NCBI GenBank assembly: GCA_934541015.1
Contig: CAKTDC010000006.1
Span: 1 to 64,000 of the forward strand
DNA: 64,000 nt
Direction of reading: 5' to 3'
Source: an uncultured Luteimonas sp.
Lineage (GTDB): Bacteria > Pseudomonadota > Gammaproteobacteria > Xanthomonadales > Xanthomonadaceae
Made by a program: the position numbers and the translations under genes. Below are positions 1-64,000 of this stretch, in pieces. Under the pieces are notes generated by a model. The model searched no databases. It was not told the DNA's origin and saw only the letters and a list, made by a program, of their open reading frames with translations. Positions within the stretch are counted from its first letter, which is position 1. Each line of letters opens with the position of its first letter.

Positions 1-402
<402 letters not shown>

Positions 403-487
403 GCCGCGCGGAAATCCGTGGAACCTGGAGGGTGGACGCCCGGCGCCTGCGCGCCTTGCCTCCCGGGCCGCACCTTCCGGTGCGTCA

Positions 488-509
488 GGAAGCGCCCTCC
501 GGCGCTTCC
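488..509 (-). other. Hairpin between tRNA-Tyr and tRNA-Gly
   Basis: GGAAGCGCC at 488-496 and GGCGCTTCC at 501-509 form a perfect 9-bp stem with a four-base loop in the 184-base spacer between the two tRNAs. No T-run follows on the minus strand. It is probably a processing or stabilising element of the polycistronic precursor. Confidence 0.5.
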
Positions 510-586
510 GTGGAACCACCGCGGCCCTGCCGCCGGCGATTCCCCCTGACAACCTGCAAACTCCTGCCGACGCTTGCCTGGACAAC

Positions 587-672
587 TGGTGGAGGGAGGT
601 GGATTCGAACCACCGAAGGCGTAAGCCAGCAGATTTACAGTCTGCCCCCGTTGGCCGCTTGGGTATCCCTCC
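587..672 (-). tRNA. tRNA-Tyr (GTA)
   Basis: The complement is an 86-nt class II tRNA with a GGAGGGA/TCCCTCC acceptor stem, an encoded CCA (587-589), a long variable arm, a GGTTCGAATCC T-arm and an anticodon loop containing GTA. It is the first tRNA of the Tyr-Gly-Thr-tuf series and carries the likely operon promoter upstream. Confidence 0.97.
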
Positions 673-703
673 GCTCGCTGCAAAACCCGTCAAACAGCCC
701 ATT

Positions 704-732
704 ATTTTGACGATGCTCCGGAGCGCTGTCAA
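704..732 (-). promoter_or_regulatory. Putative sigma-70 promoter of the tRNA-tuf operon
   Basis: On the minus strand TTGACA (732-727) is followed after 17 bases by CAAAAT (709-704), then a GGGC-rich discriminator. The predicted start would be roughly 25 bases before tRNA-Tyr. The perfect -35, correct spacing and GC-rich discriminator are what is expected of a stringently controlled stable-RNA promoter. Confidence 0.6.
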
Positions 733-823
733 CGCGGCCCGGTCCGGAACCTCCGGCCGCCGGCGCCGGAGGGCGGGAACCGCGGCCCGCCGGCCTCCCG
801 GCCGCGGCGCGGCGCGGCGCGGC

Positions 824-1915
824 TCAGACGTTGAAGCGGAAGTGCAGCACGTCGCCTTCCTGGACCCGGTATTCCTTGCCCTCCAGGCGCAGCCGCCCCG
901 CCTCGCGGGCGCCGGCCTCGCCGCGGTAGCGGATGAAATCGTCGTAGGCGATGGTTTCGGCGCGGATGAAGCCCTTTTCGAAGTCGGTATGGATCACCCC
1001 CGCCGCCTGCGGCGCGGTGGCCCCGGCCTTCACCGTCCAGGCCCGGACCTCCTTGACCCCGGCGGTGAAGTAGGTCTGCAGGCCCAGCAGCCGGTAGGCG
1101 GCGCGGATCACCCGGTCCAGGCCGGGCTCGTCCAGGCCGTAGCTGGCCAGCAGCTCATCGCGGTCGGCGTCGTCGAGCTGGCTCAGCTCCTCCTCGATCG
1201 CCGCCGACACCGGCACCACCTCGGCGCCCTCCTCCACCGCCCGGGCGCGCACCGCGTCCAGGTGCGGGTTGCCCTCGAAGCCGTCCTCGAGCACGTTGGC
1301 GATGTAGAGCACCGGTTTCATGGTCAGCAGGAACAGCTCGCGCACCAGCGGGCGCTCCTCGTCCGACAGCGCCACCGAGCGCGCCGGCCTGCCGGCGTCG
1401 AGCGCGGCACGCAGCTTGTGGAGCACCTCGATGCGCGCCTTCGCGTCCTTGTCGCCGCTTTTCGCCACGCGCTCGTAGCGGGCGATGGACTTGTCCACGC
1501 TCTCCAGGTCGGCCAGCGCGAGCTCGGTGTCGATGGTCTCGATGTCGGCGATCGGGTCGACCCGGTTGGCCACATGGATCACGTCCGGGTGCTCGAAGCA
1601 GCGCACCACGTGCGCGATCGCGTCGACCTCGCGGATGTGCGCCAGGAACTTGTTGCCCAGACCCTCGCCGCTGGCCGCGCCCGCGACCAGACCGGCGATG
1701 TCGACGAACTCGACCGCGGTCGGCAGCACCCGCTCGGGCTTGACGATCTCCGCCAGCGCGCCCAGCCGCGGGTCCGGCACCGGCACCACGCCGACGTTCG
1801 GCTCGATCGTGCAGAAGGGGAAATTGGCCGCGGCGATGCCCGCCCTGGTCAGTGCGTTGAAAAGCGTCGACTTGCCGACGTTCGGCAGGCCGACGATGCC
1901 GCATTGGATGCCCAT
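824..1915 (-). CDS. ychF: Redox-regulated ATPase YchF (Obg family)
   Basis: This 363-residue P-loop protein has the G1 motif GLPNVGKST at residues 9-17 and ends in a TGS domain (about residues 280-363), the arrangement of YchF/OLA1. YchF binds ATP in preference to GTP, associates with the ribosome and is linked to translational and oxidative-stress control. Length and both ends match the family. It follows pth, rplY and prs in the conserved gammaproteobacterial order, separated from pth by a block of heptamer repeats. Start ATG at 1915. Confidence 0.95.
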
Positions 1916-1924
1916 GGGATGTCC

Positions 1925-1999
1925 GGGATTGGGAATTCGGGATTCGGGATTCGGAAAGGCAGGCGCCTGTCCAAATCCCCAATCCCCAATCCCTAATCC
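1925..1999. repeat. Heptamer-type inverted repeat between pth and ychF
   Basis: A run built from GGGATT/GGGATTCG units (1925-1957) faces its approximate complement, built from AATCCC units (about 1973-1999). The transcript could fold into a long imperfect hairpin. The same unit recurs at 3443-3523, 4497-4604, 4692-4785 and 57004-57052. The right end overlaps the 3' end of pth by a few bases. Confidence 0.7.
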
Positions 2000-2574
2000 C
2001 TGCCCGTATGCAGCCGCTTCATCGCCTCGTTGAAGTCGCCGTTGACCGCCAGCGGGAGGACGTCGAGGGCGTCGTCGATCGCGCGGGCGATGAGGATGTC
2101 GTCGTCGTTGCCGGGACGACCCAGCACCCAGGACGTCACCCGGTCCCTGTGGCCGGGGTGGCCGATGCCGATGCGCAGGCGGTGGAACCTGCCGTGGCCG
2201 AGCAGCCGCATGGTGTCGCGCAGTCCGTTCTGGCCGCCGTGGCCGCCATCGAACTTGAGCCTGGCCACGCCCGGCGGGAGATCGAGTTCGTCGTGCGCGA
2301 GCAGCGCCTCTTCCGGCTCGATCTTCCAGTAGCGCAGCGCGGCGGCGACGGATTTTCCGCTCAGGTTCATGAACGTCGCCGGCTTGAGCAGCGACAGCGC
2401 GCGGCCCGCGAAGCTGATCTTCGCGGTTTCGCCGAACAGCTTGCCCTCGATGCCGAATCGGCCATCACCCAGGCGGGCGAGCGCGTCGACGAAGCGGAAC
2501 CCGGCGTTGTGCCGGGTCCGCGCGTGTTCCGGGCCGGGGTTGCCCAGCCCGACGATGAGTCGCAAGCCGTCCAT
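1993..2574 (-). CDS. pth: Peptidyl-tRNA hydrolase
   Basis: This enzyme recycles peptidyl-tRNA released prematurely from ribosomes by hydrolysing the ester bond. From the chosen ATG at 2574 the protein is 193 residues and begins [17 protein letters not shown], with the substrate-binding Asn12, catalytic His22 (RHNAGF) and the AHDELDLP motif of Pth. An in-frame upstream ATG at 2619 would add 15 residues that do not look like Pth. It lies between rplY and ychF, the usual neighbours. Confidence 0.94.
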
Positions 2575-2702
2575 CAGGGCGCCACCGACGCCGCAGGGAG
2601 GGACCACCGGCACCCGCACCGGCGTGCGCGGCCCGATGCCGCGTCACGCCGTGGGGGACCACCCTCGCCTGCCGCGCGGGAGGACCTCCGCCTAGGCGAA
2701 GA

Positions 2703-3362
2703 TCACTTCTCGTCCTTGGAGGCCTTGGTCGCCGGGACCTCCGCGTCCGGCTGCTCCGCCTCGTCTTCCCCGGCCGCCTCCACACGGCCGTGCTTGGCGA
2801 TGACCACCGCGTCGTCGTGGTCCTTGCCCAGCCGCAGCTGCGGGATCTCGACGCCCGGCGGCAGCTTGAGGTCGGACAGGTAGATGATGTCGCCGAGCTT
2901 GAGCTCGGACAGATCGACCACCACCGACTCGGGCAGGTCATTGGGCAGGCACTCGACGTGCACTTCCTTGAGCTCGTGGGTGACCACGATGTCGGCCGAC
3001 TTGCCGGCGGGCGACTTCTCCTCGTTGGCGAAGTGCAGCGGCACCACCGTACGCAGCAGCTCGGTATCGCTCACGCGCTGGAAATCCAGGTGCATGATCA
3101 GCTGCTTGTAGGGATGGCGCTGGATGTCGCGCAGCAGGACCTTCTGCACGTCGCCGTTGAGGCTCAGGTTGAGGATCGTCGAATAGAACCACTCGTGCTG
3201 GCTGGCCAGCCAGACGTCGTTGTGGCTCAGCTTGATGCTGACCGGCTTGAGTTCGCCGCCATAGACGATGGCCGGTACTTCACCGGCGCGACGCAGGCGG
3301 CGGCTCGCACCCTTGCCCTCGTCCTCGCGGCGCTGGACCTTGATTTCATGTGTGATTGCCAT
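2703..3362 (-). CDS. rplY: 50S ribosomal protein L25, Ctc form
   Basis: L25 binds 5S rRNA in the large ribosomal subunit. The 219-residue length is that of the two-domain Ctc/TL5 form. The N-terminal part (MAITHEIKVQRREDEGKG, then RRAGEVPAIVYGG) is the L25 5S-binding fold, followed by the C-terminal TL5 domain with the LPPGVEIPQL segment and a charged tail. The gene follows prs and precedes pth on the same strand. Confidence 0.95.
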   Translation of the reverse strand: MAITHEIKVQRREDEGKGASRRLRRAGEVPAIVYGGELKPVSIKLSHNDVWLASQHEWFYSTILNLSLNGDVQKVLLRDIQRHPYKQLIMHLDFQRVSDTELLRTVVPLHFANEEKSPAGKSADIVVTHELKEVHVECLPNDLPESVVVDLSELKLGDIIYLSDLKLPPGVEIPQLRLGKDHDDAVVIAKHGRVEAAGEDEAEQPDAEVPATKASKDEK

Positions 3363-3442
3363 GTTGCTTGACTACCTTGGTTGATGGGCCGCCTCGCGGC
3401 GGCTGTTGCGACTCCCCCGCGACCAGGAGAGTCAGTTGAAAA

Positions 3443-3523
3443 GCCGGGATCGGGGATTCGGGATTCGGAAAAGCCGGGCTGAAAGCTCTGCCTAATCCCC
3501 AATCCCGAATCCCCGATCCCGGC
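3443..3523. repeat. Perfect 23-bp inverted repeat, rplY-prs gap
   Basis: The arm at 3443-3465 (GCCGGGATCGGGGATT and on) is exactly reverse-complementary over 23 bp to 3501-3523, with a 35-base spacer. It is made of the same heptamer-like units as the other arrays. It lies between the prs stop and the rplY start, so the prs-rplY message would carry a very stable stem-loop there. Confidence 0.85.
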
Positions 3524-3525
3524 CC

Positions 3526-4485
3526 CTAATCCACATACAGCGAACTCACCGACTCCCCGAACGCGATCCTGCGGATCGTCTCGGCGAGCATTTCCGCCAC
3601 GCTGAGCGCACGGATGCGGCTGCAGGCCTGGGCCGCAGGCGACAGCGGAATGGTGTCGGTGACCACCATCTCGTCGAGCCGGGACTTCTCGATGTTGTCG
3701 ATGGCCGCGCCCGACAGCACCGCGTGGGTGCAGTAGGCGACGACCTTGGTCGCGCCCTGCGCCTTGAGCGCCGCCGCGGCCGCGCACAGGGTGCCGGCGG
3801 TGTCGACGATGTCGTCGACCAGCACGCAGGTCTTGCCGGCGACGTCGCCGATGATGTTCATCACCGTGGCCACGTTGGCCTTGGGGCGGCGCTTGTCGAT
3901 GATCGCCAGGTCGGCATCGTCCAGGCGCTTGGCGATGGCCCGGGCACGGACCACGCCACCGACGTCGGGCGAGACCACGATCAGGTTGTCGGTGCCGTGT
4001 GCGCGCCAGATGTCGGCCAGCAGCAGCGGCGAGGCGTAGACGTTGTCGACCGGGATGTCGAAGAAGCCCTGGATCTGGTCGGCGTGCAGGTCCACGGTCA
4101 GCAGCCCGTCGGCACCGGCGGCGGTGAACATCTTGGCGACCAGCTTGGCCGTGATCGGCACCCGCGAGGAGCGCAGCCGGCGATCCTGCCGGGCGTAGCC
4201 GAAGTACGGCACCACCGCGGTGACCGTGCCCGCCGATGCGCGCTTGAGCGCGTCGATCAGCGCCAGCAGCTCCATCAGGTTCTCGGCCGAGGGCGCGCAG
4301 GTGGGCTGGAGCACGAAGACGTCCTGGCGGCGGACGTTCTCCTCGATCTCGACCTGGACCTCGCCATCGGAGAACGTGCTCACCAGCGCCTTGCCCTGGC
4401 GTACCCCGAGTTCGCGGCACACCGCCTTCGCGAGCGGCCTGTTGGCGTTGCCCGAGAAGATCAGGAGGTTGCGATCTTCTTTCAT
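3526..4485 (-). CDS. prs: Ribose-phosphate pyrophosphokinase
   Basis: It makes phosphoribosyl pyrophosphate from ribose 5-phosphate and ATP, feeding nucleotide, NAD, His and Trp synthesis. The 319-residue protein has the [10 protein letters not shown] segment (38-47), the [11 protein letters not shown] segment (171-181) and the PRPP-binding loop [13 protein letters not shown] (221-233). All are intact and the length is standard. It lies downstream of ispE and tRNA-Gln, with heptamer repeats on both sides of the gene. Confidence 0.97.
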
Positions 4486-4496
4486 GTCTTGAGAGC

Positions 4497-4604
4497 CGGG
4501 ATTGGGGATTGGGGAACGGGGATTCGGGATCGAGGGGCCGGATGGGACCCGGGGAAGCGCGATCCGCTGTTCCGAATCCCCATCCCCCGATCCCCGATCC
4601 CTTC
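4497..4604. repeat. Heptamer-type inverted repeat, prs to tRNA-Gln
   Basis: GGGATTGGGGATTGGGG units at about 4497-4536 face AATCCCCATCCCCC and GATCCCCGATCCC units at about 4576-4604. They form another imperfect long inverted repeat upstream of prs and just downstream of tRNA-Gln. Confidence 0.7.
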
Positions 4605-4611
4605 GCTTGTC

Positions 4612-4687
4612 TGGCAGGGGCGGAAGGATTCGAACCTACGAATGCCGGGATCAAAACCCGGTGCCTTAACCACTTGGCGACGCCCCT
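4612..4687 (-). tRNA. tRNA-Gln (TTG)
   Basis: The complement is a 76-nt tRNA with an AGGGGCG/CGCCCCT acceptor stem, an encoded CCA (4612-4614), a GGTTCGAATCC T-arm and an anticodon loop TTTTGAT within CCGGG/CCCGG, giving anticodon TTG. Its place between ispE and prs is conserved in many gammaproteobacteria. Heptamer repeats flank it on both sides. Confidence 0.97.
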
Positions 4688-4691
4688 GTTG

Positions 4692-4785
4692 GTTTCGGGA
4701 TCGGGGATTCGGGACTGGGGAATCGGAACCGCTGCAGCGCGTGCCTTCAACGAATCCCGAATCCCGAACCCCGAATCCCGGCCTC
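4692..4785. repeat. Heptamer-type repeat overlapping the ispE 3' end
   Basis: GGGATCGGGGATTCGGGA units at about 4695-4725 face AATCCCGAATCCCGAA units at about 4757-4782. The right arm is inside the last codons of ispE, so the repeat supplies coding sequence and lies next to the ispE stop. Confidence 0.75.
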
Positions 4786-5643
4786 TTCCAGCGCATCCAG
4801 CAGCGGCGAGCGCGCCGCGCCTGCGGCCAGCCACGCTCTGGGCGCGGGCGGCAGCTGGGCGAGCGCGGCTTCGGCGGCATCGCGCGTGGCGAATTCGACG
4901 AAGCAGCCGCTGCCCGACCCGGTCAAGCGTGGCGTGCCGATGCGCGCCAGCGCTGCGAACGCCGCCTCGACGGCGGGTTCGCGGCGGCGCAGCACCGGCT
5001 CGAACGCATTGCCGAGCCGAACACCGGAAACGAAGTCGGATATTGTCGCGGTCGCGGCATTTCTCGTCAATTCAGGCGCTTGGAACAGTGTCGCGGTGGC
5101 GACGTGGACACCCGGATCGACGAGCACATACCAGGCCGGGGCGAGCTCCAGGGGCGCAAGCAATTCGCCCACGCCCTCCGCCCAGGCGTTGCGTCCGTGG
5201 ACGAACACCGGAACGTCCGCCCCCAGGCGCAGGCCGAGGGCGGCCAGCCGCTCGACCCCGAGGTCGAGCCCCCAGAGGCGGTCCAGCGCCCGCAGCACGG
5301 TGGCGGCATCGGATGAGCCGCCGCCCATTCCGGCGCCGGACGGAATCCGCTTTTCGACGATGATGTCTGCACCTTGTCCGCTTTTGGACTCCGATTGCAA
5401 CATTCTGGCGGCACGGATCGCCAGGTCATCAGCTTCCGGCAGGCCCTGGATCGAGTCACCCAGGCGCCGGATCCGGCCGTCGTCGCGCAGGCGGATGCCG
5501 ATCGTGTCGCCCCAGTCCAGGATCCGGAATACCGTCTGCAGGGCGTGGTAGCCATCCTCGCGGCGGCGCAGGATGCGCAGGAACAGGTTCAGTTTGGCGG
5601 GGGCCGGCCAGTACGACCAGCCGGGTCCGGACTCGGCGGCCAT
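4747..5643 (-). CDS. ispE: 4-diphosphocytidyl-2-C-methyl-D-erythritol kinase
   Basis: IspE phosphorylates CDP-methylerythritol in the MEP isoprenoid pathway. The 298-residue GHMP kinase has the substrate-binding start [10 protein letters not shown] (14-23) and the ATP-binding motif [14 protein letters not shown] (101-114). The final residues, [12 protein letters not shown], are encoded by the genomic heptamer repeat and are not family sequence, which indicates repeat invasion of the 3' end. It lies three bases downstream of lolB. Confidence 0.95.
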
Positions 5644-5646
5644 GGC

Positions 5647-6318
5647 TCAGCCCTCCTGCGGCCGCGGGGAATCGCCGGAGGACGCCGGATCTGGCGGATC
5701 CGGCGAGGTCCGCCAGGCGTCCACGATCAGCCTGACCTTCGCCTCGCCCTGCCTGGCCTCGATCCGCCGCGGCAGCGCGGGTCTGCCGTCCTCGCCGTCG
5801 TGCCAGTCGCGGTAGTCGACCTGCCAGCCGGCCTGCTCGATCGTCGCCGGCAGCCCGGAGGCTCCAGGCACCACCCGGGCATCGCCATAGACGACGCTGT
5901 CGGCGGCGATGCCGCGCACCCAGGCGGTCATGGCCTGCACCGGGATCCGCCAGCGGGTGGCCGACAGCAGCAGCGCCTCGGCGTCCGCACCCTCGCGCGG
6001 GCCACCCTCCAGGCCTTCCAGCCGGGCCCAGCGGGCGTCGCCGTGCAGGCGCCAGCCCTGGCGGGTGACCGGCGCGGCCAGCGAGATCCGGTAGGCGTCG
6101 CCGGACTGGCTCCACTCGATGCGTCCGCTGCCGCCCTGCCTGCCGTCGGACAGGGCCACCCGCCCCTGGATCGACCAGTCGGCGATCGCGGCGCGGCGCG
6201 CGGCCTCTGCCCGGGTCACCGCCGGATCGGCCGGCAGGGCCGGGGCCGCCTGGCGGGTGGCGCAGCCGGCGAGCAGCAGCCCCGCCGCCAGCAGGCCGGC
6301 GCCGCGCAGCAGGCTCAC
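5647..6318 (-). CDS. lolB: Outer-membrane lipoprotein LolB
   Basis: LolB accepts lipoproteins from LolA and inserts them in the outer membrane. I start it at GTG 6318, which overlaps the stop of the upstream TPR gene as GTGA and gives a 223-residue protein. The short signal ends in the lipobox LLAGC, with lipidated Cys at residue 19. The body (WSIQGRVALSDGRQGGSGRI, then WRIPVQAM) is recognisably LolB. The order TPR-lolB-ispE is conserved in related bacteria. Confidence 0.9.
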   Translation of the reverse strand: MSLLRGAGLLAAGLLLAGCATRQAAPALPADPAVTRAEAARRAAIADWSIQGRVALSDGRQGGSGRIEWSQSGDAYRISLAAPVTRQGWRLHGDARWARLEGLEGGPREGADAEALLLSATRWRIPVQAMTAWVRGIAADSVVYGDARVVPGASGLPATIEQAGWQVDYRDWHDGEDGRPALPRRIEARQGEAKVRLIVDAWRTSPDPPDPASSGDSPRPQEG

Positions 6319-8018
6319 GCCCCGGTCTCGCGCAGCGCCCGCAGCAGCGAGCGGTTCTCCGGATCGAGCTTGCGCGCCTCGTCGAAGTAGCGCCGGGCCT
6401 CGTCCTTGCGGCCGAGCACCCACAGCACATGGGCGACGTGCGCGGCGATCTCGGCGTCCTTCTGCAGGGTGTAGGCCCGGCGCAGCTCGACCAGCGCCTC
6501 CTCGTTGCGGCCGAGGCGGAACAGCACCCAGCCGTGGCTGTCGATGATCGCGGCGTTGTCCGGTTCGGCGACGCGGGCGCGGTCGATCAGCTCCAGCGCC
6601 TCCTCGTAGCGATCGGTGCGGTCGGCCAGGGTGTAGCCCAGCGCGTTCAGGGTGGCGACGTTCTCGGGTTCGGCCACCAGGATCTTGCGCAGATCCGCCT
6701 CCGCGCGGGGAATGTCGTCGCGGCGTTCCCACATCAGCGCGCGCGAATACAGGATCGCCACCTCGTCCGGATACGCCGCCAGACCGCGGGTGTAGGCGTC
6801 GTGTTCGCCGTCGAAATCCCTGTCCTTCGCCCGCAGCTCGGCCTCGAGCAGATAGGCGGTGCGGCGCATGTCGTCGCTGGCCGCGGCGTCGCCCTGAAGC
6901 CGTCGCAGCGCATCCCAGGTCTCGTCGGCGCGCCCCAGGGTGTGCAGCACGATGATCGAGCGCAGCCTCGCCTGCCAGCGCTGGTCGCCGGCGGGGACGC
7001 TGGCGTACCACTCAAGCGCTTCCCCGTACCGCTCCAGGTATTCGGCGGTATGGCCCAGCAGCAGGCGCTGCCCGGGATCGGGATGCTCGGCGCCCTGCCG
7101 GAGCTCGTCGTACAGCAGCTCCAGCGCCTGCTTGTCCTCGGCCTTGGCCAGCAGGGAAGCGCGCAGCGCATGGATATGCGGGTCCTGCGGGCCGCTGGCG
7201 AGGATCCGCTCGGCGGCGGAGGGGTCGCCGATCGCGTCGTACTCGGCCGCGACGGCGTAGCGCAGTTCCGGAGCCAGCCGCGCCGCCTCCCCGATCTCCG
7301 CGAGCGCGGCCGCGGCCTGCGCCATGTCCCCGGCCTGGCGCGCCTGGCTCGAGCGCAGCAGCGCCACTCTCGGCTCGCCGGGGAAGCGCTCCATGATCCG
7401 CAGCAGGATGTCGCCCGCCAGCCCCGTCTGGTCCAGCCGCTGCGCCAGCGAGGCGAACTCCAGCCAGGCTGGCAGCAGATCGGGGACATCGCCCGAGTCG
7501 ACCACCTGTTCGAGCAGCTTCGCCGCCCGCGCCTGGTCGCGGGCCCCGCCCAGGACCAGCACCGCGTGGCGCCAGCCGGTGTCCGGGTACCCGCGCAGGA
7601 TCGCGCGCAGCTCCCTGCGCGCGGCGCGCAGCCTGCCGGTGCGCATGGCCAGGGTCGCCTCCGCCACCTGCATGTCCAGCGAGCGCGGCGCGCGCGCGCG
7701 CCACAGCGCCAGCGCCTGCGCCGTGCGCGCGTCGTCGTTGCCGAGCAGGGCGATCCGGGTAGCGCGCTCGGCCAGGCCGGCGTCGTCGCCGGAGGCGCGG
7801 GCGGCGGCCAGGTACCACTCGACCGCCTCGTCGAGCCGGCCGGCCTGCAGCGCGTACTCGCCGGCCATCGTCGCGCCGAGCACGTCCTCGCGCAGCGCCC
7901 GGGCGTCGCGCGCGGCCACCGGCGCGCAGGCCGCCGCCAGCACCAGCGCGACGAGCATGGAACGCAGCGGACGGAGGAGGAAAAACGGGAAAAGGGACAT
8001 CGGGACGGATCGGGCCAT
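6315..8018 (-). CDS. Secreted tetratricopeptide-repeat protein
   Basis: This 567-residue protein has an N-terminal hydrophobic signal (FFLLRPLRSMLVALVLAAAC) and then repeated helix pairs typical of TPRs. The clearest are near the C-terminus (LNALGYTLADRTDRYEEALE; DSHGWVLFRLGRNEEALVEL). It is the gene usually found beside lolB, and its exact role is unknown. I use ATG 8018, preceded by GGAAAGG ten bases upstream. ATG 8000 would also keep the signal peptide. Divergent from hemA, with a 92-base gap. Confidence 0.85.
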   Translation of the reverse strand: MARSVPMSLFPFFLLRPLRSMLVALVLAAACAPVAARDARALREDVLGATMAGEYALQAGRLDEAVEWYLAAARASGDDAGLAERATRIALLGNDDARTAQALALWRARAPRSLDMQVAEATLAMRTGRLRAARRELRAILRGYPDTGWRHAVLVLGGARDQARAAKLLEQVVDSGDVPDLLPAWLEFASLAQRLDQTGLAGDILLRIMERFPGEPRVALLRSSQARQAGDMAQAAAALAEIGEAARLAPELRYAVAAEYDAIGDPSAAERILASGPQDPHIHALRASLLAKAEDKQALELLYDELRQGAEHPDPGQRLLLGHTAEYLERYGEALEWYASVPAGDQRWQARLRSIIVLHTLGRADETWDALRRLQGDAAASDDMRRTAYLLEAELRAKDRDFDGEHDAYTRGLAAYPDEVAILYSRALMWERRDDIPRAEADLRKILVAEPENVATLNALGYTLADRTDRYEEALELIDRARVAEPDNAAIIDSHGWVLFRLGRNEEALVELRRAYTLQKDAEIAAHVAHVLWVLGRKDEARRYFDEARKLDPENRSLLRALRETGA

Positions 8019-8110
8019 AAAATGGGGCCCTTTCCGGAAAGCTTATCGCAAGCAGCTGAACGGGCGCGGCCGCAATTCCACCGCCTCGCCCGGCAGCGCC
8101 AGCCCAGCAC

Positions 8111-9418
8111 ATGACCCTGTTCGCCCTCGGCATCAACCACCAGACCGCACCGGTCGCGCTGCGCGAGCGGGTGGCGTTCGGCGAAAGCGCGGTGCCGGCG
8201 GCGCTGGCCGAGCTGCGCGCGCTGCCGGGGGTGCGGGAGGTGGCGCTGCTGTCGACCTGCAACCGCACCGAACTGTACGCGCACGCGGACGGAGACGGCC
8301 GCGTGCTCGGCGACTGGCTGGCCACCCATCGCGGCAGCGGGGATGCGCAGGAACCGGCGCTGGAAGCCGGCCCCGGCCTGCACGCCTATCTCTACCGGCA
8401 CGCCGGCGACGCCGCCGCGCGCCACCTGTTCCGCGTCGCCTGCGGGCTCGATTCGCTGGTGCTGGGCGAACCGCAGATCCTCGGCCAGGTCAAACAGGCC
8501 TGGGCGATGGCGCGCGGCGCCGGCACCCTGGGCAACCAGCTCGACCGCCTGTTCCAGCACGCCTTCGTGACCGCCAAGCGCGCGCGCAGCGAGACCCGGA
8601 TCGGCAGCAGCCCGGTCTCGGTGGCCTCGCTGGCGGTGCGGCTGGCGCAGGACTCGTTCGCGCGGCCGGCCGATTCGGTGGTGCTGCTGATCGGCGCCGG
8701 AGAAACCATCGAACTCACTGCCCGCCACCTGGTGCAGGCGAAGGTCAAGCGGCTGCTCGTGGCCAACCGCACCTACCAGCACGCGCAGGAGCTGGCGGCG
8801 CGGCACGGTGCGGTGGCGCTGCCGCTGGACGAACTGGAGCGCCACCTGTTCCTGGCCGATATCGTGTTCACCGCCACTGCCAGCCAGACACCGGTCCTGA
8901 CGCGCCCGCAGATCGCCTCGGCGCTGACCGCGCGCAAGCATCGGCCGATGCTGCTGATGGACCTGGCGGTGCCGCGCGACATCGCCGCCGACGTGGCGGA
9001 GCTGGACGACGTGTTCCTCTATACCGTGGACGACCTGGAGCGCGTGGTCGAACACAACCGGCGCGGTCGCCGCGAAGCGGCCGAGGACGCCGAGGCGATC
9101 GTCGACCTGCAGGTCTCGCGCTACGCCGACGCGCTGGCGTTCGGTGCGCGCAGCGAACCGCTCAAGCGCCTGCGCGCCCACGGCGAGGCCACCCGCGCCG
9201 AACTGCTCGCACGCGCCAGGCAGCAACTCGCCAACGGCACCGATCCGGACGCGGTGGTCGAGCTGCTCGCGCATTCGCTGACCAACCGCCTGCTGCACGC
9301 GCCCACGGCGGCGCTGCGCGAGGCCGTGGGCGGCGGCAACGCGGACTTCCTGCGCGCGCTCGACGCGCTGCTGCCCCAGGCCCCTGGCGAAAACGATGCT
9401 GCCGACCCTGCGCCGTAA
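8111..9418 (+). CDS. hemA: Glutamyl-tRNA reductase
   Basis: HemA reduces Glu-tRNA(Glu) to glutamate-1-semialdehyde, the first committed step of C5 haem synthesis. The 435-residue protein has [13 protein letters not shown] at 7-19, the nucleophile Cys50 in [12 protein letters not shown], an NADPH-binding stretch ([16 protein letters not shown], near 195) and a C-terminal dimerisation region. Its last 23 bases overlap prfA in another frame, indicating translational coupling in a hemA-prfA operon. No clear Shine-Dalgarno precedes the ATG. Confidence 0.96.
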
Positions 9419-10481
9419 GCTGGAAGCGCTGGCCGAACGCCGCGACGAACTCGAACGCCTGCTCGCCGACCCGGCCATCGCCGGCGACCAGGCGCGCTTC
9501 CGCTCGCTCTCGCGCGAGTTCGCCGCGCTCGAACCGCTGGCCGCCGCGCTGGCCGACGAGGGCCGCGCGCGCGCGGATCTGGCCGCCGCCCAGGCCATGC
9601 GCGAAGACCCGGAGCTGCGCGACCTGGCGGAGGAGGAGATCGAGGCCGCCCAGGCGCGGCTGGCGGAACTGGACGACACGCTGATGGCCCTGCTGGTCCC
9701 GCGCGACGCCCGCGACGACGGCGGCATCTACCTGGAGATCCGCGCCGGCACCGGCGGCGACGAGGCCGCGATCTTCGCCGGCGACCTCTTCCGCATGTAT
9801 TCGCGCTACGCCGAGCGCCACGGCTGGCGGGTCGAAGTGGAGTCGGCCAACCCGGGCGAGCACGGCGGCTTCCGCGAGGTCATCGCCCGCGTCGACGGCG
9901 AGGGCGCCTACGCCCGGCTCAAGTTCGAATCCGGCACCCACCGAGTGCAGCGCGTGCCCGAGACCGAATCGCAGGGCCGCATCCACACCTCGGCGGCGAC
10001 GGTGGCGATCATCCCGGTCGAGGAGGAAGGCGAACCGGTCGAGGTCAACCCCGCCGACCTGCGCGTGGACACCTTCCGCTCCTCCGGCGCCGGCGGCCAG
10101 CACGTCAACAAGACCGACTCGGCGATCCGCATCACCCACCTGCCCAGCGGCATCGTGGTCGAGTCGCAGACCGAACGCTCGCAGCACGCCAACCGCGACA
10201 AGGCGATGAAGCGCCTGCGCGCGATGCTGGCCGAAGCCGAGGCCGAACGCCGCGCCGCGGCCACCGCTGCCACCCGCAAGCTCCAGGTCGGCAGCGGCGA
10301 CCGCAGCCAGCGCATCCGCACCTACAACTACCCGCAGGGCCGGATCACCGACCACCGCATCGACGGCCTCACCCTCTACGACCTGCCCAACGTGCTCGAG
10401 GGCAACATCGACGCGCTGGTCGAGCGCCTCTCGCGCGAGCACCAGGCCGACGAGCTGGCGCGGCTGACGCAGGAATCCTGA
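9396..10481 (+). CDS. prfA: Peptide chain release factor 1
   Basis: RF1 reads UAA and UAG stop codons and triggers peptide release. The 361-residue protein carries the codon-recognition tripeptide PET (188-190, in [14 protein letters not shown]) and the catalytic GGQ at 233-235 ([12 protein letters not shown]). The ATG lies inside the 3' end of hemA. prmC, which methylates the GGQ glutamine, is often adjacent but here lies about 23 kb away. Confidence 0.97.
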
Positions 10482-10577
10482 GCGGTCCGGTCCGGCCGGT
10501 TCGGGCAGCGCCGCACCGTCGCTGACGCCGGTGGCCTGCACGATGCCGCGGCCGCTGCCTCGCGGCCGCGACTGCGG

Positions 10578-10589
10578 TAGGCTGGGCCC
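10578..10589 (+). promoter_or_regulatory. TAGGCT -10 element giving a leaderless moaB start
   Basis: TAGGCT (10578-10583) is followed by six bases and then the moaB ATG at 10590. With the usual 6-7 base distance from a -10 to the transcription start, the transcript should begin at the ATG itself. No Shine-Dalgarno or recognisable -35 is present. The same arrangement recurs at several genes here. Confidence 0.55.
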
Positions 10590-11114
10590 ATGAGCGCATC
10601 CGACCATTCCATCCCGCTGTCCCTGTGCCTGCTGACCGTCTCCGACTCGCGCACCCTGGCCGAGGACGGCTCGGGCGACTACCTCGCCGCCTCGTTCGCC
10701 GCCGACGGCCACCGCCTGCACGAGCGCGCGCTGCTGCCCGACGACCGCTACGCCATGCGCGCGCTGGTGTCGAAGTGGATCGCCGATCCGGCGGTCGACG
10801 GCATCCTCGTCTCCGGCGGCACCGGCTTCACCGGCCGCGACTCGACGCCCGAGGCCCTATTGCCCCTGCTGGACAAGCAGATGCCCGGCTTCGGCGAACT
10901 GTTCCGGGCGCTCTCGTTCGAGGAGATCGGCACCTCGGCGCTGCAGTCGCGGGCCTTCGCCGGCCTGGCCAACGGCACCTTCCTGTTCGCCCTGCCCGGC
11001 TCCACCTCGGCCTGCCGCACCGCCTGGGAGAAGATCATCCGCGCCCAGCTCGATGCGCGCACCCGCCCCTGCAACCTCGCCACCCTGCGGCCGCGGCTGA
11101 CGGAACCGGCGTGA
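10590..11114 (+). CDS. moaB: MoaB-type molybdopterin adenylyltransferase
   Basis: MoaB/MogA-fold enzymes adenylate molybdopterin before molybdenum insertion. The 174-residue protein opens with [19 protein letters not shown] and has the conserved [18 protein letters not shown] motif and the acidic [18 protein letters not shown] segment of the family. It is followed with a GTGA overlap by an HTH gene. No other molybdenum cofactor genes are visible in the window. Confidence 0.92.
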
Positions 11115-11449
11115 CCATCGACCAGACCCTGCGCCTGCTCGCCAGGGCGCGCGGCATGAGCGTGGCCGACATCGCCACCGCGATTCCCCGCGCCGGCGTG
11201 GACACCGTCTCGGCCTGGATGCGCGGCGAGAAGCTGCCCGGCAGGGACCAGCTCGACGCCCTGGCCAGGGCCTTGGGCGTGCCCGCCGGCGCCCTGCTGG
11301 CGGAGCTGGCCAGCACCCTCGACCCGGCGCGCACGAAGGGCGAGCACGCCCTGCTCGCCGCCTACCGCTCGCTCACCACCCGCCAGCAGGGCGCGCTGCT
11401 CGAAGTCGCGCGCGGCATGTCCGCCACACGATCCGCGAGGAAACCATGA
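11111..11449 (+). CDS. XRE-type helix-turn-helix protein
   Basis: This 112-residue protein is started at GTG 11111, overlapping the moaB stop as GTGA. It ends in an ATGA overlap with the polyphosphate kinase gene, so the three are one transcription unit. Residues 5-65 form an HTH_XRE-like domain ([40 protein letters not shown]). The C-terminal segment [20 protein letters not shown] is typical of small Xre regulators. Its target is unknown; autoregulation of the cluster is a guess. Confidence 0.8.
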
Positions 11450-12225
11450 AGCCGCTCAAGCGCAAGGACTACGAAGCCGAACTCGAACCGCTGCAGCAGG
11501 AGCTGGTGGGGATGTCGCGCTGGCTGCAGCACACCGGCAAGCGGGTGCTGGTGATCTTCGAGGGCCGCGACACCGCCGGCAAGGGCGGCGTGATCGGCGC
11601 GATTTCCGACCAGCTCAACCCGCGCCTGTGCCACGTCGTCGCCCTGCCCAAGCCGAGCGAACGCGAAAGCAGCCAGTGGTATTTCCAGCGCTACGTGCCG
11701 CACCTGCCCGCCGGCGGCGAGATCACGCTGTTCGACCGCAGCTGGTACAATCGCGCCGGCGTCGAGAAGGTGATGGGCTTCGCCACCGGGGAGCAGGTCA
11801 AGGCCTTCCTCAAGCAGGTGCCGGTGTTCGAGAAGCAGCTGGTCGACGACGGCGTGCTGCTGTTCAAGTACTGGCTGTGCTGCGACCAGGCGAAGCAGGA
11901 GGAGCGCTTCGCCGAGCGCCTGAACGATCCGCTCAAGCGCTGGAAGCTCTCCCAGGTGGACGCCGCCGCGCGCCTGCGCTACGACGACTACACCCGTGCC
12001 CGCGAAGCGATGCTCAAGGCCACGCACACCAGGCACGCGCCGTGGACCCTGGTGGACTTCAACGACCAGCGCCGCGGCCGCCTGACCCTGATCCGCGACC
12101 TGCTCGACCGGCTGCCCGACACCCATGTCCCGCCGCCGGACATCGAGCTGCCGCCGCTGCCCGGCCGGCCGCTGAAGGAGCGCTACGGCGTGCTCAAGCC
12201 GATCAAGCCGTTCAAGGCCGGCTGA
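11446..12225 (+). CDS. ppk2: Polyphosphate kinase 2 family protein
   Basis: PPK2 enzymes transfer phosphate between inorganic polyphosphate and nucleotides. The 259-residue protein has Walker [12 protein letters not shown] (38-48), Walker [12 protein letters not shown] (97-107) and the conserved [14 protein letters not shown] segment between them, all intact. The single-domain length fits nucleoside-diphosphate-type (class I) PPK2. The substrate direction cannot be read from sequence. It is translationally coupled to the HTH gene. Confidence 0.92.
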
Positions 12226-12228
12226 GGC

Positions 12229-12702
12229 GTGCGCGCCGCGCTCGTGGCGCTGGTCGCCCTCGCCGCGGCCGGCACCGCGGCGCATCCACCGGCGGTGGAG
12301 GCACCGGCCGGGGACGCCATCGACGGCGCGGTCACCGACTTCGAACCGGTCAGGGTCACCGCGCCGCGGCCGGCCGGCGATCCGTTCGCCTTCCGCAACC
12401 CCGTCCAGGTCCGGGACACCGTATTCGAGCGCAGCTGGCGCGAGCCGATGAGCGCCGAGGAGATCGGCATGCAGGGCGGGATCGTGGCGCTGGCGATCGC
12501 ATGGACGCTGGACAAATCCGCGCAGGGCATCTCCAGGCTCCCCGGGTGGAAGCACCAGGTCCAGGCGGCAACGGCGCGGCCGCCGCCGCTGCAGGGCGGG
12601 GACCTGCAGCGCGCGCTGCGGTACGCGGAGCCCGCGGCGGACGCCGGTGCTCAGCCCACCTCGAAGCCGGACACTCCGGATGCGGGCGGCGACACGCGCT
12701 GA
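12229..12702 (+). CDS. Small secreted protein of unknown function
   Basis: This is a 157-residue product from GTG 12229, three bases after the ppk2 stop. The first about 20 residues (MRAALVALVALAAAGTAAHP) look like a cleavable signal peptide. The mature part has FEPVRVTAPRPAGDPFAFRN, which resembles short periplasmic proteins of Xanthomonads, but I do not recognise a domain. The 3' end overlaps the convergent acylphosphatase gene by 52 bp. Confidence 0.65.
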   Translation: MRAALVALVALAAAGTAAHPPAVEAPAGDAIDGAVTDFEPVRVTAPRPAGDPFAFRNPVQVRDTVFERSWREPMSAEEIGMQGGIVALAIAWTLDKSAQGISRLPGWKHQVQAATARPPPLQGGDLQRALRYAEPAADAGAQPTSKPDTPDAGGDTR

Positions 12703-12923
12703 CGCTGCACCGCATCCACCCGCGCCTGCGGCGGCCCCTGCCACAGCCACGCCTCCAGCGCGTCGATGGCCCCGGCCCCGCCCACCGCCAGCACCTCGAC
12801 GCTGCCGTCGGGCAGGTTCTTGGCCCAGCCGGCAAGCTGCAGCCGCAGCGCCTGCTCGCGGGTGGAGGCGCGGAAGAACACGCCCTGCACCCTGCCGCGA
12901 ACGCGGAAGCAGGCCGCGTCCAT
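12651..12923 (-). CDS. acyP: Acylphosphatase
   Basis: This is a 90-residue enzyme that hydrolyses acyl phosphates. The signature is clear: FRVRGRVQGVFFRASTREQA (6-25) carries the phosphate-binding loop and catalytic Arg, and AGWAKNLPDGSVEVLAVG (31-48) carries the catalytic Asn. The ATG at 12923 shares one base with the stop of the upstream TlpA-like gene (TGATG), so the two are coupled. Confidence 0.93.
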   Translation of the reverse strand: MDAACFRVRGRVQGVFFRASTREQALRLQLAGWAKNLPDGSVEVLAVGGAGAIDALEAWLWQGPPQARVDAVQRQRVSPPASGVSGFEVG

Positions 12924-13536
12924 CAGCCGGCCGCCGGGTCCGGTCCGCCGGCCTCCACCGCACCGGCTTCGACCCAGGCGGCGATCACCCGCTCGATCTC
13001 GCCGCCGGTGACCGGGCCGAGGAACTGCCGCGCGACCCGCCCGTCGGGCGCGATCAGGTATGTCATCGGCAGCCCGCGCGGGGTGTCGAAATCGGCCGGC
13101 GGATCGTAGACGTCCAGGATCGCGACCGGATAGTCGACCGGGTGCTCCTCCAGGAACGCCAGCATGGCCGCGGTCTCGATCTCCTCGTAGGCCAGGCCGA
13201 TCGCGTCGATGTGTTCGCGGCTCGCGGCCAGCGCGGACAGCTCGGGCATTTCCTTGAGGCAGGGCGAGCACCAGGTCGCCCAGAAATTCACCACCACCCA
13301 GCGCCCGCGGTGCTCGGCCAGGTCGTAGTCCTCGCCGTGGACCGTGGACAGCTTCAGCGACGGAATGGCGGGCTTGTCCGGCGCGGCGTCGGTCTCCGCA
13401 TCCGCCGCGCCGGCGTCGGCCACGGCGGCCTGCGCCCCGGTCGCGTCGGTCCCCGGCGCGGCTTCCCCGCCCTCCCGGGCGCAGGCCGACAGCAGGAGGG
13501 ACAGCACGATGGCGGGCAGCAGCGGTTTCATGCGGA

Positions 13537-13540
<4 letters not shown>
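12923..13540 (-). CDS. TlpA-like thioredoxin-fold lipoprotein
   Basis: This 205-residue protein has a lipoprotein signal (LSLLLSAC), an Ala/Asp-rich linker and a TlpA/ResA domain with the redox motif WATWCSPCLKEMPEL and a cis-Pro loop (GLPMTYLI). It is predicted to be a membrane-anchored periplasmic thiol reductase, for example for cytochrome c or protein disulfides; the partner is unknown. The first ATG overlaps the yihY stop (ATGA). A second ATG at 13531 has AAGGA eight bases upstream and may be the real start. Confidence 0.9.
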
Positions 13541-15868
<2,328 letters not shown>

Positions 15869-15995
15869 CGCGCCTCGCGCCACGCCGGAGCGCGCGCCCC
15901 GCGCCACGCTGCCGCAGCGGCCGTCTGCACCACCGTCCAGCGCATCCCGTCCGCGGCGTCGCGCCCTTCCCGACCCAGCACCACGGAGACCGGAG

Positions 15996-16490
15996 ATGGA
16001 TGAACTCCTGATCGTCACCACCGGCGGCACCATCGACAAGATCTATTTCGACGACAAGTCCGACTACCAGATCGGCGATCCGCAGATCGGGCGCATGCTC
16101 GACGAGCTCGGCGTCGCCTTCCGCTACCGCGTGATCCCGATCATCCGCAAGGACTCGCTGCACATCACCGGCGCCGACCGCGAACTGATCCGCGCCACCG
16201 TCGCGGCGCAGCCGGCCCGGCACGTGCTGATCACCCACGGCACCGATTCGATGGTCGAGACCGCGAAGGTGCTCGCCGCCGTGGCGGACAAGGTCATCGT
16301 GCTCACCGGCGCGCTCAGCCCGGCGCGCTTCCGCGGCTCGGACGCGGAGTTCAACATCGGCTGCGCGGTCGGCGCGGTGCAGTCGCTGCCGGCCGGCGTG
16401 TACATCGCGATGAACGGGCGGATCTGGGATCCGGCGAAGGTGCGCAAGAACGTCGAGGCCAACCGCTTCGAGGCCGCCGGCCCGCCGTAA
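15996..16490 (+). CDS. Single-domain asparaginase-like protein
   Basis: This 164-residue protein covers only the N-terminal half of an L-asparaginase. It has both catalytic motifs: VTTGGTIDKIY with Thr12, and THGTDSMVETAKVLA with Thr83-Asp84. Normal type I/II asparaginases are about 330 residues with a C-terminal domain that completes the active-site dimer, and that domain is absent. The protein ends cleanly, and similar stand-alone domains are annotated in other proteobacteria, so it is probably a genuine short form. Activity is uncertain. Confidence 0.85.
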   Translation: MDELLIVTTGGTIDKIYFDDKSDYQIGDPQIGRMLDELGVAFRYRVIPIIRKDSLHITGADRELIRATVAAQPARHVLITHGTDSMVETAKVLAAVADKVIVLTGALSPARFRGSDAEFNIGCAVGAVQSLPAGVYIAMNGRIWDPAKVRKNVEANRFEAAGPP

Positions 16491-16509
16491 TCGGTCCGGT
16501 GAGGGACGC

Positions 16510-16735
16510 GGCGGCGTTGCCCCCATCCCCCGCTGCGCGGGGACTTCCCCCGCCCGCGGGGGACGGGGGTTCGCTTGCTTCCTCCCCCGCTTGCGGGAGA
16601 GGCCGGGTGGGGGTGCGTGGCGCCGGCATCGTCCGCCGCTGCGCGGGGGACTTCTCCCGCGAGCGGCGGCAGAGACGGAAGCCGGGGAGGCACATTCGCA
16701 CTGGCGCTTCCGCCCCCTCCGCACAAGCGCGGAAT
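16510..16735. repeat. Cluster of GC-rich palindromic (REP-like) elements
   Basis: This stretch between the asparaginase and sufT stops is filled with short imperfect palindromes such as CCCCGCTGCGCGGGG (near 16528-16542), CCCCCGCCCGCGGGGG (near 16548-16563) and TCCCCCGCTTGCGGGAGAGG (near 16582-16601), plus a similar set near 16635-16675. I see no gene here. It sits between convergent genes, the usual place for REP elements, and may act as a bidirectional transcript end. Confidence 0.65.
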
Positions 16736-16739
16736 GCCG

Positions 16740-17291
16740 CTACAGCATGCCGGTTTCGAGCCGCGCGGCCTCGGACATCATGTGCTGGCCCCACGGCGGG
16801 TCGAAGACCAGCTCGACGTCGGCCTCGTCCACGGTCGGGATCAGCTCGAGCCGGCTGCGCACGTCCTCGACCAGGATCTCGCCCATGCCGCAGCCCGGCG
16901 CGGTCAGGGTCATCCTGATCTCGACCAGCCGGCTACCGTCATCGCGCGGCAGCACGTTGGCCTCGTACACCAGGCCCAGGTCGACGATGTTGATCGGGAT
17001 CTCCGGGTCGAAGCAGGTCCGCAGCTGCTTCCAGACCAGCTGCTCGACCGCCGCGTCGTCGGCCCCTTCGGGCAGCTCCAGCGGCTCGGGCGGTTCCTTG
17101 CCGATGGCGTCGCCGTCCCTGCCGGCGACCCGGAACAGGTTGCCCTCGACGAACACCGTCCAGCTTCCGCCCAGCGCCTGGGTGATGTAGCCGACGCTGC
17201 CCGCCGGCAGGGTCACGACCTCGCCCTGGGGCACCATGACGACGTCGCAATCGCGCTCGAAGCGCACCGGTTCGCTGCTGCGGGAATACAT
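16740..17291 (-). CDS. sufT: SufT, Fe-S cluster assembly (MIP18/DUF59) protein
   Basis: SufT proteins help mature Fe-S proteins. The 183-residue form starts at ATG 17291. It has an N-terminal extension (PQGEVVTLPAGSVGYITQAL) and a DUF59 domain with FDPEIPINIVDLGLVYE and the Cys-containing LTAPGCGMGEILVEDV, ending FDPPWGQHMM. This is the SufT arrangement. No other suf genes are in the window. A TACAAT -10 at 17340-17335 would give a leader of about 37 bases. Confidence 0.92.
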   Translation of the reverse strand: MYSRSSEPVRFERDCDVVMVPQGEVVTLPAGSVGYITQALGGSWTVFVEGNLFRVAGRDGDAIGKEPPEPLELPEGADDAAVEQLVWKQLRTCFDPEIPINIVDLGLVYEANVLPRDDGSRLVEIRMTLTAPGCGMGEILVEDVRSRLELIPTVDEADVELVFDPPWGQHMMSEAARLETGML

Positions 17292-17389
17292 GGGGAGAAG
17301 ATGGTGGCGGGATCGCCCGTGACAAGATGCGGATATTGTAGCGGCGCCGGGCCGGGTATCCTGCCGCACCCGATCCGCCGTCCCCGCCG

Positions 17390-17800
17390 ATGCCCCCTTC
17401 CCGCAACTCCCGCCACTGGCTGGCCCCGGTCCTGCTCCTGCTGGCCAGCCTGGGCGTGGCCGCGGCGTGGATCCTCCTCGCCGCCTCCTTCAACCGCCCG
17501 CTGGCATGGATGGCGCTGGTGGCGGCCGCGGACGCGGCGCTGCTGCTGCGGCTCTCGCGCTTCCCTCCCGGCGCCTGGCGCGCCCTGCTGGGCATCGTGG
17601 CCACCGCCCTGACCATCGCCGCGTCCTGCTGGGGCATCGCCGCGACCCGCATCGGCAAGCCGCTGGGGCTGCTGCCCTGGGAGTCGATGCTGAAGATGGG
17701 GCCGGAGTTCGGCTGGCTGCTGGTGCGGCTGGGCACCACGCCGGCGGACCTGGCGTGGTTCGCCGCCGGCCTGGCGACGGCGGCGCTGGCATCGCGCTGA
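17390..17800 (+). CDS. Small integral membrane protein, unknown
   Basis: This 136-residue protein has four predicted hydrophobic helices (near 11-33, 38-52, 62-82 and 115-134). It carries a short Pro/Trp-containing stretch (GKPLGLLPWESMLKMGPEFG). I do not recognise a family. It is divergent from sufT and convergent with pntB (11-base gap). A TATCCT motif about 30 bases upstream could be its -10. Confidence 0.7.
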   Translation: MPPSRNSRHWLAPVLLLLASLGVAAAWILLAASFNRPLAWMALVAAADAALLLRLSRFPPGAWRALLGIVATALTIAASCWGIAATRIGKPLGLLPWESMLKMGPEFGWLLVRLGTTPADLAWFAAGLATAALASR

Positions 17801-17810
17801 AGCGGCGGGC

Positions 17811-19211
17811 TCAGTGCCCGCCGTCGAGCGCCTTGAGCTCGCTCACCAGCGCGTTGGCCATCTCCGCGCCGTCGCCGTAAAGCATGCGGGTGTTGTCGGC
17901 GTAGAACAGTGCGTTCTCGATCCCGGCGAAGCCCGTGCCCCTGCCGCGCTTGATGACGACGGTGTTCTTCGAATTCACCACGTCGAGGATGGGCATGCCG
18001 TAGATCGGGCTGGCCGGATCGGTCTTCGCCACCGGGTTGACCACGTCGTTGGCGCCGATCACCAGCGAGACGTCGGTGTTCGGGAACTCGGGGTTGATGT
18101 CGTCCATGTCGGCGATCAGGTCGTAGGGCACGCCGGCCTCGGCCAGCAGCACGTTCATGTGCCCGGGCATGCGCCCGGCGACCGGGTGGATGGCGAACTT
18201 GACCTTCACCCCGCGCTCGATCAGGCGCTGGCTCAGCTCCCAGATCTTGTGCTGCGCCTGGGCCACCGCCATGCCGTAGCCGGGCACGATGACCACGCGC
18301 TCGGCGTAGGCCATCATCGCGGCCACGTCGGCGGCGCCGATCTCCTTCATCGAACCGCCGATCTCCTGCATCGCCCCGCCGCCGCCGCCGAAGTTCGAGA
18401 ACAGCACGCTCTTGATGCTGCGGTTCATGGCCTTGGCCATCAGCCGGGTCAGCAGGATGCCGGCGGCGCCGACCATCATGCCGGCGATGATCAGTGCCTC
18501 GTTGCCGAGCACGTAGCCCTCGAACGACACCGCCAGGCCGGTGAAGGCGTTGTACAGCGAGATCACCACCGGCATGTCGGCACCGCCGATCGGCAGGGTC
18601 ATCAGCACGCCCAGCAGCAGCGACAGAGCGAAGAAGGCCACGATCCACGGCAGCGCCAGGGTCTGCAGCGCCATCACGGCGCAGACCACGGCCGCCACCG
18701 CCACCAGGGCGTTGAACCACTGCTGGCCGGGGAAGGTGTAGCGCTTGTCCATGCGGCCGTCGAGCTTGGCCCAGGCGATCACCGAGCCGGTCAGCGACAC
18801 CGCCCCGATCAGCGAACCCAGCGCCGCCAGCACCGCGGCGGTGAAGCCGGGGACCTGGCCGGCGTCCGACCAGCGCAGCATTTCGACCGCGCCGATGGCC
18901 GCGGCCGAGCCGCCGCCCATGCCGTTGAACAGCGCCACCATCTGCGGCATGTCGGTGATCGCGACCTTGCGGCCCCAGACCCAGTTCACGCCCACGCCGA
19001 GCACGATGGCGACCAGCATCAGCGCGATGTTCTGCAGCCCCGGCAGGAAGAAGGTCACCAGGGTGGCGATCAGCATGCCCACACCGGCCCACTGGATGCC
19101 GCTGCGCGCGGTGCGCGGCGAGGCCATCCGCTGCAGGCCGAGCAGGAACAGGGTCGCGGCGACGAGGTAGCTGGACTTGATCACCAGCATCAGGATCTCC
19201 TGGCCGCTCAT
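17811..19211 (-). CDS. pntB: NAD(P) transhydrogenase, beta subunit
   Basis: This is the membrane and NADP(H)-binding (domain III) subunit of the proton-translocating transhydrogenase, which reduces NADP+ with NADH at the cost of proton motive force. The 466-residue protein has many N-terminal helices and a C-terminal Rossmann domain with VIVPGYGMAVAQAQHKIWEL, HPVAGRMPGHMNVLLAEAG and KRGRGTGFAGIENALFYADN, all intact. It overlaps pntAB by four bases (ATGA). Confidence 0.97.
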   Translation of the reverse strand: MSGQEILMLVIKSSYLVAATLFLLGLQRMASPRTARSGIQWAGVGMLIATLVTFFLPGLQNIALMLVAIVLGVGVNWVWGRKVAITDMPQMVALFNGMGGGSAAAIGAVEMLRWSDAGQVPGFTAAVLAALGSLIGAVSLTGSVIAWAKLDGRMDKRYTFPGQQWFNALVAVAAVVCAVMALQTLALPWIVAFFALSLLLGVLMTLPIGGADMPVVISLYNAFTGLAVSFEGYVLGNEALIIAGMMVGAAGILLTRLMAKAMNRSIKSVLFSNFGGGGGAMQEIGGSMKEIGAADVAAMMAYAERVVIVPGYGMAVAQAQHKIWELSQRLIERGVKVKFAIHPVAGRMPGHMNVLLAEAGVPYDLIADMDDINPEFPNTDVSLVIGANDVVNPVAKTDPASPIYGMPILDVVNSKNTVVIKRGRGTGFAGIENALFYADNTRMLYGDGAEMANALVSELKALDGGH

Positions 19212-19519
19212 GCCCCGGCCTCCTTGCCGTCCTTGCCCTTGGCGCTGGGCTTGAACATCTCGAGCATGCGCTCGGTGACGACATAGCCGCCGGCGGCATT
19301 GCCCGCGCCCAGCAGCACCGCGATGAATCCGATCACTTTTTCGGGCATGGTGTCGGCGTGGCCCAGCACCACCATCGCGCCGATCAGCACCGCGCCATGG
19401 ATGAAGTTGGAACCCGACATCAGCGGTGTGTGCAGGATCACCGGCACGCGCGAGATGATCACGTGGCCGGCGATGGCCGCCAGCATGAAGATGTACAGCG
19501 CCACGAACCCGTCGATCAT
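19208..19519 (-). CDS. pntAB: NAD(P) transhydrogenase, alpha-2 (membrane) subunit
   Basis: This 103-residue protein is equivalent to the C-terminal transmembrane part of E. coli PntA, encoded here as a separate gene as in Rhodospirillum. It has three hydrophobic helices and the conserved HVISRVPVILHTPLMSGSNF segment that marks the start of the proton channel. A GGGGAG lies 8 bases before the ATG. pntAA is 1.7 kb upstream, beyond an opposing three-gene cassette. Confidence 0.94.
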   Translation of the reverse strand: MIDGFVALYIFMLAAIAGHVIISRVPVILHTPLMSGSNFIHGAVLIGAMVVLGHADTMPEKVIGFIAVLLGAGNAAGGYVVTERMLEMFKPSAKGKDGKEAGA

Positions 19520-19711
19520 CCCCAGGACTCCCCAGCTGCGAAAACGTCAGGCCGCATCATAACCGGGGCTGAACCCGATGCGCGCCGGTCAACCGCCCGC
19601 CCGGCGGCGCGTTGTCGATCCTGTGACCAGATCGGCGACCAGCATGGCGGCAGCGGCCACCACCGGCAAGGCGGCGCAGCGGGCCCCGGCCCGCCGCGGC
19701 CCGGGAGCGGT

Positions 19712-19724
19712 TAGGCTGGTGCCG
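19712..19724 (+). promoter_or_regulatory. TAGGCT -10 element giving a leaderless sigma-factor start
   Basis: TAGGCT at 19712-19717 is followed by seven bases and then the GTG at 19725. This matches the geometry at moaB and yihY and predicts transcription starting at the GTG. No Shine-Dalgarno is visible. Confidence 0.5.
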
Positions 19725-20276
19725 GTGAACGCCGACGCTTCCAACGCCGACCCCCGCCCCGCGGCCGAGCCCACGCTGGAGCAGTTCCTGGGCGGCATCA
19801 CCTCGCGCGCGTTCCGCTTCGCCGAGCTGGGCCTGCGCCACCGCGAGGACGCGCTGGACGCGGTCCAGGACGCGATGGCGAAGATGCTGGCCTACCGCGA
19901 CCGCCCCGCGGCGGAATGGACCCCGCTGTTCTGGGCGGTGCTGCGCAGCCGGATCATCGACATGCAGCGGCGCAGGACCTTCCGCCTGGGCTGGCTGGCC
20001 GACGCCCGCGGCAGCGAGGGCGAGGAGATCGACTGGGCCGACGAACACGGCCCCGACCCGTCCCGCGCCCACGACGGACGCGAGGCCTGGGTCACGCTCG
20101 CCGCGGCCCTGCGCAAGCTGCCGCGGCGCCAGCGCGAGGCGTTCACGCTCCGCATCCTGGAGGAGCTGGACGTGGAAACCACGGCCCGGGTGATGGGCTG
20201 CAGCCAAGGCTCGGTGAAGACCCACCTGTTCCGGGCCCGCGAGACATTGCAGAAGCAACTGGAGGATTTCCGATGA
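19725..20276 (+). CDS. ECF-type RNA polymerase sigma factor
   Basis: This 183-residue protein has sigma region 2 (LRHREDALDAVQDAMAKMLA, then WAVLRSRIIDMQRRRTFR) and region 4 (LRKLPRRQREAFTLRILEEL, then TARVMGCSQGSVKTHLFRAR), the two-domain ECF layout. I choose GTG 19725 because the upstream in-frame sequence is Ala/Arg-rich and not sigma-like, and because of the TAGGCT seven bases before it. It is coupled by ATGA to a small membrane protein that may be its regulator. Confidence 0.9.
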   Translation: MNADASNADPRPAAEPTLEQFLGGITSRAFRFAELGLRHREDALDAVQDAMAKMLAYRDRPAAEWTPLFWAVLRSRIIDMQRRRTFRLGWLADARGSEGEEIDWADEHGPDPSRAHDGREAWVTLAAALRKLPRRQREAFTLRILEELDVETTARVMGCSQGSVKTHLFRARETLQKQLEDFR

Positions 20277-20647
20277 ACGCCCCGGATCTCGACAACGCGC
20301 GTTTCGACCGGCGCCTGCGCGCCGTCCACGCCGAAGCCGTGGAGCAGGTGTCGGCGGCGACCATGGCGCAGCTGCACCAGCGCCGGGCGGCCGCGGTCGC
20401 CGGACGGCCGGCGCGCCGCTTCGGCTGGCCGCTGGCGATGGCGTCGGCGGCGGTGCTGGCGCTGGCGGTCGGCCTGGGGCTGGGCCTGGGCGGTTCCGGC
20501 GGGCCGGAACCGGGGTCCTCCGACCAGCCGATGCTGGCCCTGGACGCGGCGCCGCCGGTCGAGGACGCCTACGACGGCCTCGACCAGAGCCCCGATTTCT
20601 ACGCCTGGCTCGCGTCGAGCGATGCCGAACTGCTGGCAATGGAGTAA
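20273..20647 (+). CDS. Single-pass membrane protein, candidate anti-sigma (DUF3619-like)
   Basis: This 124-residue protein is coupled to the sigma gene (ATGA). It has a charged cytoplasmic part of about 50 residues (NARFDRRLRAVHAEAVEQVS), one transmembrane helix (LAMASAAVLALAVGLGLGLG, near 55-75) and an acidic periplasmic tail ending DFYAWLASSDAELLAME. Size, topology and place between an ECF sigma and a DUF3106 gene fit the DUF3619 proteins of betaproteobacteria and the general anti-sigma layout. No zinc-binding HxxxCxxC motif is present. The anti-sigma role is inference. Confidence 0.7.
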   Translation: MNAPDLDNARFDRRLRAVHAEAVEQVSAATMAQLHQRRAAAVAGRPARRFGWPLAMASAAVLALAVGLGLGLGGSGGPEPGSSDQPMLALDAAPPVEDAYDGLDQSPDFYAWLASSDAELLAME

Positions 20648-20652
20648 CCGAC

Positions 20653-21081
20653 ATGTCGCCGCGCATCCTGCTGTCCACCTGCCTGCTCCTGCTCGCTCCG
20701 CTCGCCGCGGGCGCGCAGACCGCCGCCGACAGCCTCCCGCCCTGGGAGCAGCTCTCGCCCCAGCAGCGCGAACTGCTGCTCGCGCCCCTGCGCGACCGCT
20801 GGAACGCGAGCGAGCCCGAGTCCCGGCGCAAGCTGATGGAGCACGCCCGACGCTGGCAGTCGATGAGCCCGGACGAGCGCGCCCGCGCCCGCCACGGCCA
20901 CAGCCGCTGGAAGGACATGCCGCCGGAAAAGCGCCGCGAGGCACGCGCCCTGTTCGAGCACATGCGCTCGCTGCCCGAGGCCGAGCGCAAGGCGATGGTC
21001 GAGCGCTGGAAGGCGATGACGCCCGAGCAGCGCCGGGCCTGGGTGGAGGCGCACCCGCCGAACGAATCGCGGTCGCGGTGA
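20653..21081 (+). CDS. Secreted DUF3106 protein
   Basis: This 142-residue protein has a signal peptide (MSPRILLSTCLLLLAPLAAG) and repeated W/L-Ser-Pro-x-(Q/E)-R units (PPWEQLSPQQRELLLAPLRD, WQSMSPDERARARHGHSRWK, WKAMTPEQRRAWVEAHPP), the DUF3106 hallmark. This short repeat pattern resembles periplasmic CpxP/Spy-like stress sensors. With the sigma factor and membrane protein it plausibly forms an envelope-stress module (inference). Confidence 0.85.
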   Translation: MSPRILLSTCLLLLAPLAAGAQTAADSLPPWEQLSPQQRELLLAPLRDRWNASEPESRRKLMEHARRWQSMSPDERARARHGHSRWKDMPPEKRREARALFEHMRSLPEAERKAMVERWKAMTPEQRRAWVEAHPPNESRSR

Positions 21082-21148
21082 GCGCTGGACCGCCGCCGCG
21101 GGCGCGGCGTTCGTTCGCGCGTCCGGGACAGCCTTGACAACCGGATGG

Positions 21149-21168
21149 ATCCCCGCGTTCGCGGGGAT
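21149..21168. repeat. ATCCCCGCG palindrome
   Basis: ATCCCCGCG (21149-21157) and CGCGGGGAT (21160-21168) form a 9-bp stem with a two-base loop in the 146-base gap between the DUF3106 and pntAA stops. It is a typical dispersed palindrome between convergent genes, with no T-run. Confidence 0.6.
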
Positions 21169-21227
21169 GGCGGTTCCGGAGCTTGCGCGGGGTGTGAGGG
21201 CTTGCGCGGGGAAAACCCGGACATTCC

Positions 21228-22325
21228 TCAGGCCGCGGCTTCCGCCCGCTCCGGCCACACCGTCTTCGCCAGCAGCTCGTCATCCCAGTCGAAGGCGACG
21301 GCGCCGTCCCTGAGCAGCAGCGAGACGAAGTTGTAGAGGTTGCGCGCGTACATCTCGCTGGCGTGCAGGGCGCCCTGGCTGGCGAGATTGAGCGGGCCGG
21401 CGATGGTCACGCCATTGGCGTCGATGGTTTCGCCCGGACGGGTCAGTTCGCAGTTGCCGCCGGTTTCAGCGGCCAGGTCCACGATCACGCTGCCGGGCTT
21501 CATGCCCGCCACCATGGCCGCGCTGACGATCTTCGGCGCCGGCCGTCCCGGTACCGCGGCGGTGCAGACGATGACGTCGATGCCCTTGAGATGCTCGGCC
21601 AGCCGCTGCTGCTGCAGCGCGCGCTCCTCGTCGGTCAGCTGGCGCGCGTAGCCGCCCTCGCCCGCGGCGCTGACGCCGAGGTCGAGGAACTTGCCGCCGA
21701 GCGATTCGATCTGCTCGCGCGTCTCCGGGCGCACGTCGAAACATTCGACCTGGGCACCGAGGCGGCGCGCCGTGGCCACCGCCTGCAGGCCGGCGACGCC
21801 GGCGCCGACGATCAGCACCTTCGACGGGCGGATGGTGCCCGCCGCCGTGGTCAGCATCGGGAAGAAGCGCGGCGCCAGCTGCGCGCCGATCAGCACCGCC
21901 TTGTAGCCGGCCATGCCGGCCTGCGAGCTGAGGATGTCCATCGCCTGCGCGCGGGTGGTGCGCGGCAGCCGCTCCAGCGGGAAGGCGACCACGCCGCGCT
22001 CGCGGATCGCCGCGCCGCGCGCCTCGTCGGCCTGCAGCTGCAGCGAGCCCACGAGCACCGCGCCGGGCTTGAGCGTCGCGATCGCCGCCGCCGGCGGCGG
22101 CTGCACGCACAGCACGATGTCGGCCTGGCCCCGCGGGTCGCCTTCGACCAGTTCGGCGCCGGCGTCGGCATAGGCCTGGTCCGGGATATGGGCCAGGGCG
22201 CCAAGCCCCTTCTCCACCCGCACGACGGCCCCGGCCGCCACCAGTTTCTTCGCCGTTTCCGGCGTCAAGCCAACGCGCCGTTCCCCTGGCGCGGTCTCCC
22301 GCGCAACCCCGATGATCACCGCCAT
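21228..22325 (-). CDS. pntAA: NAD(P) transhydrogenase, alpha-1 subunit
   Basis: This is the soluble NAD(H)-binding domain I of transhydrogenase, 365 residues. It starts MAVIIGVARETAPGERRVGL and has LSSQAGMAGYKAVL, the NAD-binding VLIVGAGVAGLQAVATARRL and DLAAETGGNCELT of the family. It ends before the membrane part, which is the separate pntAB gene. A TACGAT -10 (22359-22354) would give a leader of about 20 bases. A plus-strand sigma cassette separates it from pntAB. Confidence 0.96.
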   Translation of the reverse strand: MAVIIGVARETAPGERRVGLTPETAKKLVAAGAVVRVEKGLGALAHIPDQAYADAGAELVEGDPRGQADIVLCVQPPPAAAIATLKPGAVLVGSLQLQADEARGAAIRERGVVAFPLERLPRTTRAQAMDILSSQAGMAGYKAVLIGAQLAPRFFPMLTTAAGTIRPSKVLIVGAGVAGLQAVATARRLGAQVECFDVRPETREQIESLGGKFLDLGVSAAGEGGYARQLTDEERALQQQRLAEHLKGIDVIVCTAAVPGRPAPKIVSAAMVAGMKPGSVIVDLAAETGGNCELTRPGETIDANGVTIAGPLNLASQGALHASEMYARNLYNFVSLLLRDGAVAFDWDDELLAKTVWPERAEAAA

Positions 22326-22409
22326 GCGACAAGTCCGTCAGTAGCCCGCGACCATCGTACCTAATGGCGCAGGATCAGGCGATCCGGATCCACGGTGCCC
22401 CCGGCTGGC

Positions 22410-23024
22410 TCAGGCCACCGCCGGAGCCGCGGACGGCGCCTGCTGCCCGCGCCAGGTCCGCCGCCAGCGCCAGTAGCCGACGCAGGCGAGCACGAAACAG
22501 GTCGCGAACAGCAGCGAGGTGAGCACCAGGCCGCGGCTGGCGAGCATCCACACCAGCACGCCGTCGATCACGATCCAGTACAGCCAGTGCTCCAGCTTCA
22601 TCCGCGCCTCCAGCCAGGCCGCGAACAGGCTAAAGACCATCACCGCGGCATCCAGGAAGGGCAGCGCCGCCGAGGCCACCCGGCCGACGGTCACCGCCAG
22701 CGCCCAGCTCAGCGCAAGCCCGACCGCGATCGCCAGCAGGTGGTAGCGCAGCGCCAGCCGCCCCACCGGCCGCAGGTGGGCGCCATGCGACCAGTGGCGC
22801 CAGCCGTAGAACGCCAGCACCACGTAGTACAGGCGCAACGCCGCCTGCATCGGCAGGTCGACGCGCAGCGACAGGAACACGTGGATCTCCGAACCGGTGC
22901 CACCGGCGATCCAGCAGCGGCGGTCCCGGCGCAGCGCCAGCCAGATGTAGGCCAGGCCCAGCAGCACGCCCACCCCCTCCAGCGCGGTGACCCAGGTCAC
23001 CGCCGGCAGCAGGTCGCGGATCAA
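22410..23024 (-). CDS. pnuC: PnuC-type vitamin transporter
   Basis: PnuC proteins are facilitated transporters of nicotinamide riboside; close relatives carry thiamine. The 204-residue protein has about seven hydrophobic helices and the motif FYGWRHW with Trp75-x-x-Trp78, a substrate-site feature of the family. It starts at TTG 23024, overlapping the stop of a TonB-receptor remnant, so it was probably second in a receptor-pnuC uptake operon. Clustering with pnt genes suggests nicotinamide riboside, but the substrate is not proven. Confidence 0.88.
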   Translation of the reverse strand: MIRDLLPAVTWVTALEGVGVLLGLAYIWLALRRDRRCWIAGGTGSEIHVFLSLRVDLPMQAALRLYYVVLAFYGWRHWSHGAHLRPVGRLALRYHLLAIAVGLALSWALAVTVGRVASAALPFLDAAVMVFSLFAAWLEARMKLEHWLYWIVIDGVLVWMLASRGLVLTSLLFATCFVLACVGYWRWRRTWRGQQAPSAAPAVA

Positions 23025-23265
23025 AACGCCGCTTCCAGCGTCACCCCGAACCGCCGGGGCTCGCCCAGCTGCTCGAACAGCCGCGGCGCGAAGTCCGGCG
23101 GCTCCAGCCCGAACAGATAGCCGCGGACGGTGTAGTCCTCGTCCAGCGCGTTGCGCACCCAGGCGCTCACGCGGAATCGGGAGAAGGCCCAGCCGGCGCG
23201 GAGGTTGAGCAGGGTATGCACCGGCGCGCGCTCGTTGTGCTCGATGTCGTAGTAGTAGCCGGCGG
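23021..23265 (-). pseudogene. TonB-dependent receptor, C-terminal remnant
   Basis: The last about 80 codons read GYYYDIEHNERAPVHTLLNL, RAGWAFSRFRVSAWVRNALD, EDYTVRGYLFG and finish RRFGVTLEAAF. This is the closing beta-strands of an outer-membrane TonB-dependent receptor, including the terminal aromatic residue. Homology stops near 23265, where sequence of an unrelated plus-strand flavoprotein begins. The plug and most of the barrel are missing, and no start or signal peptide remains, so the receptor is dead. It still overlaps pnuC, its former operon partner. Confidence 0.8.
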
Positions 23266-23269
23266 TGCG

Positions 23270-24127
23270 CCGCAGGCCGCCGCGGACATCTTCGGCCGCC
23301 GGGACGCGGTGGTCGCAGGCTCCGGGGTTCCCGCGGGCACGGCCGAGCGCGTCGAGGGCGGCTACCGGGTCAGCGGCACCTGGCGCTACGCCAGCGGCGC
23401 GCGCTACGCCACTACTTTCACCGCCAACTGCATCGTGCACGAGGCGGGCGCGCCGGTGCTGGACGGCGGCCGTCCGCGCATCCGCGCCATGGCTTTCCGC
23501 CCTGAAGACGTGCGCCTGTCGGACAGCTGGGACACCAGCGGCATGCGCGCCACCGGCAGCCTGGATTTCACGGTCGAGGGCGCGTTCGTCCCGGAGGCCC
23601 GCAGCTTCTCGGTCGCCGACGCGCCACGCGAGCCCGGGCCCCTGTACCGGGTGCCGGTGGGCGTGGTGTCGGAGCTGACCGTGGTCGCCGTAGCGGTGGG
23701 ACTGGGCCAGCGCCTGGCGGCGGAGTTCGCGCGCATGGCGGCCGCGCGGCGGGTGCCGGCTACCGCCACCCTGGTCAGCGGCGACCCGGCTTCGCAGGAG
23801 GCCTATGCGCACGCCCGCGCGGCGGCAACGATCGCCGAAGCGGCCCTGCACGACCAGGCGACGGCGATCTGGGCCGCACTCTCCCGCGGCGACATCCCCG
23901 GCCCGCAGTCGCTGGCGGTGTGCTCGGCGGTGTCGGTACGCATCGCGATGGACCTGCGCCAGGCAGCCGAGGAACTGGCCGCGCTGGTGGGCATGCAGGC
24001 CATCGCCCGCGACAACGCCTTCGCCCGCGCCCGCCGCGACATGGCCGCCCTGGCCTGCCACTTCGCGGTGGCGCCGCGCAAGCTGGTCGGTGCCGGGGAG
24101 GCACTGCTGCAGTCTGCGGCCGCTTGA
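23270..24127 (+). pseudogene. Acyl-CoA dehydrogenase-like flavoprotein, N-terminally truncated
   Basis: From about 23276 the plus strand encodes ADIFGRRDAVVAGSGVPAGT, GGYRVSGTWRYASGARYATT, SWDTSGMRATGSLDFTVEGA and a C-terminal helical domain, about 285 residues to the stop. These are the middle and C-terminal parts of an acyl-CoA dehydrogenase/flavin-dependent monooxygenase of the type-2 group. Roughly the first 100 residues are missing. An ATG at 23216 in the receptor remnant could yield a chimeric protein with a nonsense start, but function is unlikely. Confidence 0.75.
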
Positions 24128-24163
24128 CCGACGGCTGCCGCGGGCCGGCGGTCCTGCCGCGGC

Positions 24164-26212
24164 TCAGCGGGCCACGTCGTCCCGGGCCAGCGTCGCCGCC
24201 AGCCGGCGCAGCGCTTCGCGGACCGGATCATCGCCGCGCCGGTGCCGGTAGCGGCCTGCAGCGACGGCCGCGGCCAGCGTCGCCGGATCGGTGAGCTCGG
24301 CTTGCGCGCCCTGTCCGTCGACCAGCAGCAGGCGGCCGCTGAGCGGGCTCTGCCAGACCAGCTGCAGCAGCTGCGGGGTGCCGTCGTGGAGCCGGCGGAT
24401 GAAGCGGTCGCCGACGTCGAACAGGCGGCTTCCGGCGGCGCCGGCCACGGGCTCGGGGAGCGCCTGGTCGGCCAGTGCTTCCACCGCATGCGTCCTGCGC
24501 TCCCGGTCGGGGTTGGCGAAGTCCGCCACCAGCGTCGAGATCGCGGCCATCGCAGCCTCGCCCTGCAGCCCGCTGGTGGCCACGGTGTCGCGCAGCGCCG
24601 GCTCCAGCCGCAGCAGGGCGCCGGCCAGGCGATGGCCATCGGTTTCGGCGTCCACCGCGAGCAGGTTCGCCCCGAGGCGGAGCGCGTCGGTGAAGCGCGC
24701 CGAGTCGCGCCCCTCGCGCAGCCAGGTCTGCACCAGCCAGTGGCGCCAGTATCCGGCGAGGAAGGCCGCCAGCCCGGACGACAGCGGCCCCCGGGCATAG
24801 AGCAGGCGCAGCTGGTCATCGGCCTCCCGGCGCGCGGCGTCCAGGCGCTCCTTGCCCTGCAGCGACTGCCAGGTGCGCCTGGCCGCCACGTCGGCGCGCC
24901 GGCGCAGCGGCGCCTCGTGCGCCTGGATCCGCTCCAGCAGGCGCGCCGCCAGGCGGATGTCGCCCTGCTGGTCACCGATCAGCGCGGCGGCCGCGTCGTC
25001 GGCCAGCCGGTGCATGTCGCGTTCGTCCGCGCCGCGATCGCCGTTGCCGTCCCAGATGCGCAGGACCTGGCCGAGCAGCTGCAGCAGCGGATGTCCCGGA
25101 TCGTCGAACAGCGCCGGGTGCTCCAGCGCGATGCGCAGCACGGGCAGCGCCAGCTGCGCGAACAGGCGCGCGGCGCGCGGGGACAGGGTCGCGTCCTCGG
25201 CCAGGACGTCGAACAGGCGCCCGACCATCTCGATGCTGGCTTCCTGCAGCGCGCTGCGCGCCACGCTGTCGCGGGGAATGCCGATCGCCGCCCCGGCCTC
25301 CTGGATCCGCAGGCGCAGACGCTCGGCGGTACCGGCGTCCTCGCGCAGCGGAATCGAGGGTTCGGCCTCCACCTGCAGCAGGGTCAGGATCGCGCGCAGC
25401 TCCTCCGCGGTCAGTGCGCGCCGGCCTTCCGCGGGCACGCTGTCCTGACGCGGGTGCCGGCGCATCAGCCGTGCCCGGATCGCGTCGATCCCGGTGCCGC
25501 CGGCAGCGACCGGATCCTCCGCCTGCCGCCAGTGCGCCGGATCCGGCCGGCGACCGAGCACCAGCACGCCTTCGTTGCCGGAGGACAGTTCGTAGCCGGC
25601 TTCGGCGAGCACGCCGTTGCACCAGCGGTAGACCGCACCGAGGCGATCGGACGCCAGCCGCGCGAAATGCTTGAGCACCAGCGCGTGCACGCGGATGCTG
25701 GCGTCGAGCGTGGTGAAGGCGCGCAGGAAGCATTCGGCCAGCGAACGCGGGGCGAAGGGATTGCGCGGGCGCTCGCTGGCACCCAGGTTCGCCGCGAGCG
25801 TGTACAGCCTCTGGTCCAGCAGTTCCACCGGGTCCTCGAAGCGCCGCTCCAGCGCGTCGATCACCGAGGCGCCGATCAGCTGCGACTGCAGCTCGCTCTC
25901 GGCCATCAGCTCGAACCCGCCGCTGTCGGCGCGCGGCAGCGCCGGCCAGCCCTTGAGCGCCAGGTCGATGTGTTCCTGCCAGCGGCGCTCGTACTCGAGC
26001 GCGTCGCGCAGCAGCAGGGCGATGTCGGCGCGGTCCTCGACCAGGGCCGGCGACGGAGGCCGCGTCGCCGCGGTCTGGTCGAGTTCCTTCAGGGCCGATT
26101 CGAGGGCGTCGCGGAGCAGCGGCATGGCACCGGCGACGACGCCGTTGCGCAGGTCCAGGAGAACCTGTCCGGGCGACTGCCTGTCGTCGCTGGCTCCATC
26201 CTGCCTGGCCAC
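24164..26212 (-). CDS. DUF1631 family protein (shorter paralogue)
   Basis: This 682-residue, mostly helical cytoplasmic protein belongs to DUF1631, a family of unknown role once mislabelled thymidine phosphorylase. The segments WRHWLVQTWLREGRDSARFT and, near the C-terminus, WQSPLSGRLLLVDGQG match the same places in the next gene. I use GTG 26212, which has GGAG six bases upstream; the longer open frame would run into the neighbouring gene. Both DUF1631 genes lie on the minus strand 94 bases apart. Confidence 0.8.
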   Translation of the reverse strand: MARQDGASDDRQSPGQVLLDLRNGVVAGAMPLLRDALESALKELDQTAATRPPSPALVEDRADIALLLRDALEYERRWQEHIDLALKGWPALPRADSGGFELMAESELQSQLIGASVIDALERRFEDPVELLDQRLYTLAANLGASERPRNPFAPRSLAECFLRAFTTLDASIRVHALVLKHFARLASDRLGAVYRWCNGVLAEAGYELSSGNEGVLVLGRRPDPAHWRQAEDPVAAGGTGIDAIRARLMRRHPRQDSVPAEGRRALTAEELRAILTLLQVEAEPSIPLREDAGTAERLRLRIQEAGAAIGIPRDSVARSALQEASIEMVGRLFDVLAEDATLSPRAARLFAQLALPVLRIALEHPALFDDPGHPLLQLLGQVLRIWDGNGDRGADERDMHRLADDAAAALIGDQQGDIRLAARLLERIQAHEAPLRRRADVAARRTWQSLQGKERLDAARREADDQLRLLYARGPLSSGLAAFLAGYWRHWLVQTWLREGRDSARFTDALRLGANLLAVDAETDGHRLAGALLRLEPALRDTVATSGLQGEAAMAAISTLVADFANPDRERRTHAVEALADQALPEPVAGAAGSRLFDVGDRFIRRLHDGTPQLLQLVWQSPLSGRLLLVDGQGAQAELTDPATLAAAVAAGRYRHRRGDDPVREALRRLAATLARDDVAR

Positions 26213-26306
26213 ATCCTGCTCCGCACGGGTGACGGTGATCCCCCGATAGCATAGAGGACGGATGCGACAAAGGCGGCGCCGGCCGCTGCCGCGGCCGCCT
26301 GCGGGA

Positions 26307-28766
26307 TCAGCCCATCCGGCGGGTGGTCGTGCCCGGGCTTTCCGGGGGCGCGTTGAGGCGCTGCCAGAGCTGGCGCATGGCCTCGTCGAACGGCGCATCG
26401 GCCACCCGCAGCAGCACGCGGCCATCGGCCACCAGCGCCGCCAGTTCCTCGGGCGAGACCACCATCCGGCGGACGCCGCGGCGGTTGACGATCAGGAAGC
26501 GCGAGGTCAGCGGACTGATCCAGGCGATGCGGGCGGCGGTCTCGTGCCCGTCCTCGTCGATCAGGCGCAGGCCCTGGCCGACGCGCAGCCGGCGCATGCG
26601 TGCCGCGATCGCCGGGTCGTAGTCCAGGGTGTCGGTGCCACCGGCCACGCGCAGATCCGGGTCCTGCCCCTGGCTGCCCTCTTCCGTCGACTGCGGCACC
26701 TGCACGCGGCGCCGGGTATCGGGCAGCGCCAGCGCGGAAATGACCCGGGCCATCGCTTCCTGCGCGGCGCCTGCGTCCATCCCGCAGCTCGAATAGCATT
26801 CGGCCAGCCCCGACTGAAGCGCCAGCAGCTGGTCGGCGACCACGGTTCCGCGCGCCGCGGCGGCGTCGGCGTCGACCTGGACCATGGCATCGCCCAGCCC
26901 GATGGCGGCCCGGTGCCGCTCCGAGCCCGGCCCGTCGCGCAGCCAGGTCTGGGTCAGGTGGTGGCGCCAGTGGCGGTCGAGGAAGAACGCGACCGCGTCG
27001 GTCAGCGGCCGGTCGGCCATGCGCGAGGCCACCAGGCCGTCGGCGTCGAGCCTGGCCTGCTGCAGCCGCTCGCGGCCGTGGATCGCCTCGGCCGCGCGCT
27101 TTTCGGTCAGCTCGGCGCGGCGGCGCTGCTGGTCGAGCTGGTCGCGCAGCTCGGAGGCGGCCAGTTCGAAGATCGCCTGGTCGTCGCTGTACTCGCGCAC
27201 CACCCGGTCGACCACCTGTTCGGCGCGCTCGAGCATCTCGCGGTCCTGCGGGGTTTCGCCGGCGTTGCCGTCGCAGGCCTCGGTAAGCGCGTCGAGCAGC
27301 TGCCGCGCCGGATGCGAGCGGCGGTTGAACAGCGAATCGTCGGTCAGGGTGAGCTTGAGGTAGGGCACCACCAGGCGGCCGTACAGCTCGCGCGACTGGC
27401 TGACCATGTCGGTGGCTTCGAACAGGGTCTGGAACAGGATGCTGACCAGGTCGATCGCATCCTCGTCGTCGGTGCTGAAACGGGTGCTGGCCGGATCGAA
27501 GCCGATCTCGCGCAGGCTGCTGAAGATGCGGTGCCGGAGCACGTCGCCGAGCGGACGCTGGTCCTCGCCGGCCAGCGCGCGCGCGTAGGGTTCGGCATCC
27601 TCGCCCTGCATCAGGTCGGCGATGCTGAGCAGTTCGTCCATCCCCAGCACGTGGCTGCCGCCGCCTTCGCCGCCGCGCCTGGATGCGGCGCCCGCGGAGC
27701 GGCTCGCGCCGTGCACGGCGGACCTGTCGCTGCCGGCACCGGCCCCAGCCGTACCGCCGGTGCCGCCGACGCCGAAGCTCCCGCCGCCGCGCTCGCGCCA
27801 CTGCCGCAGCTGTTCGCGGACCAGATCGCGGTAGCGCAGCGGCTGGCCGTTGGCCATCGCTTCGGACATCACCTGGGCGCGCGCTCGCGCGCTTGCCGGG
27901 GTCTCCTCGCCCATACCGCCCTGGGACAGACCACCGCCGGTCCGGCCCGCGCCGGAACTGCGCTGCTCCACCAGCCCGCCGTCGGGCTCCCACCCTGCGG
28001 ACCCGGCATCGCGGCTGTCCGCCGGCGGCCGCCTGCCGCCTTCGGGCGTCGCCGTGCGCACGCCGCCGGGGCTGCGCGAGGCCAGCGAGTCCAGCGCCGC
28101 GTTCGAGCGCTCGTAGATCTCGCCCAGGATCTTGGGCAGGCGCTTGTCCAGGTGCTGGAACACCATGGCGCGCAGCCCGGGCGTGAGGTCCTGGGCGCCG
28201 AACAGCCCGACGAAGGCCTTGACCGCCACCTCCGGACGCAGCGGATTGGGCCGTCCGCCGGCAATGCCCATCAGCGCGGCGAGCGCTTTCATGCGCTCGT
28301 CCAGCTGGGTGAGCGGATGCAGGAACTGGTGTTCGAGCAGCTCGGTGATCTGCTGCCCGGCCAGCTGGATCTCCAGCTCGCCTTCGGACATCAGGGTCAG
28401 CGACTTCGCCGGCGCCTGCGCCTCGGCCGGGCGCTCCCAGCGCCTGAACTCCGATTCGATGGATTCGCGGAAGCGGCTGGCGAATTCCAGCGCGCGCTGG
28501 CTCAGCTCCGCCACCGCCATGCGGTCTTCCTGCACCGCAACGTAATCGTGCGAAGCCAGCGCCGCCAGGCGCACCTGCTCCTCGATCGAACTCCAGAATC
28601 CGGACAGCACGCCGCCCAGCGCCGTCACCGCGTCGCGTTTGAGCGCGTCGAGCACACCCTCGGGCGAGCGTGGGTCACGCGCCCGGGCCGGCCGACGATT
28701 CTGGGGGTCTTTGTCACGCATCATTTCGGGGGAAAATGCGCCTTGGCTTGCTGCCATGGCCAGCAT
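26307..28766 (-). CDS. DUF1631 family protein (longer paralogue)
   Basis: This 819-residue protein begins with a conserved DUF1631 region (VLDALKRDAVTALGGVLSGF, then MAVAELSQRALEFASRFRES). It has a Gly/Ser/Arg-rich low-complexity linker near residues 225-370, then helical modules with WRHHLTQTWLRDGPGSERHR and a C-terminal beta-rich segment WISPLTSRFLIVNRRGVRRM. It is a divergent paralogue of the downstream gene. The start is uncertain: ATG 28766, or ATG 28757 with GGGAG nine bases upstream. Confidence 0.82.
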   Translation of the reverse strand: MLAMAASQGAFSPEMMRDKDPQNRRPARARDPRSPEGVLDALKRDAVTALGGVLSGFWSSIEEQVRLAALASHDYVAVQEDRMAVAELSQRALEFASRFRESIESEFRRWERPAEAQAPAKSLTLMSEGELEIQLAGQQITELLEHQFLHPLTQLDERMKALAALMGIAGGRPNPLRPEVAVKAFVGLFGAQDLTPGLRAMVFQHLDKRLPKILGEIYERSNAALDSLASRSPGGVRTATPEGGRRPPADSRDAGSAGWEPDGGLVEQRSSGAGRTGGGLSQGGMGEETPASARARAQVMSEAMANGQPLRYRDLVREQLRQWRERGGGSFGVGGTGGTAGAGAGSDRSAVHGASRSAGAASRRGGEGGGSHVLGMDELLSIADLMQGEDAEPYARALAGEDQRPLGDVLRHRIFSSLREIGFDPASTRFSTDDEDAIDLVSILFQTLFEATDMVSQSRELYGRLVVPYLKLTLTDDSLFNRRSHPARQLLDALTEACDGNAGETPQDREMLERAEQVVDRVVREYSDDQAIFELAASELRDQLDQQRRRAELTEKRAAEAIHGRERLQQARLDADGLVASRMADRPLTDAVAFFLDRHWRHHLTQTWLRDGPGSERHRAAIGLGDAMVQVDADAAAARGTVVADQLLALQSGLAECYSSCGMDAGAAQEAMARVISALALPDTRRRVQVPQSTEEGSQGQDPDLRVAGGTDTLDYDPAIAARMRRLRVGQGLRLIDEDGHETAARIAWISPLTSRFLIVNRRGVRRMVVSPEELAALVADGRVLLRVADAPFDEAMRQLWQRLNAPPESPGTTTRRMG

Positions 28767-28783
28767 CTCCCATATTTGCCCTC

Positions 28784-29389
28784 ATGTCTGTGAACATATC
28801 CGCAAATCTTCAACAAAACCAATCGCTTTTGGCCCTCGACGCGCGCCGTTCGACCCCCGCGCGCCTGCTCGGAGAGCCGGGCCCGGACGAATCACAACTG
28901 TTGCAGTTGTTACGATCCGCGGTCCGGGTCCCCGATCACGGCAGGCGGGTGCCGTTCCGCTTCCTGCGCATCGCGGGCGACGCCCGCCACGCGCTCGGCC
29001 AGGCCGTCGCCGAACGCGGGCTGCAGCGCGACCCCGGCGCCAGCGCGGCAGCCGCCGACAAGGACCGCATGCGCTTCTCCCACGCGCCCGTGGTGGTGGT
29101 GGTGGTGGCGGTGCTCGATCCTGCCGATACCGCGATCCCCGCGCAGGAGCGCCTGCTCGCGGCCGGCTGCACCTGCTTCGCGCTGCTGCAGGCGGCGCAG
29201 GCGGCGGGGTTCGGTGCCACCTGGCTGAGCGGCTGGCCGGCCTATGACGACGAGGTGATGCGCCTGCTCGGGCTGGCCGCGCACGAGCGCATCGTCGGCT
29301 TCATCCACATCGGCACGCCGAAGCTGGCGGCGCCCGAACGCGAACGCCCCGACCCCTCGCAACTGCTCGCCGACTGGCGCCCGGCGTGA
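28784..29389 (+). CDS. Nitroreductase family protein (YdjA-like)
   Basis: This 201-residue FMN-dependent oxidoreductase of the small YdjA type has LLRSAVRVPDHGRRVPFRFL near the N-terminus (FMN phosphate contact), CFALLQAAQAAGFGATWLSG in the middle and LAAHERIVGFIHIGTP near the end. The physiological substrate is unknown. I start at ATG 28784; longer in-frame options overlap the divergent DUF1631 start. The stop overlaps the exonuclease start (GTGA). Confidence 0.88.
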   Translation: MSVNISANLQQNQSLLALDARRSTPARLLGEPGPDESQLLQLLRSAVRVPDHGRRVPFRFLRIAGDARHALGQAVAERGLQRDPGASAAAADKDRMRFSHAPVVVVVVAVLDPADTAIPAQERLLAAGCTCFALLQAAQAAGFGATWLSGWPAYDDEVMRLLGLAAHERIVGFIHIGTPKLAAPERERPDPSQLLADWRPA

Positions 29390-30312
29390 CCGCGGCCGCG
29401 GCGGCGCTTCCCGCGCTCTACCTGGTCGACGCCAGCCTGTACGTGTTCCGCGCCTGGCATTCGATGCCCGGCGAGTTCCGCGACGCCGACGGCCGTCCGG
29501 CCAACGCCGTGCACGGCTTCGCGCGCTTCGTGCTGGAGCTGCTGGAGCGCGAGCGGCCGCGGCACATCCTGGTCGCGTTCGACGAAGCGCTCGAGAGCAG
29601 CTTCCGCAACGCCCTCTACCCGGCCTACAAGGCCAACCGTCCGCCGGCGCCGGACGAACTCAGGCGCCAGTTCGCGCACTGCCGCGCGCTGTGCGAGGCG
29701 CTGGGCCTGGCCACCCTGGCCGACCGGGAATACGAGGCCGACGACCTGATCGGCAGCGCCCTGCACGGCGCCCGCGGCGCCGGCCATCGCGGCGTGATCG
29801 TCTCGGCCGACAAGGATCTTTCACAGCTGCTGTCCAGCCACGACGAGCAGTGGGATTTCGCGCGCGGCCAGCGCTGGGGCATGGCCGGGGTGAAGGCGCG
29901 GCACGGGGTGGAGGCGGCACAGATCGCCGACTACCTGGCGCTGTGCGGCGACGCGGTCGACAACATCCCGGGCGTGCCCGGGATCGGGGCCCGCACCGCG
30001 GCGGTGCTGCTGGCGCATTTCGGCAGCCTCGACGCGCTGCTCGAGCGCGTCGACGAGATCCCGTTCCTGCGCCTGCGCGGCGCGGCGCAGACCGCGGCGA
30101 GGCTGCGCGCGCACCGCGAACAGGTCCTGCTGTACCGCCGGCTGACCACGATCGCCCTGGATGCGCCGCTGGGCCCCCTCGCCCCCGCGTTCGCGCGCGG
30201 CAGGGCCGATGCGGCGGCGCTTTCCATGCTCTGCGGGCAGCTGCGTTTCGGCCCGCTCACCCGCAGGCGGCTGCAGGCTGCGGCGGGCGTGGAACTGGCG
30301 ACGGCCGGTTGA
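29386..30312 (+). CDS. 5'-3' exonuclease (PolI N-domain / Xni-like)
   Basis: This 308-residue stand-alone FEN-type nuclease starts at GTG 29386, overlapping the nitroreductase stop. Metal-binding acidic motifs are present in order: LVDASLYVFRAW, LVAFDEALESSFR, YEADDLIGSAL, VSADKDLSQLL. The helix-hairpin-helix LCGDAVDNIPGVPGIGARTA follows. This matches the 5'-3' exonuclease domain of DNA polymerase I and the Xni/ExoIX group. It likely processes flaps or RNA primers. Confidence 0.92.
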   Translation: MTAAAAALPALYLVDASLYVFRAWHSMPGEFRDADGRPANAVHGFARFVLELLERERPRHILVAFDEALESSFRNALYPAYKANRPPAPDELRRQFAHCRALCEALGLATLADREYEADDLIGSALHGARGAGHRGVIVSADKDLSQLLSSHDEQWDFARGQRWGMAGVKARHGVEAAQIADYLALCGDAVDNIPGVPGIGARTAAVLLAHFGSLDALLERVDEIPFLRLRGAAQTAARLRAHREQVLLYRRLTTIALDAPLGPLAPAFARGRADAAALSMLCGQLRFGPLTRRRLQAAAGVELATAG

Positions 30313-30325
30313 CGCGCGCAACCGG

Positions 30326-30338
30326 TACCATCCGGAGC
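30326..30338 (+). promoter_or_regulatory. Possible TACCAT -10 close to the Nudix start
   Basis: TACCAT (30326-30331) is followed by CCGGAGC and the ATG at 30339, the leaderless geometry seen elsewhere. The same GGAG is seven bases before a second ATG at 30345, so Shine-Dalgarno-led initiation is equally possible. Confidence 0.35.
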
Positions 30339-30896
30339 ATGACTATGGCCGCGAACGACGATGTCGAACTCCTGTACCAGGGCGAATGGCTGCGCATGGT
30401 GCGCCGCGGGCACTGGGAATCCTGCGAGCGCACCCACGGCCGCGACGGGCTGGCGGTGCTGGTGATCGCGGTCACCCCGGACGACGAGGTGCTGTTCGTC
30501 GAGCAGTACCGCGTTCCGCTCGGCGCGCGCACCATCGAGATGCCGGCCGGGCTGGTCGGCGACGACCACGACGGCGACACCCTCGAGGACGCCGCGCGCC
30601 GCGAACTGATCGAGGAGACCGGCTGGGAGCCGGGCCGCATCGACGTGCTGCTGACCGGCCCGACCTCGTCGGGCATGAGCAACGAGCGCATCGCCTTCGC
30701 GCGCGCGCTGGACCTGCGCCGCGTCGGCGAGGGCGGCGGCGTCGACGACGAGGACATCACCGTGCACAGCGTGCCGCGCGCCAGCGCTCCGGCCTGGCTG
30801 ATGCAGAAGTACCGCGAAGGCTACGAGCTCGATCTCAAGCTCTGGGCCGGGCTGTGGATGATCGACCACAACCCGGACGGCTCGCTGCGCGACTGA
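30339..30896 (+). CDS. Nudix hydrolase (ADP-ribose pyrophosphatase-like)
   Basis: This 185-residue protein has a complete Nudix box (GDDHDGDTLEDAARRELIEE, then TGW) preceded by LFVEQYRVPLGARTIEMPAG, the substrate-side segment of ADP-ribose/nucleoside-diphosphate sugar pyrophosphatases. The start could be ATG 30339 or ATG 30345. The stop overlaps the next gene as TGATG. Exact substrate unknown. Confidence 0.88.
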   Translation: MTMAANDDVELLYQGEWLRMVRRGHWESCERTHGRDGLAVLVIAVTPDDEVLFVEQYRVPLGARTIEMPAGLVGDDHDGDTLEDAARRELIEETGWEPGRIDVLLTGPTSSGMSNERIAFARALDLRRVGEGGGVDDEDITVHSVPRASAPAWLMQKYREGYELDLKLWAGLWMIDHNPDGSLRD

Positions 30897-31681
30897 TGTC
30901 CACGATGCCCGGCACGCCGCTGCTGTCCCCTGCCGACCCGCCCCCGTTCGCCGTCCTGCGCGAACACGGGAAGTCTCCATTTCTGCTGATCGCCGACCAC
31001 GCCGGCCAGGCGGTGCCCGCACGGCTGGACCGGCTCGGCCTGCCGCAGGCCGAACTCGACCGCCACATCGGCTGGGACATCGGCATCGCCGGCACCACCG
31101 CGCACCTGGCGGAGATGCTGGACGCCTGCGCGATCACGCAGACCTATTCGCGCCTGGTGATCGACTGCAACCGGCCGCTCGACGCGCCCGGCTCGATTCC
31201 CGCCGTCAGCGACGGCACCACGATCCCGGGCAACGCCGCGCTGGACGCCGCGGCGCGCCGGCAGCGCGCGGCGGAGATCTTCGCGCCCTACCACGCGCGC
31301 ATCGTGGAGGAGCTCGATCGCCGCGCGCACGAAGGCCGCCCGACCATCCTGGTGGCGATGCACAGCTTCACCCCCTCGATGAACGGCAGCGACCGCCGCT
31401 GGCACGCCGGCGTGCTCTACCAGCGCGACCCGCGCTTCGCGCACGCCCTGCTCGCGCTGCTGCGCGAGGAGGACGACCTGGTGGTCGGGGACAACGAGCC
31501 CTACCGCGTCAGCGACGCCACCGACTACGCGATTCCGGTGCACGCCGAGCGCCGCGGCCTGCCGCACGTGGAGCTGGAGATCCGCCAGGACCTGATCGCC
31601 GACGACGCCGGCCAGCGGGGCTGGGCGCGGCGGCTGGCGCGGATGTTCGCGTCGCTGCAGGGCGCGTTCGCTCCGGGCTGA
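30896..31681 (+). CDS. N-formylglutamate amidohydrolase family protein
   Basis: This 261-residue protein has LLIADHAGQAVPARLDRLGL, HIGWDIGIAGTTAHLAEM, YSRLVIDCNRP and LVAMHSFTPSMNG, the conserved motifs of the N-formylglutamate amidohydrolase fold (HutG-like). No other histidine-degradation genes are near, so the substrate may differ. The ATG overlaps the Nudix stop. The final 37 bases, including the stop, are tandemly duplicated just downstream. Confidence 0.88.
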   Translation: MSTMPGTPLLSPADPPPFAVLREHGKSPFLLIADHAGQAVPARLDRLGLPQAELDRHIGWDIGIAGTTAHLAEMLDACAITQTYSRLVIDCNRPLDAPGSIPAVSDGTTIPGNAALDAAARRQRAAEIFAPYHARIVEELDRRAHEGRPTILVAMHSFTPSMNGSDRRWHAGVLYQRDPRFAHALLALLREEDDLVVGDNEPYRVSDATDYAIPVHAERRGLPHVELEIRQDLIADDAGQRGWARRLARMFASLQGAFAPG

Positions 31682-31718
31682 GTTCGCGTCGCTGCAGAGC
31701 GCGTTCGCTCCGGGCTGA
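31645..31718 (+). repeat. 37-bp tandem duplication at a gene end
   Basis: Bases 31645-31681 (GTTCGCGTCGCTGCAGGGCG and on to the stop) are repeated at 31682-31718 with one change (CAGGGCG to CAGAGCG). The first copy includes the last codons and the stop of the amidohydrolase gene, so the second is non-coding. It looks like a recent slippage or unequal-crossover duplication. Confidence 0.85.
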
Positions 31719-31763
31719 GCGCGGCTGCAGACCGCGGCGGCGCCTTGCGGGCGAACCGCGCCC

Positions 31764-31797
31764 CTTGCGGACCGCGGTCCCGGCGCAAGCCGGGATC
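31764..31797. repeat. Dispersed CTTGCGGACCGCGGTCC element
   Basis: The 17-mer CTTGCGGACCGCGGTCC at 31764-31780 recurs exactly at 33796-33812. Next to it here is the palindromic CCCGGCGCAAGCCGGG (about 31779-31794). The two copies flank the pip-prmC pair on the outside. Confidence 0.6.
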
Positions 31798-31806
31798 CAC
31801 GTGGTC

Positions 31807-32748
31807 TCAGACGAACCCGTCGGTCGCCCGCACCAGCGCGTCCACGTTCTCGGCCTCGAAGGCCGAATGCCCGGACGCGGGCGTGATCACCAGCTCGGCC
31901 TTCGGCCAGACCCGGTGCAGATCCCAGGCGTTCTGCACCGGGCAGACCACATCGTAGCGCCCGTGCACGATCACGCCGGGAATGTTGACGATGCGGTAGC
32001 TGTCGCGCAGCAGCTGGTCGTCGACCTCGAAGAAACCGCGGTTGACGAAATAGTGGTTCTCGATGCCGGCGAACGCGAGCGCGAAGCGCGGATCGGCATG
32101 GCTGTCGGCGAAATCCTCGTCCACGTGCAGGAACGAGGTCGCCCCTTCCCAGACGCTCCACGCCCTGGCCGCGGCCAGGCGGGTGGCTTCGTCGTCGCTG
32201 GTCAGGCGGCGGTGGAAGGCGGCGATCAGGTCGTCGCGCTCTTCCTCCGGGATCGCGGCAAGGTAGTGCTCCCAGGGCTCCGGGAACAGCCGCGAGGCGC
32301 CCTCCTGGTAGAACCACTGCAGCTCCCAGCGGCGCAGCATGAAGATCCCGCGCAGGACCAGCTCGGTCACGCGCAGGCAGTGCGTCTGGGCATAGGCCAG
32401 CGCCAGGGTCGATCCCCAGGAACCGCCGAACACCTGCCACTGCTCGATGCCCAGGTGCTCACGCAGTTTCTCGATGTCGTCGACCAGGTGCCAGGTGGTG
32501 TTGTCGGTGAGGTCGGCGTGCGGCGTCGAGCGGCCGGCGCCGCGCTGGTCGAACAGGACGATGCGGTATTTCGCCGGATCGTGGAAGCGGCGCATCTTCG
32601 CGTTGCAGCCTCCGCCGGGACCGCCGTGGAGCAGGACCACGGGCTTGCCCTTCGGGTTGCCGCACTGCTCGTAATAGAGGGTGTGGCGGCTGTCCACCGC
32701 GAGGGATCCCACGTCGTAGGGCTCGATCTCCGGATACAGCGTGCGCAT
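31807..32748 (-). CDS. pip: Proline iminopeptidase
   Basis: This alpha/beta-hydrolase removes N-terminal proline from peptides. From ATG 32748 the protein is 313 residues, the usual length, beginning MRTLYPEIEPYDVGSL, with GGGAG six bases upstream. It has the oxyanion HGGPGGGCN, the nucleophile motif GGSWGSTLALAY and GRYDVVCPVQNAWDLHR plus SGHSAFE carrying the catalytic Asp and His. An upstream ATG at 32769 lies seven bases after a TAGACT -10, so a seven-residue longer leaderless form is possible. Confidence 0.94.
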   Translation of the reverse strand: MRTLYPEIEPYDVGSLAVDSRHTLYYEQCGNPKGKPVVLLHGGPGGGCNAKMRRFHDPAKYRIVLFDQRGAGRSTPHADLTDNTTWHLVDDIEKLREHLGIEQWQVFGGSWGSTLALAYAQTHCLRVTELVLRGIFMLRRWELQWFYQEGASRLFPEPWEHYLAAIPEEERDDLIAAFHRRLTSDDEATRLAAARAWSVWEGATSFLHVDEDFADSHADPRFALAFAGIENHYFVNRGFFEVDDQLLRDSYRIVNIPGVIVHGRYDVVCPVQNAWDLHRVWPKAELVITPASGHSAFEAENVDALVRATDGFV

Positions 32749-32779
32749 GGCGGCTCCCTGCTTGGACATGCCGGCCAGT

Positions 32780-33631
32780 CTAACCCGCGAGCGGCCCGCC
32801 GCTTCTGCCCAGCGTCACCCGCTCGCGTCCACCCAGGTCGCGGAGCGTGGCGACGTCGGCATAACCCTCCGCGGCCATCAGCGCGCGCACCGCCGGGCCC
32901 TGGTCCCAGCCGTGTTCGAGCAGCAGCCAGCCGCCGCGCAGCAGGTGGGCGGACGCGCCGGCGACGAGGGTGCGGATGGCAGCAAGCCCGTCGCCGCCGG
33001 GGGTCAGCGCGGTCCGCGGTTCGAAACGCAGGTCGCCGTCCGACAGGTGCGCGTCCTCCGCGGCGATGTAGGGCGGGTTGCTGGCGATCAGGTCGAACCG
33101 CTCCGCATGCAGCGGCGCGAACCAGTCGCCTTCGCGGAATTCGATGCTGCCGATCCCGAGGGCGGCGGCGTTGCCGCGGGCGACGGCGAGCGCGCCGGGG
33201 CTGCGATCGGTGGCGAGGATGCGCGCCTGCGGGCGTTCATGGGCCAGGGCGAGCGCGATGGCGCCGCTGCCGGTGCCCAGGTCGGCCGCGCTTTGGCCGG
33301 GGGCGTCGTCCAGCTTGTCCAGCGCCGCCTCGACCAGCAGCTCGGTTTCCGGGCGGGGGATCAGGGTATCGGGGGTCACCGCCAGGTCGAACCGCCAGAA
33401 GCCGCGGCTGCCGGTGAGGTAGGCGACCGGCTCCCCGCCGGCGCGACGCGCGACCAACGCCTCGAATCCCGCGGCCGCCCCGCTCGCCGGCACGGCATCG
33501 TCGTGCGCGAACAGCCAGCCGCGCGACCGGCCCAGCGCGTGCGCCAGCAGCAGCTCCGCGTCGGCAGCGTCGACCCTGCCGCGCGCCTGCCGCAGCAGTT
33601 GACCGACGGTGGGGGAGTATCCGGAATCCAC
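32780..33631 (-). CDS. prmC: Release factor glutamine methyltransferase (HemK)
   Basis: PrmC methylates the GGQ glutamine of release factors RF1 and RF2. The 283-residue protein has an N-terminal helical domain ([20 protein letters not shown], then [14 protein letters not shown]), the SAM-binding [16 protein letters not shown] and the catalytic SNPPYI motif. It lies just upstream of pip and far from its substrate gene prfA. An orphan intrinsic terminator upstream insulates it from the ahp side. Confidence 0.95.
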
Positions 33632-33795
33632 CTCGCAACTTTACGGCTTTCCGCCGCGGCGATCCCGGTCCACCCCCGGCACCCGGTCGCGCTCCCTGCA
33701 CGGGCGCCACCCCGCCCCCTCGAAGCGTCGAACCTGACGCCGCAGTGAGCCGTGTCCTGGTGGCGGGGAATCGCAAGCGCAGAGCTGGATCAGGG

Positions 33796-33812
33796 CTTGC
33801 GGACCGCGGTCC
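33796..33812. repeat. Second CTTGCGGACCGCGGTCC copy
   Basis: This is an exact 17-base match to 31764-31780, lying in the non-coding 585-base stretch (33632-34216) between prmC and ahpC. Apart from this copy, the terminator, the sRNA candidate and the ahpC promoter, I see no gene in that stretch. Confidence 0.55.
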
Positions 33813-33885
33813 GGCCCTGACGGCGAAGAGCGATTCCTGGCCGCCCGGGCGCGGCACCCCCCGAGGACCGGAGCGAAGAACCCAC

Positions 33886-33913
33886 AAAAATGAAGGCGGC
33901 CGAGGCCGCCTTC
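33886..33913 (-). terminator. Orphan intrinsic terminator on the minus strand
   Basis: GAAGGCGGCC (33892-33901) and GGCCGCCTTC (33904-33913) form a perfect 10-bp stem. On the minus strand the stem is followed by A and then TTTTT (33890-33886), a textbook Rho-independent terminator. No minus-strand gene lies upstream of it until msrA at 38 kb, so it must terminate something starting in the 300 bases towards ahpC, or it insulates prmC. Confidence 0.75.
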
Positions 33914-34088
33914 AAATATTCCGCATCACGTGAGGGAGGGAGGATACGGATACGGAATCCGGTTGCCCCGCAGGGCTGTCCTTGCCGCCGGCGTTCCGGC
34001 CAGTGCCGGGGAAACCAGCGATCCGGAGCCAATATGCTGCGACGCACAAGAATATGCAAGCGGTTTCAGCGTCATTTCTGGTCTATTT
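33886..34088 (-). ncRNA. Candidate small RNA divergent from ahpC
   Basis: This candidate rests on the orphan terminator at its 3' end and on minus-strand promoter-like sequence at its 5' end: TTGTTT (34122-34117), 16 bases, TAAGAT (34100-34095). That overlaps the OxyR-type site of ahpC. A second possible promoter, TTGCAT-N17-CATATT, would start it about 70 bases later. The product would be about 130-200 nt. No credible ORF lies in it. In E. coli the peroxide sRNA OxyS is made from a divergent OxyR-bound promoter, so an analogous role is an attractive inference. Expression is unproven. Confidence 0.35.
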
Positions 34089-34090
34089 CA

Positions 34091-34156
34091 ATTGATCTTA
34101 TCTATTGATAGAATAGAAACAATAAAATTGACTGATCAATAGGTCCTGCCTATTAT
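34091..34156 (+). promoter_or_regulatory. ahpC promoter with OxyR-type operator
   Basis: The core promoter is TTGACT (34128-34133), 17 bases, TATTAT (34151-34156). Directly upstream, 34091-34127 fits the OxyR pattern ATAG-N7-CTAT-N7-ATAG-N7-CTAT as ATTG, CTAT, ATAG, AAAA, 12 of 16 positions with the two central quarter-sites perfect. A further ATAG-N7-CTAT (34139-34153) sits between -35 and -10. In Xanthomonas, OxyR is known to control ahpC directly. The leader to the ATG is about 54 bases and has GAGG eight bases before the start. Confidence 0.7.
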
Positions 34157-34216
34157 TTCCAGGTCGGCGCCGCAGGCCCTGCGGCTCCCAGATTTCCCCA
34201 ACCCGAGGATGCATGC

Positions 34217-34780
34217 ATGTCCCTGATCAACACCCAGGTCCAGCCGTTCAAGACCACCGCCTACCAGAACGGCGAGTTCATCGAAGTCACCGACGCCAGC
34301 CTGAAGGGCAAGTGGTCGGTCCTGATCTTCATGCCGGCCGCCTTCACCTTCAACTGCCCGACCGAGGTCGAGGACGCCGCCGAGAACTACGCCGAGTTCC
34401 AGAAGCTGGGCGCCGAGGTCTACATCGTCACCACCGACACCCACTTCTCGCACAAGGTGTGGCACGAGACCTCCGCGGCCGTGGGCAAGGCCCAGTTCCC
34501 GCTGGTCGGCGACCCGACCCACCAGCTGACCCGCGCCTTCGGCGTGCACATCGAGGAAGAAGGCCTGGCCCTGCGCGGCACCTTCGTGATCAACCCCGAG
34601 GGCGTGATCAAGACCGTCGAGATCCACGACAACGCCATCGCCCGCGACGTCACCGAGACCCTGCGCAAGCTCAAGGCCGCCCAGTACGTCGCCGCGCACC
34701 CGAACGAAGTCTGCCCGGCCAAGTGGAAGGAAGGCGAGAAGACCATCGCCCCGTCGCTCGACCTGGTCGGCAAGATCTAA
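34217..34780 (+). CDS. ahpC: Alkyl hydroperoxide reductase, peroxiredoxin subunit
   Basis: This 2-Cys peroxiredoxin reduces H2O2 and organic peroxides and is recycled by AhpF. The 187-residue protein has peroxidatic Cys47 in [11 protein letters not shown] and resolving Cys166 in [11 protein letters not shown], both in E. coli numbering positions. It is first in an ahpC-ahpF-oxyR set. Codon use is strongly biased towards preferred codons, as expected for an abundant protein. Confidence 0.98.
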
Positions 34781-34832
34781 GCCGCCCCCTCCCCCGCGTC
34801 ACCCCGTTCCCGCCCGCCACGCGCGGCGCGGG

Positions 34833-34922
34833 AGCGGATCGGAGCCGATGCCGGGCCACGCCAACGGGTGCTCCCTCCCTCCGACACCCGCCAGCCAGGC
34901 CCTGCGTCGGCTCCGATCCGCT
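34833..34922 (+). repeat. 16-bp inverted repeat between ahpC and ahpF
   Basis: AGCGGATCGGAGCCGA (34833-34848) is perfectly complementary to TCGGCTCCGATCCGCT (34907-34922). With one mismatch the arms extend to 19 bp, and the loop is 58 bases. It occupies the 172-base ahpC-ahpF gap and has no T-run. As RNA it would be a very stable stem that could protect the ahpC 3' end or reduce read-through into ahpF. Confidence 0.8.
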
Positions 34923-34952
34923 TCCGCCTCCCTGCCCACAGGAGTCGCCCCC

Positions 34953-36542
34953 ATGCTCGACACCAACCTCAAGACCCAGCTCAAGGCCTACCTCGAACGC
35001 CTGCAGCGCCCGGTGGCGATCGTCGCCTCGGTCGACGACGGCGCGAAGTCCGCCGAAATGCTGGAACTGCTGGAAGACATCCGCAGCCAGTCCGACCGGA
35101 TCACCGTCGAGGTGCGCCGCGACGATGCCGAACGCAAGCCGTCCTTCGCCCTGACCTCCCCGGGCCACGACATCTCGCTGCGCTTCGCCGGCCTGCCCAT
35201 GGGCCACGAGTTCACCTCGCTGGTGCTGGCGCTGCTGCAGGTCGGCGGCCATCCGTCGAAGGCCGCGGCCGAGCTGCTCGACCAGGTGCGCGGCCTGGAG
35301 GGCGAGTTCCTGTTCGAGACCTACTACTCGCTCAGCTGCCAGAACTGCCCGGACGTGGTCCAGGCGCTGAATCTGGCGGCTGTGCTGAACCCGAACATCC
35401 GCCACGTCGCCATCGACGGCGCCCTGTTCCAGGACGAGGTCGAAGCGCGCGAGGTGATGTCGGTGCCGTCGATCTTCCTCAACGGCGAGCTGTTCGACCA
35501 GGGCCGGATGACGCTCGAGCAGATCGTCGCCCGCCTCGACACCGGCGCCGCCAGGCGCGAGGCCGAGAAGATCGCGCAGAAGGAGCCATTCGACGTGCTC
35601 GTGGTCGGCGGCGGCCCCGCCGGCGCGGCCGCGGCCGTGTACGCCGCGCGCAAGGGCATCCGCACCGGCGTGGCGGCCGAGCGCTTCGGCGGCCAGGTGC
35701 TCGACACCATGTCGATCGAGAACTTCATCTCGGTGCCGCACACCGAGGGACCGAAGCTGGCCGCCCAGCTCGAACAGCACGTGCGCGAGTACGACGTCGA
35801 CGTGATGAACCTGCAGCGCGCCACGCAGCTGCTGCCGGCCGGCGACGACGGCCTGGTCGAAGTGAAACTCGACAGCGGCGCCTCGCTGAAGTCCAAGGCC
35901 GTGATCCTGTCCACCGGCGCACGCTGGCGGCAGATGGGCGTGCCCGGCGAGGACCAGTACCGCAACAAGGGCGTGGCCTACTGCCCGCACTGCGACGGCC
36001 CGCTGTTCAAGGGCAAGCGCGTGGCGGTGATCGGCGGCGGCAATTCCGGCGTCGAGGCGGCGATCGACCTGGCCGGCATCGTCGGCCACGTCACCCTGGT
36101 CGAATACGACGGCAGGCTGCGCGCCGACGAAGTGCTGCAGCGCAAGCTGCGCAGCCTCTCGAACGTGCGCATCATCGTCAACGCACAGACCACCGAGGTC
36201 CTCGGCGACGGCCAGCGCGTGAACGGGCTGGTCTACCGCGACCGCGGCACCGGCGAGGTGCACCGTCTCGCGCTGGAGGGCGTGTTCGTGCAGATCGGGC
36301 TGCTCCCCAACACCGAATGGCTCAAGGGAACCGTGGCGCTGTCGGCCCGCGGCGAGATCGAGGTCGACGCGCACGGCCGCACCTCGGTGCCGGGGGTGTT
36401 CGCGGCCGGCGACTGCACCACCACGCCGTACAAGCAGATCGTCATCGCCATGGGCGAAGGCGCGCGGGCCTCGCTGGCGGCGTTCGACCACCTGATCCGC
36501 AGCTCTGCGCCGATGGAAGCGGCCCAGGCGCAGGCCGCCTGA
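34953..36542 (+). CDS. ahpF: Alkyl hydroperoxide reductase, flavoprotein subunit
   Basis: AhpF passes electrons from NADH to AhpC. From ATG 34953 (GGAG upstream) it is 529 residues, beginning [20 protein letters not shown]. The N-terminal double-thioredoxin domain has Cys129-x-x-Cys132 (SCQNCPDVV). The C-terminal thioredoxin-reductase-like part has FAD motif [19 protein letters not shown], redox CPHC in YCPHCDGPL and NADH motif [12 protein letters not shown]. An open frame extends upstream but is not AhpF-like. Confidence 0.97.
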
Positions 36543-36555
36543 CCCCGGAACGCCG

Positions 36556-37503
36556 GTGAACCTGCGCGACCTCAAGTACCTGATCGCGCTGGCCGACCAC
36601 CGGCACTTCGGTCGTGCCGCGGCGGCGAGCTTCGTCAGCCAGCCGACGCTGTCGACCCAGATCCGCAAGCTCGAGGAGGAGCTGGGCGTGGCGCTGTTCG
36701 AGCGCGCGCCGCGCAAGGTCATGCTGACCCCGATCGGCGGCGACATCGCCGAGCGGGCGCGGCGCATCGTCGCCGACCTCGAGCAGATGAAGGAAGCCGC
36801 CCGGCGCAGCCAGCGCCCCGAATCGGGCAGCGTGCGGCTGGGGCTGTTCCCCACCCTCGGCCCCTACCTGCTGCCGCACGTGATCCCCGGCATCCGCGAG
36901 CGCTTCCCCGACCTGCAGCTGCTGCTGGTCGAGGAGAAAAGCGAACAGCTGCTGGCCCGGCTGCGCGACGGCCGCCTGGACGCGGCGCTGCTGGCCGAGC
37001 CGGTCCACGACGACCAGCTGCGCGGGGAGTTCCTGTTCGAGGAGCCGTTCCTGCTCGCTGTCCCGGACCGGCATCCGCTGGCGGGCCGGGAATCGCTGCG
37101 CATCGACGACCTCGCCCACGAGGACCTGCTGCTGCTCGAGGACGGCCACTGCCTGCGCCGGCAGACCCTGGACGTGTGCCACCTGGCCGGCGCGAACGAG
37201 AACACCGGTTTCCGCGCCACCAGCCTGGAGACGCTGCGGCAGATGGTCGCGGCCAACGTCGGCATGACCCTGCTCCCCACCCTGGCGGTGCGCCCGCCGG
37301 TGGCCCAGCCCGACGGGATCCGGCTGCTGCCGTTCAGCGGTTCGCAGCCCAGCCGCCGCATCGCCATGTTCTGGCGGCGCAGCTCGGCGATGGAGGATTT
37401 CCTGCTGCTGCTGGCCGACAGTTTCCGCAGCCTGCCCGATTCCCTGCTCCAGCCCGGCCCCCCGCCGCCGGCCCATGCGGCCGCCCCGCCGGACATGCTC
37501 TGA
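36556..37503 (+). CDS. oxyR: Peroxide-sensing LysR-type regulator OxyR
   Basis: This is a 315-residue regulator started at GTG 36556. The N-terminal LysR winged helix spans about 1-65 (RHFGRAAAASFVSQPTLSTQ). The sensing cysteines fall exactly at Cys199 and Cys208 (GHCLRRQTLDVC), as in E. coli. Oxidation to a disulfide converts OxyR to an activator. It is third in ahpC-ahpF-oxyR, 13 bases after ahpF, the Xanthomonas arrangement. The tail after residue 295 is Pro-rich and variable. Confidence 0.96.
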   Translation: MNLRDLKYLIALADHRHFGRAAAASFVSQPTLSTQIRKLEEELGVALFERAPRKVMLTPIGGDIAERARRIVADLEQMKEAARRSQRPESGSVRLGLFPTLGPYLLPHVIPGIRERFPDLQLLLVEEKSEQLLARLRDGRLDAALLAEPVHDDQLRGEFLFEEPFLLAVPDRHPLAGRESLRIDDLAHEDLLLLEDGHCLRRQTLDVCHLAGANENTGFRATSLETLRQMVAANVGMTLLPTLAVRPPVAQPDGIRLLPFSGSQPSRRIAMFWRRSSAMEDFLLLLADSFRSLPDSLLQPGPPPPAHAAAPPDML

Positions 37504-37523
37504 ACCGGCCGCTGCCGCGGGGC

Positions 37524-37552
37524 TTGAATGCCCGCGGCCGGGGAGCTACGTT
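37524..37552 (+). promoter_or_regulatory. Putative promoter upstream of rnk
   Basis: TTGAAT (37524-37529), 17 bases, TACGTT (37547-37552). The predicted start would lie immediately before the hairpin at 37566. A second weaker candidate beyond the hairpin is TTGACG at 37601-37606 with TTTCGA 17 bases later. Confidence 0.4.
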
Positions 37553-37565
37553 AATGCCTGAACCA

Positions 37566-37598
37566 GCGGGCGACGCGCCGGACGCGCCGCCCGCTTTT
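37566..37598 (+). terminator. Hairpin plus T-run between oxyR and rnk
   Basis: GCGGGCG (37566-37572) pairs with CGCCCGC (37588-37594), with further GC pairing inside, followed by TTTT. It probably terminates the ahpC-ahpF-oxyR operon. Because a promoter-like sequence lies just before it, it could instead act as an attenuator in the rnk leader. Confidence 0.55.
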
Positions 37599-37650
37599 CA
37601 TTGACGCGCCGCCACGCAGGCGGTTTCGAAGCAGAACCGGAAAACCCGCC

Positions 37651-38041
37651 ATGAACGCCCTTCCCAGCAACGGCCTGCCGCCGCCGATCATCGTCTCCAG
37701 AACCGACATGGGCAGGCTGGAGGCCCTGCTCGAGTCATCCCAGTGGCGCGACCATCCGGCCGCCGAGGCGCTGCTTGACGAGCTGGCGCGCGCGCAGGTG
37801 GTGCCCGATGGCGAGCGCCCGGCCGACGTGGTCGGGATGCATTCGGTGGTCGAGTGCTACGACGACAACCGCGGCGAGCACCACCAGCTGACCCTGGTCT
37901 ATCCGCACGAGTCCAGCGCCGAAGCGCACAAGGTGTCGGTGCTGGCGCCGGTGGGCAGCGCCCTGCTCGGGCTGTCGGTGGGCCAGTCGATCGACTGGAA
38001 CGGCCCCGACGGCCGCCGCCTGCGCCTGCGGGTGACCGCGG

Positions 38042-38049
<8 letters not shown>
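37651..38049 (+). CDS. rnk: Regulator of nucleoside diphosphate kinase (Rnk)
   Basis: This is a 132-residue GreA/GreB C-domain-like protein that binds RNA polymerase and affects nucleoside diphosphate kinase and polyphosphate/GTP levels in other bacteria. The N-terminus [17 protein letters not shown] is the Rnk coiled-coil start, and [34 protein letters not shown] is the FKBP-like domain. Its last 8 bases overlap the convergent msrA. Confidence 0.92.
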
Positions 38050-38725
<676 letters not shown>

Positions 38726-38810
38726 GGCGGCTGGCTCCGGGAAGTGGCGGGACCCTCCTGGACATGCGGGCCGCCGGCGGCCGGTTCAAGCGCCGGGGAA
38801 ACCGCTGCGC

Positions 38811-41126
38811 TCAGCTGAACACCGCCGGCGCCACCTGCACGCAGTTGCGGCCGTTGCGCTTGGCCGCATACAGGGCCTTGTCGGCGCGGTCGATGGTGGC
38901 CGCCGGCCCGCCCTCGCCGTCGCGCCGGGTGGCGATGCCGACGCTGACGGTCAGCCGCTGCGGCTGCCCGGACCATTCCACCAGGAGGTCCTCGGCCGCC
39001 GCGCGCATCCGCTCGCCCACCACGCGCGCCGCCGCACCGCCGGCCCCGGCGAGGATCGCGATGAACTCGTCGCCACCGTAGCGCCCGAGCACGCCGCCCT
39101 CGGGCAGCGCGCAGCGCAGCGCGTCGGCGAGGCTGCAAAGGCAGACGTCGCCGCAGGCGTGGCCGTGGCGATCGTTGATGGCCTTGAAGTTGTCCAGGTC
39201 GATGAACAGGATCGACAGCGGCTCGCCGTCGCGCTCGGCCTCGGAGAACGCGCGGTCGAGCCACTGGTCGATGGTGCGCCGGTTGAAACAGCCGGTAAGC
39301 ACGTCGGTTTCGGCCGAGCGGCGCAGGTTGGCGGCGGTGACGGCATGGTCGATGTGCAGCATCGCCAGCCGCGCCAGATCGCCCGCCAGCGTCAGCTCGT
39401 CGGTGGCGAACCCGTCCGCGCCGGACCGGCGCAGCAGCAGCGCGCCCCAGGCCGGCTGGTGGACGGCCAGCGGGACCACCGCCTCCACGCCCACCCAGTG
39501 CGGGTCGTCGCCGGCGGTGACCGGCTGCTGCACCGCGATGCCGGCCGCGCACAGCCGCTTGAGCGCCAGCCCCTGCGTCGAGACCTGGTGCTGCAGCAGC
39601 GGCAGCCGTGATGCCGGTTCGGCCAGCATCACGTCGCGGCCGTGGTGGCCGCACAGCACCGCCGCACAGCGCAGCGCCGGAACCACCGGGACCAGGTGAT
39701 CGACCAGCAGCCGCAGCCCCGCCGGCTCGATGTCCTTGAGCGGAAGCGAGCGCAGCCGCGACTGCAGGGCCTCCACCAGGGCCGTGCGCGCCGCCTCCTG
39801 CCGCATCCGGCGCTCGGTCTCCTCGCGCGCCCGGCGGTCGCTGTCGCGCTGGACGCGGTATTCGCTGATCCGCGCGATCAGGCCGACGAACAGGATCACC
39901 GCGCCGAAGGTGACGCCGAACTGGTAGGCGTAACGGGTCATCACCGGGTCCACTTCCCCGTCTTCGCCGGCAAACCCGGTGGCGAACGAGGCGACCGCGG
40001 TGATCAGGGCCATGAAGAACAGCGTCCAGCCCATGTACACCGAACGCCGCCCGGCATCGGCCATCACCAGCAGCCCGACCACCGATCCCACCAGCCAGCC
40101 GGCCGCGAGCAGGTGCGGCAGCGCGCCCGAGACCAAGGGGATGTCGACCAGGCAGGCCAGGGCCGTCGCCGCCAGGGCGGCGCAGTACAGGTCCACCGCG
40201 CGCCTGGCCCGCGGCGCGACCGCGTCCAGTTCCGAGTAGAGCACCAGCATCTGCAGCCATCCGGCGGTAAGCAGGCTCACCAGCGCCCAGACCCCGCCCT
40301 CGCGCCAGCGTGCCAGGCCCGAGAGCAGCGGCAGCTGGTAGATGTGCCCGTTCAGGGCCATCAGCGCCGCCAGCGCCAGCATCGCATAGCCCAGCAGCGC
40401 CAGGAACGCCCGGTCGCGCGCCGCCAGGAACAGCGCCAGCGCCAGCAGGCCGACGATCAGCAGGCTGGTATAGACCCCCGCCGCCATCATCGCGCCGTAC
40501 TGTTCCACCGCCGGGATGCGCGATTCGTGCAGGATCTCCGGCCGCAGCTCCACGGCGACCCTGGATTCGAACGAGGCCTCCAGCGCCACCTCGCCGGTCC
40601 AGTCGTCGGGCAGGGGGAAGCGGAATCCGGCAGGCAGCAGCCCTTCGTCGGGCGCGGCCTCGAAGAACGAACGGCTGCCGCTGCGCCACTCGCCGCGGCG
40701 CAGCTCGAGCGCATCCACCGCCTGCCGCGGCACCCACAGCACCCGGCGCGAGGCATCCTCCCCGGCCGGCGGCAGCGAGAAGGCGATGCTGGCGCGGCGA
40801 CGGCCGGTGCTGCCGTCGGCCTCGCCCGGCCCGGCCGGGTCCGCGACCGGAGTGACCGACACCGGAATCGCGCCATCAATGGGCGAGACCCGGCCCGCGA
40901 ACAGGAACGCCAGCAGGCAGACCAGCACCGCGATACCGGCGAAGGTCCACCCGTAGGGCCCCCTGCGGGCCGGGCCGGCGGCCGGGCGGATCAGGGCCCG
41001 GCCCCGTCGGACGGCAGGGGCGGTCGCAAGCGCCCTTGCCGGATACCTCCCGGCCCGGCGCCCTGCCGCAGTGTCGGATCGATCGACATCATGTCGCTCC
41101 CGTGCCCGTCCCGGATAAACTAGCAA
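38811..41126 (-). CDS. Membrane-bound diguanylate cyclase (7TM-DISM type)
   Basis: The protein has, in order, a hydrophobic N-terminal segment ([20 protein letters not shown]), a beta-rich periplasmic domain of about 150 residues with [19 protein letters not shown], seven transmembrane helices (7TMR-DISM), a GAF-like stretch and a C-terminal GGDEF domain ([26 protein letters not shown]). It should make c-di-GMP. No RxxD inhibitory site precedes GGDEF. The start is unclear: TTG 41126 or 41138, or GTG 40928. A good GGGAG-ATG at 41092 is in another frame. Confidence 0.85.
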
Positions 41127-41204
41127 CTCACGTGCCAACCTGCCCGTTCCGGGTCGTTCCCCGCGCCGCGCCCGCACCGGGGCGGCCCGCTCCGGCGGCT
41201 CGGC

Positions 41205-41210
41205 TACACT
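41205..41210 (+). promoter_or_regulatory. Possible -10 (TACACT) of glnS
   Basis: TACACT (41205-41210) lies 24 bases before the glnS ATG, giving a short T-rich leader without a Shine-Dalgarno. No -35 of note. Confidence 0.4.
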
Positions 41211-41234
41211 GTCGTTTTTCCCCTGTTCCCACGC

Positions 41235-43006
<1,772 letters not shown>

Positions 43007-43010
<4 letters not shown>

Positions 43011-43405
43011 GCACCGGCCGAGCCACGCCTGCCGCGGCAACCTTCCTCGCCCCGCTGCTGGCGCTGGCCCTGCTGCTCGCCGGCTGCGCCGCGCCGAAGC
43101 CCGCGGCCGTGGCCGGCGCAACGGCGACCGGCGCGGACGTGCCGCGGATCGGCGCCGGCGAAGCGCCGCGGCCGGACCTGTCCTGCCGCGTGGCCGGCGA
43201 CTGCGCAGTCCGCAACGTCGGCAACTGCTGCGGCTACTTCCCGGCCTGCGTGAACCGCGACAGCCGGGTCGATCCGGAGGCGGTGCGCGCCGAGTGCGCG
43301 CGCACCGGCACCAGCTCGGTCTGCGGCTGGCGCGAGATCCAGGCCTGCGAATGCGCCGACGGCAGCTGCAGGCCGGTGTACCGGACGGTGAGGATCCAGG
43401 GCTGA
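43007..43405 (+). CDS. Cysteine-rich lipoprotein, unknown
   Basis: This 132-residue product starts at TTG 43007, overlapping the glnS stop, and ends in a TGATG overlap with the deaminase gene. The signal ends in the lipobox LLAGC. The mature domain has ten cysteines in about 65 residues ([49 protein letters not shown]), suggesting a disulfide-stabilised extracytoplasmic module. I do not recognise the family. Context gives no function. Confidence 0.78.
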
Positions 43406-43980
43406 TGCTGTACGCGCAGATCCACCTCACCCTGCCGGCCTGGGTGCACGAGTCGGTCGACACCGCGCGCAGCTACTCCGGCGACGAGGACAAGGTCGCG
43501 CTGGCGATCGCGCTGTCGCGGCACAACGTCGAGGCCGGCAGCGGCGGCCCCTTCGGCGCGGCGGTGTTCGGGCCGGACGGCCGCGTGGTCGCGGTCGGCG
43601 TCAACCGCGTGCAGCCGCAGACCTGCTCGGTCGCGCACGCCGAAACCATGGCGTACATGCTGGCGCAGCAGCGCACGCAGCGCGCGCGCCTGAACCGCGA
43701 CGCGGACGACAATCCCCTCGGCCCCTACACCCTGGCCACCTCCTCGCAGCCCTGCTGCCAGTGCTATGGCGCGACCGTCTGGGCCGGCATCGACCGCCTG
43801 CTGATCGGCGCGCGCTCTGAGGACGTGGAGTCGCTGACCGAATTCGACGAAGGCCCGCTTCCCGCCGACTGGCCGGGCGAGCTGCAGCGCCGCGGGATCG
43901 AGGTGGTCCGCGACATCCTCCGCGACGACGCCTGCCGGGTGCTGCGCGCCTGGGGCGAGTCGGGCGCCGGGCGTTACTGA
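43405..43980 (+). CDS. Nucleoside/guanine deaminase-like protein
   Basis: This 191-residue protein of the cytidine-deaminase superfamily has zinc motifs VAHAETMAYML and SSQPCCQCYGATVWAGIDRL, and a substrate-side GGPFGAAVFGPDGRVVAVGV typical of guanine deaminases and tRNA adenosine deaminases. Start ATG 43405 overlaps the preceding stop. Substrate not determined; guanine or a modified base is most likely. Confidence 0.88.
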   Translation: MLYAQIHLTLPAWVHESVDTARSYSGDEDKVALAIALSRHNVEAGSGGPFGAAVFGPDGRVVAVGVNRVQPQTCSVAHAETMAYMLAQQRTQRARLNRDADDNPLGPYTLATSSQPCCQCYGATVWAGIDRLLIGARSEDVESLTEFDEGPLPADWPGELQRRGIEVVRDILRDDACRVLRAWGESGAGRY

Positions 43981-44013
43981 GTCCGCACGGCGGACGGCTC
44001 CGGGATCGCAGCG

Positions 44014-45066
44014 ATGACCAGCAGCGGACTGCTGTGCTACTGCCGGTCCGGGTTCGAGTCCGACCTGGCCGCGGAACTGGGCGAGGGTGCCGCGGCCGCG
44101 GACATCCCCGGCTACGCCCGCGCGCAGCGCGACAGCGGCTGCGTCGAATTCCTGTGCGATGACGCGGCCGCCCTGTCGGCGGCGCTGCCGTTCGCCTCGC
44201 TGGTGTTCGCGCGGCAGAAGCTCGAACTGTTCGCGCAGCTGCGCGGCATGGATCCGAAGGACCGGCTGGCGCCGATCATGGACGCACTCGCCGGGCGCGG
44301 CCGCTACGGTGCGCTGCACGTCGAGCATCCCGACTCGGAGGCGGGCAAGCCGCTGTCGGCGCTGGCGCGCAGCTTCGGCAACGCGCTGCGCCCGGCGCTG
44401 CGCAAACGCGGCTTCCTTACCGAGAAGGACGACCCGCGCAGGCCGGCGCTGCACGTGTGCTTCCTCGCCGGCGACCACGCCCTGCTCGCCACCAGCCGGA
44501 CCGGCGACGCCTCGCCCTGGCCGATGGGCATCCCGCGGCTGCGGCTGCACGCCGACGCGCCCTCGCGCTCGGCGCTGAAGCTTGAGGAGGCCTTCCTGGT
44601 GCTGCTCGACGCCGGCGAACGCGAGGCCCTGCTGCGCCCGGGCATGAGCGCCGCCGACCTGGGCGCCGCACCCGGCGGATGGACCTGGGTGCTCACCCGC
44701 CAGCACCTGCGCGTGCACGCCATCGACAACGGCCCGCTGCGCCCGCACGTGCTCGATACCGGCCTGGTCGAGCACCTGCGCGCGGACGGCTTCCGCTGGC
44801 AGCCGCCGAAGCCGCTGGACTGGATGTTCTGCGACATGGTCGAACAGCCGTCGCGGGTCGCGCGCCGCATGGGCGAATGGTTCCGCGAGGGCTGGTGCCG
44901 GCACGCGATCTTCAACCTCAAGCTGCCGATGAAGAAGCGCTGGCAGGAGGTCCGGCTGTGCCTGGACGTGTTCGGCGAAGCTGCCGGCATTCCGCTGCAG
45001 GTCCGCGCGCGCCAGCTCTACCACGACCGCGAGGAGATCACGGTCTTCGCCACCGTGGGGCAGTAG
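44014..45066 (+). CDS. rlmM: 23S rRNA C2498 2'-O-methyltransferase RlmM
   Basis: The 350-residue protein has an N-terminal THUMP-like region starting LLCYCRSGFESDLAAELGEG and a C-terminal SAM methyltransferase with PSRSALKLEEAF, AADLGAAPGGWTWVL, DWMFCDMVEQP and FNLKLPMKKRW, providing the K-D-K-E catalytic set. It matches RlmM (YgdE) in length and motifs. Confidence 0.94.
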   Translation: MTSSGLLCYCRSGFESDLAAELGEGAAAADIPGYARAQRDSGCVEFLCDDAAALSAALPFASLVFARQKLELFAQLRGMDPKDRLAPIMDALAGRGRYGALHVEHPDSEAGKPLSALARSFGNALRPALRKRGFLTEKDDPRRPALHVCFLAGDHALLATSRTGDASPWPMGIPRLRLHADAPSRSALKLEEAFLVLLDAGEREALLRPGMSAADLGAAPGGWTWVLTRQHLRVHAIDNGPLRPHVLDTGLVEHLRADGFRWQPPKPLDWMFCDMVEQPSRVARRMGEWFREGWCRHAIFNLKLPMKKRWQEVRLCLDVFGEAAGIPLQVRARQLYHDREEITVFATVGQ

Positions 45067-45142
45067 CGGCAGCCTGCGGGGTGGGGGTGAGTCCGCCGCG
45101 GCACCCGCATACAATCGCCACGCCCTCCCCGCGGACCGCCCC

Positions 45143-46084
<942 letters not shown>

Positions 46085-46112
46085 CGGCTCCCGCGCGAGA
46101 GGCAGCCCCGGC

Positions 46113-47294
46113 TCAGCCCGCTCCCGCCGCGCGCCGCCACAGCGCATCGACCACCGGCGGCAGCCGTCCGGCCAGGCCCAGCAGGTGCCCGCGCAGCAGG
46201 GTCGGGGCCACCGCATCGCTGGAGAACAGGCGGTTGATGCCATCGAAGGCGTAGGCCGCCACGGTGTTCTCGCTGCGCCGCCTGCGCGCCCAGCGCGCCA
46301 GCCGGTGCGGCGTGTCCCAGGCGACCCGGCGACGCTGCGCCGCGAGGATCGAATCGCGCAGCGCGGCCACGTCGCGCAGCCCGAGGTTGACGCCCTGCCC
46401 GGCCAGCGGATGCACCGCGTGTGCGGCGTCGCCGATCACCAGCACCCTGCCCGCCGCCTGGCTGCGCGCCAGCTGCCGGCGCAGCGGGAACGCGGCACGC
46501 GGCGACGCCAGTCGCAGATCGCCCAGGCGCCCGTCGAACGCGACGGTGAGTTCACGCGAGAAGGCGTCGGCGTCGAGCGCCAGCACCCGCTCGGCGTCCG
46601 CAACCGGCAGCGACCAGACGATCGAGCAGCGGCGTTCGCCCACCGGCAGCAGGGCCAGCGGGCCGGTGGGCAGGAAGCGCTGCCAGGCGGTGTCCAGGTG
46701 CGGCTGCGCGGTCTCGACGTAGCACACCACGCCGCGCTGTCCGTAGTCGTGGCCGTCGACGGCGATTCCGGCCAGGCCGCGCAGCGTCGACGCGGCGCCG
46801 TCGGCGGCGATGGCGATGCGCGCGCCGATCCGGCTGCCGTCGTCCAGGCGCAGCAGCGCCCGGTCCTCGCCCTGCTCCAGCTGTTCGACCCGCGCCGGAC
46901 AGCACCGCGCCACGCCGCCGCGCTCCAGCTCCGCCCACAGCCGGTCGGCGATCAGTCCATGCTCGACGATCCAGCCCAGCTGCGGCCGCGCCAGCGCGTC
47001 GGCGTCGAAGACGATGGCGTCGCCGCCGCCGGCATCCCACACCTCCATCCGCCGGTAGGGCCAGGCGCGCGCCTGCCGTATCGATTCCCAGACGGCGATG
47101 GAATCGAACAGCCCGGCATTGTCCGGCGCGACCGCGTAGACGCGCAGGTCGGGACGATCCGCGCTCCATTGCGGGGCAGACGCGGCCTCCACCAGCACCA
47201 CGTCCAGCCCGGCCTGCGACAGCGCCAGCGCGCAGGCCGCACCGACCACGCCGCCACCGACGATGGCGACATCGTGCAGCCCGCGGCGGCTCAT
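46113..47294 (-). CDS. UbiH/COQ6-family FAD monooxygenase (VisC/UbiI-like)
   Basis: This 393-residue flavoprotein hydroxylase, probably of the ubiquinone pathway, has FAD motif VAIVGGGVVGAACALALSQA, a DG motif (IAADGAASTLRGLAGI) and the GD motif VIGDAAHAVHPLAGQGVNLG. I start at ATG 47294, which overlaps the stop of the neighbouring hydroxylase (ATGA); the longer frame adds only six residues. Which ring position it hydroxylates cannot be read directly; by context it is the UbiI/UbiF partner of UbiH. Confidence 0.9.
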   Translation of the reverse strand: MSRRGLHDVAIVGGGVVGAACALALSQAGLDVVLVEAASAPQWSADRPDLRVYAVAPDNAGLFDSIAVWESIRQARAWPYRRMEVWDAGGGDAIVFDADALARPQLGWIVEHGLIADRLWAELERGGVARCCPARVEQLEQGEDRALLRLDDGSRIGARIAIAADGAASTLRGLAGIAVDGHDYGQRGVVCYVETAQPHLDTAWQRFLPTGPLALLPVGERRCSIVWSLPVADAERVLALDADAFSRELTVAFDGRLGDLRLASPRAAFPLRRQLARSQAAGRVLVIGDAAHAVHPLAGQGVNLGLRDVAALRDSILAAQRRRVAWDTPHRLARWARRRRSENTVAAYAFDGINRLFSSDAVAPTLLRGHLLGLAGRLPPVVDALWRRAAGAG

Positions 47295-48502
47295 GCAGCC
47301 CCCTGCCGGCACAGGGCCGGGACATCGCCGCGATAGCCCATCGCGCCTCCGGCGAGCAGCCCCTGCAGCCAGGGCATCGCGTCCATCGCCAGCAGGCCGG
47401 CGCTGCGCAGCGGCCGCAGCAGCGGCGCGGCGTTGGCGGTGACGCGGGCCAGGCCGTCGGAGAAGGCGATGGTGCGGCGGCGGTCTTCTTCCCGCCGCCG
47501 GGCATAGGCCTGGAGCACCGCGACGGCGCCGGCATCGGCGGCATCGGCGACCAGTTCGGCCAGGGTCAGGGCATCGCGCAGCCCGAGATTGAAGCCCTGC
47601 GCGCCGATCGGATGCAGGGTCTGCGCGGCATTGCCGACCACCACGGCGCGATGGCCGATGGTCTGCGCCGCCACCAGCCGCAGCGCCGGATGCATGCTGC
47701 GCGCGCCGATGGACTCGAAGCGCCCCGCGCGCCAGCCGAACGCCCGCTGCACGCGGGCCAGGAACGCCGCGTCGTCCAGCGCCGCCACCGCGTCCGCATC
47801 GGCCTCGGCAACGCCGTGGACGATGCCGTAGTGGCCGTCACCGCGCGGCAGCAGCGCGGTGGGACCGTCATCGTCCAGGCGCTCGTACGCGGTCCCGTCG
47901 GGTCCCGGGCGGCTGCGCAGGCGCGCGACGAACAGCCGCTGGCCGTAGTCGTGCTGCTCCGCGGCGATGCCCAGGGCGGCGCGCACCTGGCTGTGGCTGC
48001 CGTCGGCGGCCACCACCAGTTCCGCCTGCAGCAGGCGCTCGCTGCCGCCGTCGTCGATGCGGACCTGGCGCAGGCCCTCGACGCCCTCGCCGAAGCCGAG
48101 GAAGCGCGCCGGCCGGCAGCGCGCCAGCCCCGGCAGCTCCGCCAGCCGCGCCTCCAGCGCATGGCCGAAGTCGCGCGCCTCGACCACCAGGCCGAAGCAT
48201 TCGCGCCCGTGGTCGGCGGCATCCAGCCGGACCTGGCCGAAGTCGCCGCGCCGGCTGATGTGGATCCGCCTGATTGGCCCCGGCGCCGCGCGCAGGTGGC
48301 GCAGCACGCCCAGCGCCGCCAGCGCGTTCACCGTGGCTTCGGCGAAGCTGAGATTGCGCTGGTCGAACACCGCCGGCATGGTACCCGCCGGCGCGGCATC
48401 GACCAGCGCGGTGGCGACCCCGGCGCGCTCCAGGGCGATGGCCAGGCTGGCGCCCACCAGTCCGCCGCCGACCACCACCACCCGATGCCTGCCTGCGCTC
48501 AT
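47291..48502 (-). CDS. ubiH: 2-octaprenyl-6-methoxyphenol hydroxylase (UbiH)
   Basis: This 403-residue FAD monooxygenase of aerobic ubiquinone synthesis is started at ATG 48502 with GGAG eight bases upstream and a TATCAT -10 at 48528-48523. It has FAD motif VVVVGGGLVGASLAIALERA, VVAADGSHSQVRAALGI and HPIGAQGFNLGLRD. VFDQRNLSFAEATVNALAAL resembles UbiH more than UbiF. It is coupled to the downstream paralogue. Confidence 0.88.
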   Translation of the reverse strand: MSAGRHRVVVVGGGLVGASLAIALERAGVATALVDAAPAGTMPAVFDQRNLSFAEATVNALAALGVLRHLRAAPGPIRRIHISRRGDFGQVRLDAADHGRECFGLVVEARDFGHALEARLAELPGLARCRPARFLGFGEGVEGLRQVRIDDGGSERLLQAELVVAADGSHSQVRAALGIAAEQHDYGQRLFVARLRSRPGPDGTAYERLDDDGPTALLPRGDGHYGIVHGVAEADADAVAALDDAAFLARVQRAFGWRAGRFESIGARSMHPALRLVAAQTIGHRAVVVGNAAQTLHPIGAQGFNLGLRDALTLAELVADAADAGAVAVLQAYARRREEDRRRTIAFSDGLARVTANAAPLLRPLRSAGLLAMDAMPWLQGLLAGGAMGYRGDVPALCRQGAA

Positions 48503-48615
48503 GCCCGCGTCTCCATTGCGCCATGATAGCGGGGAGCGACACGCGCGCCGGTCCCGGCGCACGACCACCGGCCCGTCGGCCGCTGCCGCGCTGGGGTAGA
48601 CTGGAGCGCGTCCCG

Positions 48616-49239
48616 ATGCACAGCCACGCCGCCATGAAACACGACCGCTCCGCCGGCAACGACGCCTTCATCGCCCCCGGGCCGCTGCTGCTGGCAACGA
48701 TGATCCTGCTGGCCGCCTTCTCCCGGCTGCTGCCGCTGCCGCCGAACTTCGCGCCGATCGAGGCGATGGCGCTGTTCGCCGGCGCCTACTTCTCGCGCCG
48801 CTGGCTGGCGCTGGCCACGCCGCTGCTGGCGCTGGCGCTGTCGGACATCGTCCTGGGCCTGGTCCGCGGCGACACCTATCTGCAGTACTTCACCACCGCC
48901 AGCTACCTGCCAAGCATCGTGGCCAACTACCTGTGCGTGGTGCTCACCGTGGCGCTGGCCTCCGGGCTGCGCGGCCGCGTGTCGGGGCTGCGCGTGCTCG
49001 GCTACTCGCTTGCCGGCTCGGTGCTGTTCTTCCTGGTCAGCAATTTCGCGGTGTGGGCGACGGCCTTCGTGACCCCGGGCTACCCGGCCTGCGGGCAGGG
49101 CCTGCTGCCGTGCTACGTCGCGGCGATCCCCTTCTTCAAGAACACGCTGCTGGGCACGCTGTTCTACTCGGCGCTGCTGTTCGGAAGCTTCGCCCTGCTG
49201 CGCGGCCGGATCCCGCTGCTGCGCCGGCAGACCGTCTGA
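48616..49239 (+). CDS. Multi-pass membrane protein (DUF6580-like)
   Basis: This 207-residue protein has six predicted helices and the motif PLPPNFAPIEAMALFAGAYF near the N-terminus, resembling DUF6580 putative transport proteins related to ECF-type vitamin transporter components. Adjacency to a cobalamin adenosyltransferase 17 bases downstream hints at a vitamin role (inference). Start ATG 48616 or ATG 48634; a TAGACT -10 is at 48597-48602. Confidence 0.75.
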   Translation: MHSHAAMKHDRSAGNDAFIAPGPLLLATMILLAAFSRLLPLPPNFAPIEAMALFAGAYFSRRWLALATPLLALALSDIVLGLVRGDTYLQYFTTASYLPSIVANYLCVVLTVALASGLRGRVSGLRVLGYSLAGSVLFFLVSNFAVWATAFVTPGYPACGQGLLPCYVAAIPFFKNTLLGTLFYSALLFGSFALLRGRIPLLRRQTV

Positions 49240-49256
49240 GCGGACACGGCCGATCC

Positions 49257-49811
49257 ATGGGCAACCGGCTCTCGAAGATCTACACGCGCACCGGCGACGA
49301 CGGCACCACCGGGCTGGGAGACGGAAGCCGCGTCCCGAAGGACTCCGCGCGGGTATGCGCCTACGGCACCGTCGACGAGGCCAACTCCTGCATCGGCCTG
49401 CTGCTCGCGGGCGACCTGCCCGGGGACGTGCGCGAGGTGCTGACCGGCGTCCAGCACCAGTTGTTCGACCTGGGCGGCGAGCTGAGCATTCCCGGCCATG
49501 GCGCGATCGGGGATGCCGACATCGAGCGCCTGGAGCAGCTGCTCGACCACTACAACGACGACCTGCCGCCGCTGAAGGAGTTCATCCTGCCCGGCGGCGG
49601 CGAGGCCGCGGCCCGCTGCCACGTCGCCCGCACCGTGGTGCGCCGCGCCGAGCGCGAGGCGATGTCGCTGTCGCGCCACGAGGCGGTGCGGCCGCAGGCG
49701 ATCCGCTATCTGAACCGGCTGTCGGACCTGCTGTTCGTGCTGGCGCGGGTGCTCGCCCGCGCCGGCGGCCACGGCGAGGTGCTGTGGCGGCACGAGCGCC
49801 GCAGCCCATGA
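49257..49811 (+). CDS. Cob(I)alamin adenosyltransferase, PduO type
   Basis: This 184-residue enzyme attaches the adenosyl group to cob(I)alamin. It begins KIYTRTGDDGTTGLGDGSRV, then AYGTVDEANSCIG, and has CHVARTVVRRAEREAMSLS and YLNRLSDLLFVLARVLA, all PduO/ATR signatures. Start ATG 49257. No cobalamin biosynthesis genes are nearby, so it probably serves salvaged cobalamin. Confidence 0.94.
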   Translation: MGNRLSKIYTRTGDDGTTGLGDGSRVPKDSARVCAYGTVDEANSCIGLLLAGDLPGDVREVLTGVQHQLFDLGGELSIPGHGAIGDADIERLEQLLDHYNDDLPPLKEFILPGGGEAAARCHVARTVVRRAEREAMSLSRHEAVRPQAIRYLNRLSDLLFVLARVLARAGGHGEVLWRHERRSP

Positions 49812-49833
49812 CGGGGCGGGGAGGCCCGGAGCG

Positions 49834-50763
49834 GTGAATCGATTCGCGATCTACAGCCACGAAGCCTGCCTGGACCACGACACCGGCCCCGGCCACGCCG
49901 AATGCCCGCAGCGGCTGGAGGTGGTGGTGGAGGCGCTGCGCGAGGCGTTTCCCGGACTGGAGTGGATCGAGGCCCCGCGCGCGACCCGCGGCCAGCTGCT
50001 GCGCGTGCACGAGCCGTCGCTGCTGGCGCGCGTGCTCGGCAGCCGGCCGCTCGAACCGGTGGCGCTCGACGCCGACACCATGATCTCGCCCGGCTCGGCC
50101 GAAGCCGCGCTGCACGCGGCCGGCGCCGGCGTGGCCGCGGTGGAAGCCGTGGTCCACGGCGAACTCGACGCCGCCTTCTGCGCCGTGCGCCCGCCGGGCC
50201 ACCACGCCACCGCCGCCGCTGCGATGGGCTTCTGCCTGTTCGACAACATCGCCGTGGCCGCCGCGCACGCGCTCGAACGCTTCGGCCTGGCGCGCGTGGC
50301 GATCGTGGATTTCGACGTCCACCACGGCAACGGCACCCAGGACATCTTCGAACGCGATGCCAGGGTGATGTACCTGAGTTCGCACCAGTGGCCGCTGTAC
50401 CCCGGCACCGGTGACGGCGACGAACAGGGCGTGGGCAACATCGTCAACGCGCCGCTGCCCGCGGGAACCGGCAGCGAGGGCTTCCGCCGCGTCTGGCGCG
50501 AGCGCCTGCTGCCGGCGCTCGACGACTTCGGGCCGCAGCTGCTGCTGATCTCCGCCGGCTTCGACGCCCACCACCTCGACCCGCTGGCCAACATGGCGCT
50601 GGACGAGGACGATTTCGCCTGGATCACCACCGAACTGCGCGCCATCGCCGGCCGCCATGCCGAGGGCCGCATCGTGTCGATGCTCGAAGGCGGCTACGAC
50701 CTGCAGGCGCTGCACGCCTGCAGCATCGCCCACGTCGGCGCGCTGCTCGGCCGCGACGGCTGA
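49834..50763 (+). CDS. Histone deacetylase family protein
   Basis: This 309-residue zinc-dependent class II-type deacetylase (acetoin utilisation/acetylpolyamine amidohydrolase group) is started at GTG 49834. Active-site motifs are CAVRPPGHHATAAAAMGFCL, VDFDVHHGNGTQDIF, LISAGFDAHHLDPLANM and MLEGGYDLQAL. The substrate is unknown (acetylated polyamine or protein). Its last 90 coding bases recur 1.36 kb downstream. Confidence 0.93.
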   Translation: MNRFAIYSHEACLDHDTGPGHAECPQRLEVVVEALREAFPGLEWIEAPRATRGQLLRVHEPSLLARVLGSRPLEPVALDADTMISPGSAEAALHAAGAGVAAVEAVVHGELDAAFCAVRPPGHHATAAAAMGFCLFDNIAVAAAHALERFGLARVAIVDFDVHHGNGTQDIFERDARVMYLSSHQWPLYPGTGDGDEQGVGNIVNAPLPAGTGSEGFRRVWRERLLPALDDFGPQLLLISAGFDAHHLDPLANMALDEDDFAWITTELRAIAGRHAEGRIVSMLEGGYDLQALHACSIAHVGALLGRDG

Positions 50764-50832
50764 CGCCCGTGGACGATCGCGTTCAGCCACGGTTGCAGCG
50801 GCCGCCCCGGGCCACAGCGCGGCCGCATGAAC
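50674..50832 (+). repeat. HDAC 3' end, copy 1 of a direct repeat
   Basis: The segment covers the last 30 codons of the HDAC gene and about 70 bases beyond. It matches 52038-52197 at a constant offset of 1364 through the stop. In the coding part there are only two differences in 90 bases, both synonymous (GAA/GAG, CTC/CTG). After the stop, similarity drops but both run to GGCCGCATGAAC. Confidence 0.9.
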
Positions 50833-51214
50833 AAGGCCTGGCGCTGGTGCGTCTAGAGCTCAGTCACGCCACGAGCCTTCAGCGCGCGCGAGATGTTGGG
50901 CGCGAGATCTCCAGGGAAGGGCGCCGCCCCCCACCGGGCTCGACGCTTATCCCCAGCGCCGTTGACGGGCCGAGGGCGACAACCGGAAGACGACGCCACG
51001 GCCAGACCCCGCACGGCTGCGCACGGCCCGCGATTGGGAATCGGTGCGAGCTGGCCGTGGATGGTGAGGATCGGCGGCCTCATCGTGCCGAAATCCCACG
51101 CGCGGACGCGCGATCCGTGCCCAGACCGGCGCTTGCTCGACCGCCGTCGAACCGGCAGACTGCCGGGAAAGGGCGTTTGAATCTCCTGTACGCCGGAGAC
51201 GCTCTGGAGTTCAC
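50833..51214. other. Non-coding stretch before the lipoprotein
   Basis: I find no convincing gene here. A minus-strand frame ending at 50853 reads FPGDLAPNISRALKARGVTE near its end, which could be a gene fragment but is too short to assign. Base composition appears somewhat less GC-rich than the neighbours. The end carries GGAG six bases before the lipoprotein ATG. Confidence 0.5.
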
Positions 51215-51853
51215 ATGAGACTGCCCCTCGCCGCCACTGCCAGCCTGTTCGCCGTCCTCGCGCTGTTGCCCGCCTGCGGTGGGGGGGCAGGCCAGAGCGG
51301 GACCGCCGCCGCCGCCGCCCTGTGCGATCACGCCGTCACGGAGAAGGAGGCCCTGTGCACCGCCGTCGGGGTCGGGGACACCATGTCCGTCGACGGCTTC
51401 GACATCCGCATCGCCAGCGCCCAGCGCTGGGAGGGCTCGGACAGCCTGCCCGAGATCAAGAACTCCACCGAGCGGGCCGCCTTCGCCAAGGTAGACCGAA
51501 ATGCCGTGGCCCTCGAGCTGTTGTTCACCAACACCAAGCCCGTAAAGCACGAAGTCCAGATCGGCTTCACCCTGGTCACGCCGGATGGCGAGCGCGCCCT
51601 GAGCGGGCCGTACAACAACATCCGGTTCACCGAGGGGCGCGAGGGGTGGATTCAGCTCTCGGACGACCGCGCGGTGGGGCCAAACCGCACCCGCAGCGCC
51701 GGCCTGGTGTTTCCGGTGGCCCGCGGCGAGGAGAACGGCGCCCTGCTGTGGATCATCAAGCAGGAGAAGCGCCCCGATCCGGGCGATCCCCGCGGCCGCC
51801 TGAAGACCTTTGTCGTCGAGCAGGCCGTGTTCGACCTGCCGGCCATCCTGTAG
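51215..51853 (+). CDS. Lipoprotein of unknown function
   Basis: This 212-residue protein has a signal ending in the lipobox LLPAC (LFAVLALLPACGGG). The mature domain has a beta-rich look (MSVDGFDIRIASAQRWEG; AVALELLFTNTKPVKHEVQI; GFTLVTPDGERALSGPYNNI), as in extracytoplasmic immunoglobulin-like proteins of the DUF4352 kind; the family call is weak. It lies alone between the two HDAC 3'-end copies with its own GGAG, and its codon choice is less GC3-extreme than neighbours, suggesting acquisition. Confidence 0.75.
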   Translation: MRLPLAATASLFAVLALLPACGGGAGQSGTAAAAALCDHAVTEKEALCTAVGVGDTMSVDGFDIRIASAQRWEGSDSLPEIKNSTERAAFAKVDRNAVALELLFTNTKPVKHEVQIGFTLVTPDGERALSGPYNNIRFTEGREGWIQLSDDRAVGPNRTRSAGLVFPVARGEENGALLWIIKQEKRPDPGDPRGRLKTFVVEQAVFDLPAIL

Positions 51854-51985
51854 GCGCTGCCGGCGCCAGCCCTCGGCGACCTCGGTGCAGTTGGCCGGCG
51901 CGGTGTAGCCCGCGATGCGGAAGTCCTCGCCGGTGAGCCAGTACGGGTGGGCGAGCCCGAGGGCCGCCCCGGCCAGGGCCATCAC
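51850..51985 (-). pseudogene. Possible N-terminal fragment of a secreted protein
   Basis: The minus strand from ATG 51985 reads MMALAGAALGLAHPYWLTGE, DFRIAGYTAPANCTEVAEGW, RRQRLQ before running antisense into the lipoprotein gene. The start looks like a signal peptide followed by real coding sequence, so this may be the broken 5' end of a gene whose rest was lost when the cassette formed. Evidence is weak. Confidence 0.35.
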
Positions 51986-52037
51986 CAGGGCCCACCGCCC
52001 CCAGCCCCACCCGCATTCGCACCGTGGGCGCCTCGAT

Positions 52038-52197
52038 GTGTCGATGCTCGAGGGCGGCTACGACCTGCAGGCGCTGCACGCCTGCAGCATCGCCCACGTC
52101 GGCGCGCTGCTGGGCCGCGACGGCTGACGCCCCGGCGGGCGATCGCGTCCAGCCGCGGCTGCGCCGGCGGCCCCCGACCCGCGCACGGCCGCATGAA
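52038..52197 (+). repeat. HDAC 3' end, copy 2 (remnant)
   Basis: This segment encodes SMLEGGYDLQALHACSIAHV, GALLGRDG and a stop, identical in protein to the HDAC C-terminus, with no upstream HDAC sequence. It is the tail of a lost second copy or the displaced original 3' end. The remaining bases to the lptD start (52198-52274) hold no other feature I can support. Confidence 0.9.
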
Positions 52198-52274
52198 CCG
52201 GACATCAAGGGCCGCGTTGCCGGTGACCATGGGATGCGTCAAGCTTGGCACCCCCGCATCGGACGGACTCCTGC

Positions 52275-54677
52275 GTGCGACCCGTTTTCCGCCTGCTCCC
52301 GCTGCCTCTGCTGATGTCGGCCTCCCTGGCAGCGCACGCCGGCGATGATCCGCCCCAGGACTGGTCGATGTGCCCGCTGGAGGACGCCGTTCCCGTCTTC
52401 GCCGACGCCCCGCCGCCGGTCGGCAGCGTCCAGGACCGCGAGAACCAGCCCACCGAGATCGGCGGCGACCAGACCGTGGGCGGCGAAGACGGCGTCTACA
52501 GCGTGACCGGCAACGTCACCCTGCGCCGCGGCGACCAGTTCCTGGCCACCGACAACCTCGAGTTCTCCGAGGAAACCGGCACCTATGTCGCCACCGGCAG
52601 CGTCCGCTACCAGGACAGCGGCATGCGCATCGTGGCCGACCGGCTCGAGGGCAGCCAGGAGGCCGACAGCCACCGCATCGACAACGTCCGCTACCAGCTC
52701 ACCGAGCGGCGCGGCAACGGCGGCGCCGAGCGCATCGAGATGACCGGCGGGAGCGGGCGGATGATGCGCTCGACCTATTCCACCTGCCCGCCCAGCGAGC
52801 GGCTCTGGGAGCTGCGCGCCCAGCGCATCGACGTCAACCTCGAGACCGGCATGGGCACCGCCCGCAGCGCCAACCTGCGCATCGGCAAGGTGCCGGTGCT
52901 CTACGTCCCCTGGCTGGCGTTTCCGATCGACGACCGCCGGCGCACCGGCCTGCTCTACCCGAGCATCAGCCAGTCCAGCCGCAACGGCTTCGACTGGCGA
53001 CAGCCGATCTACCTCAACCTGGCGCCGAACTACGACATGACCCTGACGCCGCGCTGGATGAGCCAGCGCGGGCTGCAGCTGGGCGCCGAGTTCCGCTACC
53101 TCAACCCGGGCGGCGAAGGCGTCTTCGAGCTGCAGTACCTGCCCTCGGACGAACTGGTCGAACGCGAGCGCGAGGAGGAGATCATCCAGGTCCCGATCGC
53201 CGAAAACCGCCGCAGGGAAGACCGCGCGATGTTCCGCTACAGCGGCGTGCAGAACATCGACCGCAGCTGGCAGGCACGGGCCAACGCGATCTGGGTCAGC
53301 GATCCGCGCTGGATCGAGGACTCCAGCAGCAACATCGACGGCATCTCCAACATCCTGCTGGAGAGCGAAGTCGGCGTGTACGGGCGCGGCCGCCACTGGG
53401 ACGCCGGATTCGCGGCCAGCTACTGGATGCTCAGCGACTACACGCTGCCCGAGTCCTCGCTGCCCTACAACCGCCTGCCGCGGGCCTGGCTGCGCTGGGA
53501 GCGGCCGCTGCGGCCCTGGCTGGTGGCGGGGGTGGAAACCGAGGCGGTGCATTTCGCCCACGCCGACTCCGGCACCAGCCCGGGCGGCAGCCGCTACGAC
53601 TTAAAGGGCTACCTGGGCATGCCGCTGGAGGGCGCCAGCTGGTTCCTGCGCCCGAGCCTGGCCTGGCGCCACACCGGCTACCGGCTCGACCGGGATCTGG
53701 CCGAGACCATCGCCGCCGCCAACCAGACCACTGGCGTCGACACCTCACCCACGCGCAGCACGCCGATCGCATCGATCGATGCGGGGCTGTTCTTCGACCG
53801 CGACACCGTCTTCCGCGGCGAGCGCTTCCTGCACACGCTCGAACCGCGCCTGTTCTACCTGAACACGCCCTACCGCGACCAGTCGGCGATGCCGCTGTTC
53901 GACACCCGCCCGCTTACCTTCAGCTGGGGCCAGCTGTTCCGCGACAACCGCTACTCCGGCCCGGACCGCCAGTCCGACGCCAACCAGCTCACCCTGGCGC
54001 TGACCACGCGCCTGATCCGCGAAACCGACGGCCGCGAGAAGCTCTCAGCCAGCATCGGCCAGATCCACTATTTCGACGACGCCCGGGTGGTCATCCAGAA
54101 CGAGCTTCCGATCGCCCAGGGGCGCTCGGCGTGGATCGCCGACACCACCTACGCGATCAACGACCGCTGGACGGTCAGCGGCAGCTACCAGTGGAACCCG
54201 ACCAGCCGCCGCGAGGACCTGGCCAGCTTCCGCACCCGCTACCTGGTAGGGGACGACGGCATCGTCAACTTCGCCTACCGCTACCGCCGCAACCCGCTCA
54301 CCCAGAGCGACCTGCTGCAGCAGGTGGACTTCTCCTTCCTGTACCCGCTGAACAACGGCTGGAGCCTGGTCGGCCGCTACTACTACTCGCTCGAGGACAG
54401 CGCCATGCTCGAGGGCATCGCCGGCGTGCAGTGGGAAAGCTGCTGCGTGGCCGCCCGCCTGGTCGCGCGCCGCTACGTGCGCAACCGGATCGGCGAGATG
54501 AACGATGCGATCCAGATCGAGATCGAGCTCAAGGGCCTCGGCTCGGCGGGTCCGGCAACGGAGGACCGGCTGCGCCGTGCTATCCTCGGCTATTACCGCG
54601 ACGACCTCCATCTCGTCCCGCCGTCGGAAGTCCGCAGCCACATTCCCGACGCCCCCCCGACCGACCTGATCCCATGA
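52275..54677 (+). CDS. lptD: LPS-assembly protein LptD
   Basis: LptD is the outer-membrane barrel that inserts LPS at the cell surface, with LptE. I choose GTG 52275, giving an 800-residue protein with signal LLPLPLLMSASLAAHA; a TTG at 52245 is possible. After the signal come an OstA/LptA-like beta-jellyroll (SVTGNVTLRRGDQFLATDNL) and the barrel. Cysteines in WSMCPLED, STCPPSE and WESCCVAA match the disulfide set needed for function. Translationally coupled to surA. Confidence 0.96.
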   Translation: MRPVFRLLPLPLLMSASLAAHAGDDPPQDWSMCPLEDAVPVFADAPPPVGSVQDRENQPTEIGGDQTVGGEDGVYSVTGNVTLRRGDQFLATDNLEFSEETGTYVATGSVRYQDSGMRIVADRLEGSQEADSHRIDNVRYQLTERRGNGGAERIEMTGGSGRMMRSTYSTCPPSERLWELRAQRIDVNLETGMGTARSANLRIGKVPVLYVPWLAFPIDDRRRTGLLYPSISQSSRNGFDWRQPIYLNLAPNYDMTLTPRWMSQRGLQLGAEFRYLNPGGEGVFELQYLPSDELVEREREEEIIQVPIAENRRREDRAMFRYSGVQNIDRSWQARANAIWVSDPRWIEDSSSNIDGISNILLESEVGVYGRGRHWDAGFAASYWMLSDYTLPESSLPYNRLPRAWLRWERPLRPWLVAGVETEAVHFAHADSGTSPGGSRYDLKGYLGMPLEGASWFLRPSLAWRHTGYRLDRDLAETIAAANQTTGVDTSPTRSTPIASIDAGLFFDRDTVFRGERFLHTLEPRLFYLNTPYRDQSAMPLFDTRPLTFSWGQLFRDNRYSGPDRQSDANQLTLALTTRLIRETDGREKLSASIGQIHYFDDARVVIQNELPIAQGRSAWIADTTYAINDRWTVSGSYQWNPTSRREDLASFRTRYLVGDDGIVNFAYRYRRNPLTQSDLLQQVDFSFLYPLNNGWSLVGRYYYSLEDSAMLEGIAGVQWESCCVAARLVARRYVRNRIGEMNDAIQIEIELKGLGSAGPATEDRLRRAILGYYRDDLHLVPPSEVRSHIPDAPPTDLIP

Positions 54678-55975
54678 AGAACCTGCTTGCCTGCCTGTCC
54701 CTGCTCCTGCTGCTGGCCGTGGCGCCCGCGCGCGCGCAGGAGGTCCAGCCGCTGGAGGGCATCGCCGCCGTCGTCGACGAGAACCTGATCCTGCGCAGCG
54801 AACTCGACCGCGCCGTGGCCAACATCCTGGCCCAGTACGCCAGCCGCCCCGACCAGCTGCCGCCGCGGCACATCCTCGAACGCCAGGTGCTGGAGCGGCT
54901 GATCCTGGTCAGGCTGCAGACCGCCTACGCCGCATCCACCGGCCTGCGCGTCAGCGACCAGGAAGTGGACGCCACGGTCTCGGCGATCTCCCAGCAGAAC
55001 AACCTCTCGCCCGACCAGCTGCGCCGCCAGCTGGCGGCCGACGGCATGTCGTTCGACGATTTCCGCAGCTCGCTGCGCGACGAACTGGTCATCCAGCGCC
55101 TGCGCCAGCGCTTCGCGCAGCAGCGGATCAGCGTCAGCGACGCCGAGGTCGACGCCGCGCTCGCCAACCAGGCCGGCCACGTCCAGTACCACCTCGCGCA
55201 CATCCTGGTCGCGCTGCCCGAGGGCGCCACCTCCGAGCAGATCTCGGTGGCGCAGCAGAAGATCGAGGGCATCCAGCGCCTGATCGACCGCAACGAGATG
55301 GAGTTCGCCGCCGCCGCGGTGCGCTATTCCGACAGCCCCAACGCGCTCGAGGGCGGCGACCTGGGCTGGCGCCGGGTCGACGAGATCCCGGCCGCGTTCG
55401 CCAACGCCATCCGCACGATGTCGCCCGGCCAGGTCATCGGCCCGATCCGCGGGCCCAGCGGCTTCCAGCTGCTGCAGCTGGTCGGCTCCCGCGAGGGCGG
55501 CGGCGCCGGCAGCGTCACCCAGTACCAGGCGCGCCACATCCTGGTGCGCCCGGCCGCCGGCAGCGGCGGCGACGCCGCGGCCCGCGCCCGCATCGACACC
55601 CTGCGCGCGCGCATCGCAGGCGGCGCCGATTTCGCGACCGTCGCCAGCGAGCACTCCGACGACGCCATCAGCAAGCCCGAGGGCGGCGACCTGGGCTGGT
55701 TCGCCCAGGACGACTTCGGCCCCGAGTTCGGCGGCCAGGTCGCGGCGCTGCAGGACGGCCAGGTCTCGGCGCCGTTCCGCACCCAGGCCGGCTGGCACAT
55801 CGTCCAGCGCACCGGTTCGCGCCAGGCCAGCGCCACCGACGAGAACCGCCGCGCGCAGGTGCGCGAGTCGATCGGCCAGCGCAAGCTGGAGGACGAATGG
55901 GACCGCTTCCTGCGCGAAATGCGCGGCGAGGCCTTCGTCGACATCCGCACCGCCACGGGCACCACCGGCGGCTGA
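54674..55975 (+). CDS. surA: Periplasmic chaperone/peptidyl-prolyl isomerase SurA
   Basis: SurA escorts outer-membrane proteins such as LptD. The 433-residue protein starts at ATG 54674, overlapping the lptD stop. It has a signal (LSLLLLLAVAPARA), an N-terminal chaperone domain (GIAAVVDENLILRSELDRAV) and two parvulin domains, each with HILV (HILVALPEG; HILVRPAAG) and EGGDLGW. Length and order fit SurA. Confidence 0.96.
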   Translation: MKNLLACLSLLLLLAVAPARAQEVQPLEGIAAVVDENLILRSELDRAVANILAQYASRPDQLPPRHILERQVLERLILVRLQTAYAASTGLRVSDQEVDATVSAISQQNNLSPDQLRRQLAADGMSFDDFRSSLRDELVIQRLRQRFAQQRISVSDAEVDAALANQAGHVQYHLAHILVALPEGATSEQISVAQQKIEGIQRLIDRNEMEFAAAAVRYSDSPNALEGGDLGWRRVDEIPAAFANAIRTMSPGQVIGPIRGPSGFQLLQLVGSREGGGAGSVTQYQARHILVRPAAGSGGDAAARARIDTLRARIAGGADFATVASEHSDDAISKPEGGDLGWFAQDDFGPEFGGQVAALQDGQVSAPFRTQAGWHIVQRTGSRQASATDENRRAQVRESIGQRKLEDEWDRFLREMRGEAFVDIRTATGTTGG

Positions 55976-55976
55976 C

Positions 55977-56957
55977 GTGCGCCGGCCGAGGTTGGCGCTG
56001 GTTCCGGGTGAGCCGGCCGGCGTCGGCCCGGAGCTGTGCGTGCGCGCCGCCCAGCGCAGCTGGGACGCCGACCTGGTCGCCTTTGGCGACCGCAGCAGCC
56101 TGCAGCAGGCCGCGGACGCGCTCGGCCTGCCCTTCACCGCCATCGATCCGGCCGCCGCCATCGCCGCGCCCGGCCAGCTGCGCCTGGTCGACGTGGCCTG
56201 CGCGGTCCCGGTCGCGTTCGGCTGCCCCGATCCGCGCAACGCCGCCGCGGTGGTCGCCGCGCTGACCGCCGGCGCCGACGGCTGCCAGCGCGGCGATTTC
56301 GACGGCATCGTCACCGGGCCGGTGCACAAGGCCACGATCAACCTCGGCAGCATCGCCTACAGCGGCACCACCGAACTGCTGGCCGGTCGCGCCGGATGCG
56401 ACGTGGTGATGATGCTCGCCAACGACACCGTCCGCGTCGCCCTGGCGACCACCCACCTGCCGCTGCGCGCGGTCCCCGACGCGATCGCCGCCGCGCCGCT
56501 CGAACGCACCCTGCGCATCCTCCACGCCGCCCTGCGCGACGACTTCGGCATCGCCGAGCCGGTCGTGGCCGTGCTCGGGCTGAACCCGCACGCGGGCGAA
56601 TCGGGCCATCTGGGGCGCGAGGAGATCGAGATCATCGAACCCCTGCTCGGGCGCCTGCGCGGCGAAGGCATGCGCCTGGACGGCCCTCTGCCGGCCGACA
56701 CCGCCTTCCTGCCGGCAAGGCTGCGCGGGTTCGACGCGGTGCTGGCCATGTACCACGACCAAGGCCTGCCGGTGCTGAAGTTCAGCGGCTTCGAGCAGGC
56801 GGTGAACCTGACCCTGGGCCTGCCCTGGCCGCGGGTCGCCGTCGACCACGGCACCGCGCTCGACCTCGCCGGCAGCGGCCGCGCCGACCCCTCCAGCCTG
56901 TTCGCCGCGATCGCCGCCTGCACCGCCCTGGCGCACCGCCGGCTCGCCCGGACCTGA
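55977..56957 (+). CDS. pdxA: 4-hydroxythreonine-4-phosphate dehydrogenase
   Basis: PdxA acts in the DXP-dependent pyridoxal phosphate pathway. The 326-residue protein starts at GTG 55977, one base after surA. It begins LALVPGEPAGVGPELCVRAA (GDPxGIGPE-like, with E replacing D) and has IVTGPVHKATINLGSIAYSG, LGLNPHAGESGHLGREEIEI, YHDQGLPVLKF and DHGTALDLAGSGRAD. Gene order surA-pdxA-rsmA is conserved. Confidence 0.95.
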   Translation: MRRPRLALVPGEPAGVGPELCVRAAQRSWDADLVAFGDRSSLQQAADALGLPFTAIDPAAAIAAPGQLRLVDVACAVPVAFGCPDPRNAAAVVAALTAGADGCQRGDFDGIVTGPVHKATINLGSIAYSGTTELLAGRAGCDVVMMLANDTVRVALATTHLPLRAVPDAIAAAPLERTLRILHAALRDDFGIAEPVVAVLGLNPHAGESGHLGREEIEIIEPLLGRLRGEGMRLDGPLPADTAFLPARLRGFDAVLAMYHDQGLPVLKFSGFEQAVNLTLGLPWPRVAVDHGTALDLAGSGRADPSSLFAAIAACTALAHRRLART

Positions 56958-57003
56958 CCATCCCGCATTCCCGGCCCCTGCTCCTGTTGCCCCATCTTCC
57001 AGT

Positions 57004-57052
57004 CCCGAATCCCGAATCCCGAATCCCGAATCCCGAATCCCGAATCCCGAAT
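57004..57052 (+). repeat. Seven tandem CCCGAAT heptamers
   Basis: Seven perfect head-to-tail copies of CCCGAAT run from 57004 to 57052 and end four bases before the ATG of the next gene. The unit is the complement of the GGGATTCG units found elsewhere in the window. Such an array is prone to slippage, and each step would shift any upstream signal by seven bases. Confidence 0.97.
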
Positions 57053-57055
57053 CCA

Positions 57056-57394
57056 ATGCAGGAAATCGCCTGGTCCGACTTCATGAAGGTGGAATTGCGC
57101 GTCGGCCGCGTGCTGTCCGCGCGCCCGTTCCCGGAGGCGCGCAAGCCCGCCTACGTGCTCGAGGTCGATTTCGGCGAGGAGATCGGCGTGCGCAGGTCCA
57201 GTGCGCAGATCACCGCGCTCTACGCGCCCGAAGACCTCGTCGGCCGGCTGGTCGTGGGCGTGGTCAATTTCCCGGACAAGCAGATCGGGCCGCTGATGTC
57301 CCAATGCCTGGTCACCGGCTTCCACGACGCCGAGGGCCGGGTGGCGCTGTGCGTGCCCGACCGCGACGTGCCCCTCGGGACCCGCCTGCTGTGA
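57056..57394 (+). CDS. tRNA-binding domain protein (CsaA/YgjH type)
   Basis: This 112-residue OB-fold protein begins MQEIAWSDFMKVELRVGRVL and continues EVDFGEEIGVRRSSAQITAL and VVNFPDKQIGPLMSQCLVTG, matching CsaA/YgjH tRNA-binding proteins. CsaA has chaperone-like activity in Bacillus. It is inserted between pdxA and rsmA, which are usually adjacent. The ATG has no Shine-Dalgarno because the heptamer array occupies that place. GTGA overlap with rsmA. Confidence 0.9.
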   Translation: MQEIAWSDFMKVELRVGRVLSARPFPEARKPAYVLEVDFGEEIGVRRSSAQITALYAPEDLVGRLVVGVVNFPDKQIGPLMSQCLVTGFHDAEGRVALCVPDRDVPLGTRLL

Positions 57395-58197
57395 ACCGCG
57401 GACCGTCCGCGGGATTCACCGGCCCGGCCAAGAAGTCGCTGGGCCAGCACTTCCTGCACGAGCGCGGCGTGGTCGACAGGATCATCCTGGCCCTCGACCC
57501 GCAGCCGGGCGACCACATCGTCGAGATAGGCCCCGGCCAGGGCGCGATGACCCTGCCCCTGCTCGAGCGCCACGGCCGCCTGACCGCGATCGAGTTCGAC
57601 CGCGACCTGCTGGCGCCGCTGGCCGAGGCCGCGCGCAGCCGCGGCAGCCTGGAGCTGATCCACGCCAACGTGCTCGACGTCGACCTGCGCGCCCTCGCCG
57701 GCGCGGCCGGCCGCATCCGCCTGGTGGGCAACCTGCCCTACAACCTGTCCTCGCCGATCCTGTTCCATGCCCTCGACCACGCCGACGCGATCACGGACAT
57801 GGTCTTCATGCTGCAGAAGGAAGTCGTGGAGCGCATGGCGGCACCGCCGGGCAGCAAGGTCTACGGTCGGCTGAGCGTGATGCTGCAGGCCTGGTGCCGG
57901 GTGACGGCGCTGTTCACGGTCGGGCCCGGTGCCTTCCGGCCGCCGCCCAGGGTCGATTCGGCCGTGGTACGGCTGGTCCCGCGCGCGCCGGAGGAGGTCG
58001 GCATCGCCGATCCGGCGTGGTTCGCGGCGATCGTGCGCGACGCCTTCGGCCAGCGCCGCAAGACCCTGCGCAACGCGCTGTCGCGGCTGCTCGACGCCCG
58101 GGCGATCGCAGCGGCCGGGGTCGACCCGCAGGCGCGCGCGGAACAGCTGGCAGTGACCGATTTCGTGCGCCTGGCCAACGCCACCGGCGCCCCGTAG
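57391..58197 (+). CDS. rsmA: 16S rRNA A1518/A1519 dimethyltransferase
   Basis: RsmA (KsgA) dimethylates two adjacent adenosines at the 3' end of 16S rRNA. The 268-residue protein starts at GTG 57391 (GTGA overlap). It has KKSLGQHFLHERGVVDRII, the SAM motif IVEIGPGQGAMTLPLLE, the catalytic NLPYNLSSPILFHAL and FRPPPRVDSAVVRLVP. All are intact. Confidence 0.96.
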   Translation: MNRGPSAGFTGPAKKSLGQHFLHERGVVDRIILALDPQPGDHIVEIGPGQGAMTLPLLERHGRLTAIEFDRDLLAPLAEAARSRGSLELIHANVLDVDLRALAGAAGRIRLVGNLPYNLSSPILFHALDHADAITDMVFMLQKEVVERMAAPPGSKVYGRLSVMLQAWCRVTALFTVGPGAFRPPPRVDSAVVRLVPRAPEEVGIADPAWFAAIVRDAFGQRRKTLRNALSRLLDARAIAAAGVDPQARAEQLAVTDFVRLANATGAP

Positions 58198-58221
58198 TCG
58201 AAGGCTTCAGCCGGCAGGCCT

Positions 58222-58233
58222 TACACTTGCGGC
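58222..58233 (+). promoter_or_regulatory. TACACT -10 giving a leaderless apaG start
   Basis: TACACT (58222-58227), six bases, then the apaG ATG at 58234. No Shine-Dalgarno. It gives apaG-apaH its own start separate from the upstream pdxA-rsmA message. Confidence 0.5.
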
Positions 58234-58617
58234 ATGGAGCAGCCCGCCGACTACAGCCTCGAGATCCAGATCGCCACCCAGTTCCTCGACGACGAGTCGA
58301 CCCCGGAGCGCGACCGCTACGTGTTCTCCTACACGATCAGCATCCGCAACCTGGGCCGCCTGCCGGCGCAGCTGGTCTCGCGCCACTGGATCATCACCGA
58401 CGCCAACGGCAAGGTCGAGGAAGTGCGCGGCGACGGCGTGGTCGGCGAACAGCCCAGGCTCGAACCGGGCGAAGAGTTCACCTACACCTCCGGCGCCGTG
58501 CTGCAGACGGCGGTCGGCACCATGCAGGGCAGCTACGACATGGTCGGCGACGACGGCACCCGGTTCGACGCGCCGATCCCGCCGTTCACGCTCTCCGTGC
58601 CGCGCACGCTGCACTGA
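58234..58617 (+). CDS. apaG: ApaG protein (DUF525)
   Basis: This 127-residue FN3-like beta-sandwich protein has [60 protein letters not shown] and [20 protein letters not shown], the DUF525 signature. It accompanies apaH in proteobacteria. Its biochemical role is not settled, though phosphate/pyrophosphate binding has been suggested for the family. Confidence 0.95.
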
Positions 58618-58636
58618 CCGCGGGGGGCCGGCGAGG

Positions 58637-59461
58637 ATGGCGATCTGGGCGATCGGCGACCTGCAGGGCTGTTACGGCCCGACGCGCCGGCTTCTGGACC
58701 GGATCGCCTTCGACCCGGCCCGCGACCGCCTCTGGTTCTGCGGCGACCTGGTCAACCGCGGCGGCGAATCGCTGCAGACGCTGCGCCTGGTGCATTCACT
58801 GCGCGACAGCGTGACCTGCGTGCTCGGCAACCACGACCTGTCGCTGCTGGCCATCGCCCAGCGCCGCGAGCCCGAGCAGCGCAAGGTCAACCCGGACCTG
58901 CAGGGCGTGCTGTTCGCCGAGGACCGCGACGTGCTGCTCGAGTGGCTGCGCATGCAGCCGCTGCTGCACGTGGACCGCGAGCTGGGCTGGATGATGGTGC
59001 ACGCCGGGCTGGCGCCGAAGTGGACCACCCAGCTGGCCGAACGGCACGCCGCGGAAGTCGAGAGGACCCTGCACGGCAGCGGCTACCGCAAGCTGCTCAA
59101 GACCATGTACGGGGACCAGCCCGACTGGTCGCCGAAGCTCTCGGGCACCGACCGCGACCGCGCCATCATCAACCTGCTCACCCGCATGCGCTACTGCTCG
59201 CCGCGCGGACGCATCGCGTTCGAGGAAAAGGGAGCGCCGGGCAGCCAGCAGCCCGGGCTCTATCCCTGGTACGAAGTCCCCGGCCGCGCCGCGCGCGACC
59301 TGAAGATCGTCTGCGGCCACTGGTCGACGCTGGGGCTGATGATCGGCCACGGCGTCCACGCCATCGATACCGGCGCGGTCTGGGGCGGCAAGCTCACCGC
59401 GCTGCAGATCGATGCCGGGGATGAGTTGCGCATCGTCCAGGTGCCCGGGCGCGACGTCTGA
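58637..59461 (+). CDS. apaH: Symmetrical bis(5'-nucleosyl)-tetraphosphatase
   Basis: ApaH cleaves Ap4A to two ADP and can decap Np4-capped RNA. The 274-residue metallophosphatase has WAIGDLQGCYGPTRRLLDRI, FCGDLVNRGGESL, LGNHDLSLLAI and VHAGLAPKWT, and ends in the usual C-terminal HWSTLGLM region. It is 19 bases after apaG. Confidence 0.96.
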   Translation: MAIWAIGDLQGCYGPTRRLLDRIAFDPARDRLWFCGDLVNRGGESLQTLRLVHSLRDSVTCVLGNHDLSLLAIAQRREPEQRKVNPDLQGVLFAEDRDVLLEWLRMQPLLHVDRELGWMMVHAGLAPKWTTQLAERHAAEVERTLHGSGYRKLLKTMYGDQPDWSPKLSGTDRDRAIINLLTRMRYCSPRGRIAFEEKGAPGSQQPGLYPWYEVPGRAARDLKIVCGHWSTLGLMIGHGVHAIDTGAVWGGKLTALQIDAGDELRIVQVPGRDV

Positions 59462-59488
59462 AGCCCTGCGTGCATGGCTGCACCTGGA

Positions 59489-60007
59489 TCAACCCGCCGG
59501 ACGCCGCCGGTATTCCACGAAATCGAACGCGAACGCATGCCTGTCGTCGGCGGCGCGGGACTCGCGTGCCGCTTCGATCCACGCGCCGCGGTCGAAGGCC
59601 GGGAAGAACGTGTCGGCGTCGTCCACGACGGTATCGACACAGGTCAGGTGCATCGCGTCCGCGCGCGGCAGCAGGAGCGCGTAGACCTCGCCGCCACCGA
59701 TCACGCACAGCTCGCCGGCGCCGCTGTCGACCGCCGCCGCCAGCGCCGCGTCGACGCCGCCCACCGCACGCATGCCGTCGAACGGGACCGCGCCGCCGCG
59801 GGTCAGCACCAGGTTGAGCCGCCCGGGCAGCGCACGCCCCAGCGATTGCGCGGTCCTGCGCCCCATCAGCACCGGCTTGCCCAGGGTCAGCGCCTTGAAC
59901 CGCTTCAGGTCGTCGGGCAGGTGCCAGGGCAGCGCGTTGCCGCGGCCGATGCCGCGGTTGCGGTCCATCGCCGCGATCAGCACGATCCCGGGCGCCGACG
60001 CGCTCAT
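59489..60007 (-). CDS. folA: Dihydrofolate reductase
   Basis: It reduces dihydrofolate to tetrahydrofolate with NADPH. The 172-residue protein starts at ATG 60007 and has IVLIAAMDRNRGIGRGNALP, WHLPDDLKRFKALTLGKPVL, MGRRTAQSLGRALPGRLNLV and VIGGGEVYALLLPRAD. Catalytic Asp is in LPDDLKRFK. The ATG overlaps the stop of the preceding unknown gene. thyA, which generates its substrate, lies 1.2 kb upstream on the same strand. Confidence 0.95.
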   Translation of the reverse strand: MSASAPGIVLIAAMDRNRGIGRGNALPWHLPDDLKRFKALTLGKPVLMGRRTAQSLGRALPGRLNLVLTRGGAVPFDGMRAVGGVDAALAAAVDSGAGELCVIGGGEVYALLLPRADAMHLTCVDTVVDDADTFFPAFDRGAWIEAARESRAADDRHAFAFDFVEYRRRPAG

Positions 60008-61122
60008 TCCGGAGCGCGCGCGCCGAACTGCAGCCCGAGCTGGCACATCGGGCTGGCGTCCTGCAGCTGGCGGATCAGGTCCTTCTCGACCGGCGCGCCG
60101 TTGAAACGCTCGATCTCCATCTGGTACACGTCGTCGTCGCGCTCCACCTGCCAGCGGCTGATGTCGGTGCGCCGCATCGGGCTGATCCGGGCGCCCTTGG
60201 CCGTGACCAGCTGCGCCGGCAGTCCGGCCAGGGTCGAGGGCTGCGCCGGCGAGAGGTTCGTCGGCCGGTCGTCCTCGTCCTTGTCGCGCATCCGCGCCGC
60301 CATGGTCAGGAACGCGCCGGGCCCTTCTTCGTCGAACGCGGCACGCCCACCGCAGCCCACGGTCAGCGACAGGCCCTGCATCGTCCAGAAGCCGGCCTTG
60401 AACAGGCTGAAGCTGCGCGAACGGAACAGCGGCCGGCCGCTGCCGTCGGTCTGCAGGTAGCTGCCGACCAGCCGCGCCTGCACGCCTCGGGCCAGGGTGA
60501 CGCGGCTCAGCGGCGTATCGACCTGGTCGTCCTGCACCGCGAGCCGGGCCTCGGCCTCGAAATCGGCCTTCGCGCGCAGCAGGCCGGCGTAGTCCGGACG
60601 CATCTGCTTGAGCCGCTGCGCAAGCTCCGGCGTCAGCAGCGCGGTATCGGTCGCCAGCACCGACAGCCGCAGCATCGCGCCGTTGACCACGCCCGAGATC
60701 GACATCCGCTGCGGATAGTCGCCCTCGTCCAGCGGCCCGTCGATGAAATGGAACGGGAAGCCGTCGATCTCCACGCGCGCGGAATCCCGCGTATCGGGCC
60801 TGGACGCCGATTCGCTCGTACTCTCGTCGAAAGCCTCCTGCATCACGGCATTGCTGACGCCCGGGGGCGCCATGTAGCTCACCCCCAGCATCAGCCTGCG
60901 CGGTGGCCCGCCCTCGGGATCGGTCACCTCGATGTGCTGCCACTGCGCCACCGACACCGCGGACGGCCCGCGGCGCTGGTCCTCGATCCTGCGCACGGTG
61001 TATTCGAACGGCGCCTCGAAGCCGACGCCGAACAGGCCGCTGGCCTGTGCCTGCGCCAGTGCCGGCAGCGGCGCGGCGGCCAGCACCAGGCACGCCATCC
61101 AGTCACGGCATCGCCGCATCAT
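60004..61122 (-). CDS. Secreted protein of unknown function
   Basis: This 372-residue protein starts at ATG 61122 with GGGAGG seven bases upstream. The signal peptide is ACLVLAAAPLPALAQAQA. The mature part mixes beta-type segments (VSVAQWQHIEVTDPEGGPPR; ARVEIDGFPFHFIDGPLDEG; VQARLVGSYLQTDGSGRPLF) and ends SPMCQLGLQFGARAPE. I recognise no domain. It is coupled to folA by an ATGA overlap, but a secreted product is unlikely to act in folate metabolism, so the linkage may only be transcriptional. Confidence 0.75.
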   Translation of the reverse strand: MMRRCRDWMACLVLAAAPLPALAQAQASGLFGVGFEAPFEYTVRRIEDQRRGPSAVSVAQWQHIEVTDPEGGPPRRLMLGVSYMAPPGVSNAVMQEAFDESTSESASRPDTRDSARVEIDGFPFHFIDGPLDEGDYPQRMSISGVVNGAMLRLSVLATDTALLTPELAQRLKQMRPDYAGLLRAKADFEAEARLAVQDDQVDTPLSRVTLARGVQARLVGSYLQTDGSGRPLFRSRSFSLFKAGFWTMQGLSLTVGCGGRAAFDEEGPGAFLTMAARMRDKDEDDRPTNLSPAQPSTLAGLPAQLVTAKGARISPMRRTDISRWQVERDDDVYQMEIERFNGAPVEKDLIRQLQDASPMCQLGLQFGARAPE

Positions 61123-61193
61123 TCCCCGACCTCCCGCGGCCTTGCCCGCAACCCGGTGTGTGGAAGCCCTGCCCTGCATCGGACGCCAGCGGC

Positions 61194-61988
61194 TCAGACC
61201 GCCACCGGCGCCCGGATCGCCGGGTGCGGATCGTAGCCTTCGATCGCGATGTCGTCGAAGGCGAAGCCGAACAGGTCGCTCACGCCCGGCGCCAGGCGCA
61301 GGCTCGGCAGCGGCCGCGGCTGGCGCGAGAGCTGCTCGCGGGCCTGGTCGAAATGGTTCGAGTACAGGTGGGCGTCGCCGAGCGTGTGCACGAAGTCGCC
61401 CGCACGCAGGCCGGTCGCCTGCGCCACCATGTGGGTGAGCAGCGCATAGCTGGCGATGTTGAACGGCACGCCCAGGAAGATGTCGCCGCTGCGCTGGTAC
61501 AGCTGGCAGCTCAGGCGCCCGTCGACCACGTAGAACTGGAACAGGTTGTGGCAGGGCATCAGCGCCATCTTCGGCAGGTCGGCGACGTTCCAGGCGCTGA
61601 CCACCAGCCGGCGCGAGTCCGGGTTGCGGCCGATCTCGTCCAGCAGCCACTGCATCTGGTCGACGACCTGCCCGTCCGCGCCTTCCCAGCTGCGCCACTG
61701 CTTGCCGTAGACTGGCCCGAGCTCGCCGTTTTCGTCGGCCCATTCGTCCCAGATCGAGACGCCGTTGGCCTTCAGGTAGGCGATATTGGTCTCGCCCTTC
61801 AGGAACCACAGCAGCTCGTGGATGATCGAGCGCAGGTGCAGCTTCTTGGTGGTGACCAGCGGGAACCCCGCACCGAGATCGAAGCGCATCTGCCAGCCGA
61901 ACACGCTGCGCGTGCCGGTGCCGGTGCGGTCGGACTTCTCCGCGCCGTGTTCGAGCACGTGGCGCAACAGGTCCAGGTACTGCTTCAT
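61194..61988 (-). CDS. thyA: Thymidylate synthase
   Basis: ThyA methylates dUMP to dTMP using methylene-tetrahydrofolate. The 264-residue protein begins [38 protein letters not shown], with the catalytic Cys in [12 protein letters not shown] and the dUMP-binding [19 protein letters not shown]. Length equals E. coli ThyA. It is 10 bases after lgt, the common lgt-thyA pair. Confidence 0.97.
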
Positions 61989-61998
61989 CGCCTCTCCG

Positions 61999-62919
61999 TC
62001 ACTTGTGCTTCGCCGCGCCTTCCGCCACAGGCGCAGGCTGCAGCACCGGCGCCCGCCGCGACCTGAGCAGCCAGTACAGCCCCAGCGCGACCAGCGGCAG
62101 CGACAGCAGCTGGCCCATGGTCAACCAGCCAAAGGCAATGTAGCCGATGTCGGCATCGGGCACGCGCACGAACTCGACCGCGAAGCGGAACACGCCGTAG
62201 AGCAGCGCGAACAGCCCGGCCACCGCGTAGCGCGGTCGCGGCCGCGAGGAGAACCACCACAGCACCGCGAACATGACCGCGCCCTCCAGGAAGGCCTGGT
62301 ACAGCTGCGACGGGTGGCGCGCGAACGGGTCGAGCACGCCGGCCTCGAACTGGGCCCGGAGCGTGCTCGCATCCATGCCGGCGAACGGCGGCGGCACGCC
62401 GCTCGGGAACACCACGCCCCAGGACGACTGCGTGTACTTGCCCCACAGTTCGCCGTTGACGAAGTTGCCGAGGCGGCCGAAGCCCAGGCCCGGAGGCACG
62501 ATCGGCGCGACGAAGTCGACCACGTCGAAGAAGTGCTGGCGGTGCTTGCGCGCCCACAGCCAGGCCGCCACCAGCACGCCGATCAGGCCACCGTGGAAGC
62601 TCATGCCGCCTTCCCAGATCCTCAGCGCCTGCATCGGGTCGTTGAGGTAGCCGTCGAAGTCGTAGAACAGGATCGAACCCAGGCGGCCGCCGAGCACCAC
62701 GCCGATCATGCCGTAGAACATCAGGTCGCCGAAGGCCTCGGAGTTCACCCCGGGCAGGCGGCCGGCGCGGATCCGCCGGCTGCCGAGCCACCAGGCCAGC
62801 AGGAACGCGGCCATGTAGGCCAGGCCATACCAGTGGATCGCCGGCTGGAACGTCCGGCCCATCAGTTCGAAGGCCGGGAACTGGATCGCGACGGGATCGA
62901 GCTGGTGCAGCCGGATCAT
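61999..62919 (-). CDS. lgt: Prolipoprotein diacylglyceryl transferase
   Basis: Lgt adds diacylglycerol to the lipobox cysteine of prelipoproteins in the inner membrane. From ATG 62919 the protein is 306 residues with about seven helices, [19 protein letters not shown] and the signature [19 protein letters not shown] longer open frame would overlap terC, and its extra residues are Arg-rich and not Lgt-like. Many lipoproteins in this window are its likely substrates. Confidence 0.96.
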
Positions 62920-62923
62920 CGGT

Positions 62924-63766
62924 TCACCCCCGACGTCCCGGACCGCGCTCGACCTCGCCCGCGAAGGAGGCGTCGGTGAGCGTCGCCGTCGCCGGATCCC
63001 CACCGGCGTCCGCGCCCGCCGCGGCCCTGCGCGCGGCCACCGAGCGCATCCACAGGTTCAGCCCCTCCACCGCGATCGAGAAGCCCATCGCGAAGTAGAT
63101 GTAGGGCTTGGGCACGTGCACGTCGAAGCCGTCGAGGATCAGCACCACGCCGATCAGCACGATGAAGGCCAGCGCCAGCATCTTCACCGTGGGGTTGTTG
63201 TCCACGAAGCGGCCCATCGGATTGGCCGCCAGCAGCATCACCCCCACCGCGGCGAGGATCGCGATCACGCAGATCGTCACCGCGATCGGGTACGGGAACT
63301 CCTGGGTCATGCCGACCGCGGTGATCACCGAATCGAGCGAGAACACGATGTCGATGACCGCGATCTGCAGGATCACCACCGCGAACACGGCGGACGCCTT
63401 CGGGCCGCCGCCCTGGTCGTCGTGCCCGCCGAAGATCATCTCGCGGATCTCCTGGATGCCCTTGACCAGCAGGAAGATGCCGCCCAGCACCAGCACCAGG
63501 TCGCGCACCGAGATGCCCATGCCGAAGAGCATGAACAGCTCCTTCTCGATCTGCGCCAGGAACGCCAGCGAGATCAGCAGCAGGATGCGGGTGACGCAGG
63601 CCAGCGCGATGCCGAACCGGCGCGCGAACGGCCGCTGCGCCTGCGGCAGCTTGCTGACCGCGATGGAGATGAACACGAGGTTGTCGATGCCCAGCACGAT
63701 CTCCAGCATGGAGAGCGTGAAGATCATCATCCACACGTTCGGGTCGGTGAAGAATTCCTGGAACAT
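62924..63766 (-). CDS. TerC family integral membrane protein
   Basis: This 280-residue protein has about seven helices and the family acidic motifs [15 protein letters not shown] and [15 protein letters not shown]. TerC relatives include manganese exporters (MntP-independent Alx/MeeF type) and tellurite-resistance proteins; here metal-ion export is the reasonable inference. It has a C-terminal Ala/Gly-rich cytoplasmic tail. Four bases separate it from lgt. Confidence 0.9.
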
Positions 63767-63786
63767 CTAGATACCTTGCTGAGGGT

Positions 63787-64000
63787 TCACAACCATTTCG
63801 GCCCGAGCACCAGCGCCCAGACCGTCACCACGTTCAACATCGCGACGAAGACCGCTGCCGATCCCATGTCCTTGGCGCGTCCGGCCAGCTCGTGGCGCTC
63901 GTCGCCATAGCGGCCGATCACCGCCTCGATCGCCGAATTGAGCAGCTCCAGCGCCAGCACCAGCAGGCAGCTGCCCAGCAGCAGGGCGCGCTCGATGCCG
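63787..64000 (-). CDS. dgkA: Diacylglycerol kinase, 3' end only
   Basis: The last 70 codons read ERALLLGSCLLVLALELLNS, AIEAVIGRYGDERHELAGRA, KDMGSAAVFVAMLNVVTVWA and end GPKWL. This is the C-terminal half of the small membrane kinase DgkA, including the catalytic/metal-binding ELLNSAIE and the KDMGSAAV helix. The gene enters from the right edge. The stop is 20 bases before terC, so the two may be cotranscribed. Confidence 0.93.
   Translation of the reverse strand, partial: GIERALLLGSCLLVLALELLNSAIEAVIGRYGDERHELAGRAKDMGSAAVFVAMLNVVTVWALVLGPKWL

Follow-up and report, generated by a model that had tools for sequence, protein, structure and literature searches.

A conserved putative small RNA gene divergent from ahpC in Luteimonas with a PhaR-type box in its promoter

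Background

OxyS of Escherichia coli is a small RNA that is encoded divergently from oxyR and has an OxyR-activated promoter. MmgR (alpha-r8) of the alphaproteobacterium Sinorhizobium meliloti carries a pyrimidine-rich anti-Shine-Dalgarno motif. In S. meliloti, PhaR (AniA) binds YGCRNYGCR and represses MmgR, as stated in the part of the report that we draw on (PMC12542648), and the MmgR dyad is placed between -35 and -10 in the section cited here of another report (PMC8401924). sX13 of Xanthomonas, in the portion of its description used here, is encoded downstream of polA, and its three C-rich loops are directed against G-rich translation starts (PMC3771888).

Here we describe a conserved, uncharacterised gene that sequence comparison identifies as a putative small RNA gene beside ahpC. 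The window, that is, the whole 64,000-nt stretch of DNA that was analysed, comes from a Luteimonas-like source, its AhpC being 95% identical to that of Luteimonas marina. The RNA is likened to MmgR by promoter layout and motif: YGCRNYGCR lies between the -35 and -10 hexamers in 35/35 promoters (the window and 34 relatives), which is where the excerpted account places the PhaR/AniA box of MmgR, and the RNA also has a pyrimidine-rich anti-Shine-Dalgarno motif. The PhaR site is CAATTGTGCACCGCAGCATTA at S. meliloti MmgR and TTGTGCGTCGCAGCATAT in Luteimonas. MmgR is 77 nt long whereas the RNA described here would be ~139 nt and, unlike MmgR, is gammaproteobacterial and adjoins ahpC. With sX13, as far as the cited portion describes it, the RNA shares the bacterial family and a C-rich loop facing G-rich starts, but it has one conserved C-rich loop, and instead of following polA the units of 34/34 relatives adjoin ahpC. 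With OxyS it shares the divergent arrangement beside a peroxide-response gene; unlike OxyS, it does not adjoin oxyR, has no strict OxyR-type site at its conserved promoter and has no Rfam match, and we do not count it as a member of that group.

Results and discussion

A terminator-ended unit divergent from ahpC

The sequence-only reading of this DNA had pointed to a textbook intrinsic terminator on the minus strand with no gene upstream of it on that strand for ~4 kb, and both observations hold. The terminator hairpin (33891-33914, minus strand) has 10 pairs, 7 of them G-C, and is followed by TTTTT, and no plausible minus-strand gene was found in the ~4 kb upstream of it, the nearest being an msrA-like ORF (Table 1). 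There are 2 terminator-like sites in 8 kb compared with 2.8 (sd 2.2) in shuffled sequences, a count that is not by itself above chance; the terminator is more than a chance occurrence because it is conserved across relatives, its mean identity to the window being 0.92 over the 35 loci, with the T-run preserved in 32/32 aligned cores.

Table 1. Features of the ahpC locus in the window, with mean identities to the window
Feature	Position	Strand	Basis
Putative small RNA gene, ~139 nt	33886..34024	-	Terminator; promoter and 3' hairpins conserved in 34 relatives
Intrinsic terminator, stem-loop 2 with T-run	33886..33914	-	Sequence; 0.92 identity
Stem-loop 1, conserved	33919..33957	-	Fold; 0.82 identity over 35 loci
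CTCCCTCCC, candidate seed in apical loop of stem-loop 1	33934..33942	-	Complementary to G-rich Shine-Dalgarno sequences
5' part of RNA, variable	33958..34024	-	0.31 identity over 35 loci
-10 hexamer CATATT	34031..34036	-	0.67 identity over 35 loci
PhaR-type box TGCGTCGCA (YGCRNYGCR) in 17-nt spacer	34038..34046	-	Motif; phasin-derived matrix
-35 hexamer TTGCAT	34054..34059	-	0.73 identity over 35 loci
TTGTTT-N16-TAAGAT, promoter preferred in the sequence-only reading	34095..34122	-	Hexamer conservation
ATAG-N7-CTAT, OxyR-type site at ahpC promoter	34139..34153	+	Perfect match in sequence
ahpC, divergent neighbour	34217..34780	+	AhpC identity to Luteimonas marina
oxyR-like gene, downstream of ahpF	36556-37503	that of ahpC	Named by eye
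prmC, next minus-strand gene after terminator	33631-32780	-	
msrA-like ORF, nearest minus-strand gene upstream of terminator	38725-38042	-	Named by eye

With the RNA start taken as 7 nt past the -10 hexamer, that is, at ~34024 in the window, the estimated length of the RNA over the 35 loci is 93-165 nt with a median of 130 nt. The 3' part would consist of two hairpins, stem-loop 1, which presents CTCCCTCCC in an open loop, and the terminator. Its folding z score was -5.3 to -5.7 in four sequences, the value for the 81-nt 3' part of the window being -5.7. The cores were aligned for 32 loci, L228, L230 and L231 having been found later and left out; TCCCTCCC is kept in 32/32 aligned rows and the C that precedes it in 31/32. 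The evidence from covariation is mixed. In the 32 aligned cores 99.7% of the pair cells do pair compared with 37-54% when the structure is slid along the alignment, and the number of double-change cells and the covariation score were each reached by 0/500 shuffles. On the other side, pairs changed on both sides number 2/17, a value reached by 169/500 shuffles, and there are 6 further pair types, a number reached by 472/500. In the terminator one double change from G-C to A-U is seen in 3/22 distinct rows. The relatives behind these counts are not independent of one another.

Conservation and distribution of the unit

Within the genus 34/52 genomes have one match each (E <= 1e-4), and in 34/34 of these the unit is divergent from ahpC. 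The earlier proposal of a divergent, terminator-ended unit beside ahpC is thus borne out in 34 relatives, and the hairpin, whose conservation in close relatives it had set as its own test, is conserved there. In four of the genomes (L119, L120, L121 and L124) AhpC is 67-70% identical to that of the window and the small RNA unit still adjoins it.

The gene downstream of the terminator varies. On the minus strand of the window the terminator is followed by prmC, as would be expected if the hairpins were a leader or attenuator of prmC and not a separate RNA. prmC is also within ~250 nt downstream in 15/34 relatives, but in 19/34 it is >600 nt off or outside the stretch examined, and in L003 a convergent hydrolase gene stands in between. 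A prmC leader is highly improbable and was rejected because of this variation among relatives. In L003 the stop codon of the hydrolase gene (3784-4656) directly borders the terminator of the RNA, which may serve both directions there.

In the class 2/369 genomes matched at E <= 1e-4, namely, the starting genome and L333. In the family 59/395 genomes matched at E <= 1e-3 and the best 26 are all within the genus; 17 of the other 33 matches were inspected, of which 10, from outside the genus, followed a gene for a second peroxiredoxin, AhpC2, and 6 resembled the common terminator only. The last of the 17, in L237, shows a third context for this architecture, a C-rich hairpin and terminator (1484-1549) after the end of an unrelated gene. 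Among the 18 unmatched genomes of the genus, 11 gave matches, at 19 places, when E was allowed up to 0.1, and of the 5 best matches 2 follow AhpC2, whereas in the vicinity of the other 3 there is no gene for AhpC or AhpC2.

A search of Rfam gave no family match at the gathering score, on which ground a known Rfam family was rejected, and the OxyS family was absent from the 5 matches obtained up to E 10. In the open-licence literature, the titles and abstract openings among the matches listed held nothing on an ahpC-linked RNA of Luteimonas and nothing on a PhaR-controlled small RNA in gammaproteobacteria, which in both cases is weak evidence of absence.

The conserved promoter and its PhaR-type box

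The -35 hexamer reads TTGCAA or TTGACC in many relatives and the spacing to the -10 hexamer is one base longer in four loci, while the first, second and last bases of the -10 hexamer are identical in 35/35 loci. The PhaR-type box between the hexamers has a mean identity to the window of 0.80 over the 35 loci, and its variation is confined to the degenerate positions of the published motif.

Phasin genes are known PhaR targets. Phasin promoters of the genus were sampled as 30 loci from the 51 genomes with phasin, L210 being left out as incomplete, and the box occurs twice, 26-27 nt apart, in 29/29. The operator of the RNA promoter is one that it has in common with the phasin genes of the same genus, as a member of the PhaR regulon should. 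When a matrix built from the 58 boxes of these 29 promoters was run over the 64-kb window, its top match was at the RNA promoter (34032-34052) with 18.3 bits, the next best match having 12.8 bits, and it also peaked at the RNA promoter in 34/34 relatives' loci (2.5-3.2 kb each). Of 300 matrices with permuted columns, 5 peaked at the RNA promoter of the window. The scores at the relatives' promoters range from 10.3 to 31.4 bits and in 5/34 they are below the 12.8 bits of the best other match in the window.

A search for a stricter palindrome gave 24 places, spread over 22/52 genomes, with 16 at the RNA promoter and 8 elsewhere; the reversed pattern gave none in the same 52 genomes. By eye, no PHB gene was recognised at any of the 8 other places. 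In L172, L174, L176 and L179 the palindrome TGCTGCNATGCAGCA lies just upstream of the start of an MFS-transporter-like gene, as named by eye. Palindromes at such starts in four genomes are what one would expect if the box served a different regulator with the same palindromic recognition sequence; we consider this decidedly unlikely, as the box is in 29/29 phasin promoters of the genus and PhaR is in 52/52 genomes.

PhaR (PF07879) is present in 52/52 genomes of the genus and phasin (PF09361) in 51/52, including genomes that do not have the RNA. Their presence therefore does not track that of the RNA. The PHB synthase domain PF07167, the only synthase domain that this count covers, was found in 6/52 genomes and above the cut-off in 4. 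In three PhaR loci inspected by eye, PhaR is flanked by acetoacetyl-CoA-reductase-like genes. The sequence evidence strongly suggests that PhaR controls the small RNA promoter.

OxyR and the upstream promoter-like pair

The sequence-only reading had favoured another start, TTGTTT-N16-TAAGAT, over the TTGCAT pair. Both promoter-like pairs exist and by position they would give RNAs of ~200 nt and ~139 nt, respectively. The preference for the former does not agree with its conservation: over the 35 loci its hexamers have identities of 0.40 and 0.34, which is no different from the DNA that separates the two promoters (0.37), compared with 0.73 and 0.67 for the hexamers of the other promoter. Its spacer has an identity of 0.67 and the whole pair 0.54, and the spacer is probably conserved because of the ATAG/CTAT bases in it. 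The pair was also thought to overlap the OxyR-type operator of ahpC. The perfect site lies beyond it; looser CTAT/ATAG bases do lie in its spacer. Judging from its hexamers, this pair is probably not used, and an OxyR-driven start at it was rejected since the hexamers are at background conservation.

It could still be that OxyR, when bound upstream of ahpC, activates the divergent promoter as well, making this an OxyS-like peroxide small RNA. The unit is divergent from ahpC, and at least one site of the ATAG-N7-CTAT type, which we take to be the OxyR consensus, is found between the two genes in 33/35 loci. The nearest strict site ends 23-96 bases upstream of the -35 hexamer in these 33 loci, the gap being 23-47 bases in 19 of them and 33-47 in many. 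Outside this genus, C-rich hairpins with a terminator come after a peroxiredoxin gene transcribed divergently from oxyR. On the other hand, the hexamers of the operator-adjacent promoter are at background conservation, and a scan limited to the strict consensus found 0/35 loci with a site overlapping the conserved promoter. The gap to that promoter spreads over 23-96 bases and therefore a fixed activator site is not seen. In addition, the start of oxyR is ~2.5 kb from the unit. An OxyS-like RNA is unlikely; neither the likeness to OxyS nor, as judged by strict sites, the control by OxyR that had been proposed is supported, and the PhaR-type box is present at every one of the 35 promoters. Two ATAG-N7-CTAT-type sites 48 bases apart are found upstream of ahpC in 11/35 loci, for example L082, L105, L120 and L123.

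Proposed mechanism and targets

From the gene unit, its conservation, its promoter and its box, which are evident in the sequence, we infer transcription of the unit, its binding and repression by PhaR, its induction with PHB and a mode of action. The likely explanation is that this is a PhaR-repressed, C-rich, that is, anti-Shine-Dalgarno, trans-acting small RNA that is wired like alphaproteobacterial MmgR. The sigma-70-type promoter would be overlapped by the PhaR operator between -35 and -10, and free PhaR would block RNA polymerase there. As PHB granules accumulate they would take up PhaR, and the cell would then produce the RNA along with phasin. The RNA would end at the terminator, stem-loop 1 would expose CTCCCTCCC, and this would pair with G-rich ribosome-binding sites of the GGGAGGGAG type and lower translation. 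This mode of action is proposed by analogy with sX13 and MmgR.

A search for GGGAGGGAG before ATG gave 29 places in 8/12 genomes compared with 6 for the reversed control. Of the 29 places 28 were inspected and one HutH-like gene, named by eye, recurs in 2 genomes; this 9-mer search of 12 genomes revealed no widely conserved target gene. MmgR represses phasin mRNAs; here, in phasin upstream regions inspected by eye, there are short purine runs only ahead of the start and GGGAGG was not found. If control by PhaR is confirmed, a storage-granule regulator would be seen for a second time, now in a distant class, to control an anti-Shine-Dalgarno small RNA, and the same position of the box in the promoter would suggest a repeated solution. 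The system allows a direct test of whether an RNA couples storage and peroxide defence.

C-rich hairpins after AhpC2 genes in other genera

AhpC2 is a peroxiredoxin that is ~34% identical to AhpC and whose gene is divergent from oxyR. It was found in 48/395 genomes of the family, and 30 loci were examined. Within 150 nt after the AhpC2 stop codon YCCCTCC is present in 20/30 and on the opposite strand of these 3' regions in 0/30. The background is 27/1376 windows (~2%), AhpC2 3' regions included, and 7/323 stretches after long open frames. Six chosen AhpC2 3' regions had folding z scores of -4.1 to -6.4 and in 4 of these 6 the C-rich run is, by our reading, in an apical loop.

These hairpins raise the question whether a single Lysobacteraceae family of ahpC-linked C-rich small RNAs joins carbon storage and peroxide defence. 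In some genera its members would be released from the 3' region of the mRNA for an OxyR-linked peroxiredoxin, and in Luteimonas the RNA would have been rewired, through a promoter of its own, to the PHB-sensing repressor PhaR. We advance this only tentatively. The architecture is alike, the motif is frequent after AhpC2, matches to the model after AhpC2 go down to E 7.9e-11, and the 2/52 genomes of the genus that have AhpC2 are both without the ahpC-linked unit. However, the common terminator alone can yield ~40 bits (L238), the motif is missing from 10/30 AhpC2 3' regions, a C-rich loop can readily arise by convergence, and in its 5' part the RNA is unlike the end of the AhpC2 gene (mean z 0.15; 2.9 in the positive control). 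On this mean z, descent of the RNA from a decayed end of an AhpC2 gene was rejected.

C-rich runs are also seen on the other side of ahpC. The gap between ahpC and ahpF in the window (34781-34952) folds as a hairpin of great length (z -7.3), close to whose tip the plus strand has a second CTCCCTCCCTCC run, and the ahpC-ahpF gaps of several relatives have C-rich runs as well.
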